A model generated the notes under the pieces. The model had not been told where the DNA came from. It ran no database searches and saw only the letters and a list, made by a program, of their open reading frames with translations. Below, in pieces: positions 1 to 64,000 of a stretch of 64,000 nt of DNA (position 1 is the first letter of the stretch; each line of letters starts with the position of its first letter). The DNA is taken from NCBI GenBank assembly GCA_964017065.1, contig OZ024790.1, positions 5,321,294-5,385,293 of the forward strand, written 5' to 3'. Origin of the DNA: Haliclona indistincta. Lineage: Eukaryota > Porifera > Demospongiae > Haplosclerida > Chalinidae. The position numbers were made by a program, and so were the translations under genes.

Positions 1-148
1 AAGTTACTTTTGGGACAAAATCAATTTTCAATTCTCTGATTGCATTCATTAGCTCTGATTTTTGTACCTTGTGATGAAATTGGCAGACATTTGGTTGTCA
101 TGGAAATAACATTATGGTTTCCACTGACTAGTGTAATGATCTAATGAG

Positions 149-3100
149 AAAGAAGAAGATCGTCGAGAACGACAAAGCGAAGATATCGGAGTTGATAGTT
201 GAACTAGACCAGAAGAAGAATGAAGCTCTACAGACAGCTTGGCAGCGTGTTAACCAGGTCAGTAAAGATAAGATATGAGTGGTTTTGTTGTCAGAGTTGT
301 AATGGACTTTGTAGTTTTAGCTGCCATTGTAAGTAGAGAACCATGGCATCAGTTTGTTAGTGGAATCCTTCTATAACGGACAAGTTGGGAAAGTGCTTTT
401 TGTCAGTTATGTTACATGGAGGTTCAATCTGTATTGTTATGTACATCAGTATTGCATCAGTATTGTCTGTCATATGAGGTGTCTGGTTCCACTGTATATA
501 TATACAAGGGAAATTCCCATGCAGCTGGCTTTAGAGTGTTCAAGTATTCCCAGTGTGAGAACGGATGATATTACTATTGGTACTCATATTTCACTGTCAC
601 TCCAGAACCCATAATGAGAAATAGTGTCTTAACGCTCAATAGGCTTGTAGAACAAATATTTCCAATATATTATTACGTAAATGGCTAAGCATTACTGTAG
701 CTTGTAGCCATAAGCTAACTTGTGACATGGTTTCTTTCTTCTCAGGATTTTGGCAGCATATTCTCCACTCTACTGCCTGGTACAAGCGCCAAGCTGGCTC
801 CTCCAACTGGTCAGACTGTACTAGACGGGCTAGAGGTGAAGGTAGCCTTTGGAGGAGTCTGGAAAGAAAGCTTGACAGAGCTCTCAGGCGGACAAAGGTG
901 AGATAAGAGAGAGATATGTAGAATATAATATTGTGTGATGTGCTTGTATTATTAGGAGTGGGATGAATGTACAAAGTAAATTATCAGACATTCCTTTGAA
1001 CAAACAAGTGAATGTTCGAATCATTCTTTGTGCGTTCCTGCTAACTTTTTGACAAATAACTCATTTTCTGATTAAAAGTGTTCTCAAATACAATGCATAT
1101 AAACATAGTATTATTGTGCTATAGAGGGTGTGAAACAAAAACTTTGAATATTTTGTTTACGAATGAAAATCAGAATGTTCAAACCTTTGTCCCGGCCCTA
1201 TGTATGATGGATACAACTGCTGGGCAAGCAAGCAGGCTTTGTGCACATAGAGGGGGTCCCCAACATCACTTCCAGAAAGAAAACTGAGAAGAGAAAATTG
1301 AATTTGCTTTTTCAAACCATTTTCTGAGTATTGTGTATGTCATACAGTATGGTGTAGGCCCCATATTTTCCCTTGGCTTGTATGAAACCTTGTGTACAAA
1401 GATAACAGCACGTCATAAACTGTGTCTTCATGTGGGTTGACCCAGTTTCTATGTTGTGGCTGTGTGTTACTTACCCTGTAGATATGGATGTCACACCAGC
1501 TTCCTGGATACACAGTTCAATAGTCTGTGTATCCAGACACTAATTTGTAGAATGTGGAAACCTGAGAAGTTTCCACTATATCCACAAAGACAACCGGATG
1601 TTATCTTAAAGAGTGAAGTAGTTAGTTAGTGAGCCATAATGGTTAATGATAATACCATCTTAGTAAATTATGTCATGGGTATATAGTAATATTAAAATGT
1701 GCATGGCTTCATGTTGTGGAACTTATCTGTATTACTGACTAGTGGTGCAACACCATCAGTGGCTGGCTCCACTCCAGTATTGCTGTCTGCTAGTAGTGTA
1801 GTATGGTGTCCATGAATGATAATTATTGCAGTCTCTATAGCTCTGAGCCAACTAGGGCGGAGCATGTAACTTTAACCCGTGCATCCACCGTGTTCAGCTC
1901 GTTGTTGGGTGTGTCACTGTTGGCGTGCTTTCTTCAGATTCTTCTGGTTTGGAAAATATGGCGAATTTTGAGGGGTCTTGTACCCAGCTTTTCCGGATTG
2001 TGTGTCTGACTGCAGCTATCCAGGTAAGACTGAGAAGCTTCCTAGCAGTAATTCCTACAACTTCAGAATGCTTGCTATTGACCGATAGACAGAAGTTACT
2101 GCAGCCTTGTGTACCAGGTCAGTGACAGCGCTACCAAGCCCTGCAGTACTGCTCTATGGTCTGGCTAAGTCAGCGTTACGGTCGCTTGGTTCTCTCCAGG
2201 CTTTTGTCCACGCTCGCTCACTGCTTCTTCCTCCTGCAAGCCTCTCAGGCCCCTTCAGCTAGACATGCACGGGCACTACAAACATTATTATCATCCACAC
2301 AGTTCATATCTTTTCAAAAAAAAGTTGTTTACTCATCGGCTCCTTTGATCTTCAAAGCGCCGACACTGGAAACTTGTAAAGATAAAGGTTCCGACTCCAA
2401 GCTGTCAAAGGCGGTGGTTTCATGGTACTTGAATGCCGCCTGCGTCTCATTTCATGTACAGAAACCATTATAACTTGTGTTATTATAATTATTAATAAGT
2501 AGTCACTTACCATGAATATTAATGAGTCCAGTGTTCTCATTAGGCTGTTTGAGCAGTGCTGCACCACTTGATTATGGTAATGCACCACTTGAATTCTGCT
2601 TTATTTGGGGTGATTTTGTGCTTGAAATCATAGTTACAAACTGTACACATTCCAAAAGTGCTACATTTTGGTTAATGTATGTCCCTGCATCACTTGAATG
2701 TTCAATCCTGGAGAGAACACTGAAAGAGTCGTTGCATTTTTGCATCATTTCAGTGGTTAAAGGGATAGCAGCATTTGGATCTTCCATGCTGAGTTTATCA
2801 GCTTATAGAATGACATTAGGTTTGCTAACAGAGCAATGCAAAGTGTTTCAAAGACAGGGTCAGCAGAGCAATTGCTCCCATACTCAGACTACAGAAACAA
2901 GATGAAATACTGAAAGTAAAATATTATCACCTTACCGGGCAATCTTAACGCAGCTACCGTATAGCGAGAAATTTTGGTGGCCAAAATTTTGACGAATTTG
3001 CTAAGAATAGATTTTGGCGGTTAATATTTTGGCGAATTGATGCCAAGGCGGATAGACACATGCACAATCATTTCATTTTGGCGGTTAAAATTTTGGCGTT

Positions 3101-6100
3101 TCGTGTGCAATTCGCCAAAATTTTGTCCGCCAAAATTTCTCGCTGTACGGTTGATACTCATGCACTGCGCAAATAGCCATTTTACATGTATTGCTGCAAA
3201 ACGTCATATCATGAATATTAATTAGCAAAATTGTCTTGCTCCTCTCCATTAAACTGCTTCCACCCTCACTGCATGACTCATTTTCGATGCAAAACTGTCT
3301 CTGGCGTAGAGAGAAGCAATCAGCCATAGCTGTAAGATACCCAAGACATTGGCAATGCCAAGTGCTTCGTTTAGACTTTTGCTTTCCTTTCCGATGCATC
3401 GATATTGCCAATGATTTCGAATCTTTTTACCAATAATATCTTAACTAAGTCCTGTCCAAGTTTTATAGCTGCAACTCTGTCTCCATAGCTACAATCGAGA
3501 CTTTGCATGATGAAAGAGTCTTATGACCCTACATGCAAGGAATACTCGAGATGAGATATACAATCATGTGATACACATTAAGGTCGAGAGACCACATACA
3601 TTACCTGAAGCCATACAAATTGCCTGCTATCTCTTAATACTTCCTGTTCGTTATGTCATAAATTATTCTTTCAGTACAGGGGGTTCCAGTACTAAAAGTT
3701 TCAGACCCGAAACCAAAAAAAAAGAGGGTGGGTGGGTAAAGACCATTTTGGAAAAAAGTCCATTTATTGAAAAATAGTACAGGCATTTTTAGGAGTTTAT
3801 ATCTATTTCTGACCAGATATGTGCATAATTTCTACTATCATGTCCATTAAATCAGTTTATTTTCTGACAATATTCACCGGTAGAGGTCTAGCTGAACTGC
3901 ATGGTAATAATCAATCATTGTTCATGTTGATTACAGTGATAAATCAGTGTTCAGCAGGTCCTCATGCAGTAAGTAAACGTAATTATTATACATAATAAGA
4001 AATTTATATTGTTTTGAAATCAATAATGTAAGATATCTTGCTGTCATGGCTTGCCGCCTAAGTCGCTTGCTCTTTTGTGTTCTGCTATGTAGTAGTCACT
4101 GAGGGCTGTTGTTTCAAAACCACAGCCACAGTAACAGCGCTTTTTTCTGCTACTGCACTTCCATAGCCATCGTGCGAAGTATTCGCGATCGTTGCATGAA
4201 TATTAAGTACGTGGTATTGCGTGAATATAATTAACACCATGAATAATCAAGTGCTGATTATGAATTCATTATAATGATGCAAAATCACAGTCTTATTATA
4301 TTTATTTTTGTTTCCTCTCTGTTTAACTTTACTCGTTTGCCTTGTTTCTTGACACACAATGTTTCAAGATAATGATGCAAAATGACGTAGTGCGTGGTGG
4401 GTAACGGGTGCAGACTGAAAAATTGGCTGAAATCTCCGATGCTGGAACCCCCATGTCAGTAGATTCCTCGTTCTGTTGACTTGCTATTAACATGTTTAAG
4501 AGCAAGTACATCGCTCGTGTGGCTTGTAACAAAGGAACCACACCACTAGATTCTTCACAAACACCAAACGAGCTTCTAGTATACAACAAATGACACTATG
4601 TTAATCTGTTAGACAGCGTTCTGAGCAATAATTAGAAACCTAAGAGCCTTTTCAATGTAGTGTCCGAGCATGGCGAAATTCTATGATAAATAGCGTGATG
4701 GTTTCTAAATAATGTAAATCTGACTGAATGCACTGTAAAACCAGCATGCAAGTACTATAAAACTTTTTCAGTTGAAGTCTGCACACAAAACCATAATCTG
4801 AGCCAAAAGATCGGATTCTATATGAGCAAATCTGTTATACCCTACCTACTGCAAGAGTGCAAATTCTGAAAAAAATCTCCATGCATCACTAAACTGTGGT
4901 CTGAGCTGAACTCATGTCAATCTCTTAGGTCAGTTTAAATCTAGCTGTCCCTACCGCCCACAGGATAAGAATTCCCTGTGTGATAATTCATTCATCACTT
5001 CCAGTAATGTTCACTTCCAATAATGTCCAACCTAGTGATGCTTAGCAACACTGGTAAATGAATGGGTGCATGTGCACTTATAGTGTTTCATTACTTCCTC
5101 TGTGTCACTGGTAGCTGCTCCTAGTAGGTTTGTTAGAAAAACATGTATAGACATTAATGTATGGGTGGGGATTCCTGAAAGTCTATACATAACAATTTTG
5201 TTTGGGAAACATTCCCCTTCTGAAAGCATTATTATTTTCCAAACCTGCTCCAGTTTATGTACTCGACAAGCTTGGTAGTGCTTTGTACAGCCTTATTCTC
5301 TTCACAGTATCCTAATGCAAATGATTAATAGTGATGATCATTAATTGGTTGGTACAGTAGACCCTCGCTAATCGAAGTTCGAACCCTGGCTAGTCCAAAC
5401 CCTCACTAACCCAATAGACAAATTTAGTTGTGAATATCATTATGAATGTCATTAGCATTGTTCATCTACTTGTTTCACCAGGAGTATATAATCTTACCAA
5501 GAGTATCGAACGCCAATTGGCACTTTAGAAACACTCTGGGAAAGTAGCGTGACAGAAACGTGATCTGATGACGTATACGCCTACACTGCAGGCTAGCCAT
5601 TGACGTCATCGATGTTCAGCAACGATGATAGCCAAGCTTTTTAGATGATAATTGGACTGTTGCAGGCGAGAATATAGCGAGAATATAGTAGACACGTTTG
5701 AATATAGTAGACTGTTGCAGGCGAGAATATAGTAGACACGAAAAATGCTGAGAAAACAGAAACACGTGCTAGTTATGCTTTTTAATTGAAGAATAAGAGC
5801 AGCAGCGAGCTCTTTCCATCAGAGTGCGTTTGTCTACAAAATCACATTGTCGATGTTCGGTGACTAACGAACGCCTGCTTGAAGTTGAGGTATCTCGTCA
5901 ATAAAGAGCCTGAGTAGCTGTATTTTCCATCATGGGTGCTTGCTTCCTGCAGGACACGCCTTCGTTGTGACACATTCATGGATTGTGCATAACGCTTTCG
6001 TCACAATGCGTAAAATATCTCACGTGCTGGTCATGTTATTTTCCCGAGAGTGTTTCTACAGTGGTAATTGGCGTTTGATACTCTTATTTACTCTTGGTTT

Positions 6101-7741
6101 CACTAGTCCAAACTAAGACACTAGTCCTAACAGTTTTCCTGTTGGCAGGGAACCTAGCCGCGAGGGTCTGCTGTGTATTGTAACTTTTACTGCATAAATG
6201 TGGATTCACAAAACCTCCACGAAGCTGACAGTGTATAATGCATGAGCCCCTTTTACATGATTTGTTGCCACTGGATGAGATTTTGGGTTCTTCAAATCTA
6301 CCCTTAACAATATGGAAGTAATGTGGTGGATTAATGAATACCTAATTTGTTGTTGTGGTATTATGGATCATGATGAGGTAACAGGGCTTAATTGTGTGGG
6401 TTTTGACACCTTTCAACTTCCTTCCAGGTCACTTGTAGCTCTTTCATTAATCCTCTCTCTCCTGCTGTTCAAACCTGCTCCACTATACATTCTTGACGAG
6501 GTGGATGCTGCGCTTGACCTCTCTCACACTCAGAACATTGGTCAGATGTTGAGGAGCCATTTTAAGTACTCTCAGTTCATCGTAGTGTCACTGAAGGACG
6601 GTATGTTCAGCAATGCCAACGTGCTCTTCAAGACCAAGTTTGTAGATGGTGTGTCAACAGTTGCAAGGTATGATAAATTTATCGCGCTCTCTCTTTCTCT
6701 CCCTTATTCTCTCTCTTCCTCCATCCCTCTCTTACAATACAAGAGGTTTTTTAGTGATACAATATCTGAAAAACATACTGCATTAAATTATCCCAACTTT
6801 CCTCAAAACACTTACTCTATCACTCACATCCTAGTGTAACTGTACAGTAAGGAAATACTCAACTATGTCACAAGTTTGGCATAGTTGATGTTAATTTCTT
6901 ACTATTGTTGACCATCAAACTTAACTCTCTGTAGTAATAATTGCTTTAGTCGATTTTTCTCAAGTTTAGAGAGCCTGTTCGACAAGCTTCAGCTTCTTAC
7001 AATAGAAAACCCTCGAGCCCGTAGCTTTTTTGCAGCCCGTAGCTGAAGACTGAGGTATTGAACTGCCATTTTTGGCATACTAAACTCTTAACAAGACACG
7101 ATAGCTACACCTGAGAGAACGATGGCATAACAGGCTAAACTGTGACGGGAGGGCACCCCCTCTACACGTAAAAACTGTTAACGGGAAAGATCATGTGATG
7201 CTCTCTCATTAACATCTCTCCCGATAACATTCTTGTTCTCTTCGTATCTCATTTCTCTGTTGAAACCAGTGTTTTCAGTTTAAGCTAATTTCTTTGAAGT
7301 AATACTTATTAACCTAATACATTGAAAGAGATTATCGTTAGTTGTTGATTTTGAGGAGATGATGCCTCTTCTGTTCTTATCCTTGCTTCTGTATCTACGT
7401 AGTTCTTTAAACCTCCGAAGTTCACAATGAACCTTTAGCCGAACCCTTGACATAAAAACATTTTTGGATACATGATGTAACAATGCTAATGATATTTCAT
7501 AGAAACATAATGTTATTCACAAGCTTGTAATTAAGTTTAGAACTTGTGAGTAATGATAATTAAATTTCTCTCTCTCACACACTGTAGGTATGTCAATCCA
7601 CGAGCATCGTCAGGTGTTTCCTCTCGAGCTCACGAAGACAAAGAGAATGGTGATGGCCACAGCACAGCGACCAAGCACACCCAACCCGCTAGCAACAGAG
7701 CAAAGAGGCCTCGCACAACTCAACCACAGACTAGTTATTAA
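149..7741 (+). CDS. SMC2: SMC2 condensin subunit, C-terminal part (5' end outside window)
   Basis: SMC2 is an ATPase core subunit of condensin, which compacts mitotic chromosomes. Four exons are visible: about 149-257, 746-897, 6428-6667 and 7588-7741, with phases 0, 2 and 2 joining cleanly. They encode the end of the second coiled coil and the C-terminal ABC head: [12 protein letters not shown], the signature LTELSGGQR, the Walker [21 protein letters not shown], and [13 protein letters not shown]. These match animal SMC2 almost residue for residue. The last exon encodes a basic, low-complexity tail ending QPQTSY. The first visible exon's acceptor (AG at 147-148) is my choice; the sequence upstream is intronic. 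The 5.5-kb intron before exon 6428-6667 contains the left part of duplicated unit A and several transposon insertions. Two further copies of the last two exons lie downstream at 15 and 23 kb, so alternative 3' ends are conceivable. Confidence 0.93.
1475..1539 (-). other. Possible orphan exon at the left edge of each repeat unit
   Basis: Between the acceptor-like AAATTAG and the donor ACAGG|GTAAGTAA on the minus strand, 21 codons read [20 protein letters not shown]. The stretch is repeated almost unchanged near 12.57-12.63 kb (unit B) and 20.63-20.70 kb (unit C), where the first codon becomes TGA. Its phase does not join to the candidate exons near 11.5 kb, so I cannot place it in a gene. The repeat conservation may reflect recent duplication only. 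Confidence 0.2.
2957..3150. mobile_element. Short inverted-repeat element (CCGTATAGCG family), copy in unit A
   Basis: The 194-bp element starts CCGTATAGCGAGAAATTTTG and ends with the imperfect complement (CAAAATTTCTCGCTGTACGG), with TTTTGGCG words repeated inside. It has no coding capacity, so it is MITE-like. It interrupts sequence that is continuous in units B and C (CGCTGCTAGATACTC in B). A TA target duplication with one changed base is plausible. A relative sits in the polymerase theta intron at about 37.58 kb. Confidence 0.75.
3677..4455. mobile_element. hAT-like non-autonomous insertion in unit A
   Basis: The insertion of about 779 bp is bounded by CAGGGGGTTCCAG and CTGGAACCCCCATG and flanked by TCAGTA on both sides (3671-3676 and 4456-4461; possibly 8 bp with one mismatch). 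Units B and C have the uninterrupted site (CTGTCAGTAGATTAC in C). Terminal CAGGGG and a target duplication near 8 bp are typical of hAT transposons. No transposase frame is visible inside. Confidence 0.7.
5479..6096. mobile_element. Long-TIR MITE with 7-bp target duplication, copy 1
   Basis: The 618-bp element has terminal inverted repeats of about 75 bp (left end CAGGAGTATATAATCTTACC, right end ...TACTCTTG). It is flanked by perfect GTTTCAC repeats at 5472-5478 and 6097-6103. The interior has no transposase. It lies in unit A only; B and C lack it. It landed inside an older element whose ends, CAGTAGACCCTCGC and GCGAGGGTCTGCTG (about 5354 and 6175), resemble pogo/Tigger-type repeats. Confidence 0.85.
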
Positions 7742-7934
7742 AACCAGAGCTAGTTATTAACCCTACAGACAGCTATGCACACTTATTACTGTTTAATTCT
7801 TGTTTTCCAACACATTGTGTTATTCCGATGTATTGCAATCTTATAATAATCTCTTCATTATTCAAATGCACATGAAAATAAGATTTGCATGATACAGAAT
7901 TAACTCTATTTATAAGCTACATGAATGTTCTTGG

Positions 7935-8785
7935 TTATTTTGGACAAGTTACTTGTCCAGTTGTTGATAGTTTGCAGTTTATGCCGTTTCCAAAGTTCAC
8001 TACAGCCAGTACAGCAGCTGCTTGCGGGTGACCAGAGAATGTTGCTGCAATCCACTCCCTTTGTTTTGCTACAGATCGGTTCAAACTATTAAACATTGAT
8101 CTCAATTGATGGTGAAAGTCTTGGGAGTTCCTGTAGATGTCCATGAAGTTGCACAGTGCGTTCACACTGGCAGTGCTTGTTGCTGGAGTGGAGCAGTTGT
8201 AAAAATTAGCAGGTGCATTACTGACAAATTTCATCTGCAAAAAGCCATGAGAGAGAAGAAAATCAATCACTAAAATTTTCTTGCAGTCTAGTACAAAATA
8301 GAGGTAGTTAGCAGCTGCTTACCCATTGACATGTATTGTTCAAGACACCGTCCACTATTGCTTGGATCACTATGGTTTCTGCTGATGAGTTGGTGATCTC
8401 CACATGTTGTTGCACCTCGTCCCTTTGACTAGCTAGTTCACAGATACTGTGGACAGCACTCGTGTAGCTTCTCCGGTTGGGGCCATTCAATGGAGAGAAA
8501 TCTAGTCTCGCTGTAGTTATCTGCACAAACACAAAATGATAATAAATCACCTATTCTAGTGATGCAATAGATAGGCTTGTGTAAGCACGTGTTCCTGCAG
8601 CTCACCGATATTCTGGAAAGAAGGTTCAGGCCAGAATAAAACGCCTGTGGTATGACTATCTGGCTCGTGCCTTCCATCATCATGTTTGGAGTGGGCATCG
8701 CTACAACGCTCAACTTGCTGCATATGATCAGAACGCAGCTGATAGATGCAATAAGGAAACTTGTTGGAGATGATGTTGGCGCCAT
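7935..8785 (-). CDS. Small secreted protein of unknown family, copy A
   Basis: Three exons, 8785-8606, 8520-8323 and 8234-7935, all phase 0 with GT-AG introns of 85-88 bp, encode 225 residues. The start at 8785 (MAPTSSPTSF) opens a typical signal peptide with the hydrophobic core FLIASISCVLIIC and a probable cleavage after KLSVVA. The mature part has six cysteines (in SICEL, NNTCQ, YNCST, ALCNF, INCKL and TCPK) and three N-glycosylation sequons (NNT, NSS, NCS). There is no TM segment after the signal, so it is probably secreted and disulfide-bonded. A TATAAAAG box lies about 80 bases upstream of the ATG. I do not recognise the family. A 66-residue open frame on the opposite strand is conserved only as the complement of exon 1. 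All three copies in the window are intact, which argues for selection. Confidence 0.8.
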
Positions 8786-8865
8786 TGAAGAAGATTTTAT
8801 GAGAGATGTCTTTCTTACTAAGGCTGTAAATACTGTTCCCGGTGAAGATTGAAGACTGAGCACCT

Positions 8866-8873
8866 CTTTTATA
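8866..8873 (-). promoter_or_regulatory. TATA box of the secreted-protein gene, copy A
   Basis: TATAAAAG reads on the minus strand, 81 bases before the ATG at 8785. The same box is at the same distance in copy B and 10 bases closer in copy C. Its retention in all three copies supports this start for the gene. Confidence 0.65.
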
Positions 8874-11088
8874 GCATCGAGCTGTTGATCGAGAAGCTCT
8901 TCTACACCCACGTGGCCGTGTGCACACGCGCGTGTGTCTGTCGTGATATCATTTTTATGCGGCTAATGCTTCATCTCCATTGTTTCCTCTGTCACAATCT
9001 TATAGAATCGTGTTTCAACATGAGACTGTCATTCTGCATTATTTTTGGGTTACTCAGTGGTAGTTCAGTGCACAAACTTTGTAAAAAGGAACCAATCCTG
9101 AGAACCAAACTATCTTAGCTTAAATTGTCAGCCTAACTATTTTGTGAGAACATCGTGCTACAAGGTGTATTAAGTAAAAATAATGTGCTCTAGATTGGTG
9201 TCAAGACAGCAGGACTGAATTGTTGCCGCAAGCTGGTGCATGTAGTCAGTAACAACATGGTCCTCAAGCAACGCTTTAATTATAACTCCATCATATAGTT
9301 TATTGACTTAATGTTTTTACTAAGAGAAACATAAGTCAAGATACTTGACAAACCTGTGAGACTGAAATGTTACAAAAGTCATGTTATTACAACTGTATTT
9401 CCCGGTCCTGCACAGTATATTCAAACTTTTTCCGGTCCTGCACCAGGTTTTATTGATTAATTGTATTTTTCATAATACTAATTTGAAAATTAATTATGCT
9501 ATCCTTTAACAAGATACGTGGCTCTGCATCTCCTCTATGTGCAGGCAATCATATAATTATGCTAGGTGCGTTCCTGGGGCTGCACTATTTGCACACCTGA
9601 GTCAAAAAATCGTGTTGACACACTATAGACAGTAAACACAGTATATGCATGATTTATTCATGACATTTGTGCAAGCAACTGTCTGTCACTATGGTAACAT
9701 TCAACACTATTTTTCTAAACCGAACCTATTCCCACAGTTAAAGAATCATGCATGCCTGTATTTGTGTATGTTGTTACCATTGCTGGAATAGTGTAGTATA
9801 GAACATGCATCCGCCCATTCCCAGCACAGTTTAGCTAGTAAAGAAATTTGATACGATTGACACCATGTTTATGACATGCACTTCCATGTAATACATGCCA
9901 CATCAAGTCAGCTATGCAATCAATTCAGTGAGTTCCGTGAATGTGTGAGTTCCGTGAATGTTTAGCTATGACAAAAATAGCTTGAGAGCAACAAAGCCTG
10001 TTTTGCTGTGTGTGCATGTGCTTTTTGCTTGTTTCTTTTGTTATAAGAGAATTTCTGTGTTACATTATTGGACACATGCATGCATCATCTTTCAATAGCG
10101 GGGTGCTTAAAAACTGAGCATTGCTAGATAGCTAAAATTAATATCAAAATAATTATTTCCAGAGAATTATTAGTTATCACAGTTAATGTATTTTTATTGG
10201 TTTCCTGCTTTTTAGTGTTAATACTATACAATGTTGGTGACTAAAGTACTATGGATACCTACATGGCTTGTCTGTAACCTGTGAGAAAATTATAATACTG
10301 AGAGAAAGTATATATTTCATAATTGAATTGAGTTAGAAAGTTCTGTCACCATAGATAGAATGACTTACAATTTTTCCCAATCACCTAGGCAACTAACTAC
10401 TTCAAAGCTAATGTTTGCACTTGCTAGGTTTGGGGATAAAATGAGTTATGATTAATGAGCTATAAGGTATGACCTAACTTTTTGGATATGAAAATGTTGT
10501 TATTACAACTTAGCTCTTATACACTTATACATAGCTTAATTGATATCTCATTTTGATGAGCTTGTGTATGACAAGATGACATTTAGCAATAGTGCATGTA
10601 AAAACAAGTATCTCTTGCTTGCAGCAAATTACTTGTTATTTAAGTTTGCAAGGTGCAATATGTCTAGCCAGTGGGTCGCTCCTGAGCAATGAATGTTTTT
10701 TATAGATTTTATGAGCTTTACAGGATATGAATGTTCCAAAAATTTATATATATATTTTTAAAAACAAACTGACAAAATAGTGCAACAAACAAAAAAAACT
10801 AAACTAAAAGGGAAAGCAAGGTTTACAAGACAAAATAATTTTCAACAGCAGTCCCAAGGACTGAGGCTGCGTTGCCTCTCTGAACAGCCACCGACAAACG
10901 CTGAGTCAAATAAACATATGAATTCCTCTCCAATAGGCAGCGGCTCATTCTCCTCCTCAAAATTTAAGTTGTCAATTTATAGCTTGACATTGCAATTAGC
11001 TAAATATCTTTGCATGACTGCATGCTTTGAAAATAATTATTTTTAGCAAGATATACTAGCTCACTACGTACACAGTGTAGTACAAATG

Positions 11089-11572
11089 TCATGCAGTAAC
11101 TTGTGAGAATGCGGTAGCCAGGGTTTCTCCTTGGTCCCCTGGTCCTTCTTTGCAGTTGGATAACCCCTTTACAGTGATGTGTTTCTCAAAGCAATATTTC
11201 ATATCCTGAATACATACACTGCACAGTTGATATAAAGTGAGCATCCATGACATCAATACAATTGGGAGCAGTGTAGCTATATAAACTCAAGCCATTTATG
11301 TTAACAGCACTTGTGTATCTATGACAACGAGGTTATACCTAAGTTAGAGTGTCTCATGTATAATCTGTATACCTGCCAATTACATGTGTGCATGTAAATG
11401 ACTAACATCCTGATGCCCTATAATATCTTACCTTACCTGCCGTCATGTGCAGCATAGGATATGGAAATAGGGTCTGTTGTTGATGTGTTTTCTGCATGTC
11501 CTCTAACCGACCAAAACCAGGAACAGTGGAAGCAATTGCTCCTCCAAAAATAGCAGTGGGGCAGTACTCAGA
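11089..11572 (-). other. Candidate two-exon coding remnant in unit A (decayed in B and C)
   Basis: In unit A, exon 11572-11432 (SEYCPTAIFGGAIASTVPGF onward to HMTAGK, 47 codons) has an acceptor TTTTGTAG and a donor GGTAAG|GTAAGA. It joins in phase 0 to exon 11205-11089 (DMKYCFEKHITVKGLSNC, ending SQVTA and TGA). Both look protein-like. The matching stretches in unit B (about 19.45-19.93 kb) and unit C (about 27.35-27.79 kb) carry a one-base frameshift in the second exon. C also has a frameshift in the first exon and an in-frame TGA. No start codon or upstream exon is identified, so this may be the 3' end of a broken gene. I do not recognise the product. Confidence 0.3.
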
Positions 11573-14453
11573 CTACAAAAATAATGTTTTCATATTCAAA
11601 AATTGCCCAAAGATACTCAAGAGGAAGAATTATTGTTTTACATCTGCATAATATTTATTTTTAGTAACCAAAGCACCTTTCACTCTAAAGTAGACGTTAG
11701 TACCATTCTCTGTAAATAAATCTTGATAGCACTGATTGTGCTGAAAGGACGTCTATAGACAGAGTCTAATGTTTGCAAAAGAAACTAAACTAAACACTTA
11801 TACTATGGCAACAAGTTCTACGAAAGGAATCAATTGACATGGTGCAAGTAGACTTTTACATCAGCTCATTTTCTTAATTGTTACTAAACAGACAACTCAG
11901 TACAGTCTTAAAAAAAATCAAATACCGAATCATATACTTAATCTGCCAAATGCTGCCAGTGCATGCATGTACTAACCTATTACATCTCTCTCTCTCCACA
12001 TATGCACAGTTGTTTAGCAACATGCAGCTTTTATATATTGTAGGGTTTAGTCAGAAGGTGATCCTTCCACAAATTCAACAACAAATACTTCCTTCCTATA
12101 GTCAGTAACCTTCTAGTGTTCAATACTCGACTACAGTCATGATAATACTTGTTTATATCAGACCTACATTGTTGTTCACCTCCTCAACAATAGAAGACAA
12201 TTATGTAATTCGTTGCTATAGTAATTATGTATATTGAGTTTGGCCTCGCAATTATAAATTCAGTGTAAGCATCCTTAATTTCACTCATGTGTAGATCGCA
12301 CTGTGTCCTCCCTGGCCATGCATGCTACAAGCTTTCTTTCTAGGCTACTATCGCTCACAAAGCAGTTCAAGAGCCATAGAACTTGAAAAGACTACTCTGG
12401 CGCCGGCTGCTGCTCTTGCTGCATCGATCTTGCCCATATTATTCCTTGGCTTGTATGAAACCTTGTGTACAGAGAGAACAGCATGTCTTAAACTGTGTCT
12501 TTATGTGAGTTGACCAGTTTCAATGTTGTGTACACACTGGCTGTGTGTTACTTGGCCTGTAGATATGGATGTCACACCAGCTTCCTGGATACACAGTTCA
12601 ATAGTCTGTGTATCCAGACACTAATTTGTAGAATGTGGAAACCTGAGAAGTTTCCACTATATCCACAAAGACAACCGGATGTTATGTTAAAGAGTGAAGT
12701 AGTTAGTTAGTGAGCCATAATGTGTTAATGATAATTCCATTTAGTGAATTATGTCATGGGTATATAGTAATATTAAAATGTGCATGGCTTCAGGTTGTGG
12801 AACTTATCTGTATTACTGACTAGTGGTGCAACACCATCAGTGGCTGGCTCCACTCCAGTATTGCTGTCTGCTAGTAGCGTTTAGATCACTCAACGGGTGT
12901 TGACCTTGTGGTTCATTTCTTGCTGAGTGTATCAGTTTATAGGATGAAAAATTGGATTAGGTTTGCTAGCAGATCAATGAAAAAGTGTTCCAAAGACAGC
13001 TGCAGCAGAGCAATTGCTCCCTCAAACATAGCAGTGGCAGAGCACACTCAGACTACAGACTCCAGAAACACAATTTTTGTATTCAAACCTGCCCAGAAAT
13101 ACTGAAAGTAAACCTTATTGGCTTAGTCGGGTAATCTTAACGCTGCTAGATACTCAAGCACTGCGCAAAGAGCCGTTTTATTGCTGCGTAATGTCGAGAA
13201 TTGTTATCTCATAAAATAATATTAATTAGCAAAATTTTCTCCTTTCCACTGCATCGAATCTTTATGCCAATAATATCTTAAAGTCCTGTCCAAGTTTTAT
13301 AGCTGCAACTCTGTCTCCATGGCTACAATCGAGACTTCGCATGATGAAGAGTCTTATGACCCTACATGCAAGGAATACTCGAGATGAGATATACAATCAT
13401 GTGATACACATTAAGGTCGAGAGAGCACATACATTTCCTGAAGCCATACAAATTGCCTGCTATCTTAACAATTTGCATTCTTCCTGTTCGGTATGTCATA
13501 AATATTAACTGAGTGTGTTCTGTCAGTTGATTCCTCGTTCTGTTGACTTGCTATTAACATGTTTAAGAGCAAAGTACATCGCTCGTGTGGCTTGGAACAA
13601 AGGAACCACACCACTACATTCTTCAAAAACAGCAAAAGAGCTTCTAGTATACAACAAATGACACTATGTTAATCTGTTAGACAGTGTCCTAACCAATAAT
13701 TAGAAACCTAAGAGCCTTTTCAATGTAGAGTCCGAGCATGGCGAAATTCTATGATACAGTACATTGTAAATAGCGTGATGGTTCTAAATAATTGAATGCA
13801 CTGTAAAACCGACTTGCGAGCACTATAAAAATTTCAGTTGAACTCTGCACACACTGATCTGAGCCATAAGATCGGATTCTATTATGACCAATTCTATTGC
13901 AAAAGTGCAAATTCTGAAATAAATTCTCCATGCATCACTAAACTGTGGTCTGAGCTGAACTCATGTTTATCTCTTAGGTCAGTTTAAATCTAGCTGTCCC
14001 TACCGCCCACAGGATAAGAATTCCCTGTGTGATAATTCATTCATCACTTCCAGTAATGTTCACTTCCAACAATGTCCAACCTAGTGATGCTTAGCAACAC
14101 TGGTAAATGAATGGGTGCATGTGCACTTATAGTGTTTCATTACTTCCTCTGTGTCATTGGTAGCTGCTCCTAGTAGGTTTGATAGAAAAACATGTAAGTT
14201 TTCCTTCCAGACTCTTCCAAACCTAGCTTAGTGGAGACCACAGTGAATCTAGATGGTGTTATAGCTTGATCTTAGTCACTACCTTTAGTGTTCTCACCAG
14301 AATTGTGCATTAATGAACTCTTTGATTATTAATTATTCATGAGCGCATAGTTAAAATACTAAGCTAGCAGACTTTTATGCAGTTTTTATGACATAAAGAC
14401 ATTTGCACAATGTCACATGTGTTCTGATTGTAAAGAAAGAGAATGTGTTAGTA

Positions 14454-14594
14454 CAGGGGATTGCAAGTTGCTTGACAAAACAATTTCGTGTTAGCACATG
14501 CGCATAGCGTGTTTCTGTATAATAATTGTACAGAAAACGTAGTGTGCGCATGTGCTAGTAGGAAAATGTTTGTCAAGCAACCTGCAAACCTCTG
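14454..14594. mobile_element. Fold-back MITE in unit B, TA target duplication
   Basis: The 141-bp, almost fully palindromic insertion runs from CAGGGGATTGCAAGTTGCTT to AAGCAACCTGCAAACCTCTG, flanked by TA on both sides. Unit C has the empty site GTGTTAGTAGCTAAAG. The TA duplication suggests a Tc1/mariner-type mobiliser. Confidence 0.75.
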
Positions 14595-15075
14595 TAGCTA
14601 AAGAAAAATCGCTGACTATTAGTAAGCGTAAACCATCAAAGCATCACATGCTAAGCTGCATGACATAACTCACTAAATTATGAATAATTATTATCATTAC
14701 AGTCGTGTATTATGAATATCATTAGCATTCTTGGATATCTGCATCATCAGTTCATCACTAGTCCGAACACATTCACTAATCCGAACAGTTTTCTGTTAGC
14801 GCGGACGAAGGTCTACTTTTTACTGCATAAATGTGGATTCACAGAACCTCCACGAAGCTGACAGTATATAATACATGAGCCCCTTTTACATGATTTGTGA
14901 CCACTGGATGAGATTTTTGGTTCTTAAAATCTACCCTTAACAATTATGAAAGTAATGTGGTGGGTTAATGAACTTACTAACAAATGAATACCTATACTAC
15001 TAAGTTGTTGCCATGGTATTATGAGGTAGCAGGGCTTAATTGAGTGGGTTTTAACACCTCCCAACTTCCTTCCAG

Positions 15076-16319
15076 GTCACTTGTAGCTCTTTCATTAATC
15101 CTCTCTCTCCTGCTGTTCAAACCTGCTCCACTATACATTCTTGACGAGGTGGATGCTGCGCTTGACCTCTCACACACTCAGAACATTGGTCAGATGTTGA
15201 GGAGCCATTTTAAGCACTCTCAGTTCATCGTAGTGTCGCTGAAGGACGGTATGTTTAGCAATGCCAACGTGCTCTTCAAGACCAAGTTTGTAGATGGTGT
15301 GTCAACAGTTGCAAGGTATAATAAATTTATCGCTCTCTCTCTCTTTCTCTCCCTTATTCTCTCTCTCCCTCCATCCCTCTCTTATAATACAAAAGCTTTT
15401 TAGTGCATGATACAATATCTGACAAACATACTGCATTAAATTATCCCAACTTTCCTCAAAACACTTACTATATCACTCACATCCTAGTGTAACTGTACAG
15501 TAAGGAAATACTCAACTATGTCACAAGTTTGGCATAGTTGATGTTAATTTCTTAGGTTTCACTTGTTGACCATCAAACTTAACTCTCTGTAGTAATAATT
15601 GCTTTAGTCGTTTTTTTTTTTCAAGTTTAGAGAGTTTTAGTTGCCTGTTTGACAAGCTTCAGCTTCTTACAATAGAAAACCCTCGATCCCGTAGCTTTTT
15701 TTGCAGCCCGTAGCTGAAGACTGAGGTATTAAACTGCCATTTTTGGCATACTAAAGTTTCAACAAGACACCAGACATTAGATAGCTACACTTGAGAGAAC
15801 GATGGCATAACAGCCTAAACTGTGGCGGGAGGGCACCCCCTCTACACGTAAAAGCAGGTAACAGGAAAGATCATGTGATGCTCTCTCATTAACATTTCTC
15901 CCGAAAACATTCTTGTTCTCTTCGTATCTTATTTCTCTGTTGAAACCAGTGTTTTCAGTTTAAGCTAATTTCCCTCTATGCTTTGAAGTAATACTTATTA
16001 ACCCAATACATTGAAAGAGATTATCGTTAGTTGTTGATTTTGAGGAGACGATGCCTCTTCTGTTCTTATCCTTGCTCTTGTATCTACGTAGTTCTTTAAA
16101 CCTCCAAAGTTCACAATGAACCTTTAGCTGAACCCTCGACATAAAAACATTTTTGGATAAGTGGTGCAACAATGCTAATGATATTCATAAACAAATAATG
16201 TTATTCACAAGCTTGTAATTAAAATTAGAACTTATGACAATTAAATTTCTCTCTCACACACACACTGTAGGTATGTCAATCCACGAGCTTCATCAGGTGC
16301 TTCCTCTCGAGCTCATTAA
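15076..16319 (+). pseudogene. Duplicated SMC2 terminal exons, unit B (premature stop in the tail)
   Basis: Exon 15076-15315 is a full-length, open copy of SMC2 exon 6428-6667, including the Walker B and D-loop residues, with intact acceptor and donor. The following exon begins at 16271 after CACTGTAG and reads [15 protein letters not shown], then hits TAA at 16317-16319 where unit A has GAA. This would remove the last 35 or so residues of the tail but not the ATPase head. There is no promoter or upstream SMC2 exon in unit B. It is either an inert partial duplicate or an alternative 3' end reached by splicing from the exon at 746-897. Open reading of the conserved exon alone does not decide between these. 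Confidence 0.75.
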
Positions 16320-16608
16320 GACAAAGAGAATGGTGATGGCCACAGCACAGCGACCAAGCACACCCAATCCGCTAGCAACAGAGCAAAGAGGCCTCGCACA
16401 ACTCAACCACAGACTAGTTATTAAAACCAGAGCTAGTTATTAAACCTACACACACCTATGCACACTTATTACTGTTTTTTCCAACACATTGTGTTATTCC
16501 GATGTATTGCATTCTTATAATACTCTCTTCATTATTCAAATACACATGAAAATAAGATTTGCATGATACAGAATTAACTCTATTTATAAGCTACATGAAT
16601 GTTCTTGG

Positions 16609-17438
16609 TTATTTTGGACAAGTTACTTGTCCAGATGTTGATAGCTTGCAGTTTATGCCGTTTCCAAAGTTCACTACAGCCAGTACAGCAGCTGCTTGCG
16701 GGTGACCAGAGAATGTTGCTGCAATCCACTCCCTTTGTTTTGCTACAGCTCGGTTCAAACTATTAAACATTGATCTCAATTGATGGTGAAAGTCTTGGGA
16801 GTTCCTGTAGATGTCCATGAAGTTGCACAGTGCGTTCACACTGGCAGTGCTTGTTGCTGGAGTGGAGCAGTTGTAAAAATCAGCAGGTGCATTACTGACA
16901 AATTTCATCTGCAAAAAGCCATGAGAGAGGAAAAATAAAATTTCTTGCAGTCTAGTGGTAGTTAGCAGCTGCTTACCCATTGACATGTATTGTTCAAGAC
17001 ACCGTCCACTATTGCTTGGATCACTATGGTTTCTGCTGATGAGTTGGTGATCTCCACATGTTGTTGCACCTCGTCCCTTTGACTAGCTAGTTCACAGATA
17101 CTGTGGACAGCACTCGTGTAGTTTCTCCTGTTGGGGCCACTCAATGGAGAGAAATCTAGTCTCGCTGTAGTTATCTGCACAAACACAAAATGATATAAAT
17201 CACCTATTCTAGTGATGCAATAGATAGGCTTGTGTAAGCACGTGTTCCTGCAGCTCACCGATATTCTAGAAAGAACGTTCAGGCCAGAATAAAACGCCTG
17301 TGGTATGACTATCTGGCTCGTGCCTGCCATCGTCATGTTTGGAGTGGGCATCGCTAGAACGCTCAACTTGCTGCATATGATCAGAATGCAGCTAATGGTT
17401 GCAATAAGGAAGCTTGTTGGAGATGATGTTGGCGCCAT
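16609..17438 (-). CDS. Small secreted protein of unknown family, copy B
   Basis: Exons 17438-17259, 17174-16977 and 16908-16609 have the same lengths (180, 198 and 300 bases) and phases as copy A and encode 225 residues. The signal peptide (MAPTSSPTSFLIATISCILIICSKLSVLA), the six cysteines and the ending GQVTCPK are kept. Differences from copy A are scattered single substitutions such as ISC V/I and FY N/D. There are no frameshifts or stops. It lies in unit B, downstream of and convergent with the duplicated SMC2 exons. Confidence 0.8.
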
Positions 17439-17518
17439 TGAAGAAGATTTTATGAGAGATGTCTTTCTTACTAAGACTGTAGATACTGTTCCCGGTGAAG
17501 ATTGAAGACGGAGCACCT

Positions 17519-17526
17519 CTTTTATA
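17519..17526 (-). promoter_or_regulatory. TATA box of the secreted-protein gene, copy B
   Basis: TATAAAAG on the minus strand, 81 bases before the ATG at 17438, in the same context as in copies A and C. Confidence 0.6.
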
Positions 17527-20500
17527 GCATGGAGCTGTTGATCGACCGGACTCCAAATCAGAAGCTCTTCTACACCCACGTGGCCGTGTGCACACGCTGT
17601 CGTGATTTCATTTTTGAAATGAATTATGAATTAATGTTGGCTGTGCTTCGTTTCCTCTGTCACAATCTTACATACATTAAACTGTCGTTCTGCATTATTT
17701 TTTGGGTTGCTGGTAGTTTCAGTTCACAAACTTCGTAAAAAGGAAACAGTTCGGAGAACCAAACTATCTTACAAGGTGTGACAAGCAAAATTTGCACTAG
17801 ATTAGTGTCAAGACAGCAGGACTGAAATTTTGCCGCAAGCTGGTGCATGTAGTCAGTAACAACATGGTCCTCAAGCAATGCTTTTATTATAATTATTATA
17901 GTTTATTGACTTAATTTTTTTACTGAGAGAAACACCAGTAAAGATACTTGACAAACCTCTGAGACTGAAATTGTACAAAAGTCATATTACAACTGTAATT
18001 CCCGGTCCTGCACAGTATATTTCCCTGTTCAAGCTTTTTCCGGTCCTGCACCAGGTTTTACTATTTTAAATACTAATTTGAATGTGGCTCTGCATCTCCT
18101 CTATGTGCAGGCAATCATATAATTATACAGGGTGCGTTCCTGGGGCTACACTATTTGCACACCTGATCAACAAATTGTGTTGACACACTATAGACAGTAA
18201 ACACAGTATAGACATGATTTATTCATGACATTTGTGGCAGCAACTGTCTGTCACTGTGGTAACATTCAACACTATTTTTCTAAACCGAACCTATTCCCAC
18301 AGTTAAAGAATCATGCATGCATGCCTGTATTTGTATATGTTGTTACCATTGCTTGAATAGTGTAGTATAGAACACGCACCCGCCCATTCCCAGCACAGTT
18401 TAGCTAGTACAGAAATTTGATATGATTGACACCATGTATATGACATGCACTTCCATGTAATACATGCCACATCAAGTCAGCTATGCAATCAATTCAGTGA
18501 GTTCCGTGAATGTGACTGTAGTTCGTACTTTGTATTTAGCTATGACAAAACAACTTGTGAGCAACAAAGCCTGTATTGCTGTGTGTGCATGTGCTTTTTG
18601 CTTGTTTCTTTTGTTATAAGAGAATTTCTGTGTTACATTATTGCACACATGCATGCATCATCTTTCAATAGTGGGGTGCTTAAACTGAGCATTGCTAGAT
18701 AGCTAAAATTAATATCAAAATATTTCCAGAGAATTATTAGTTATCACAGTTACAAGGAGAAGATATTTTTATTGGTTTCCTCCTTTTTTAGTGTTAATAC
18801 TATACAACATTGGTGACTGAAGTACTATGGACACCTACATGGCTTGTCTGTAACCTGTGAGAAAATTATAATAATGTGAGAAAGTATATATATCATAATT
18901 GAATTGAGTTAGAAAGTTCTGTCACCATAGATAGAATGACTTACCATTTTTCCCAATCATCTAGGCAACTAACTACTTCAAAGCTAATGTTTGCACTTGC
19001 TAGGTTTGGGGATATAAGGTGTTATGATTAATGAGCTATAAGGTATGACCTAACTTTTTGGATATGAAAATGTTATTATTACAACTTAGCTCTTATACAC
19101 TTATACATAGCTTAATTGATATCTCATTTTGATGAGCTTGTGTATGAAAAAATGACATTTTCAGTTTAAGCACCCCGTTGTAAAATAGTGCATGTAAAAA
19201 CCATACAATTATCTCTTGCTTGCAACTAATTAGTTGTTATTTAAATGCCTAGCTAATGGGTCACTTCTGAGCAATGAATGTTTGTTATAGATTTAATGAA
19301 CTTTACAGGATGTGGATGTTCCAAAAATTTTTAAGTTGTCAATTTATATCTTGACACTGCAATTAGCTATATAGTTTTGCATGCCTTTGGTTGTGTTTTT
19401 AGCAAGATATACTAGCTCACTACGTACACAGTGTAGTACAAATGTCATGCAGTAACTTGTGAGAATGTGGTAGCCAGGGATTCTCTTTGGTCCCCTGGTC
19501 CTTCTTTGCAGCAGGATAACCCCTTCACAGTGATGTGTTTCTCAAAGCAATATATTCATATCCTGAATACATACACTGCACAGTTGATATAAAGTGAGCA
19601 TCCATGACATCAATACAGTTGGGAGCAGTGTAGCTATATAAACTCAAGCCATTTATGTTAACAGCACTTGTGTATCTATGGCAACGAGGTTATACCTAAG
19701 TTAGAGTGTCTCATGTATAATCTGTATATCTGCCAATTACATGTGTGCATGTAATTGACTAACATCCTGATACCCTATAATATCTTACCTTATATACCTG
19801 CCGTCATGTGCAGCATAGGATATGGAAATAGGGTCTGTTGTTGATGTGTTTTCTGCATGTCCTCTAATCGACCAAAACCAGGGACAGTGGAAGCAATTGC
19901 TTCTCCAAAAATAGCAGTGGGGCAGTACTCAAACTACAAAAGTAATGTTTTCATATTCAAAAATTGCCCAAAGATACTCAAGAGGAAGAATTAATGTTTT
20001 ACATCCGCATATAATTATTTTGCTAACCAAAACTCTAACTAGACAGTCATCTTGATAGCACTGATTGTGCTGAAAGGACGTCTAGACAACAAGACAGAGT
20101 CTAATGTTTGCAAAAGAAACTAAACTAAACACTAATACTATGGCAACAAGTTCTACAAAAGACATGCATGCATGGTGCAAGTAGACTTTTACATCAGCTC
20201 ATTTCTTACTAAACAGACAACTCAGTATACAGTCTAAAAACAAATCAAATACCGTACTAATATCAAACATCTCAATCGTTTACTTAATCTGCCAGTGCAT
20301 TAAAGCTTATTACCTCTCTCTCTCTCCACATATGCACAGTTATTTAGCAACATGCAGCTTTTATATATCTTAGGGTTTAGTCAGAGGGTGATCCTTCCAC
20401 AAATTTAACAACAAATGCTTCCTTCCTATAGTCAGTATAGTAATATAGTGTTCGATACTCAACTACAGTCATAATACAAACATTAATACTTGTTTATATC

Positions 20501-22978
20501 AGACCTACATTGTTGTTCACCTCCTCAATAATGGAAGACAATTATATAAGTTGATAACATGAAATTTTATTTCAAAATGAACGAAATTAAAGAGAGAGAG
20601 CCTCAAATTTGTGGCTGTGTGTTACTTACCCTGTAGATATGGATGTCACACCAACTTCCTGGATACAAAGTTCTATAGTCTGTGTATCCAGTCACTAATT
20701 TGTAGAATGTGGAAACCTGAGAAGTTTCCACTATATCCACAAAGACAAGGGATGTTGTCTTAAAGAGTGAAGTAGTTAGTTAGTGAGCCATAATGTGTTA
20801 ATGATAATACCAAGTATTTAGTAATATTAAAATGTGCATGGCTTCAGGTTGTGGAACTTATCTGTGTTACTGACTAGTGGTGCAACACCATCAGTGGCTG
20901 GCTCCACTCCAGTATTGCTGTCTGCTAGTAGTGTAGTGTCTATGAATGATATCCTGTATAGCAGCATTTAGATCACTCAACGGGTGTTGACCTAGTGGTT
21001 CTTTCCTTGCTGAGTCTATCAGTTTATAGGATGAAAAATTGGATTAGGTTTGCTACCAGAGCAATGCAAAAGTGTTTCAAAGGCAGGTGCAGCAGAACAA
21101 TTGTTCCCTCAAACATAGCAGTGGCAGAGCACTGCTCCTCATACTCAGACTACAGAAATACATTTTTTGTATTCAAACCTGCCAAGAAATACTGAAAGTA
21201 AACCTTACTGGCTTAGTTGGGTAATCTTAACGCTGCTAAATACTCAAGTACTGCGCAAAGAGCCATTTATTGCTGCATAACGGCGAGAATTGTCATCTCA
21301 TAAATATTAATTAGCAAAATTTTCTCCTTTCCACTGCATCGAATCTTTTTGCCAATAATATCTTAACGAAGTCCTGTCCAAGTTTTTTAGCTGCAACTCT
21401 GTCTCCATGGCTACAATCAAGACTTTGCATGATGAAAGAGTCTTATGACCCTACATGCAAGGATGAGATATACAATCATGTGATACACATTAAGGTCAAG
21501 AGAGCACATACATTACCTGAAGCCATACAATTGCCTGCTATCTTAACAATTTGCAACTTCCTGTTCGTTATGTCATAAATTATTCTGTCAGTAGATTACT
21601 CGTTCTGTTGACTTACTATTAACAGGTTTAAGAGCAAGTACATCGCTCGTGTGGCTTGTAACAAATGAACCACACCACTACATTCTTCACAAACAGTAAA
21701 CAAGCTTCTAGTATACAACAAATGACATTATGTTAATCTGTTAGACAGCGTCCTGAGCAATTTAGAAGCCTTAGCATCTGAGCATAGCGAAATTCTATGA
21801 TAAATACCGTGATGGTTTCTAAATAATGTAGATCTGATTGAATGCACTGTAAAACCAGCATGCGAGTACTATAAAACTTTTTCAGTTGAACTCTGCACAC
21901 AAAACCATAATCTGGGCCAAAAGATCGGATTCTATATGAGCAAATCTGTTATACCCTACCTACTGCAAGAGTGCAAATTCTGAAAAAAATATCCATGCAT
22001 CATTAAACTGTGGTCTGAGCTGAACTCATGTCAATCTCTTAGGTCAGTTTAAGTCTAGCTGTCCCTACCGCCCACAGGATAATAATTCCCTAGTGTAGTT
22101 GTGTGATAATTCATTCATCACTTCCAGTAATGTCCACTTCCAATAATGTCCAACCTAGTGATGCTAGTGTTCTTAGCAACACTGGTAAATGAATGGGTGC
22201 ATGTGCACTTATAGTGTTTCATGACTTCCTCTGTGTCATTGGTAGCTGCTCTTAGTAGGTTTGATAGAAAAACATGTAAGTTTTCCTTCCAGACTCTTCC
22301 AAACCTAGCTTAGTGGAGACCACAGTAATCTAGATGGTGTTATAGCTTGATCTTAGTCACTACCTTTAGTGTTCTCACCAGAATTGTGCATTAATGAACT
22401 CTTTGATTATTAATTATTCATTAGCGCATAGTTAAAATACTAGGCTAGCAGAGTTTTATACAGTTTTTATGACATAAAGACATTTTTCACTTGTATTCTG
22501 ATAGTAAGGAAAGAGAATGTGTTAGTAGCTAAAGAAAAATCACAGACTATTAGTAAACCATCATAGCATCGCATGCTAAGCTGCATGACATAACTCACTA
22601 AATTCTGAATGACTATTATCATTACATAATTATTATGAATATCATTAGCATTCTTGGATATCTGCATCATCAGTTCATCACTAATCTGAACAGTTTTCCT
22701 GTTAGCGCAGACGAAGGTCTACTTTTTACTGCATAAAATTAATGTGGATTCACAGAACCTCCACGAACCTGATAGTGTATAATACATGAGCCCCTTTTAC
22801 ATGATTTGTGACCACTGGATGAGATTTTTGTTTCTTAAAATCTACCCTTAACAATTATGAAATGTAATGTGGTGGGTAATGAACTTATACTACTAATTTG
22901 TTACCATGGTATTATGGATCATGATGAGGTAACAGGACTTAATTGAGTGGGTTTTGACACCTTCCAACTTCCTTCCAG

Positions 22979-23200
22979 GTCACTTGTAGCTCTTTCATTA
23001 ATCCTCTCTCTCCTGTTGTTCATTCTTGACGAGGTGGATGCTGCACTTGACCTCTCACACACTCAGAACATTGGTCAGATGTTGAGGAGCCATTTTAAGC
23101 ACTCTCAGTTCATCGTAGTGTCACTGAAGGACGGTATGTTCAGCAATGCCAACGTGCTCTTCAAGACCAAGTTTGTAGATGGTGTGTCAACAGTTGCAAG
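22979..23200 (+). pseudogene. Duplicated SMC2 head exon, unit C, with 18-bp deletion
   Basis: This is a copy of SMC2 exon 6428-6667 with the bases coding KPAPLY deleted in frame, so that SLLLF runs directly into [10 protein letters not shown]. The lost residues precede the Walker B strand and are conserved in SMC2, so a protein using this exon would probably be defective. Splice sites at both ends are intact (acceptor TTCCAG, donor AAG|GTATAA). The matching terminal exon in this unit lies on the opposite strand, so no normal SMC2 end can be made from unit C. Confidence 0.75.
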
Positions 23201-23561
23201 GTATAATAAATTTATCACTCTTTCTTTCTCTCTCTCTCTTTCTCTCCCTTATTCTCTCTCTCTCCCTCCATTCCTCTCTTATACTACAAGAGCTTTTAGT
23301 GCATGATACAATATCTGACAAACATACTGCATAAAATTATCCCAACAGCTTTACATTTACTCTATCACTCACATCCTTTGGCATAGTTGATGTTAATTTC
23401 TTAGGTTTCACTTGTTGACCATAAAACTTAACTCTCTGCAGTAATAATAATGCTTTAGTCGATTTTTCTCAAGTTTAGACAGTTTTAGTTACCTGTTCGA
23501 CAAGCTTTACCTTCCTACAATAGAAAACCCTTGAATAGTATTGCAGCCCGTAGCTGAAGAA

Positions 23562-24314
23562 AAAGCAGCACTAAGTGTGCATAGGTGCCTGTAGGGTTAA
23601 TAACTAGCTCTGGTTTTAATAACTAGTCTGGGGTTAAGTTGTGCGAGGCCTCTTTGCTCTGTTGCTAGCGGGTTGGGTGTGCTTGGTCGCTATACTGTGG
23701 CCATCACCATTCTCTTTGTCATCATGAGCTCGAGAGGAAACACCTGATGATGCTCGTGGATTGACATACCTACAGTGTGTGAGAGAGAGAAATTTAATTA
23801 TCATTACTCACAAGTTCTAAACTTAATTACAAGCTTGTGAATAATATTACGTGTCTATGAATATCATTAGCATTGTTACACCATGTATCCAAAAATGTTT
23901 TTATGTCAAGGGTTCGGCTAAAGGTTCATTGTGATACAGACTACGTTCACTACGTAGATACAGAAGCAAGGATAAGAACAAAAGAGGCATCATCTCCTCA
24001 AAATCAACAACTAATGATAATCTCTTTCAATGTATTGGGTTAATAAGTGCTACTTCAAAGAAATTAGTTAAAACTGAAAACACTGGTTTCAACAGAGAAA
24101 TAAGATACGAAGAGAACAAGAATGTTTTCGGGAGAGATGTTAATGAGAGAGCATCACATGATCTTTCCTGTTACCTGCTTTTACGTGTAGAGGGGTGCCC
24201 TCCCGTCACAGTTTAGGCTGCTATGCCATCGTTCTCTCAAGTGTAGCTATCTAATATCTGGTGTCTTGTTAAGAGTTTAGTATGCCAAAAATGGCTGTTT
24301 AATACCTCAGTTCC
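23562..24314 (-). other. Inverted segment in unit C carrying the SMC2 terminal exon
   Basis: In units A and B the order is GCAGCCCGTAGCTGAAG, then ACTGAGGTATT and onward to the SMC2 last exon, then TTGTTTTCCAACACATTG. In unit C the first and last blocks are in place (about 23545-23561 and 24315 onward) but everything between is reverse-complemented. The complement of ACTGAGGTATT lies at about 24300-24311 and the last SMC2 exon reads on the minus strand at 23616-23769. That exon keeps its full 154-base length and its splice acceptor. This is a local inversion of about 750 bp after the duplication. Confidence 0.85.
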
Positions 24315-24449
24315 TTGTTTTCCAACACATTGCGTTATTCCGATGTATTGCAATCTTATAATAATCTCTTCATTATTCAAATGCACATGAAAATAAGATT
24401 TGCATGATACAGAATTAACTCTATTTATAAGCTACATGAATATTCTTGG

Positions 24450-25289
24450 TTATTTTGGACAAGTTACTTGTCCAGATGTTGATAGTTTGCAGTTTATGCC
24501 GTTTCCAAAGTTCACTACAGCCAGTACAGCAGCTGCTTGCGGGTGACCAGAGAATGTTGCTGCAATCCACTCCCTTTGTTTTGCTACAGTTCGGCTCAAA
24601 CTATTAAACATTGATCTCAATTGCTGGTGAAAGTCTTGAGAGTTCCTGGAGATGCCCATGAAGTTGCACAGTGCGTTCACACTGGCAGTGCTTGTTGCTG
24701 GAGTGGAGCAGTTGTAAAAATCCGCAGGTGCATTACTGACAAATTTCATCTGCAAAAAGCCATGAGAGAGGAAAATAAAATTTCTTGCAGTCTAGTACAA
24801 AATAAGAGGTAGTTAGCAGCTGCTTACCCATTGACATGTATTGTTCAAGACACCGTCCACTATTGCTTGGATCACTATGGTTTCTGCTGATGAGTTGGTG
24901 ATCTCCACATGTTGTTGCACCTCGTCCCTTTGACTAGCTAGTTCACAGATACTATGGACAGCACTCGTGTAGTTTCTCCTGTTGGGGCCACTCAATGGAG
25001 AGAAATCTAGCCTCGCTGTAGTTATCTGCACAAACACAAAATGATATAAATCACCTATTCTAGTGATGCAATACATGTAGTGTATAAAGCACTTGTTTCT
25101 GCAGCTCACCGATATTCTGGAAAGAACGTTCAGGCCAGAATAGAACGCCTGTGGAATGACTATCTGGCTCGTGCCTGCCATCATCATGTTTGGAGTGGGC
25201 ATCGCTAGAACGCTCAACTTGCTGCATATGATCAGAATGCAGCTGATGGTTGCAATAAGGAAGCTTGTTGGAGATGATGTTGGCGCCAT
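24450..25289 (-). CDS. Small secreted protein of unknown family, copy C
   Basis: Exons 25289-25110, 25025-24828 and 24749-24450 are again 180, 198 and 300 bases with phase-0 junctions and encode 225 residues. It is closest to copy B (shared IATISCILII and SGPNRRN). The substitutions do not touch the cysteines. A 10-bp deletion between TATA box and ATG distinguishes this copy. It is the nearest copy to guanylate kinase and lies beside the inverted SMC2 terminal exon. Confidence 0.8.
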
Positions 25290-25359
25290 TGAAGAAGATT
25301 TTATGAGAGATGTCTTTCTTACTAAGGCTGTAGATACTGTTCCCGGAGACGGAGCACCT

Positions 25360-25367
25360 CTTTTATA
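25360..25367 (-). promoter_or_regulatory. TATA box of the secreted-protein gene, copy C
   Basis: TATAAAAG on the minus strand, 71 bases before the ATG at 25289. The spacing is shorter than in A and B because of a 10-bp deletion in the leader. Confidence 0.6.
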
Positions 25368-27049
25368 GCATCGAGCTGTTGAATCAGAAGCTCTTCTACA
25401 CCCACGTGGCCGTGTGCACACGCGCGTGTGTCTGTCGTGATTTGAATTATGCATTAATGTAGGCTGTGCTTCATCTCTAATGTTTCCTCTGTCACAATCT
25501 TATATACATTAAACTGTCGTTCTGCATTATTTTTTGGGTTGCTGGTAGTTTCAGTGCACAAACTTCGTAAAAAGGAAACAGTTCGGAGAACCAAACTATC
25601 TTAGCTTGTTTGTGAGAAACATCGGTGCTACAAGGTGTGATAAGCAAAATATGCACTAGATTGGTGTCAAGACAGCAGGACCGAAATGTTGCCGCAAGCT
25701 GGTGCATATAGTCAGTAACAACATGGTCCTCAAGCAATGTTTTAATTAACTAGTTTATTGACTTACTAACTTAGAGAAACACCAGTAAAGATACTTGACA
25801 AACCTCTGAGACTGAAATTGTACAAAAGTCATATTATTACAACTGTAATTCCCGGTCCTGCACGGTACATTTTTTCAAGTTCAAGCTTCCCTTCTTGAAG
25901 CTGACTACAGACCTGTGCCTGTTACTGATTGTTTTACTGATGAGTTGTATTCTAATAAACTTTGAAAATGATGCTATCCTGTAACAAGATACGTGGCTCT
26001 GGATCCCCTCTATATGCAGGCAATCATATAATTATACAGGGTGCGTTCCTGGGGCTGCACTATTTGCACACCTGATCAACAAATTGTGTTGACACACTAT
26101 CGACAGTAAACACAATACTTGTATAGGCATGATTTATTCATGACATTTGTGGCAGCAACTGTCTGTCACTGTGGCAACATTCAATATGCATAGACACTAT
26201 TTTTCTAAACCGAACCTATTCCCACAGTTAAAGAATCATGCATGCCTGTATTTGTATATGTTGTTACCATTGCTGGAATAGTGTAGTATAGAACATGCAT
26301 CCGTCCATTCCCAGCACAGTTTAGCTAGTAAAGAAATTTGATATGATTGACACCATAATTATGACATACACTTCCATGTAATACACGCCACATCAAGTCA
26401 GCTATGCAATCAATTCAATGAGTTCTGTGAATGTGACTGTAGTTCGTACTTTGTATTTAGCTATGACAAAACAACTTGAGAGCAACAAAGCCTGTATTGC
26501 TGTGTGTGCATGTTTTGCTTGTTTCTCTGAAAAACTGAGCTTTGATAGCTAAAATATCAAAATATTTCCAGAGAATTATTACGGTTATCACAGTTACAAG
26601 GAGAAGGCATTTTTATTGATGTCCTGCTTTATTAGTGCTAGTACTATACAACATTGGTGACTAAAGTACTATGGATACCTACATGGCTTGTCTGTAACCT
26701 GTTAGAAAATATAATACTGTGAGAAAGTATATAAATCATTTTCCCATTGAATTGAGTTAGAAAGTTCTGTCACCATAGATAGATTGACTTACAATTTTTC
26801 CCAATCACCTAGGCAACTAACTACTTCAAAGCTAATGTTTGCACTTGCTAGGTTTGGGGATATAATGTGTTATGACCTATAAGGTATGACCTAACTTTTT
26901 GGATATGAAAATGTCAACTTAGCTCTTATATACTTTTACATAGCTTAATTGATTTCTCATTTTGATGAACTTGTGTGAAAGACATTTAGCAATAGTGCAT
27001 GTAAAAGTAAAACCATACAGGTATCTCTTGCTTGCAGCTAATTGTTGTT

Positions 27050-27146
27050 TAAGTTTGCAAGGTACAATAATTATATTGTGCCTTGCAAACTTAAACAACT
27101 TTGACCCACTGGCTAGGTATATATGCCTAGCCAGTGGGTCACTTCT
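27050..27146. repeat. Two adjacent perfect hairpins in unit C
   Basis: AAGTTTGCAAGGTACAAT pairs with ATTGTGCCTTGCAAACTT across a short AT loop. Directly after, GACCCACTGGCTAGG pairs with CCTAGCCAGTGGGTC around TATATATG. Units A and B carry only single, non-palindromic versions (near 10.65 and 19.24 kb). The palindromes therefore arose in C, perhaps by template switching. Confidence 0.65.
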
Positions 27147-28504
27147 GAGCAATGAATCTTTGTTATAGAACTTTACAATAATTATGTGGATGTTCCAAAA
27201 ATTTCAATTTATAGCTTGACAATGCAATTAGCTATATAATTTTGCATGACTGCATGCTTTGTAAATAATTATTTTTAGCAAGATATACTAGCTCACTACG
27301 TACACAGTGTAGTACAATGTCATGCAGTATCTTGTGAGAATGTGGTAGCCAGGGATTCTCATTGGTCCCCTGGTCCTTCTTTGCAGTTGGATAACCCCTT
27401 CACAGTGATGTGTTTCTCAAAGCAATATATTCATATCCTGAATACATACACTGCACAGTTGATATAAAGGCATCCATGACGTCAATACAATTGGGAGCAG
27501 TGTAGCTATATAAACTCAAGCCATGTTAACAGCACTTGTGTATCTATGACAACCTGAGTTAGAGTGTCTCATGTACAATCTGTATACCTGCCAATTACAT
27601 GTGTGCATGTAACATCCTGATACCCTATAATATAGTATCTTACCTTACCTGCCGTCATGTGCTGCATAGGATATGGAAATAGGGTCTGTTGTTGATGTGT
27701 TTTCTGCATGTGCTCCAACGGACCAAAACCAGGGACAGTGGAAGCAATTAATTCTCAAAAATAGCAGTGGGGCAGTACTCAGACTACAAAAGAGTAATGT
27801 TTTCATATTCAAAATTGCCCAAAGATACTCAAGAGGAAGAATTAATGTTTTACATCCACATGTAATTATTTTTACTAACCAAAACACCTTTCACTCTAAA
27901 CTAGACAGTGATGGGTTAGTACCATTCTCTGTAAATAAAACTTGATAGCACTGATTGTGCTGAAAGGACGTCTATAGACAGAGTTTAATGTTTGCAAAAG
28001 AAACTAAGCTAAACATTTATACTACCGCAACAAGTTCTACAAAAGGAATCAATTGACATTGTGCAAGTAGACTTTTACATCAGCTCATTTTCTTAATTCA
28101 GTTTAGTGCATGCATGTATTAACCTATTACCTCTCCTTCTCTTTCTCTCTCTCCACATATGCACAGTTGTTTAGCAACATGCAGCTTTTATATATCTTAG
28201 GGTTTAATCATAGGTGATCAGACCCCTCTCCACGATTTAACAACAAATGCTTCCTTCCTATAGTCAGTAACCTTCTATAGTGTTCAATACTCGACTACAG
28301 TCATAATCAAAAATTGATAATCATACCTACATTGTTGTTCACCTCCTCAATAATAGAAGACGATTATGTAATTCTTTATAAGTTTTTTGTTAAAATGAAA
28401 ATTTATTTCAAAATGTATGATAATTAAGAGAGAGAGTCTCAAATTTGAAGTTGCATAGGGGGTTCATATTATATATATTACAGCAGTACTGCACATCTTA
28501 ACAG

Positions 28505-31500
28505 CTACTCATCACGGCTGGTTAGCAGCTCCTAAAAAGAAAAAATATCACAGAAGTAAAAATTTTGTGCAGACTAACTTTTACGATGAATTCCTTCAGC
28601 TGTCCATAAGCTTCTTCCACATCACTATTGATGACAACGAAATCAAATACATCAGGCGTGTCAGCTGTATGAAAAAGAAAATGAACAACAGAACCTAAAC
28701 AATAGAGCATCTGATAATTGTCGTACTGAGCCCCAATAATTAACTCTGATTATTGATACTATAGTGCACAATAACAAGCTGCTAATATCATCAAGTATGA
28801 GAACTTGCTTTAATTAGATAAGTAATAGTCTACACTATACATTAATAAAAGGGGCACTTCCTTCGTGTTGAGGCTGATCTTGACTTGAGATAATAAACTG
28901 TTACTATTTATAGTATATGCATGTTGACTGTTACTATTTATACATGTATGTTGAGTTGCCCTCTCGATTATAAATTCAGTGTAAGCAATCATTAATTTTA
29001 CTCACGTGCAGATTGCACTGCATTCTCTCTGGCCATGCTACAAGCTTTCTTTCTAGGCTACTGTCACTCACAAAGCAGTTCAAGAGCCATATAACTCTAA
29101 AGGACTGCTCTGGTTGCTGAATAACACTGGATTTGAATGGCAAAGTTTTGTTACTCACGTGACAACTAGAGCTTGGTCGAGTGGTAACAAGCATGGATGT
29201 TATCGCCAGCTCTCTGGTATGCTGTTGGAAATGTATGAGATCTCTCTGTATCTTTAGTAACGCAGCAATGTACAGCATCGATTCTTGGATAAAAGATGCG
29301 CAATCGTGCCATTAAGCGATATTGAAAATTTGCTTCAAAGACGGGAAAGTTACGAGGGGTACTTTTAACTCGTAACTTACTGTTCAAACAATACACACTC
29401 ATGTGTTCAATTTAAATTTTCATGTATTAAAAATTTCCAGTGATGGTGTAAGGAAGGATGCAACACACAAAATGCTCAAACAGAGTTCAGATCAGTCTAT
29501 GAGAGGCATAATGCTAAATTACATGTCTGGAACATACACAGTCAAAGAGGTAAGGTATTATCAAGAGTATATAATCTTACCAAGAGTATCGAACGCCAAT
29601 TGCCACTGTAGAAACACTCTCGGGAAAGTAACGTGACAGAAACGTGATCTGATGACGTATACGCCTACACTGCAGGCTAGCCATTGACGTCATCGACGTT
29701 CAGCAACGATGCTAGCCAAGCTTTTTGGATGATCATTGGACTGTTGCAGGCGAGAATATAGCGATATAGACACGACAAATGCTGAGAAAAACAGAAACAC
29801 GTGCTAGTTATGCTTTTTAATCGAAGAATAAGAGCAGCAGCGAGCTCGATCCGTCAGAGCGCGTTCGTCTACAAAAATCACATTGTCGATGTTCAGCGAC
29901 TAACGAACGCCTGCTTGTTAGAGGTATTGTGATTGTTAGAGGTAGCTTGTCAATAAAGAGCCCTGAGTAGCTGTATTTTCCATCATGGGCACTTGCTTCC
30001 TGCAGGACACGCCTTCGTTGTGACGTAGTCGTGGATTTGTGCAACACGCTTTCGTCACAATACGTAAAATATCTCACGTGCTGGTCATGTTACTTTCCCG
30101 AGAGTGTTTCTACAGTGGCAATTGGCGTTCGATACTCTTGGTAAGATTATATACTCTTGGTATTATTAGACACTCATGACAGTGTATCCCAATGAGAGCA
30201 CTTGTATACTACTTTGTAATGTAAACATGTTTACATTACATGCATCATCCATCATTCCTTACCATATTCCATTTCCGTAACTGCAGTCTGTAGTCTTCTC
30301 TGTAGACTCTCCTCTGTCTCTGTCTTCCTCTCTCTCAGTCTTCTCTCCTGTCAACATCAAATAGTCACACGAACAAAAACAAACAAGAAAAACTTGGACA
30401 ACAAATATTTATAACTCTAATAATTATTATTATAGACGCTTTCATAGTACAGTCCCAAAAACTTGGGATAATTCTTAGTGTTTTTGATTAAGAAAGAGGA
30501 GAAGGAGAGGAAAAAAAGAAGGAAGAGCATAAGAAATAGAAGGGATGAAAGAGAAAGAGGCAAGAGAGGGTGAAGGAAGGGAGGGAGTGAGTGAGTGAGA
30601 GAGGGAGGGAGGGAGAGAGAGAGAGGGGGAGAGAGGGAGAGAGAGAGGGGGGAAGTGAAGAGTGAGAAAACCAGCTAACTAGTTCATTTATTGATGGTGG
30701 TTTCACGAATATGTAGAGTGGGTTGTAATTGGTCTTCTTCATGCTCCTGACACCTTGCATGTCTATATCGAGAACACACACTTTACCACTCTTCAACACA
30801 TCAGTTATAGCCTTCTTGCTGTTGTACGAGAGAGAGATATATTATATAATTATTATTAAACCCCAGGGGTGGTGGAAGCTAAAAAAGATGGCTAGGCCAA
30901 GGGGATAGAAAATGGCGTGCAATGCAGACAGCAAAATTTGTACCTAATTAATATTCATGAGTTTTCCCAAGGCGCTATAAGAGTCGCAGTAATATGCCCA
31001 AAAACCCATAATTACGAAATTCTGCTATTGTAAGTGGTGATTATGAGTCTCTACTAAGCTAACTGAGCGGTATCAAATGTCAATTCAGTCTCAACGTACG
31101 CAACACGATGCAAATGACATGGATATTTATAATAACCACAGAATAGATATAATTACAATCTATAATTTTGCCTTCCTGAAGGCAAGACAAGCACAACATG
31201 TAAATTGTACTGTAAAAGTTTATTATAACAAACAAAACATATCATAAGTGTAGGTTATATCCTGCTTTAGCGGGATATACAACCCGTTATATCCCGCGGA
31301 AAGGGCGCTTCCGAGACTTCACGAGAGCGCTAGCCCTTTCCCGAGGGATATAACGGGTCGTACGTCCCGCCAACATGTGATATAACTTACTTGTACCATG
31401 CTAAAGGCTGTTCTGATCTTGGGCACGTGACGCGGAGGGAAATACGACCCGTTATATCCCTCAAATAGCGCAATCTGATTGGTCAGAATAGTCTTAGTAT

Positions 31501-34385
31501 GGTATAAGCAATGATAAGTATGAAACAGATGTGCACATACTAACTTTTGGTTGGACTTTGCTACAAACAATAATTGTATACGTAATGGGTATAAAATTTG
31601 GTAATTCTGTTATCTTAAAACCAGTATTATTAGCGACCACTAATCTTAGCGTTTTTAGCGAGTGAGATCAAAAAAGCTAAATTTAGGTCACGCTAAAATT
31701 AACTTTAATGAGATTCATTCTACATAGCTGTGGTTTCACAGTAATAAATATAGGTTAGACGACGGATCGAGGCAACTACGGGATTTAGAGAGCCGCGGGA
31801 ACCGATTTATAAACGTTCCAAACGCGTAGCGCGAGGGCGTCTATTCGGTTGCCAAGGCGCTCTAAATCTTGTAGTTGCCGATGATTCATCGTCTAAGCTA
31901 GGTATTTATACTACAGCTACATGGCAACAATAAACCGACGCAGAATTTTTTTGAAAAACAATGGTTGATGACCGTCCCAAAGCGACAAGTTCCTGCAGCA
32001 TGAGCGTTTCTTCTTGGTTGAAAACACGTGCTGTGACCCGAAAACACGTGCTTTGCGTTACATGTGGCAATGGCTGAACTTTGACTTCAACGAACGGTTA
32101 GAATGATAGTTACTAGAGTCCAGCAGTCTTTGTACGTGCATTGTGTGTGGTTATTAGGCAAGCTTTAAGCCGTCAACTTAGTAAAACGCGGTGAGTTACT
32201 TGCTTTTTCATGCACAACCAGTCAATCGTTGCATCGATCGAAGCCAAGTGCCCGGGTCTAGTCTATAGATGCTGTGCTGCCCATGCCAGAAGCCGGAACA
32301 CAACACGTACTGGCCCAGTAACTACCAAAGCTAGTACCTGTACAAAAGAAACTCATGACAACTACCCTGAGGAAAACATGATCATGAGTTCCAGCGGAAA
32401 AATATGAGTTCCCACGGAAGAATACGTGATTTATTATCCTCCAACTGACCAATCAGATTCTAGAATTACATTAAACTGTAGTATAATGACTGTTAACGAA
32501 CATGAATCTCATTAAATAACTGCCAAACGCTAAAATTAGTACACGCTAAACGGACGCTAAATGTCTTTAATCGCAAAACGCTAAATTAAGTGGTCACTAA
32601 AATACTGGTTTTAAGGTACATTTTGTGGGGTGAAAATTTGACCAAGTGAGACACAAACGTTATGTCAGATATTTCTTTCTGAACTCAAAAAAACTCAAAC
32701 AAATTTATAAGACCGTGTTCAAGGTGTGTTCGTTGCTGACCTTGTTCCGTACATGTTTCCTGAGAACTCCGCCCACTCTATGAATTCACCACTATCGACT
32801 GCTTTCTTCATATTTTCCTTATTCGTGAAGTGATACTCTAAAGAACAATAATCATAGTGATGTGTGTGTGTGTGTGTGTGTGTGTACTCTGGAACCATGT
32901 GCAATCAAAATATTATACAAATACTGAACCAAAACTAGAGTTCTTAGAACACATACCCTGTGCGCTCATGTGTAATTCATGTGAGCAGTTGCAAAACGCG
33001 GACTGTTGCAGTGAACTATTATCAGAGTACAGTGAACACGCATTTAATTGTTCGCTCAGTCTCACAATTGTGGCACACCCACATACTGAAATGTTCTAAT
33101 CGGCGATGTTGCTAATACGAACACATGGCCATAGCACGCGACAGGAGACTATCTCGACTTTGCGGGCGTCTTTCAAAGAATAAATATTCAACTACCAACC
33201 TGTTGAGAGCTATTTCATGACAATCTTCGAGCAGTAAGGCAGTAAACAGCCGCGTTTTTTGTACACACACATATAAAAGGACATTGCCAAACGCTTAACC
33301 CTCCGGCGCCCACGCGCCCAGGGTAAAAATCAATGCTATCAACACACTACCAGACACCATGTTTTACCACAGATCAGAAAAATGGAGTTCTACCGCATTG
33401 TGTATCAAAATGAGTTTTAACTGAATAAACCGATATTGACTAATCATTCTGTATAGTATCTCTGGTATCAAAATTACATGCTGCAACAATAATATCAAAA
33501 TATACAGTGAGAAAAATTGCATTGAGATAAGTTTTTTCAGTACATTTATACCAACAGGAACCTGATATTACAATACAGTACTGTCTTTAGCCTCATGCCC
33601 ATTCAGTCAATAATCTGAGCATGAGACTACAGCTAGTATCATACACACATACCTTTTCCGTCTGTCTCACCAGAGCGAGGACTTCTCGTAGTATCTACAA
33701 CGATTGAACAAAAATGTGTGTTGACAAACATAGACTGGTACAAATTATTTTGTAATTACTGCTCGACTTTGCCCAAAAAAAATTCGACTGCACACAATAA
33801 TACAATGTTTTATAAAGCGCATGTGCTTATATTTCCACAGCAAAGACATTATTATGCGCCTATATGTGAGATGCACCAAATAAAAAACACTTTTTTTCAA
33901 TGCAAGTATTTTGAGCGCTGCAGCATAACATGCGCTTAACAAGTGAGAATGTGCCTATGAGAGCTGCGGCTAATAACGCACCAGTACGGTACTGCATGTT
34001 GAAAGTAACGTACGCATTGAATGTTTGTCATCAAACACCAAAATACTGAAAATAGAAAAGGTCTAGCTCATAGCATGCCCACATGGTGTCAATAAAGACA
34101 GCTGTAGACACATAATATTAGTCCAGCACATAAACAATAGTCTTCTCTTGTATCAGTTTCCTCATCTTATTACACTGCAATTATCTCAATTTCCTTCACT
34201 TTACTACATATCAGTTTAAATTATTCTATCAACTCACGTGAAACACTAAAGCCAAATTGATTAGGGAACTCAGCAAACAGTCTGCCCAGGAGGGTGCTCT
34301 TGCCGGAACCAGAGGGACCAGCAATGACAATGGGACGAACTGGAGTCAAACCAGCAGCAACTGTGGTGGGTGGATTGGCAGCCAT
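28505..34385 (-). CDS. GUK1: Guanylate kinase
   Basis: Guanylate kinase converts GMP to GDP with ATP. Seven exons, 34385-34238, 33694-33653, 32837-32741, 30818-30680, 30347-30263, 28664-28579 and 28531-28505, have consistent phases and encode 207 residues, close to the usual length of about 200. Visible in order are the P-loop GPSGSGKST, the GMP-binding [35 protein letters not shown], the nucleotide-base region [13 protein letters not shown], the lid-like [19 protein letters not shown], and [19 protein letters not shown]. The ending is ELLTSRDE. The start MAANPP at 34385 is chosen because it sits just downstream of a splice acceptor. An ATG at 34430 is also in frame. Introns 3 and 5 hold several inverted-repeat transposons. 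The promoter is shared with polymerase theta. Confidence 0.95.
29562..30159. mobile_element. Long-TIR MITE with 7-bp target duplication, copy 2
   Basis: The 598-bp relative of the element at 5479 lies in guanylate kinase intron 5 and is flanked by perfect GTATTAT repeats (29555-29561 and 30160-30166). Its termini are CAAGAGTATATAATCTTACC and the exact complement, and the inverted repeats run about 75 bp (through AGAAACACTCTCGGGAAAGT). The 7-bp duplication and CA...TG ends recall P-type elements, but no transposase is present to confirm that. Confidence 0.87.
30488..30660. repeat. GA-rich low-complexity tract
   Basis: A purine run (GGGA, GAGA and GTGA words) lies in guanylate kinase intron 4, close to the exon at 30680. 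It reads as a serine/proline/leucine frame on the minus strand, but that is a simple-sequence artefact. Confidence 0.9.
31275..31363. repeat. Long hairpin around ACCCGTTATATCCC
   Basis: ACCCGTTATATCCCGCGGAA and AAAGGGCGCT pair with AGCGCT, AGCCCTTTCC and the complement of ACCCGTTATATCCC. A third partial copy (CGACCCGTTATATCCCTC) lies at about 31446. It is probably a decayed fold-back element in guanylate kinase intron 3. Confidence 0.6.
31614..32615. mobile_element. Inverted-repeat DNA element of about 1 kb in guanylate kinase intron 3
   Basis: The ends CTTAAAACCAGTATTATTAG and TACTGGTTTTAAG are complementary over the outer ~25 bases. Further in, CGCTAAA and its complement recur many times. 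No transposase frame is visible, so it is non-autonomous. It contains a second element at about 31751-31900. The target duplication is unclear. Confidence 0.7.
31751..31900. mobile_element. MITE nested within the 31.6-32.6 kb element
   Basis: TTAGACGACGGATC, GGCAACTAC and GATTTAGAG on the left pair with CTCTAAATC, GTAGTTGCC and GATTCATCGTCTAA on the right. The 150-bp unit has a GC-rich centre unlike its surroundings. Its position inside the larger element means it inserted later. Confidence 0.7.
32862..32885. repeat. (GT)n microsatellite
   Basis: About 12 GT dinucleotides lie in guanylate kinase intron 2, just beyond the acceptor of the exon at 32837. Confidence 0.95.
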
Positions 34386-34557
34386 GCCTGGAAAGTGAAC
34401 TAGTGAACGCTGGCTGCTAGGGGCATTCACGTGGACAGAGCACGTGAATATTGTAGTGGTGGTATGTAAATATTACAAGCCCTATGCATGCAGCAGTCTG
34501 ACAGCCTGTCACGTGGTGCAGCCTGCAGGGAATGGATAGAGCTAGCTAGCAGCTCAC

Positions 34558-34878
34558 TTGAAAACGCTAGCTTGAGAGAAACGTATCCTACAACGACTGA
34601 CACGCCAGCAAACACAGCGATCCTGTAGAATATCACATAGAATCGCAATGATGGTGTCAGCACGCCTACCTTTTCTCGTTTGTTTTCAGACCGGGCAATC
34701 GCCGTGATTCATCTGACCCCAACTTTGCTCCGCCCTTTCTGAGCGATAAGCCGGTGAGGTAAAGCCCTCTCCTTGGTGTGGGTGCAACGATGTTACCGAA
34801 GCGCCAAAGCTTCGTTGTAATGAGACAAGAAACACGTCCGCATACCAAGCTCATGTTGGCGTAACCACCATTGTGCAA
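34558..34878 (-). CDS. Optional upstream exons giving guanylate kinase a mitochondrial-type leader and TM segment
   Basis: Exon 34878-34670 is followed by a 47-base GT-AG intron and exon 34622-34558, whose donor CAA|GTGAGC can join the acceptor TTTCCAG at 34388, directly before the guanylate kinase ATG. All phases match, giving one open frame into MAANPP. The leader begins MHNGGYANMSLV (or at MSLV, 34854). It has many Arg and Lys and no Asp or Glu in its first 50 or so residues, which is typical of a mitochondrial presequence. It then has a hydrophobic segment, RIAVFAGVSVVVGYVSLKLA. Alternatively this is a separate small membrane protein that reads through exon 2 to a stop at about 34427. Whether either is made is inference. 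Confidence 0.45.
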
Positions 34879-34942
34879 GAGAGCTCAAATTCATTTCCGG
34901 ATATCTTTGTACATTCGGTTGTGCGCGTGGAACACAAAATAA
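34855..34942. promoter_or_regulatory. Compact bidirectional promoter, guanylate kinase / polymerase theta
   Basis: If the guanylate kinase leader exons are used, only 64-88 bases separate its start from the polymerase theta ATG at 34943. Otherwise about 560 bases do. The interval contains ATTTCCGG (about 34893), an ETS-factor core typical of TATA-less housekeeping promoters, and no TATA box. That it drives both genes is inference from the head-to-head layout. Confidence 0.45.
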
Positions 34943-37900
34943 ATGTCGTCTTCATCACGTCGCCATGGTCGAAAAAGCAAAGAGAGACGAATTTCTGGGA
35001 AACCTTTACAAGATGCTCCAAACCTGGCAAGCCCTATTCTACCACAAGACAGTTCAAAGGTGAGCTAAGACCGTAGTGCTGAATGGGTTAAAATGCATGC
35101 TAGCAGTTGGGAAGGCTTTTCAATTGTTTAGGAATTTTAAAAGAAATTTATCAATAAATGTATAATTTCTTTTTACAGGATTACAGTTCTGACATTTGCT
35201 TTGGATCATCGTTTGGTTCACAGTTCAATCGAGACGTCATTTCTTTCATGGACAAAATGGACTACGAATGCAGTGACCCAAAACTGAACCTGTTCAGTAC
35301 ACCAGCTGCTGTTCATACTCGATCATCACTAGCAGACAAGTCGTCCAGTTTGTTTGAAAAATCAACACCAGCGCATGAAAAAGAAGCTAAATCATATTCC
35401 TCTTTCCTAGTTTCACCATTTCCTACTAACAATTCATCTGCTGTGCAAACTCCAGTTTCTTCTTGTCTCTGTCTCTCTCAATGGGGACTCCCTGAAAAGG
35501 TGCTAGAGGCTTACAGTGAGCGAGGTATTGAAACAATGTTCAAGTGGCAAGCTGAATGTCTTTCTCAACCTGGCGTCCTCAGTGGTTGCAATCTAATATA
35601 CTCCGCTCCAACAAGTGCAGGGAAGACACTGGTAGCTGAATTACTTGCTCTGAAATGTGTTCTTGAGCTGCGTAAGAAAGCCATCATGATTCTACCATTT
35701 GTCAGTATTGTTCTCGAAAAGACACGATATCTTAAAGAACTGTTTCTACCAGTAGGAGTAAAGGTTGGTGGCTTTATGGGAAACCAGTCTCCACATGGAG
35801 GGTTTGCTGCTGCTGACATAGCTATTTGTACTATCGAGCGAGCAAATAGTCTAGTGAATCGTCTTCTTGAAGAAGGTCGGTCTGCTGAACTTGGTGCAGT
35901 GATTGTTGATGAGATCCACATGATAGGCGACCATCATCGTGGATATCTTCTTGAGCTGCTGCTTACAAAGCTTCTCTTCAAGATCAAACAAAGCACATCG
36001 GGAAGTAATGACGAAGACAAGGAAACCATTTCTACTGTCCAGATAATTGGAATGAGTGCTGTTCTTCCTAACTTGCCTATTTTAGCTACATGGCTTAAAG
36101 CTGCTCTTTACCAAACTGATTTTCGTCCTGTGCCTCTTAAAGAGATGGTTAAAGTCGGTCCCACTCTCTACAGCATTGACTTCGATCACATTAAAACTTA
36201 TGAAGGATCCAGAGGAGATGAAGAAGACATACTGACTATCTGTCATGAGAAACTAATGGAAGGTCACTCTGTGGTTATCTTCTGCCCGACTAAGAACTGG
36301 TGCGAAAAGCTAGCCTTGACAATCTCTTCTGCTTCTTTCCTTTCTTCTAGAGACTGTTTTGAGGTCAAGTCGTCTGTTGAACTAGATCACACAGCACTAA
36401 GCATTGCTTGCGAGGAGCTACACAGAACTCCTGTTGGGTTAGATCCTGTTCTGCGTAAAACCGTACCAGCTGGTGTAGCCTTCCACCACGCTGGCTTGAC
36501 TTACGATGAGCGAGCAATTATTGAGAATGCTTTTCGTCAGTTCCACATCAAGATTCTTGTTGCTACCTCCACGCTTTCTTCCGGAGTAAATCTTCCTGCT
36601 CACTTGGTCATTATTAGAACTCCGATCTTTCATAGGTCTCTGGTTGACATCATGGTCTACAAGCAGATGGTTGGAAGAGCGGGTCGAAAAGGCATGGAGA
36701 CACACGGAGAGAGCATACTCATGTGCAAACCCTCAGAGAGAGGAAAGGTTTCTACTTTATTGAAGTCAGCTCCTCAACCAATTAGGAGTTGTCTCGGTCG
36801 AGCTCCACCTTCTACCACTGGTAAAGCATCGCATGGAACAAGCCATGTGAAGAAAACTACGGATCACCTGCTGTCAATGAGTAGAGCTGTCCTTGAGGTC
36901 ATAGCAAGTGGTACAGCTTCAAGCAATCAAGATGTAGTGACATATATCTCTTGTACACTACTGTATGCAGAGTTGGAAGAGGACTTTAAACAACTGCAAG
37001 GCATAACAGAAGTCGATTGTTCAGTGAATACTTTAACCCAAGAAACACTCGCCTATCTGTCTGAAAATGAGTTTATTGCATCTAGGAGCGGCAAGACACG
37101 TTTTCAGTCTTCGCAGCTGGAAGCAAGCAAGCTAGAAACTAGTGAAATTAATGAAGACGGAGGCTTGTATGCTACTCAGTTAGGAGTAGCCACTGTTGCT
37201 TCTGCTTTGTCTCCGTCTGAGGCTTTGGTGGTCTTTGCTGAACTTGTCAAGGCAAGGAAAGCATTTGTGCTTGAGAATGAACTGCATCTTGTGTACTTGG
37301 TAAGTAAGCTTATAGACTGTAGACTGTGTATATACTGCTACTGATTTGAAAGCATGAATTTTAGACTGCCCATGTTCATGTTCAAACCATGGATGGATAG
37401 TATACATGTAGAGGCTATGTACTGTGTACGAGAAATAAATACAGTAGTTCTTGTTTATAATCATGTGATGTCAATACTTACATGTACGCCAGTTCTAACT
37501 CTCAATAATAACTTGGCTCAGCTTGTCAGTACTGTAATTCTTGAACCTGTCTTAGTTTAGATTCTTATTAGTGCATACCGTATAGCGGGTAATTTTGGAG
37601 GGTCAAAATTTTGGTGAATGACCCAGATTTTGTGTTTTGGCAAATTTAATTTTAATTCCCAGCACCTAGTCCACGTTCGGTGAAAGCTTGGCGATTCACT
37701 AAATTTACCAAAATTTCTCTCACCAAATTATCCGTTATACAATATGCGTTTATGTGGGTACATGGATATTCATAATTTGTTTTTTATTGTTTGTACAGGT
37801 GACACCAGTTTATATTCAAGAACAATGGTCATCAATAGAATGGTACAGATATCTAAGATTGTTGGAAGGACTACCAGCAGACATGAAACACGTCGCCAAC

Positions 37901-40900
37901 GTTATCGGTGTTCAAGAGTCTTTTCTTGCTCAGGCTGTTCAAGGAAGAATACCTGAGAAAACCCATCTTCAGCGTCAGAGACTGCAGATACATAGACGCT
38001 TCCTTGCAGCCTTGGTCTTGCATGATTTAATTCAAGAAGTGCCCATGCCGCTGGTTGCTCAGAAGTACAATGTACCAAAGGGTCTGCTTCAGAACTTACA
38101 GTTATCCTCGAGTACATTTGCAGGAATGGTCACCGTCTTTTGTAGTCGACTTGGATGGAAGAACTTGGAGCTCCTCCTAGCCCAGTTCCAAAGTAGACTA
38201 GAATTTGGAATAGAGCGAGAACTTTGCGAACTTGTGCAAATATCAGCGCTTAGTGGAGCTCATGCTAGAGTGCTGTACAATGCTGGCTTTCATACTCTTA
38301 CTGCTTTAGCTACTGCTAATCCTATCGCAATGGAGTCTTGCCTAAGAAAAGCGTTCCCGTTTCACAGCTTGAAAGACAATGGTGGTATCAAAAAGAGAAC
38401 AATTTGGTGCAGCAGGTTGAGAAGAGAACTAACTGACTACGAACTGGTGGAGCTTATCATCAAGGAAGCACAGAAAATCGTCTCAGAGCAACTCAGACTT
38501 CCTGATGTAATGTGGAACGTACCTGTCACAAAAAATGACAGTCCGAACCTTGAGAAAAGGATAAAACTATTCTCTTCACCATCAGCTGTTTCAAAAACTG
38601 AGATTTTTCATGACCCTGCACTTGTGAAGACTAGTACAGAAACTGTGAGGGAAGCCACTGGTGAGCAAGCTATGGTAGAACAAAACGAACAAGTTGCTCG
38701 GTCTTCAGTCAAGCCTACCTCAGAAATAGCAAACTCACCTCAAGCTCTCACTCCTCTTGCTACTTCAAGAGCTAACACCAGCGCTAGAGAGGCTAGTCTT
38801 TCATCACCCACATTCGTAGACAGTGTTACTAACCTTTCAACTAGTCTTTTCAGCTCACCTACACTGGCTGTTGTAGACTTGGAAGATGTGGAAAAAGACG
38901 ATCATTCTGAAAACCCACATAAAGCAAGTTCTCATACGATTGAAGAGCTTCATGATTTTGCTGCCGAGTCACTTGCTTACAATAGAAATTTACCTCAAGA
39001 AGCCAAGGAACCAATGTCTATCACTGATCTCGAACAATTGCACAGTTTTACGCCAAATAATTTGAATCTGACGGTTATTGATGTCTCTTCCAATGACATA
39101 CTCTATAAAAACTTTGTCTCATTGTCATCCGAACATTCTTCTCTGTCGTTTGCTTTTGCTACCCAACCAGACAAAACAGAGGGTATCGGAAACACTAAAA
39201 ACAATCAACCACTTCAAATGAAGGGGATTCCTCTCAGACAATCCAACAAACAGATAGTGGGTGTGGCGGTTTGCTTTGGAAGTGAAAAGGTGTATTATGT
39301 AACACTTTATGACTGTGTTGGCAAGGAGAATGTTAAAATGGAGTCATCGTTTGGTCACAACCCAGTGGTTCCATTGTCTTCTCGTCTGAACAGTCTAGTA
39401 CATATTTTGGCTATTTCTACTAAAACCAACGTAACAGTCTTTGACATGAAGAGACAGGCTAAACTAATGATGGCCGCCACGGGATCAGAGCTTTGTCAAG
39501 AGTCATTCTATTGTGACCCAGTTGTTGCTGATTGGCTATTAGATCCAAATGCAAAGAGCAAAACTATTCATCAAATGGCAGCTCAGTATCTTCCACGACA
39601 AATACTGGTCAAACGAGGCAAACACGATCCTACCAGCACTCTCTGTACCTTGGCTACTAACTCACCCGCTCCTTACATCCGAGCAGCAGCTGAGATCACT
39701 GTAGCTACCAGACTCATGAATAAACTAGAGACATTGCTTAAAGCTGAAGAATTGTACTCTTCATTCTGTAAGGTAGAAATGCCCACTCAACAACTCTTAG
39801 CTAAGATTGAGCTGAATGGCATCGGAATCTGTGTAGAGCAGTGCAGCCAAGTTCAAGACACTCTCAAGACACACCTCTCTCAGTTAGAGCAGCTAGCTTA
39901 CCAGTATGCTGGTAAACATTTCACTCTTTCATCTTCAGACGAGGTTGCACAAGTTCTTTTCGTTGATTTGAATCTACCCTCTGGACAAGAAGAGCAGTCT
40001 ACTGGTGGTGGAGGGGTTAACACTAGAAAAGGACGAAAACGGAGAGTTCAACATTTAAGCACATCTAAGGATGTCTTGGCTAAGATCCTTCACTTGCATC
40101 CACTACCAGCTGTCATCATAGAGTGGAGAAGAGTCTTCCACACACTGACCATGACTGTGTTTCCACTGATGAAGAAAATAGTACATCACGAGTGCCTGGG
40201 ATGTGATCGTGTTCACTCCACCTGCCAGCTACACACAGCAACAGGACGAGTGTCTTTCACTGAGCCTAACATCCAGAACATTCCGAAAGAATACGAGATT
40301 GGGCTTTTAAGCAGTACAGAGGATCAGAAGAACATCTCACATCAGTTTGAAATATCACAGGAGATGGTAGAGAAGTCTTACAGGCTTCAGACTGTGTGTA
40401 TGCGAAATGTGTTAAGTGCGTCTTCGGGATCGGTACTCTTAGCCGCAGACTACTCTCAACTAGAGTTAAGAATCTTGGCGCATCTATCAGGTGACAGCAG
40501 ATTGCAAGCTTACCTTAACAGTGATGGTGACGCATTTAGACTGATTGCAGGGGAGTGGCTTGGAATACTACCAACACAAGTAACCGATGAACAACGACAA
40601 CAAACTAAACACCTTTGCTACGGCATGATTTATGGGATTGGCGGGAAGGCTTTAGCTGAGCAGCTGTCTGTCACAGAACCAGAAGCATTGGGATTCATGG
40701 AAGCGTTTAAATCAAAATTTCCTGAAATGGAGAAGTTCATTACGACTACAATCCAGCAGTGTCGTGCTAATGGCTACATCACTACCATCACTGGGCGCAG
40801 GCGATATCTTCCAGGAATACATCATGCTGATGCACAGACCCGTAATCAAGCTGAGAGGCAAGCAGTGAATTCCACTATCCAGGGCTCTGGTGCTGATATT

Positions 40901-41164
40901 GTTAAAACTGCTATGAACAATATAGATTGTTATCTTAGGCACAATAAATCAAGTACCTTTCTATGCTCTGATCTCAGCCAGCCTGTGCTACTGATTCTGC
41001 AGTTACACGATGAGTTACTGTATGAGGTGCATGAGAGTGTGCTGGCAGAGGTAGCTTCTGCTGTCAGGAAAGAAATGGAGTCTGCTATAGCTCTGACTGT
41101 TGCACTACCAGTAAAGTTAAAGACTGGGAAGTTGTGGGGAACATTGCAATCAATAAAACATTAA
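34943..41164 (+). CDS. POLQ: DNA polymerase theta (helicase-polymerase)
   Basis: Polymerase theta performs microhomology-mediated end joining of double-strand breaks. Three exons, 34943-35059, 35179-37299 and 37799-41164, are all phase 0 and encode 1867 residues. The helicase region shows SAPTSAGKT (about 180), VDEIHMIGD (about 280), ATSTLSSGVNLP and QMVGRAGRKG (about 530). The C-terminal family A polymerase shows motif A AADYSQLELRILAHLSGD (about 1630), motif B RQQTKHLCYGMIYGIGGKAL (about 1680) and motif C LQLHDELLYEV (about 1815). The protein is shorter than human POLQ (about 2590) because the disordered middle is reduced. Helicase motif III reads MSAVLPN rather than MSATLPN. The start is the first ATG after the shared promoter. 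An AATAAA signal (41152-41157) overlaps the final codons. The 499-base second intron holds an inverted-repeat element. Confidence 0.96.
37578..37740. mobile_element. CCGTATAGCG-family MITE in polymerase theta intron 2
   Basis: The element of about 163 bp begins CCGTATAGCGGGTAATTTTG and ends with the imperfect complement CCAAATTATCCGTTATAC. ATTTTGG words are repeated inside. It is the same family as the insertion at 2957-3150, and a flanking TA is present on the left. Confidence 0.65.
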
Positions 41165-41330
41165 TTATTACATTAATTATAACATTAAACATTAATTATT
41201 AATTAATTTTTGTTTTTAAAATCGGAGTGAAACATGAACCCTACAACCAGCTAAAACACCCCTTTTACATTGACGAAATCTGGATCTGGTTGCATGCATC
41301 ATTACTTCACATGCATGGTGAATACGCTGC

Positions 41331-41605
41331 CAGTGGTGTATCCAGGATTTGAATAAGGAGGGTGCTCACACTCTGTAATTGTGTGCGTGTATTCAAGACA
41401 AAAAGCACTTAGCCTACAGTGTACTCTGACAAGAGATCGTGTTATTATTATGATCGTGTCAGTGTACTCTGACACGATCATAATAATAACAGCACTGATA
41501 AGTCCAGCCCAGATTTTATGAATATTATTAGTGACATAGCAACTGTTTTCATAGCAAATAGCGGGGTGCTTGAGCACTGAAAGCACCCTTGTAGATACGC
41601 CCCTG
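41331..41605. mobile_element. Probable hAT-type MITE upstream of the helicase-kinase gene
   Basis: The left end CAGTGGTGTATCCAGGATTT and right end GTAGATACGCCCCTG are imperfect inverted repeats (CAGGGGCGTATCTAC on the complement). An internal palindrome, AGTGTACTCTGACACGATCA, pairs with its copy at about 41420-41450. It is 275 bp and non-coding. It ends about 70 bases before the ATG at 41674, so it may form part of that gene's promoter. Confidence 0.5.
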
Positions 41606-41673
41606 ACGCTAAGTCATATTGCTACTAAACCGCCCCGATTCTTGTTTGCTTTGCGACTAGACTGAGCTCAGTC

Positions 41674-44600
41674 ATGGCCGAAAGGCACTATTATCAACGT
41701 GAAGGATTTTCTGCATTGATTTGCTCACTTTGCTTTCGTCAGAATCCGCAAGATGAAGAGCTTACAGGAGTCTACTGCAAAGCACCCAGATGGCATCATG
41801 GTGCGCCAACCGTGCTAGTGACTTGGTCGACGGACTGGGACGCGCTAGTAGAAATACGCCCCCTACCTCAAAAAGCGGCACGTCGATTTGTAATGTGCCC
41901 TCACTCGCCGAACTGCATGCATTATCCTGACTGCACTTTCGCGCATAGCAAAGAAGAGGAGACAGTCTGGAATACTCAGAACAAGCGAAGAATTCAGCAA
42001 ACAACCTCTGGTCCGGTAAGTGCATTGTACAATGGTAGTATCAGTCAGTACGGTTACATGTACAAACTGCACAGGCTAACATTTACAGTGGGAGCAAATC
42101 TTACTCTCAGCGTTCAAGCGGGAGGAAAATCAATTACCAAGACAGATGTCGGGAGAAAACGGAAAAAATGATTGCAGATGCCAAGCGTGTTTTGACGCAA
42201 CGGACCTACCGGTTAAAATTCTACTCACTTCTCTATCATGAAGAAAGAAAGCACGCAGACCTGCTTTCAAAACGGTAAGTCAGTTTATCAAGATTATACA
42301 TTTGATTGCTACATGTACTTAATTTTTATTAATAGGTGTAATGGTACCTACCAACTGAATGTGTATGAATTTGGAAGTTTTCCGCCTTGTGTGAGAAATG
42401 GCAATCCTCGTAGCAGATATGGATGTCTTTCAGGCATGACAGGAGACCAGATCATGTATGCTAGCCAAGCAAGCCAGTGTCTCTTTATCGTTAATAAAAA
42501 CCGAGAGCAAATTTGTGCAGCAGATGTTCTACAAGAGAATATGCAAGGTCACTATGAAGGGATGCTGATCGAGTTTAAGGATGAAAATGCTATAGCGCTT
42601 GAGAGGCATAATCTCACAGGCTTCGTTAGGGTTGTCAATGTCGAATTTGAAGTCAAGCATTTTTATTTTGATCTTTTACATGAGTCATTGGAAGCATTTT
42701 CAAACCTTGAAAAGATTTACAAGGTAATGCCAGACCCCCCTCGTACACACATCGTGTCGGATGGACCACCCCTTCTGGATCCACCAGGTATATATAGCTT
42801 TCTCAAGCTTGATAAAGAAAGTCAATTGCCCGCTCTATCAAAGGTGGTCAACAGTGGATCTCAATATCCTGTCTTGGTATCTGGAGCTTTTGGAACAGGC
42901 AAGACACGCCTGTTAGCGGTGGCCACTTATCAATTCATTGAAGAGGGTAGAAGGAGGAATGAGCCAACCCGAGTACTTATTGCTTGTCATCATCAGGTTA
43001 CTGCCGACACATTTATAGAGGAGTACTTTGGGAAGATGGTTGAGACGACTACAAGAAAGTGGGAAGTCAAGTTGGCAAGAATCACTCGAGCACGTTACTA
43101 TATCGACAAAAAAAATTATCCTCGTCGGTATTTGAAACAGTACGAGTTTCAAGATGTGTTTGATTCAGAATATAGATCAGAGAAATTTGTTGTTGTCGTT
43201 ACAACATTGCTTACTAGCCTCAAATTTCATAAATTCATTGGAGATGGATATTTTACGCATATTCTTCTTGATGAAGCTGCTCAAGCTAGAGAGCCAGAAG
43301 CTATTGCTCCTCTTATCATGGCCAACACAGAAACAAAAATTGTTATTGCTGGAGATGATTGTCAGGTCAGCATTGCATTACACGACGATACACACAAATT
43401 ATTATTTTAAATTAAAATTTGTGAATCTCATTATAATTGTGAATCTCATTAGCAATGAGAATTTCATGTTTTTTATACGAACAATTTGTTTGCATGACCA
43501 GACCTGCTTAGATGACGCCATACCTAATTTTTTAAAATACAATGAGTTTCCTGGCGACATTCAGTATTTTTATGGCTTTATCATAAATTTAGCTGGCTAC
43601 TGCAACATTTTTAGCTATCATTGGTGCAGCCCAGTGAACACATTGCTGCGCGTTTATCAAAAAATTTTGTGCTCAACTAAGCGCTACTAGTTATTCAGCA
43701 ACCAACCCTGAAGCACCACTATTCAACAAATTTGACACGGTCGCTGCTGTTTACTGCAATAGGAAAGAAATCTTGATATGGGCAAGTGCGGCACTCACTG
43801 GCAAGAATGCAAGTTTGAGAGCAATATGCATAGCATAAAACCTACACATGATATATCCGAGAGAATTGATCAGCATGCATCTACAAGATTAAAACAATTA
43901 AGGGCTATAGCACATTTCACATGAATAACTAATACATTGCAAGAACTTAAATGAGAGTAGCTGTACCTGTTGCAACATTTCCCATGTATACAGAACTGTC
44001 ATTACCATGCTAATACCATTATACAGGCCATGATTTTCTGTTTCATGAGTTATACAGTAAAACCTGGCTATTCCGGTCATCCTTGTGGTAAAATTAGGCA
44101 GGTGGCTGCATTCTATATAGATAGATTTACGAAAAAGGCTTGTAAAAAAATTTGCTCCCACAGCAAACCACTTATGCATGCTTGTGATAATTATTATAAT
44201 TAACCTAAATTTAAACACAGGTTGGTCCTGAAATTTTGGTGTTGGGTGACATTGCCCGTGATAATGGATTGAAAACATCAATCTTCACTCGTCTTCTGGA
44301 GTTTTATAACAAGTACGAGCTACCAGTGGCTTTTCTCACTACTAACTACCGTTGCCATGAAGAGATTGTGCATCTCGCTCGCACTCTGTTCTATTCTCAA
44401 AGTTTGACACCTCGTGCTGACCCAGAAAAGATACCTGGTTTAGACAAACCTATCTGGTTTGTGTGCTCAAGCCTCAAGAAAACATTTCCAGTAGACAAGG
44501 AAACTGACAAAGATGAAGCCACGGCTCTCATCAAGCAATTGAAAACCTTTTTCAAGCCTAGACAGATGAATGATGTCTGCATTATGGCTACCAACAGACA

Positions 44601-46656
44601 CCAGGTAACATAATTATGCATGCACATGTAATACAGTATGACAACATTCTATATAATTAGGTGTTATGAGTTTTAAAAATTATAGAACATCTGCAAAAAA
44701 ATGATTGCCTTATTGTGAGTGTCCTCTAAGTGGGAATTCTGTCATACAGCTCTGTACATTCACTTCTGCAGTGAGTCTGCAATGTATATTATATTATTTA
44801 TTCTACCTTTATATATAGTTGTCTGACATCAAAGGTGCCTTGTTCAAGGAAAGTAGGTCATTTATTCCGACTCAATTTGTGCCAACCTACTTAATACAAG
44901 GTATGCATTGCATGACTGTGATGCGTACGTAGAATGACACATTATCTTTGTAGGTGAGGAGTTTAAAGCTCTTTTCATGAGTACTGTTGAGGCAATAGAT
45001 GCATCAGGGTGTTCTTTCAACCCCACAAAGAGCCTGTGCACTCCAAGTGTCTTCAACACAGCCATAACCAGAGCCAAGAGTCTTATTGTTGCTGTTGGTA
45101 ACCCTTACATACTCATGCGTATGGAGAAGATGGAGAAGAAGATGGGCAATAACAAGCAATGCTGGGCAGAGTACCTTCACAGATGCTTTGAAATGGGAAC
45201 CACAGTGGCAGGAGAAGGAATCACACAAAACGCCATCAAAAATCTTAAAGAGTTTGTTGAAAACCAGCTTGGGCGTCCTGTTCAAGAGCGTATCCAGGAT
45301 AAAAATAGATCTAAGCAGGGCTTGATGAAAAAAGAGGAGGAAGAAGAGAAAGTAAAGCAAGTACACAGCAAAGGCCCTGCTGCTGCAGAACCAAATCTAT
45401 GGCCATCTACATCAGCTCTACATCATGAGACTAGACCTACTCTACAACAGCAGGTAAGTATCACACAAAGTGAATGAGTTTACCAGTTACCTATGTGCTC
45501 CTGGTACCACTAACTTTGTCATTAATTTTATATCAGGTTCAGTTACATGCATGAAAGCCTGATATTAATTTGTTCACTGTTAATTATTTTGTTTACTGTT
45601 CATAGAAAATATTTGAGGAGCTGACTACTGAGCAAGTGAGTTAAACATCATGAAACTACAATAATTATAATGGTGTACTGCTTTAGGCAAAGTGTGCTAA
45701 TGCTATGGCTACTATAGATGAGCTCAAAAAGGAAATAGAACAGAAAGAAGAGGAAATCTGCTATCGTCAACAACAACTCGAAGAGATGCATGAGACGTGT
45801 GATATGGTAAGTTTTTTGCATAGTTTGTAAGTGTGATTATTAATTGTATTTGCTTTCACAGCTAGAAAACGAGCAGTGGATGGATAAAAAAGAAGTGGTG
45901 ATAACTGAAGAAGTACTAGGCAAAGGTGCCTGGGGAGTAGTGAAAGTGGCCAAGTTCAGAGGGTTGCGAGTGGCTGCTAAGTTTCTCCATTCAGAAATTG
46001 TTTCAAGGCATAACTGTAAAAAATTCTTGAAAGAAGGGGCTTTCAGTTTTAAGCTGCGGCATCCTAACTTGTTGCAGTTCATAGGTGCTATTAGGACGGA
46101 TGAAGGAAATCTTGTGATAATCAATGAGCTAATGCCCACTAGCTTGCGTAAAGAGTTGGAAAAGAATGAACTGACTAAAGAGCAAGTCATCACCATTAGT
46201 CAAGATGTGTCCTGTGGTCTCAACTACATGCACCAGTTTAGACCACACCCCATCATCCACTGTGACATCAGCAGTGGGAATGTCCTCCTAGAGCCTTTCT
46301 CCAATCACTGGAAAGCCAAGATTTCTGATTATGGGTCAGCCAACTTTACTTCTTTTACTGAAGTCGCTCCAGGTGCTCCAATTTATTCTGCTCCCGAGGC
46401 TAAAAATCCTGATCGTCACTCAACCAAGATGGATGTCTACAGCTTTGGAGTTCTAATAATCGAAATGTGTCTTAGAGAGCTTCCAGCTGAAAAATTCGAA
46501 GAGAAGAACGCTCAGATCGGGCTCATTCGTTGGACGGAAATGGTCGACAAAATTATCAGAAGGTGTATCGAGGAGCAACCAAATGATCGTCCTGATGCAA
46601 GTGAAATTATGTCTATACTGGACGAGATGTACATAGAACACACATGCACTAGGTGA
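41674..46656 (+). CDS. CCCH zinc finger - SF1 helicase - coiled coil - protein kinase fusion
   Basis: Nine exons: 41674-42015, 42075-42274, 42336-43365, 44221-44604, 44819-44900, 44954-45453, 45606-45635, 45687-45806 and 45862-46656. They total 3483 bases and 1160 residues, with all phases matching. Residues 76-93 contain a CCCH finger (CPHSPNCMHYPDCTFAHS) of the HELZ type. Residues 240-740 form an SF1 helicase of the MOV10/HELZ/UPF1 group: GAFGTGKT, LLDEAAQ, AGDDCQVGP, TTNYRCHEE and NTAITRAKS. A Glu/Lys-rich region and a coiled coil (IDELKKEIEQKEEE) follow. From about 910 a complete protein kinase domain follows: LGKGAWGVV, VAAKFL, HCDISSGNVLL, DYG instead of DFG, SAPEA and DVYSFGVLI. Catalytic residues are present. 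The kinase resembles tyrosine-kinase-like (TKL) kinases. The role is unknown; RNA sensing coupled to signalling is inference. The start is the only early ATG before the finger. Confidence 0.85.
43366..44220 (+). other. Large intron inside the helicase region
   Basis: This 855-base intron splits helicase motif III, with AGDDCQ on the left and VGPEIL on the right. It is far longer than the other introns of the gene. It is AT-rich, and I see no inverted repeats or coding exon in it. Confidence 0.8.
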
Positions 46657-46988
46657 TGTGTTCGTTTTAAACTATAGTTTCAGCAAAGATTCGTAGTGAC
46701 CAGTAGTAACCCTAGCTAAAAGTTACAATACATGTAGTAATCGCTTTAGTATTGAAATTAATTTTATTGTTTGGGCTTTATTTATAATGTGCGATAACTC
46801 ATTTTCACACATGAGTAGCCGCCATCTTAATTCGCGGTCACGGTCATCCTTACATATCATTGTCGAGCGCAGTGAGTGGCAATGATAATTTTTGCATAAT
46901 ATGCACAGTACTACCCAACCCATGTTGTATTGTCGGATGACCAAAATATTATTGCATACTGGTAACAGTGTATGTCTGATGCAAAGAG

Positions 46989-49900
46989 TTAAAATAATAC
47001 TCTGGAGCCAGACTGTTCACTATGGCTAGATTTTCTGTAAGAAAAAATAATTGTAAGTCACCAAGCAAATGTGGATATGAATACATGATGACTCTTGTAC
47101 TTACCTTGAAATAAGGCTATTAATACAGTCAATAAACTTGTTTTGATGAATATATGAAGGAGCAGATTGCGATGATCCAGTGGAGCAGCTGTCAGACTGA
47201 ACACATACACACTCTATCACATGTTGCAGCTGCTTTACTGAGATACTGAGATCAGTAGAAAGAGAGAATACACCACCACCATTCCTGCATAATAAAGGTA
47301 TCACTACTATTAAGAGTGTACACAAAGGGTAGGGTGCGGGCAGATTGATTATATAGGTTTAACAGGACCACTTTAATTATCATTCATAGTCCGATCGGTA
47401 ATGCTGCCATGAACTCGAGAGCTACCATGGACACTTTGTGTCGCCACAAATGTATAAAACGTCCAGAATTCTTGTAAAACGTTATGCATGAAGCAGTTTT
47501 CGTGCTGCACAGAATGCCATCTTATTTAGCAAAATCACAGGTCAAATGAGGTTATTAAGCAATGCCTAATTTTGATGGGTCTATACCGGTCTATACCGTC
47601 TATAATACACTTGCCCAAAAATAACTCGTTCTTTTGTCTCAAGCATGGCGATACAAAGGATGGTGGCCATGCTCACTCACCTGAGGATGCGTCTTGCTGT
47701 GAGGTAGTCCTGTACTGCAGCAGACCTCATGAGAGGTACAGGATAGGACCATGTGAACAGGTCAGGAAGACCAAGAGTGACAGTGCTATCAGACAACTGA
47801 TGAGCTCCTGCTAGTGTCATGGTGGCTACCACCATCACTGATGAACCTAAAAATATACGACGAACCATGTTATTAAAAAAATTGCTAAGAATACAATAAT
47901 TCTGCATCAATAGTGGTAGCCTCCATACTTCTAATGGTGGAAGGCAGACCATAACAATTACTAACAGATTTGAGAAGACATTTTGGCAGGAATAGTTCCT
48001 AAATACACAAAACCGTGACAAATCTTTGGGTAAGTCTTCTAGACTCTAGCTGTGCTAATAGGTGTTTAGCTCATTGAGATGCTTTATAACTTTATTCTCT
48101 ACACACAAGCAGTAGACTAGCTGACCAGCAGGTGGTGATGATGAGAGAAGAGTGTTCACAGCATGCATCATGGCGTGCGATACTGTCAGTTGACTGGCTA
48201 CTTGCACATACTCCACAAGTCGATGAAGATCATCCAGTACTATCAGTGAAAACTCTGATCTAAAGAGAAATATACAATCATAAATTCTAACAGTGTGTGA
48301 GTGAGTGAGTGAGTGAGTGAGTGAGTGAGTGAGTGAGTGAGTGAGTGAGTTTGCAATACTGTGTTCAAAATGAGCAACAACACAATAAGTGTACACAATA
48401 TATTACTATACCTGAAAGCATCATTGAATGTTTGGTGCAGGAGATCCACCTTATGTGAGTCGGGCAATCCAATCATAGATGAGGCCGTCAGAATCTACAA
48501 AATTAACCGAAAATCAGGTAGTGACACTTTGAACACAATTATATTACCTTAACAAAGGAGAAGTGTCCAAGCACTGCAATATGAGCCGCTAAACTGGTTT
48601 TACCTGTACCTAAACACAACAAGTCATTATCTGTTACGAAAAACACATAACGTACATGCATACTGCAGAACAACACTAGCCAGACACCTACACACGCACA
48701 CACATAATTATTCGCTCATTCTTACCTCTTTGACCATACAGTAGAACAGACTGCATTCTAGCAGCTGTTGTTGAGGATTGTCGTAATGAATGGACAATGT
48801 CCAGTAATGAGGATGCAGTGGCTTCATGTACAAGACCAAGAGACAGGAAGGTAGGAGGGAGGAACTGAGATACTATATGCATCTGAGGGAGGAAGGAAAG
48901 GAGAGAGGAAGGGAGAGAGGAGGAAGAGAGAGAGACAGACAGACAGATAGAGAGACAAAGGGAGGGAGCGAGAGGGGGGAAGGGTGAGGGAGGGAGAGAG
49001 GAAGGGGGAGGGAGGGAGGGAGGGAGGGAGGGAGGGAGGGAGGGAGGGAGGGAGGGAGGGGAGAAAGTAATTTGTGCAATTGTAAACCTCTCTCTACCTC
49101 AGAGTGTGTATAAGCTGGGGTGACTTCACGAAGTGCTCTTTGAAAATTGTCTGATGTGACTTGAAGTTGAGAACTTAGATCAGTTTGCTGAAGGAAAACA
49201 ATAAACACTTTACAATGTTGTAGCATAATATTAATCTCTATCACCTGTTTCTCTAGAGCGAATGAAGCAGCTGCTCTCACTACTCCGGCAATCTCTGCTC
49301 CACTGAATCGAGTGGTGTTTGCTGCTAGCTCACGGAGATTGACGTCTTTAGACAACGCTCCAGCGTCACGCATTGAGCGAGTGTGGATGTCAAATATCTC
49401 ATACCTGGGATAACATCATACACACTCACAGCAGTCAGTTGTACAGTACATGTATAAAAATTGTTTACTAAAGCAACTGATCGAGCCTATAATGATTCGC
49501 TAGAAAAAGAGGTTTGGTGGATCAATCTGGGATCAATTTTAAAATCAAAATGCGAGGTTTTGAATCATCAAATTTTACATGATGTTAAAATTTGATATCA
49601 TACCTTCCTGCTTCATCGGGTAGTCCTACCTCAATCTGTACCTCAAACCTGCAGTATAGTATAATAATTTTCAAAATGGAATGTCAGTTAAAAGACAGCA
49701 ACTAACCTGCCTGGTCTAAGCAGAGCACGGTCCAACAGCTCTTTTCTATTGGTCATACCAATCACCAGTATATTGTTCGTCTCACTGCACCAGATGAGAA
49801 AAGTGTGTCTTTGCAATACAACAATTATTTCACACTCACTGTAGTCCATCCATTAGTGTAAGCAGCTGGTTCACTAAGCTATCATAGGCAGCCGAGGCAG

Positions 49901-52378
49901 CTGATTGGTCACTTTTACCTGGACAGTACAGATACTGACTCTTTTTTTTTGGTTAACAAGTTACAAGTTCGTAAAAAAAACAAGAAAAATTGAGTCGAAA
50001 AAGTAAAGACACTAGCCCATCTCACAAATAAAAACATGCTCACACAAGCACAATAAAGTTTGGTTTGGTTACTAGTTACTACTAGACAGAGCATTCATAT
50101 ATAATTGAGGATACACATTATCAGTCAACATAAAGGTTACATACCTCTTGGTTTACAGATGGCATCTATCTCATCAATAATGACAACATACAAGTCACTG
50201 GAGTCACCGAGCTTCTTGTAGGCTTCCTGAGCTACCATAAAATGTGACCTAACATACGACAAATTTTGAGACCAAGGAAGAAAAATTGTATACTTACCTC
50301 AAGTTTCTTTCAGACTCTCCTAAAAATTTGCTAATAATTTCAGGTCCATTGATGAGCTGAACCTGTGTAAATTGTAGCACAGCATTTAAAAACATCAAAT
50401 TTGTCACTGCACCTGTTCTGATCCTAAAATCTTTGCTATAGTTCTAGCCAGCAGAGTCTTACCAGCACCAGGAGGACCATACAACAAGATACCCTGAAAA
50501 TAGCAATTTTCCCAAAAGAAAATTTGAGTAAAAAATGAAGATCATTAGCAATACCTTGATGTGGCTGATTCCTAACTGCTTCAGTAGCTGAGGGGATGCT
50601 CCTGAAATCATCGTAATTTCATGCCAAATACTTGCTAATTCTCTTACCTCGTGAAGCAAACGCTCTTCGGTACAATTCTTCGATCTCTTTTCTTAACCCA
50701 CCCACTCCATACTCTGAGAATCTGCTGAACTGGTCTTTAAGGTTCACATGTTCTCTGTACGACACTGCCTCGTCCAGTCTACCCACAATAGCACCTGACT
50801 TCTTATCTCTTTGATCCTGTTTCGTCTCAATAGTAACCGGCAATTTTGTTCCTGTCCCAGCTTCCAGAGTGCACTTTATAACAAATGTAGAAAACACATT
50901 GGGATCCGAGCAACTGAAGCTCCCAATCTTGATTTCATAGTGTTCTCTGAAGTATTTCGTGCAAGATTTGCTGTCAATAAGCAATGTACTAGTGCTGGGA
51001 TGTTTTGGAATGTCTCCAGTCAGGCGGCAGAGTTGAGAAAACCATAGCCCGTGGAGTGATAGTACCTGTCCTCCGCCATAATGACAGTTACTGGTAGAAT
51101 ATGATGGATCTGAATCCACACAACCAGTTACTGAAGAGAAAACAAAATTTAAAAATAATTACTTCCACATCTACAGAGCATTAAAATTTTAATTGATAGC
51201 TAAAAATTATGCTCACGGGACAATACAAACAACAAATTACTGAAATGGACAGAAGCTGTAAATTTGATACTTTTTGACACTGCAACTTACCAGACAAGAA
51301 CACAGGGTCAGTTGGTTGAGCTGGGATGAGGTGACTGCCTGAACTACTGGGCGTTGGACAGCCGAGTTGACTTGGTGCAAAATCCACAAAGTAATTGCAT
51401 ATTAGTTTATTCTGTCCCTCGTATGACTTGAGTATTTTCAGTTGCGAAGTATCGGTTTGTGCATTGGGATCACACGGAAATCGAGCAATTGTTCTTCGAG
51501 GCTTCTTGGTCACTTCGCACACGTCACCACCATCCATTAGCAGCTGAAATCCGCTAGCTGGATCCTGATCTGCGATAAGTTTGAAGACCTTGTCTTTGCC
51601 AGCGCTGGTTGGTTTCAGTCCAGGCACTGTGATACAACTAGCTGACTCCTTGTTGTTGCAAAGAAAAGAGTGACATGGGGAAGTTCTAAGATGGGATCCT
51701 TGTGGGGTGGGTAGAGCAGTCTGGAACACCTTTAGACCAATATCTGTCAGACTGTATAGAACACCATTATCTGCAGTCCATGAGCACTGTGATGGACACT
51801 GCCAAAAAGAATACAAATCAAACGTTGAACCATCAATAGAGCTAGAAAATTTATGTTCAGCGTGGGTCAACAAAACGCTTCGTCCGCACCTGCAAGATTT
51901 ACTTAGCCCACCTTGAAGTAAATAGTTATACAGGTGCAGATTCTTGGCTAGAAGCTAAGCTAAACAGAAATTCATGATGCGTGTTTTTGGTTGCTGCCAT
52001 TAAAATGCTTTGCGTCAGAGCTTAGCTTTAGAACTATTGCAGAAGTACAGTATCTGGTGTCTCTATTACCCGTCTTTACACCATTGTAGCGTGTTTAATC
52101 TTGACCCAGTGTTTGTTGTTGCTAACTGATGAATAATTAATGAGCACATCGGAGTACAAGAAATGCATGTAGTACAAGCCCAATGTGTGCAGTACAAGCT
52201 CAGTACTTTAACAGTCTACCAATACCGTCTATATTGGTTCTACCTGTCCATTGATGCATGATCCGCCTCCAGGTGGATCAACGTTTGCAGTCACGGTAGC
52301 ATGATCAGAAACACACAAGAACAGCACCAGCAACAGAAAGGGCTTGTACGACCTGATAGGAGTAGCTGCTCGGCCCAT
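46989..52378 (-). CDS. Signal peptide - MRH-type domain - NSF-like double AAA ATPase fusion
   Basis: Nineteen exons: 52378-52244, 51798-51291, 51130-50648, 50601-50555, 50493-50413, 50362-50298, 50248-50145, 49918-49840, 49784-49707, 49648-49604, 49404-49245, 49187-49098, 48882-48726, 48609-48548, 48494-48412, 48259-48126, 47846-47681, 47284-47105 and 47034-46989. They total 2703 bases (900 residues) with all phases agreeing. The N-terminus is a signal peptide ([13 protein letters not shown]). A cysteine-rich domain follows (about 46-215) with the MRH pattern [20 protein letters not shown] and [19 protein letters not shown]. The rest is [24 protein letters not shown]1 Walker [57 protein letters not shown]2 Walker A GQRGTGKT and [10 protein letters not shown]. 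The usual NSF N-domain, which binds SNAP, is missing. No TM segment separates the two parts. Function is unknown. Confidence 0.85.
48296..48350. repeat. (GAGT)n microsatellite
   Basis: About 13 copies of GAGT lie in the intron between exons 48494-48412 and 48259-48126 of the MRH-NSF gene. Confidence 0.95.
48890..49062. repeat. (GGGA)n-rich tract
   Basis: A purine-rich simple repeat with about 13 uninterrupted GGGA copies at 49008-49059. It lies in the intron of the MRH-NSF gene next to the exon beginning at 48882, where it supplies the polypyrimidine tract on the coding strand. Confidence 0.9.
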
Positions 52379-52895
52379 ATCGGCGAGGTAGACAATCGCT
52401 TATCCTACGTTGATATAACCTGACGACTCAACAGCTATTTGGACAAGTTTGGAGAAGAACATGTGTTGTGAAACACAGTTCGGTCCGCCCCATAGCTCTT
52501 CGCTTTTCGCGGTTAAATTATGTGGGTGTGGCTCCAATGTTGCAGCTACCCTGCAGAGAGCCTGCATGGGGATGTGGCTAGGGTTGCATACAATACTGAT
52601 ATGACATTATTTTGCTGAAAAGAAAGCTGCAGCTGGTTTGGGATTATCAATAGACAGTTGTGTACATTTGCATTGTTTGAGAAGAGGTGCTATTAAGTCT
52701 GTTATTGTGAATGAGTGATATATGTTATATGTCACTATTAGGCTAATAAACAACTCACTCTGTGGCTACAATTATAATGTGATTGTATGAATACATCACT
52801 TACGTATGCACTAGAATTCTATAAACATGATTACACGGTCTATAAGATCGAGAGCAGCTCTATACAGTATTGAGTCCGTAGTCACAAGCAGCACC
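52379..52895. promoter_or_regulatory. Intergenic region between divergent MRH-NSF and FN3 receptor genes
   Basis: About 517 bases separate the two head-to-head starts. Two TATA-like words (TCTATAAACATG at about 52820 and GTCTATAAGATC at about 52839) lie 55-75 bases before the receptor ATG. Nothing clear lies before the MRH-NSF start. I see no other feature. Confidence 0.4.
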
Positions 52896-55800
52896 ATGTC
52901 TTATACAAGTAGAGCAATTGTGTTGCTATTAGTGTGTGGATACTGCTCAGCACAAGGTACTGGTAACTGTAATCCTTCTCCTCCCAACACTCTGAACAGT
53001 AGTCTGGGTACATTCCCCAATGGTGTGCCATCATTCAATGGAAATGGTCATTGTAAGTTGAAAAGTGTATTACAGACTTATAGCAAAATTATGAGGTTTT
53101 ATTTTTAGCTTTACGACCACAGTTTGGTGGTCGCTATGCTGATTCATGGTCAGTGTTCAGTGCAACCCAGATACAACGGCATGGTCTGTGGTGCCAGGTT
53201 GACACTGGCAGCAACATTGGAGACATGTTCTACCCTACTGGAGATGGACCTGATGGCTTCACTGTAGCTCCCACCAGTGATCCCAGTAACAATGTGCCGT
53301 ACCAGCAACTAAAGTGTACCAGACAAATTGGACTAATAGTAGATGGTAATGTGACCAACTACCAGGGTATTGTGAAGTGCAACACTACTATCCCAAACTT
53401 GGATGTCAATACAAACTACTGGGTAGTGTATTCAGATGATGTATTCAACAATTATAGTGAGTCTCTCAAAGCGTGCTATATTGCTGTATTGTATTTTGAA
53501 TTTTACATTGCATGGTGATATTATCTCTTTAATACTATAGATGGTCCCACAGTAGACCCCACCATGACACTCTCCATACTCTCATCAAGAGATGCTGATC
53601 CTAATATTACAATCACATTGTCTTTTAATGTCTCATTTGGACCACCATCACATATTGAGTGCAGAAGAGGATCAAATAGTCTATTTAGTGTAAAAGGAAA
53701 TCATCCAGTCATCACACATGAAGTGATCAGGTCACGATATATTAGTAGCACAGAACCAGACAAGACTCGTGTCACAGTTAGACTGTCATCTCAATCTAAC
53801 GTAGCAGAAACATACATTTGTACTGTGACTGTGGAAGGTCGTATTGGTGGTGTTAGTGGCTATGTAACAAAGGGTACAGGATCTTCTACTGTTATGGTTA
53901 CTGGTAAGTAATCATACAACACATTCACTAGTTATTGATGAGTATGTTCAGTTGCAGGTACTCCAACTGCTGTTACTGTCACTAGGATGTCTTTAATTAA
54001 TGCTACAGTCTCCTGGACTGCCCCATCACTTGCACCAGCTGGCTATGAGGTGTTCTATCAAGCAACAGGAGCTGGAAGCAATACACTCAGTGGAGGGAAC
54101 ACTAGCAACACTGAGCTGACATTGACTGACCTGACACTGGGAGAGACATACTCCATATTTGTAGTAGCATTTGGAGCAAAGAATAGTCCTGTGTTACCAA
54201 GTCCACACAGCAATACCGCCACAATTACACTATGTGAGCAATAGAATAGATCATAAGTAAATTGTGCTATTATTTCAAATACAGCGATTCCACAATTTAT
54301 CAACACACCAATACTGGGGCCCAGCGTTTCCACTATCATGGTCTCATGGACACCTCCACAATACCCTCCTGACAGCTACACTGTCTCCTACTCATGTCAG
54401 CTCTTGTGTGGGTCAACACCATCATCACATTCTGACAACATATACAATACATCAGTTACTAGTCACACTATATCCTCACTCTCTCCTGGCAGTAACTGCA
54501 CTTTTAGTGTGACTGCTAATTTTGGTACCAATGCAAGCAATACTGTTGTCTCAACAATAAGCACTTTTTCAGAAGGTATGTACAGTACATTGCCTATCAG
54601 AACTGTATGCATGACCTACTATAGCTCCTACTGGTGCTCCTGGAATACTCAATACCACATCAGTAGAGAGCAGGTCACTCACTGTAGTGTGGGGGACAGT
54701 ACCCTGCCCTGACCAGAGAGGACCCATCACTGGATACAGACTGCGCTACAGCAATGGCACCTCCATTGTGAACACTACAGGAGAGGGGAACAGACAGCAT
54801 GTGTTGACTGGACTGACTCCATTCACCAGCTACTCTATGCAAGTGGCAGCAGTCAATGCTGGAGGGACTGGTCCATACAGTGATCCAGCACTCACTGTGG
54901 AGACACTGCAGGATGGTAAGACTTCTTCATAAAATTGCAACAAGTAGACAAATCATATTTTCACAGTTCCTGGTCCAGTGACTGATTTATCAGCCACATC
55001 AGACCATACAGTGATACAACTCAACTTCTCATGGAGTCCTCCAGCAGAGACCAATGGAGTCATCATTGCTTATGAGATCGGTTCCAACAGCAGAGGAGAG
55101 TTCACTTACTCTAATACATCAGCCACACAGCACACACTGAGGGACCTCCCTCCCAACACTGTTGTTGTATTCAGTGTCAGAGCATACACCATCATAGGAC
55201 CAGGAGAGAATGTGACAGATCAAGTGCTAACAACGTCTATCCGTAAGAGCTATTGAGAGCAAATTTATCAATTGTTTTCTCTGATAGCTCGTGTCACTGG
55301 AGTAACAGCAGTTGCTCTGAATAGCACAGCAGTCAATGTTTCCTGGACTCCAGTCAATTTTCAAGCAGTCAATCTTTACAGCATACACTACATGGCGACT
55401 AATACAACAAGACAATGTGATACCGGTGTAGTGAATGTCTCAGCTGGCTCATCCTCTGGTGTGGTGGGTGGACTGATGACTGGTGAGCAGTACCAGTTCA
55501 GTGTGTCTGTCACTGTTTCACAAAATGGTCAGTTACACACTGGACCATTAAGTAACTTAACCAAGCCCATTGAAAGTGAGTGAACATGAGTTACACAACA
55601 CAATGCTGTTCATTTTTGCACATAGCACTTCCCTCAATGGAATTCCTCGCCATTGGTCCGGAGACAGTAGCGATGATAGTATTGCTACTCTTGTCATTTT
55701 CTGCTAATATCATCATGATAGCGATAATTATACTTCTTGTGAGAAAGAGACGCAACAAAGCCAGGTAAGTATCAAACAACTCTCTTTTCCATTTATTCCT

Positions 55801-55961
55801 TCAGATTCAGGACAGAGCACAATAGGTATGATTTACCGAGGCCCAGTTTTTCTCAAGATTCAGATATATACGATATTCCCTACACACGTAATCTGCCTAG
55901 CCCCACTCCAAGTAATTCAAAGTATGCTGAAATAAAATTTGAGTCTTCTTGCATGAGATGA
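52896..55961 (+). CDS. Single-pass receptor: Ig-like plus five FN3 domains, tyrosine-motif tail
   Basis: Ten exons: 52896-53052, 53109-53456, 53541-53903, 53958-54233, 54285-54575, 54625-54915, 54967-55242, 55288-55575, 55626-55764 and 55805-55961, total 861 residues. The extracellular exons are all phase 1-1, as in shuffled FN3 genes. Order: signal peptide (MSYTSRAIVLLLVCGYCSA); a WC-containing domain (HGLWCQVD); an Ig-like exon with paired cysteines (HIECRRG and YICTVTV); five FN3 domains, one per exon; a TM segment (VAMIVLLLLSFSANIIMIAI); and RKRR. The tail has YDLP and YDIP (YxxP, Crk-SH2 type) and SKYAEI, an ITIM-like site. An alternative donor at 55922 can skip the first stop to exon 55977-56118, replacing the ITIM-like end with one carrying YIEM, a PI3K-type YxxM. 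Ligand unknown; cell recognition is inference. Confidence 0.88.
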
Positions 55962-55976
55962 TCACCTCATTTGCAG

Positions 55977-56118
55977 AGTTTATCACATGTACAGTCGTGT
56001 GGCGATGAAAATGACAGAAGACTGTAGGTCTTGCAGTTCTGCTAGCCCCTTTCCACCAACCAAAAGCAGACCTATTTCCTCAGAGTATATTGAAATGAAG
56101 TCTGCACAGTACAAATAA
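55977..56118 (+). CDS. Alternative last exon of the FN3 receptor
   Basis: The acceptor TCATTTGCAG at 55967-55976 follows a donor AAA|GTATGC at 55922 that lies inside the preceding exon. The junction restores lysine and continues VYHMYSRVAMKM, then SEYIEMKSAQYK and TAA. Phase is preserved and the total would be 895 residues. The alternative is to read through the donor to TGA at 55959. Both ends carry tyrosine motifs, so splicing could switch signalling output. This is inferred from splice sites only. Confidence 0.55.
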
Positions 56119-56603
56119 CCATTACCACAGGTTGTGTTCAGGTCATAAATTAATGCTCTGTGTCTTAAAAATTAATGCTTTATGCATATTTTTGTATTAT
56201 TATGTACTTGTGAACAAAGTACTAACTCTCACAGTAGAGATAATCTTATACCATTGCATATTTCACTGTACACTAGTACTGTCAATTCATAGTTTTGTTT
56301 ATTGTATGTATTTTAACTGAAGTAACAACTGTTGTATTAAAATTGATTGTTTCAAGACAGTTTGCAAATACTAGCGACAAAACATGATATAATACCACTA
56401 AATTAATACTGAAATACAGTTAATACATGACAGCTGTTAAGAATATCAAATCTAATTCACATCAGCAAGATTGATGATATGTAACAGAATGAGATCCCAT
56501 CTTCTACAATTCATGATATTTATTCCAAAAAAATTAAAAATATTACCTAGACTTGTATTGCTACACCTCATACATTTTTTTCTCACAATATTTCATGTTA
56601 TTT

Positions 56604-56750
56604 AACTTTGACCATAGTCTCGTCCCCAGGCCGAATAACTTTGACCATAGTCTCGTCCCCAGGCCGAATAACTTTGACCATAGTCTCGTCCCCAGGCCGA
56701 ATAACTTTGACCATACTCTCGTCCCCAGGCCGAATAACTTTGACCATAGC
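56604..56750. repeat. 33-bp minisatellite
   Basis: About 4.4 copies of a 33-base unit containing TTTGACCATAGTCTCGTCCC and AGGCCGAATAA. The copies are nearly identical and differ at about one base (ATAGTC or ATACTC). It lies between the convergent receptor genes and is non-coding. Because 33 is a multiple of three it gives a repeated open frame, which I do not regard as a gene. Confidence 0.9.
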
Positions 56751-56846
56751 TAAAACATTCAACAGTTTGTAATGATAGGAAGTACCAATAATACTACATA
56801 ATAAAACTACACGATAAAATTACGTACATAATTCTGCTGTATAATG

Positions 56847-59800
56847 TTATGTATAGTATATGCTGTTTTGATTCACGCTGTCGTAAATGTTCTCTTCATC
56901 TAAGTTATGGCTGTTATCTTCATCTCTCTTGAAGTCATGGGTGTCATATGCTGAACAAGCTGTTGTCTTCAACTCATTGCTACTAAGCAGAAAATAAAAT
57001 TATATACAATCAGCAGTAAGATAGTAAATTCACTTACTCTTGGAATTTTGGTACGGCTTCGGAAAAAGTTGTTGTCTTCATTGCAAATTTATTATTGTCA
57101 GTATTTCTATTAAAATTTATGTAAAGTAAAAAATGTCGATACACAAGCAGTCATATTTTAACACGGACAAAATTGAGCTACTTTCAACTTGAAAATGTGT
57201 AAACAAAATGTAAGCTGATGAAACTATAGCTCTTAGCTGAAAGCCATTTACATGTACATCATCTCTTCAAAAAGTACATCCTTACTTGCAGCCAGTTTTC
57301 TTTTTCAGAAGTATCATAATAATCACAATCATGATGACATTGCCCACTATTGAAACAAAGAGCAATAACCATCCTACAACCACGGCACCAGTGAGACCAG
57401 GCACCTGAGGGCAGGAGGCAGGATCTAAGAAAGTAACATGTTGCAGTAATTGTAGTCCATATAAATTACACTCACTGATTACAGCAATAGAATTAGAGGG
57501 GTTACTCAATGCTCCAGTGTAGGTGCGTCCATTACCAGACACAGTGATAGACACACTGAACTGGTACTGCTCTCCAGTCATCAGTCCACCCACCACACCA
57601 GAGGATGAGCCAGCCATTACAACAACAGTACCAGAGTCACTCTGTCTTCTGATCATAGTCACAGTACTATAGTGTATAGTATAGTTATACACTGCTATTG
57701 GAAGATTGACAGGACTCCACATGACAATCACTGCTGTGTTGTTCAATGGTGTGACCCTCACTCCAGTAACAAAAGCTGTATGCAGAAATAATGTTGCAAG
57801 TTTCAAATCTGTTAAGTTGCAACTTACGGACTGTTCCACTAGTTGTGATTCCTGTCACATTCTCTCCTGGTCCTTTGATGGTGTATGCTCTGACACTATA
57901 TGCAACAAATGTGTTGATAAAAAGGCCCCTCAGTGTGACTTGTGTGTCTGTTGTATTAGAGTAAGTGAACTCTCCGCTGCTGTTGGAACCAATCTCATAA
58001 GCAATGATGACTCCATTGGGTTCAGAGGGAAGTCTCCACGAGATGGTGAGCTGCACCACTTCTGATGAAGCTGACAAAGCAGAAACTGGGCCAGGAACTA
58101 TACAATGTACTTATAAATAAAACATAATTATTATAATAGGTAACTTAGTCTCACCATCTTGCAGTGTTTCCACAGTGAGTGGAGCACTGTATGGTCCAAT
58201 CCCTCCAGCATTGACTGCTGCTATTTCGGTAGAATATCTGGTGAATGGAGTCAGTTCAGTCAACATATGCTGTCTGCTCCCCTCTCTATCAATATTAACC
58301 ACAATGAAGTTTTGGTTGTCATTGTTGTAGCGCAGTCTGTATCCATTGATAGGTCCTCTCTGATTCTGACAAGATACCATTCCCCACTGCACAGTCAGTG
58401 ACCTGCTCTCCACCGATGTGCTAGTGAGTCCTTCAGGAGCACCAATTGGAGCTAAAACAGTATAAACAAATTGTATAATTATAACTGTGCACAATTGTAT
58501 TCGCATCTATCTACCTGCTGATGTAGTTATTGCTGAGGATCTGATTGTGTTGCTGGTGTTAGTGCCAAAATTAGCAGTAACGCTAACAGTGCAGTTACTG
58601 CCAGGAGAGAGTGAGGATATAGTGTGACTAGTAGCTGCTCCATTAGGTACGTTGTCAGAATGTGATGATGGTGTTGACCCACACAAGAGCTGACATGAGT
58701 AGGAGACAGTGTAGCTGTCAGGAGGGTATTGTGGAGGTGTCCATGAGACCATGATAGTGGAAACGCTGGGCCCCAGTATTGGTGTGTTGATAAATTGTGG
58801 AATAGCTGTATTTGAAATAATAGGACAATTTACTTATGATCTATTCTATTGCTCACATAGTGTAATCGTGGCAGTATTGCTGTGTGGACTTGGTAACACA
58901 GGACTATTCTTTGCTCCAAATGCAACTACAAATATAGAGTATGTCTCTCCCAGTGTCAGGTCAGTCAGTGTCAGCTCAGTGTTGCTAGTGTTCCCTCCAC
59001 TGACTGTACTGCCACCTACTGCCTGATAGAACACCTCATAACCAGCTGGTGCAGGTGATGGGGCAGTCCAGGAGACAATAGCACTAGTGAGACCAACCCT
59101 GATGACATTGACAGCATTGGGTGTGGCTGCAACTGCATAAAAAAAGAGCTTTATAAGCCACATACACATATTCAAGCAAATTGAAATATTGTACTTCATG
59201 TTTCGAAATCAAATTCTACATGCAGTCAACATGTATTACCTGTAACTGTAATAGACGATGTTCCTTGACCATTTGTATCATAACTGGCAACACTGCCACT
59301 GGATATTATACCATTTTTTAAGCTCATAACCCTCACAGTACACTCATATGTCCGTTCTACTCTAGGTTGAGGTGGCATCGTAACCGTGACTCTGGTCATA
59401 TCTGGTAATGAACTGTTGATATATCGTGACCTGATCACCTCACGAGTTAGATCTCTTTGATTACCACCTTTATCATATATAGTATTACTTCCATGTTTGC
59501 ATTGTAATTGTGACGGTGGTCCGGATGATACCATGAAGGTGAAGCTAAACTCAATGTTAGGATCAGCATCTCTTGATGAGAGTACAGAGAGTGTCATATT
59601 AGAGTCCACTGTGGGACCAACTGCAAACAAAGATATTTTAATGCATATATTTGTTATTTTTTGCTTACCAAATTCTCTAACTCTTTCATTGGAGTACACT
59701 GCCCAGTGGTTTGCTGTTCTGTCCAAGTTTGGGACAGTGGTAGTGCATCTTACAATGCCGTGTCTAATATTGTTCTCGTCACCATCCACTACTAGAGCAA

Positions 59801-60242
59801 TTTGGTTGTTACATTTCAACGACTGATACGGAGCACTGTCATTTGATGGTACTTGTGTAAATCCGGTGCCGTCAACAGAAGGGAAGTACCAGTCACCAAT
59901 GTTGCTGCCCATACCAGCATTACTCGCAGAATTAACCTGACACCACAGACCATGGAGTCGGATTTGTACTGCACGAATTACATACCAACTAGGTAGATTA
60001 AGCCCACCTGCCTGAGGACGTAGTGCTGTAAGCAATGTATAGGTAAATCATTGAAAACCACGAAGTATCTTTGACTTACATCCAGGTGAGGCTCTGTTAG
60101 TTGGAATTATACCATTCTTGTTCCGACCATTACTAGTCAGTGTGCTAGGAGGAGTTGGTACACAACCACCTTGAGCTGAAGAGAAGTCACAGCTGAGAAG
60201 TAGAAGCAGCAACACAACCATCATCATACTAGAAGAACACAT
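56847..60242 (-). CDS. Single-pass receptor: Ig-like plus five FN3 domains, inverted paralogue
   Basis: Eleven exons: 60242-60080, 60025-59669, 59620-59240, 59132-58857, 58805-58515, 58451-58155, 58097-57828, 57775-57476, 57424-57286, 57106-57038 and 56982-56847, total 892 residues. Exon order, phases and several exact lengths (276, 291 and 139) match the plus-strand gene at 52896. Contents: signal peptide (MMMVVLLLLLLSCDFSSA), HGLWCQVN domain, Ig-like exon (QLQCKHG and YECTVRV), five FN3 domains, and a TM segment (GAVVVGWLLLFVSIVGNVIMIVIIMILL) followed by KKK. The tail differs: two small exons end ENIYDSVNQNSIYYT, with YDSV as a possible SH2 site. Exons 4-5 and the intron between them are nearly identical to the plus-strand copy, unlike the rest. 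A TATA box lies 40-50 bases upstream. Confidence 0.88.
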
Positions 60243-60280
60243 TGCGGACTACTACACTAACACACTGCTGTTACTAACAC

Positions 60281-60290
60281 CTTTTATATA
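60281..60290 (-). promoter_or_regulatory. TATA box of the minus-strand FN3 receptor
   Basis: TATATAAAAG on the minus strand, 39-48 bases before the ATG at 60242. This implies a very short 5' leader. Confidence 0.6.
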
Positions 60291-60299
60291 CAGACAGTT

Positions 60300-61047
60300 C
60301 ATGAATTGACTACAAGGAAATGTAAAATTAGATTCAGTTTTACTGGAATTCTGCAAAGAATGTTAGTACATAAATTTAGTAATCAGTGTATTTAACATCA
60401 TGTATCAGTCTGGCTACATACACAGATTTGCCTTTGAGGCATTAAACAATGTTTGTGTATGACACCTTGTATGGGATCAACTTCCAATTTTCCAGGGAGA
60501 TTTGATTTTCTATTTTAGGATTACATACAGCACTAAGAATATAAACTTCCAAGTATTCTGTGTGCACACAATTCTTCTGATTATCTCCTCTAAGAAGTGA
60601 TAATCATGTACGCCATAATTGGATGCCAGTTAAACAAGATCACAACAAAATAATTATTGTGAAATCAAAATGTTTCCTGACATCCAGGCAGGGAATTCTC
60701 GGTAGTGTTGGAAATTTTTGATTTGACTCCGGGCCTAAAGTTGAGATAAGGCCTCAGATTAGCCAGACAATCATACAAAGATCAGCCAGATAATCATCAG
60801 GTTGCCCAAAGATACAACACAGTACATGCATTACTGATGCAGCTCTGCACTGCTACAGCTCTATAACTACCAATTGATGACACCAGACTTTCTAGCAGCT
60901 CGCTACATGTATCTTCATTAAAAGATTAATGTGAGGACACCAAGTAGTCATGGTTATACATGTAGTGCATCATGTTTTTTAACACCCACGCAATACTCTA
61001 CATACGGAATTTGATGAGTCAGGTGACTATTATTATTGTCAGCAGTA
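60300..61047. other. Intergenic region before the cathepsin gene
   Basis: About 750 bases between the divergent FN3 receptor and cathepsin genes. I see no convincing ORF, repeat pair or RNA gene here. Confidence 0.6.
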
Positions 61048-63880
61048 ATGAGCGCCATGTCACTTTCTGTACTGCTCGTTGCTGCGCTGCTTGTCAGCGG
61101 CAGCTTTGGGTCGGGTCTCCACAGTCGCGCTTGTAGGCCGGAAAAGAGTAAGTTGACGAGATCGATCGTGGAACTCAACTTGCTTTTTTCCGCGCAGCTA
61201 CTTTCAGTGACGGCGAGAGAGTTACAGAGCCGCTCCCCCACACTCTCATATCGCCCGAGGATCTACCTGCTTCTTTCACCTGGGCAGACAAAGATGGCGT
61301 CAACTACCTCACCGCTTCCAGAAACCAGCACATCCCGAAATGTGAGCATAGAGTAGTAAGCGAGTAAGCCACGTGTACGTCCGGGTCCAATTTGAGTTGT
61401 AATCTTTGAGAAACTGTGCCATTCTGTACCAGCAAGAGTACAAGCAAGTAACCAACTCAGTTGGTACCAATATTAACGTATTGGTCAGACACTGTTCTTT
61501 AACGCACAAAATATTTTTAACGTGGTGCAACAACATGTTCGAGGTTGTGTCTCGATCAATTAAAACCATTAACTCATTATTTACTCCCTATTGCTAGACA
61601 AGAACCTCATTTTCACATTGTGTGTAGATTGTGGATCATGCTGGGCGATGGGGACTACCTCAGCTCTGAGTGATCGTATCTCTATCATGAGGAATGGCAC
61701 CTTCCCTCAGATTGTGCTGGCAGCTCAGGTTCTCATCAATTGTAGAGGAGGCGGTACATGTGGAGGTTAGCTACCTAGGAACCTTGGCTGAAATAAGACT
61801 TGTGTTTCCATGAGACTTTGATCAGTGCCACTTCCTTCAGGAAACACTCACTCTTGTGTACATCTTTATGTTTGAGGGGAAGCTTTTATAGTGTAACTTA
61901 GCAACAGCTGGAAACAGTCTGTGCGCTGACTAAAACCTTCTCCATGCAGTAAATCTGATTATGGTTATAATTATTATACTGTAGATCATATTATTTCATG
62001 GACGGTCAATGCTTTAGTGAAGTTGCTGTCAGAGAACATGTAATACGCTTCAAATCTAGTACACTAATGTAAAATTATGTTTTTGCAGCCAATTCATAAA
62101 ATATTTAGCCTATGTGACATGGTTTTGTCAACGCAACATGCCTGTGTATGAACAGATACTGTGTTCCTTTGTACTTAGTTGATGCAAGGTTGTTTGATCA
62201 TTTTGTGCAGGGGGCAACCCAGGGGGTGTCTATGAGTACATACACAGTAATGGTATTCCTGACGAGACCTGTCAGAACTATGAAGCTACTGATGGAGAGT
62301 GCAAACCACTCGGTGTCTGCGAAAACTGTTCTCCGGACAAACAGGTTGATAACAAAAATTGCGCACGATTTATAGGAATCATTAACTGTATTTATAAAAG
62401 CTGTTACTGTCGAATTTGAGAATTATCGAAGGTTGTATAAAGGATATTCTGTGCAGTCTTCTTATGGGTAGAAATAATTGGATCTGCTTCGTGGGGCATA
62501 TATTTACTATTGAAACACGGCTGCATCCTCAGGCATGAGCACTTGTTGCTAACACTTAATATCATAATTATGCAGATTAGATCATACGGACTAGACAGTC
62601 GCTAATTTGGTACTTCCTCATTTTATTACTGTTGCTTCTGACAATGTACATATGAACATAATTCAGTTGGTTTGCCCAGTCACATGTGCAATGCAAAAAT
62701 TTAGACTAAATTGTATTCACGACCATACCCATAACTTAATGTTATTCATTGATATATGTCGTATGTACAGTGTGTTGCAGTCACTGATCATCCTACGTAC
62801 TGGGTTGGAGATTTTGGTACCGTGCGTGGTGCAGACAAAATGAAAGCGGAGATATACAAACGTGGTCCCATTGGTTGTGGTATTGATGCTACTAGTAAAC
62901 TGGAGCAGTACAAGAGTGGGATTTTCTCACAGGAGAGCTTGTTCCCTATGATCAACCACGAAGTGTCGGTAAGTGAGATTATTCCTTCACTCACTCACTC
63001 ACCCACACACACTTACTCATTCATCCACCCACCCACTCACTCACTTACCCACCCACTCACTAACTCACACTCACTCACTCACTCACTCACTCACTCACTC
63101 ACTCACTCACGCAATCCTTTCTTCTTCTCAAGGTGGTTGGATGGGGTGTTGAGAATGGAGTGGAGTTCTGGCATGTTCGTAACTCCTGGGGCACTTACTG
63201 GGGAGAGGAGGGATATTTCCGTATTATGATGCACAAGCATAATCTTGCTATCGAGACTGAATGTGATTGGGGTGTTCCAATGTTGACCAGGCCCAAGGAC
63301 GTTGTGAAGAACGAGGTTGTAGCAGATACTAAGAAGAAGACTGTAACCAAAGGCACCTATCATGATTATGGCTGCCCATGCATGAAGAAGGCATATGTAG
63401 AGGTGAGTATACTGAGAGAAAGGGAATAACGAGTGAATGAGCGCGTGGGTGGGTGAGTTAGTAGGCTACAACTGCACTTGTACTATCTTACTGAGTCCAG
63501 TTGTTGCCTAATATGAAAGGGAAGTCATAACATGTAATGTGCATGTATCAACTCAGTTATAATGAGCAACCCGTGATAGACGACACACACCTGTGATAAT
63601 GTAGTGTTATAAAGCAGTTGTGTCTCCAAGCTGTACAGGCTCAGAGTAGGCCTGCAAAACTGTAGAATGGGAAATTTATCTAACGTGTATGCTATGCATA
63701 TTTGTACCTACTAGCGCCGTCAGTATGATTTGTGTTCTCTTTTCCAGACTCGTACCCATGTGATCTCTCCTTTGCCTCACACGTACCTGACACCAGACCA
63801 ACTGCCTGCTTCGTATGATGTTCGTAACATTGACGGTCTCGACTACACTACTGTGAACAGAAACCAGCACATCCCACAAT
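61048..63880 (+). CDS. CTSZ: Cathepsin Z (X)-type cysteine protease, two domains in tandem (3' end outside window)
   Basis: Seven exons: 61048-61147, 61198-61341, 61628-61765, 62211-62344, 62771-62968, 63133-63402 and 63748-63880, with phases 1, 1, 1, 0, 0, 0 and then 1 at the edge. Cathepsin Z is a lysosomal/secreted carboxypeptidase. A signal peptide (SVLLVAALLVSGSFGS) and short propeptide lead to LPASFTWADKDGVNY, the family-specific RNQHIPKY, the catalytic YCGSCWA, GIPDETCQNYEA, the catalytic His in INHEVSVVGWG and the catalytic Asn in RNSWGTYWGE. This completes one domain. The frame then continues without a stop through DYGCPCMKKAYVE into a second propeptide and domain start (LPHTYLTPDQLPASYDVRNI, RNQHIPQ), ending at the same phase-1 donor as the first copy. 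The second catalytic exon should lie beyond the window. ATG 61057 is an alternative start. Confidence 0.88.
62985..63112. repeat. (CTCA)n simple repeat
   Basis: CACTCACTCACT-type runs, partly degenerate (ACCCACC), fill most of the intron between cathepsin exons 62968 and 63133. Confidence 0.92.
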
Positions 63881-63892
63881 GTGATCATACCC

Positions 63893-63990
63893 TCTCTCTT
63901 TCTCTCTGCCCCTCCTCTCTCCCTCTCCCTCTCTCTCCCTCTACCTCTCCCTCTCTCCCACCCACCTTCCTTCCTCCCTCTATATTCACT
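63893..63990. repeat. Pyrimidine-rich (CT)n tract
   Basis: CTCTCTCC and CCCTCTC words in the intron after the last cathepsin exon in the window. Confidence 0.85.
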
Positions 63991-64000
63991 TTCATTTGGT

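Follow-up and report, generated by a model that had tools for sequence, protein, structure and literature searches.

A predicted helicase-coil-kinase gene in the sponge Haliclona indistincta as a candidate RNA sensor-kinase

In a stretch of 64,000 nucleotides from Haliclona indistincta (GenBank assembly GCA_964017065.1, contig OZ024790.1, positions 5,321,294 to 5,385,293 of the forward strand; hereafter the window), a reading frame for a superfamily 1 (SF1) helicase is followed on the same strand by one for a protein kinase. Does this locus encode one protein or two and, if one, what might a helicase ending in a kinase do? An initial annotation, made from the letters alone, had read the locus as one gene and proposed a self-contained sensor-kinase.

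The gene at 41674-46656 (+) was rebuilt from the DNA. It consists of nine exons with GT-AG introns throughout and agreeing phases, which encode a product of 1160 residues, exactly as the initial annotation had joined them. No stop codon was found inside any of the nine exons. Along the product the order is a CCCH-like motif, the SF1 helicase, a short coil and the protein kinase. The stop-free stretch of exon 1 opens at 41629 and its first methionine is the ATG at 41674; the N-terminus of a helicase paralogue (L031) aligns from the same methionine. Several paralogues match the exon 2 region from residues 126-159 up to 181. An alternative acceptor of exon 2 at 42089 was rejected, since it breaks the frame while 42075 fits. 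As predicted from the DNA, helicase, coil and kinase probably belong to a single gene, the features of which are:

41674..42015, + strand, exon 1: residues 1-114; start codon and CCCH-like motif (CPHSPNCMHYPDCTFAH)
42075..42274, + strand, exon 2: residues 115-181; pre-helicase region
42336..43365, + strand, exon 3: residues 181-524; first half of the helicase
42883-42906, + strand, Walker A GAFGTGKT in exon 3: sequence present
43270-43281, + strand, DEAA box in exon 3: aligned with UPF1
44221..44604, + strand, exon 4: residues 525-652; end of motif III (QVGP) and NYRC motif
44819..44900, + strand, exon 5: residues 653-680; runs up to the QGEE motif, which intron 5 splits
44954..45453, + strand, exon 6: residues 680-846; TRAK motif, helicase end and charged tail; donor CAG/GTAAGT (slash, exon end)
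45606..45635, + strand, exon 7: residues 847-856; short linker, flanked by phase-0 introns
45687..45806, + strand, exon 8: residues 857-896; coil-like (heptads by eye), flanked by phase-0 introns; in-frame ATG
45862..46656, + strand, exon 9: residues 897-1160 and stop; protein kinase
46258-46266, + strand, HCD in exon 9: from the kinase alignment
46327-46335, + strand, DYG in exon 9: from the kinase alignment

In a Pfam search of the product, the SF1 helicase families AAA_11 and AAA_12 both scored above their cut-offs, and the best solved relative of this part is UPF1 (2xzo). The DEAA box, motif III, the YR motif, QGxE and TRAK align with 2xzo in one significant stretch, as expected of a UPF1-like SF1 helicase, while the alignment of the Walker A motif GxxGTGKT with UPF1 is confined to a second stretch, which is not significant by itself. 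The earlier claim of a helicase with all core motifs is upheld by alignment from the DEAA box to TRAK; for Walker A the sequence GAFGTGKT is present. The claimed CCCH finger survives as a pattern, C-x5-C-x4/5-C-x3-H, seen in six of the nine sequences scanned (the window gene and five of eight paralogues, some fetched loci of which may stop short of the 5' exon), but it was not called by Pfam. No RIG-I domain was found in the Pfam search at E up to 0.1, and the helicase is of the AAA_11/AAA_12 kind, whereas RIG-I-like receptors combine an SF2 DExD/H helicase with a RIG-I C-terminal domain. HELZ2 is also different, in that neither an RNB domain nor a second helicase is present in the product; according to Pfam the kinase alone follows the helicase. 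A search against NCBIfam gave six matches, all far under the cut-offs; they include an antiphage kinase with 78.8 bits against 460 and a helicase of the IGHMBP2 type with 72.3 against 348.9.

The kinase part is matched by Pfam Pkinase above its cut-off (3.8e-33). Its best solved relative is plant CTR1, followed by CSK, TAO, TAK1 and IRAK4 among the best 60 solved-structure matches listed. The glycine loop, the lysine, the αC glutamate, HCD (with the catalytic Asp and the Asn), DYG (with the metal-binding Asp) and APE can all be aligned with CTR1, so that the kinase described initially is borne out. It had also been remarked that DYG replaces DFG. This is correct, but DYG occurs in all eight aligned kinase paralogues and is thus the norm of the family. 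HCD, on the other hand, is found in one of the eight, and the other seven have HRD.

To what families do the two halves belong? When the genome was searched with the kinase exon, 147 places were scored, and the window kinase shares 59-63% identity with the seven best of the other copies. A Kelch match precedes the kinase on its own strand by no more than 8 kb in 51 of the best 75 of these 147 copies (the window copy being counted in the 75), and Kelch was confirmed by Pfam at all three kinase loci tested. For the remaining 24 of the best 75, including the window copy, the 8 kb upstream gave no Kelch match; of two of them inspected for Kelch, L038 has a weak Kelch-like frame (20.5 bits vs a cut-off of 50) and L042 has some Kelch-like frames, seen by eye only. 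In five tandem Kelch-kinase copies a coil exon with a phase-0 donor closely precedes the kinase exon, whose acceptor is also of phase 0, the same arrangement as in the window gene; a coil donor of this pattern was not found in three other kinase copies examined. The Kelch-coiled coil-kinase family thus shares with the window gene the kinase and, in the tandem copies, the phase-0 coil/kinase intron, but has Kelch repeats where the window gene has a helicase. Among the best 75 of the 147 copies, only the window gene has a helicase upstream. The simplest account of these data is that a helicase replaced Kelch ahead of a coil-kinase module by way of phase-0 introns. At another kinase copy (L041), an SH3 domain upstream scored above the Pfam cut-off in one frame.

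A search with exon 3 gave 25 places in the genome, the last of which is a 50-residue fragment, leaving 24 helicase loci. Matching of the lists by coordinates showed that 10 of the 24 are followed on their own strand by an RNB domain. At L032, the one locus read as a continuous frame, RNB was found at 5.9e-27 together with OB_HELZ2 at 24.1 bits, under the cut-off of 29.3. Another seven loci lie, again by coordinates, upstream of a helicase-RNB locus and may form one long gene with it; the sole gap read (L045) did not settle this. The remaining seven, including the window gene, form the closest group and are all on C8. In two of this group the same open frame continues into repeats that resemble filamin (27.4 and 20.6 bits against a cut-off of 26.9), and four other paralogues of the group retain a donor-like site where the exon equivalent to exon 6 ends. 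At two of these four (9.697 and 9.857 Mb) a Death-domain exon with a good acceptor follows after 1.1 and 1.3 kb. The predicted join is open and in phase (phase 1) at both, and the joined piece of the first gave Pfam Death at 7e-9. The Death family of this genome is very large, with 1372 first-look candidates of which 150 were scored, and for this reason a Death domain close to a helicase was at first taken as unspecific; the count is limited to the two loci with an in-phase join, and the joins themselves are predictions from DNA. Downstream of the other two donor-bearing paralogues (9.981 and 9.999 Mb, C8) no module was recognised within about 5 kb, and three open frames there gave nothing in Pfam. 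The other endings of the sister helicases suggest that the family consists of RNA sensors whose output modules can be exchanged. Judged by its paralogues, which carry RNB, HELZ2-like appears a better label than the MOV10/HELZ-type one given initially, of which the SF1 part holds. Recurrence of helicase-kinase pairs, which had been left to be checked, was not seen at close range in this genome: out of the 24 helicases, that of the window gene alone has one of the best 75 of the 147 kinase copies within 20 kb.

With chance adjacency in mind, neighbourhood by itself was not taken as proof, both gene families being large; the case for fusion rests on splice sites, frames and paralogues. A different reading of the locus is that two genes lie side by side, the helicase ending at or near 45477 and the kinase, its Kelch part lost, starting from the ATG of exon 8 or slightly upstream. 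Without the exon 6 donor at 45453 the helicase frame indeed closes eight codons on, at 45477; the ATG in exon 8 is in frame and could start a separate kinase, and the 24 copies with no Kelch match nearby make a Kelch-free kinase gene possible. However, among the 8098 GT sites that the window has on its two strands, only one other scored as high as the donor of exon 6 with the splice table used, and in a two-gene arrangement an unused site would have reached this rank by chance. Exons 7 and 8 are, moreover, in phase and coding: in the required frame exon 5, the tail of exon 6, exon 7 and exon 8 scored +5.2, +20.2, +4.6 and +16.7, respectively, and the other two frames were negative for each (training was on two long upstream frames, with the introns of the window gene and the stretch after it as the noncoding set). 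The donor-like site kept at the same exon end in the paralogues, two of which are predicted to splice onward in phase, also speaks against separate genes. The junction stretch of 586 bases is single-copy in the genome. AATAAA and ATTAAA do not occur in 45300-47100, that is, neither between helicase and kinase nor past the kinase end. This weighs little against two genes, as the predicted end of the gene is also without such a signal; variant polyadenylation hexamers occur at 45304, 45351, 45734, 45883, 46165, 46174, 46727, 47039 and 47080. Taken together, two neighbouring genes seem unlikely, and the single-gene reading, that helicase and kinase share one transcript, is well supported as a prediction from DNA.

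What might such a protein do? HELZ2 resembles it in the SF1 helicase and perhaps in the zinc-finger-like region ahead of it, for which the window gene has the CCCH-like pattern; further likenesses are the RNB domain of paralogues and the sub-threshold OB_HELZ2 match of the one tested. Human HELZ2 is described as interferon-stimulated and as reducing LINE-1 RNA; there two helicases flank an RNB domain, in contrast to the one helicase, no RNB and a kinase predicted here (PMC9839780). In another sponge, Dysidea avara, two HELZ2-annotated genes are reported to have lower expression in the symbiont treatment than with seawater microbes (PMC11229196), and Sacsin-like proteins fused to Death domains are reported from a sponge (PMC3710099). 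RIG-I-like receptors offer a parallel in design, since a helicase sensor there carries exchangeable signalling domains that were gained by domain grafting through exon-intron changes, including an 'Amphimedon-like' Death type; but the variable part of those SF2 proteins is N-terminal (Death, CARD, DED, IG and others), whereas in the window gene it is C-terminal to an SF1 helicase and the output would be an enzyme. No kinase-bearing RIG-I-like receptor is named in the available text of that source (PMC8998645). ZNFX1 is described as a helicase and a sensor of dsRNA viruses in innate immunity (PMC11574294, PMC12585102). As a helicase that senses RNA it resembles the proposed sensor; it is not known to have a kinase. 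In PKR and IRE1 the kinase is activated by clustering through the sensor part of the same chain, which resembles the scheme proposed below, although neither has, to our knowledge, a helicase or an ATP-driven motor.

By analogy with the HELZ2, sponge and RIG-I-like receptor literature, an immune sensor is the most likely reading of the window gene. We give about an even chance to the fuller account that it is an RNA sensor-kinase from a HELZ2-like helicase family with swapped outputs, which took its coil and kinase from the Kelch-coiled coil-kinase family of the same genome. The gene would thus encode an RNA-binding, ATP-driven HELZ2-like SF1 helicase with a coiled coil and kinase gained as C-terminal output. 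The CCCH region and the helicase would bind foreign or aberrant RNA and travel along it, and this binding would gather several molecules or alter their shape; with the coil keeping the kinases near each other, they could phosphorylate one another and next a downstream signalling protein. The sensor with a built-in output, as initially put forward, is indirectly supported by the two in-phase helicase-Death paralogues and the wider helicase-RNB family; RNA as the ligand, multimerisation, kinase activity and signalling, and the immune role are what we infer. A bolder reading, to which we give somewhat less than an even chance, is that these genes represent a class of innate RNA sensors not described before, SF1 helicases derived from HELZ2 in which exon shuffling swapped the C-terminal output (Death, filamin-like, kinase), the window gene being a one-protein receptor that would detect RNA, multimerise via its coil and signal with its own kinase. 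The matches listed in a literature search included neither a HELZ2-Death protein nor a helicase fused to a kinase in this way. If HELZ2-like SF1 helicases also took grafted signalling domains, they would be a second helicase lineage serving as an immune receptor platform, and the window gene would be a compact sensor-kinase open to work with purified protein. It would also bear on the role of HELZ2 before interferon, as the same helicase appears to be joined here to RNA-degrading or to signalling domains.

A fused protein need not signal in immunity. In RNA surveillance and decay UPF1 is paired with SMG1, a kinase of the PIKK class, and the window gene might be a cis version of this pairing, an RNA-decay enzyme phosphorylating itself or bound factors. 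Such a role fits with UPF1 being, by sequence, the solved helicase nearest to this one. It is nevertheless improbable, because sibling helicases can splice to a Death domain, an adaptor in immunity or cell death, and the best kinase matches listed, from CTR1 to IRAK4, are not PIKKs. Still less credible is that the two parts are truly fused but by accident and with no function under selection, or that the kinase is dead and the protein a scaffold. The fusion was found once, in one genome; dN of the window kinase to its paralogue L002 (0.26) is higher than that between L002 and L007 (0.15), and together with HCD for HRD this could mean a weakened or altered kinase activity. Yet the catalytic Lys, Glu, both Asp and Asn are retained and every exon, including the kinase exon, is open. 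With dN 0.26 and dS 0.72 to L002 (dN/dS about 0.36), the window kinase is, on this comparison, under constraint.

In two of the helicase paralogues on contig C8, a Death-domain exon lies downstream of the helicase and can be joined to it by a predicted in-phase splice:

C8:9693916-9694218, minus strand, Death-domain exon (locus L033), predicted to be spliced in phase from a HELZ2-like helicase gene.
C8:9854273-9854575, minus strand, Death-domain exon (locus L034), predicted to be spliced in phase from another HELZ2-like helicase gene.

Further downstream, a second Death domain was found at L033 (30.3 bits, Pfam), and a second Death-like match at L034 scored 16.9 bits, under the Pfam cut-off. 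Repeats of the PPEPAAQ type were also seen further downstream of both exons. The Death-domain family in this genome is very large, with 1372 first-look candidates, 150 of which were scored. Its candidates lie at C8 11.89-12.24 Mb and elsewhere, and on C8 they include a cluster in which numerous open frames are each some 890 residues long.

In two other paralogues (L027 and L031, C8 10.135-10.143 Mb), the last helicase frame is continued by filamin-like repeats, the match passing the Pfam cut-off in one and missing it in the other. Among the kinase relatives, an SH3 domain was found at L041, upstream of the member at C7:5495110.

Tandem pairs, in which a helicase is followed by a helicase-RNB locus, were found seven times in all, within these three regions:

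C7 0.38-0.44 Mb.
C7 8.57-8.63 Mb.
C9 1.90-1.91 Mb.

The order in these pairs is helicase-helicase-RNB, whereas in human HELZ2 RNB lies between the two helicases.

In the window, long frames just upstream of the predicted fusion gene and on its strand (35158-41164) resemble a POLQ-type helicase-polymerase by eye. On the minus strand, a frame at 48688-49415 resembles, likewise by eye, part of an AAA ATPase and continues into a long SLPP tandem repeat.
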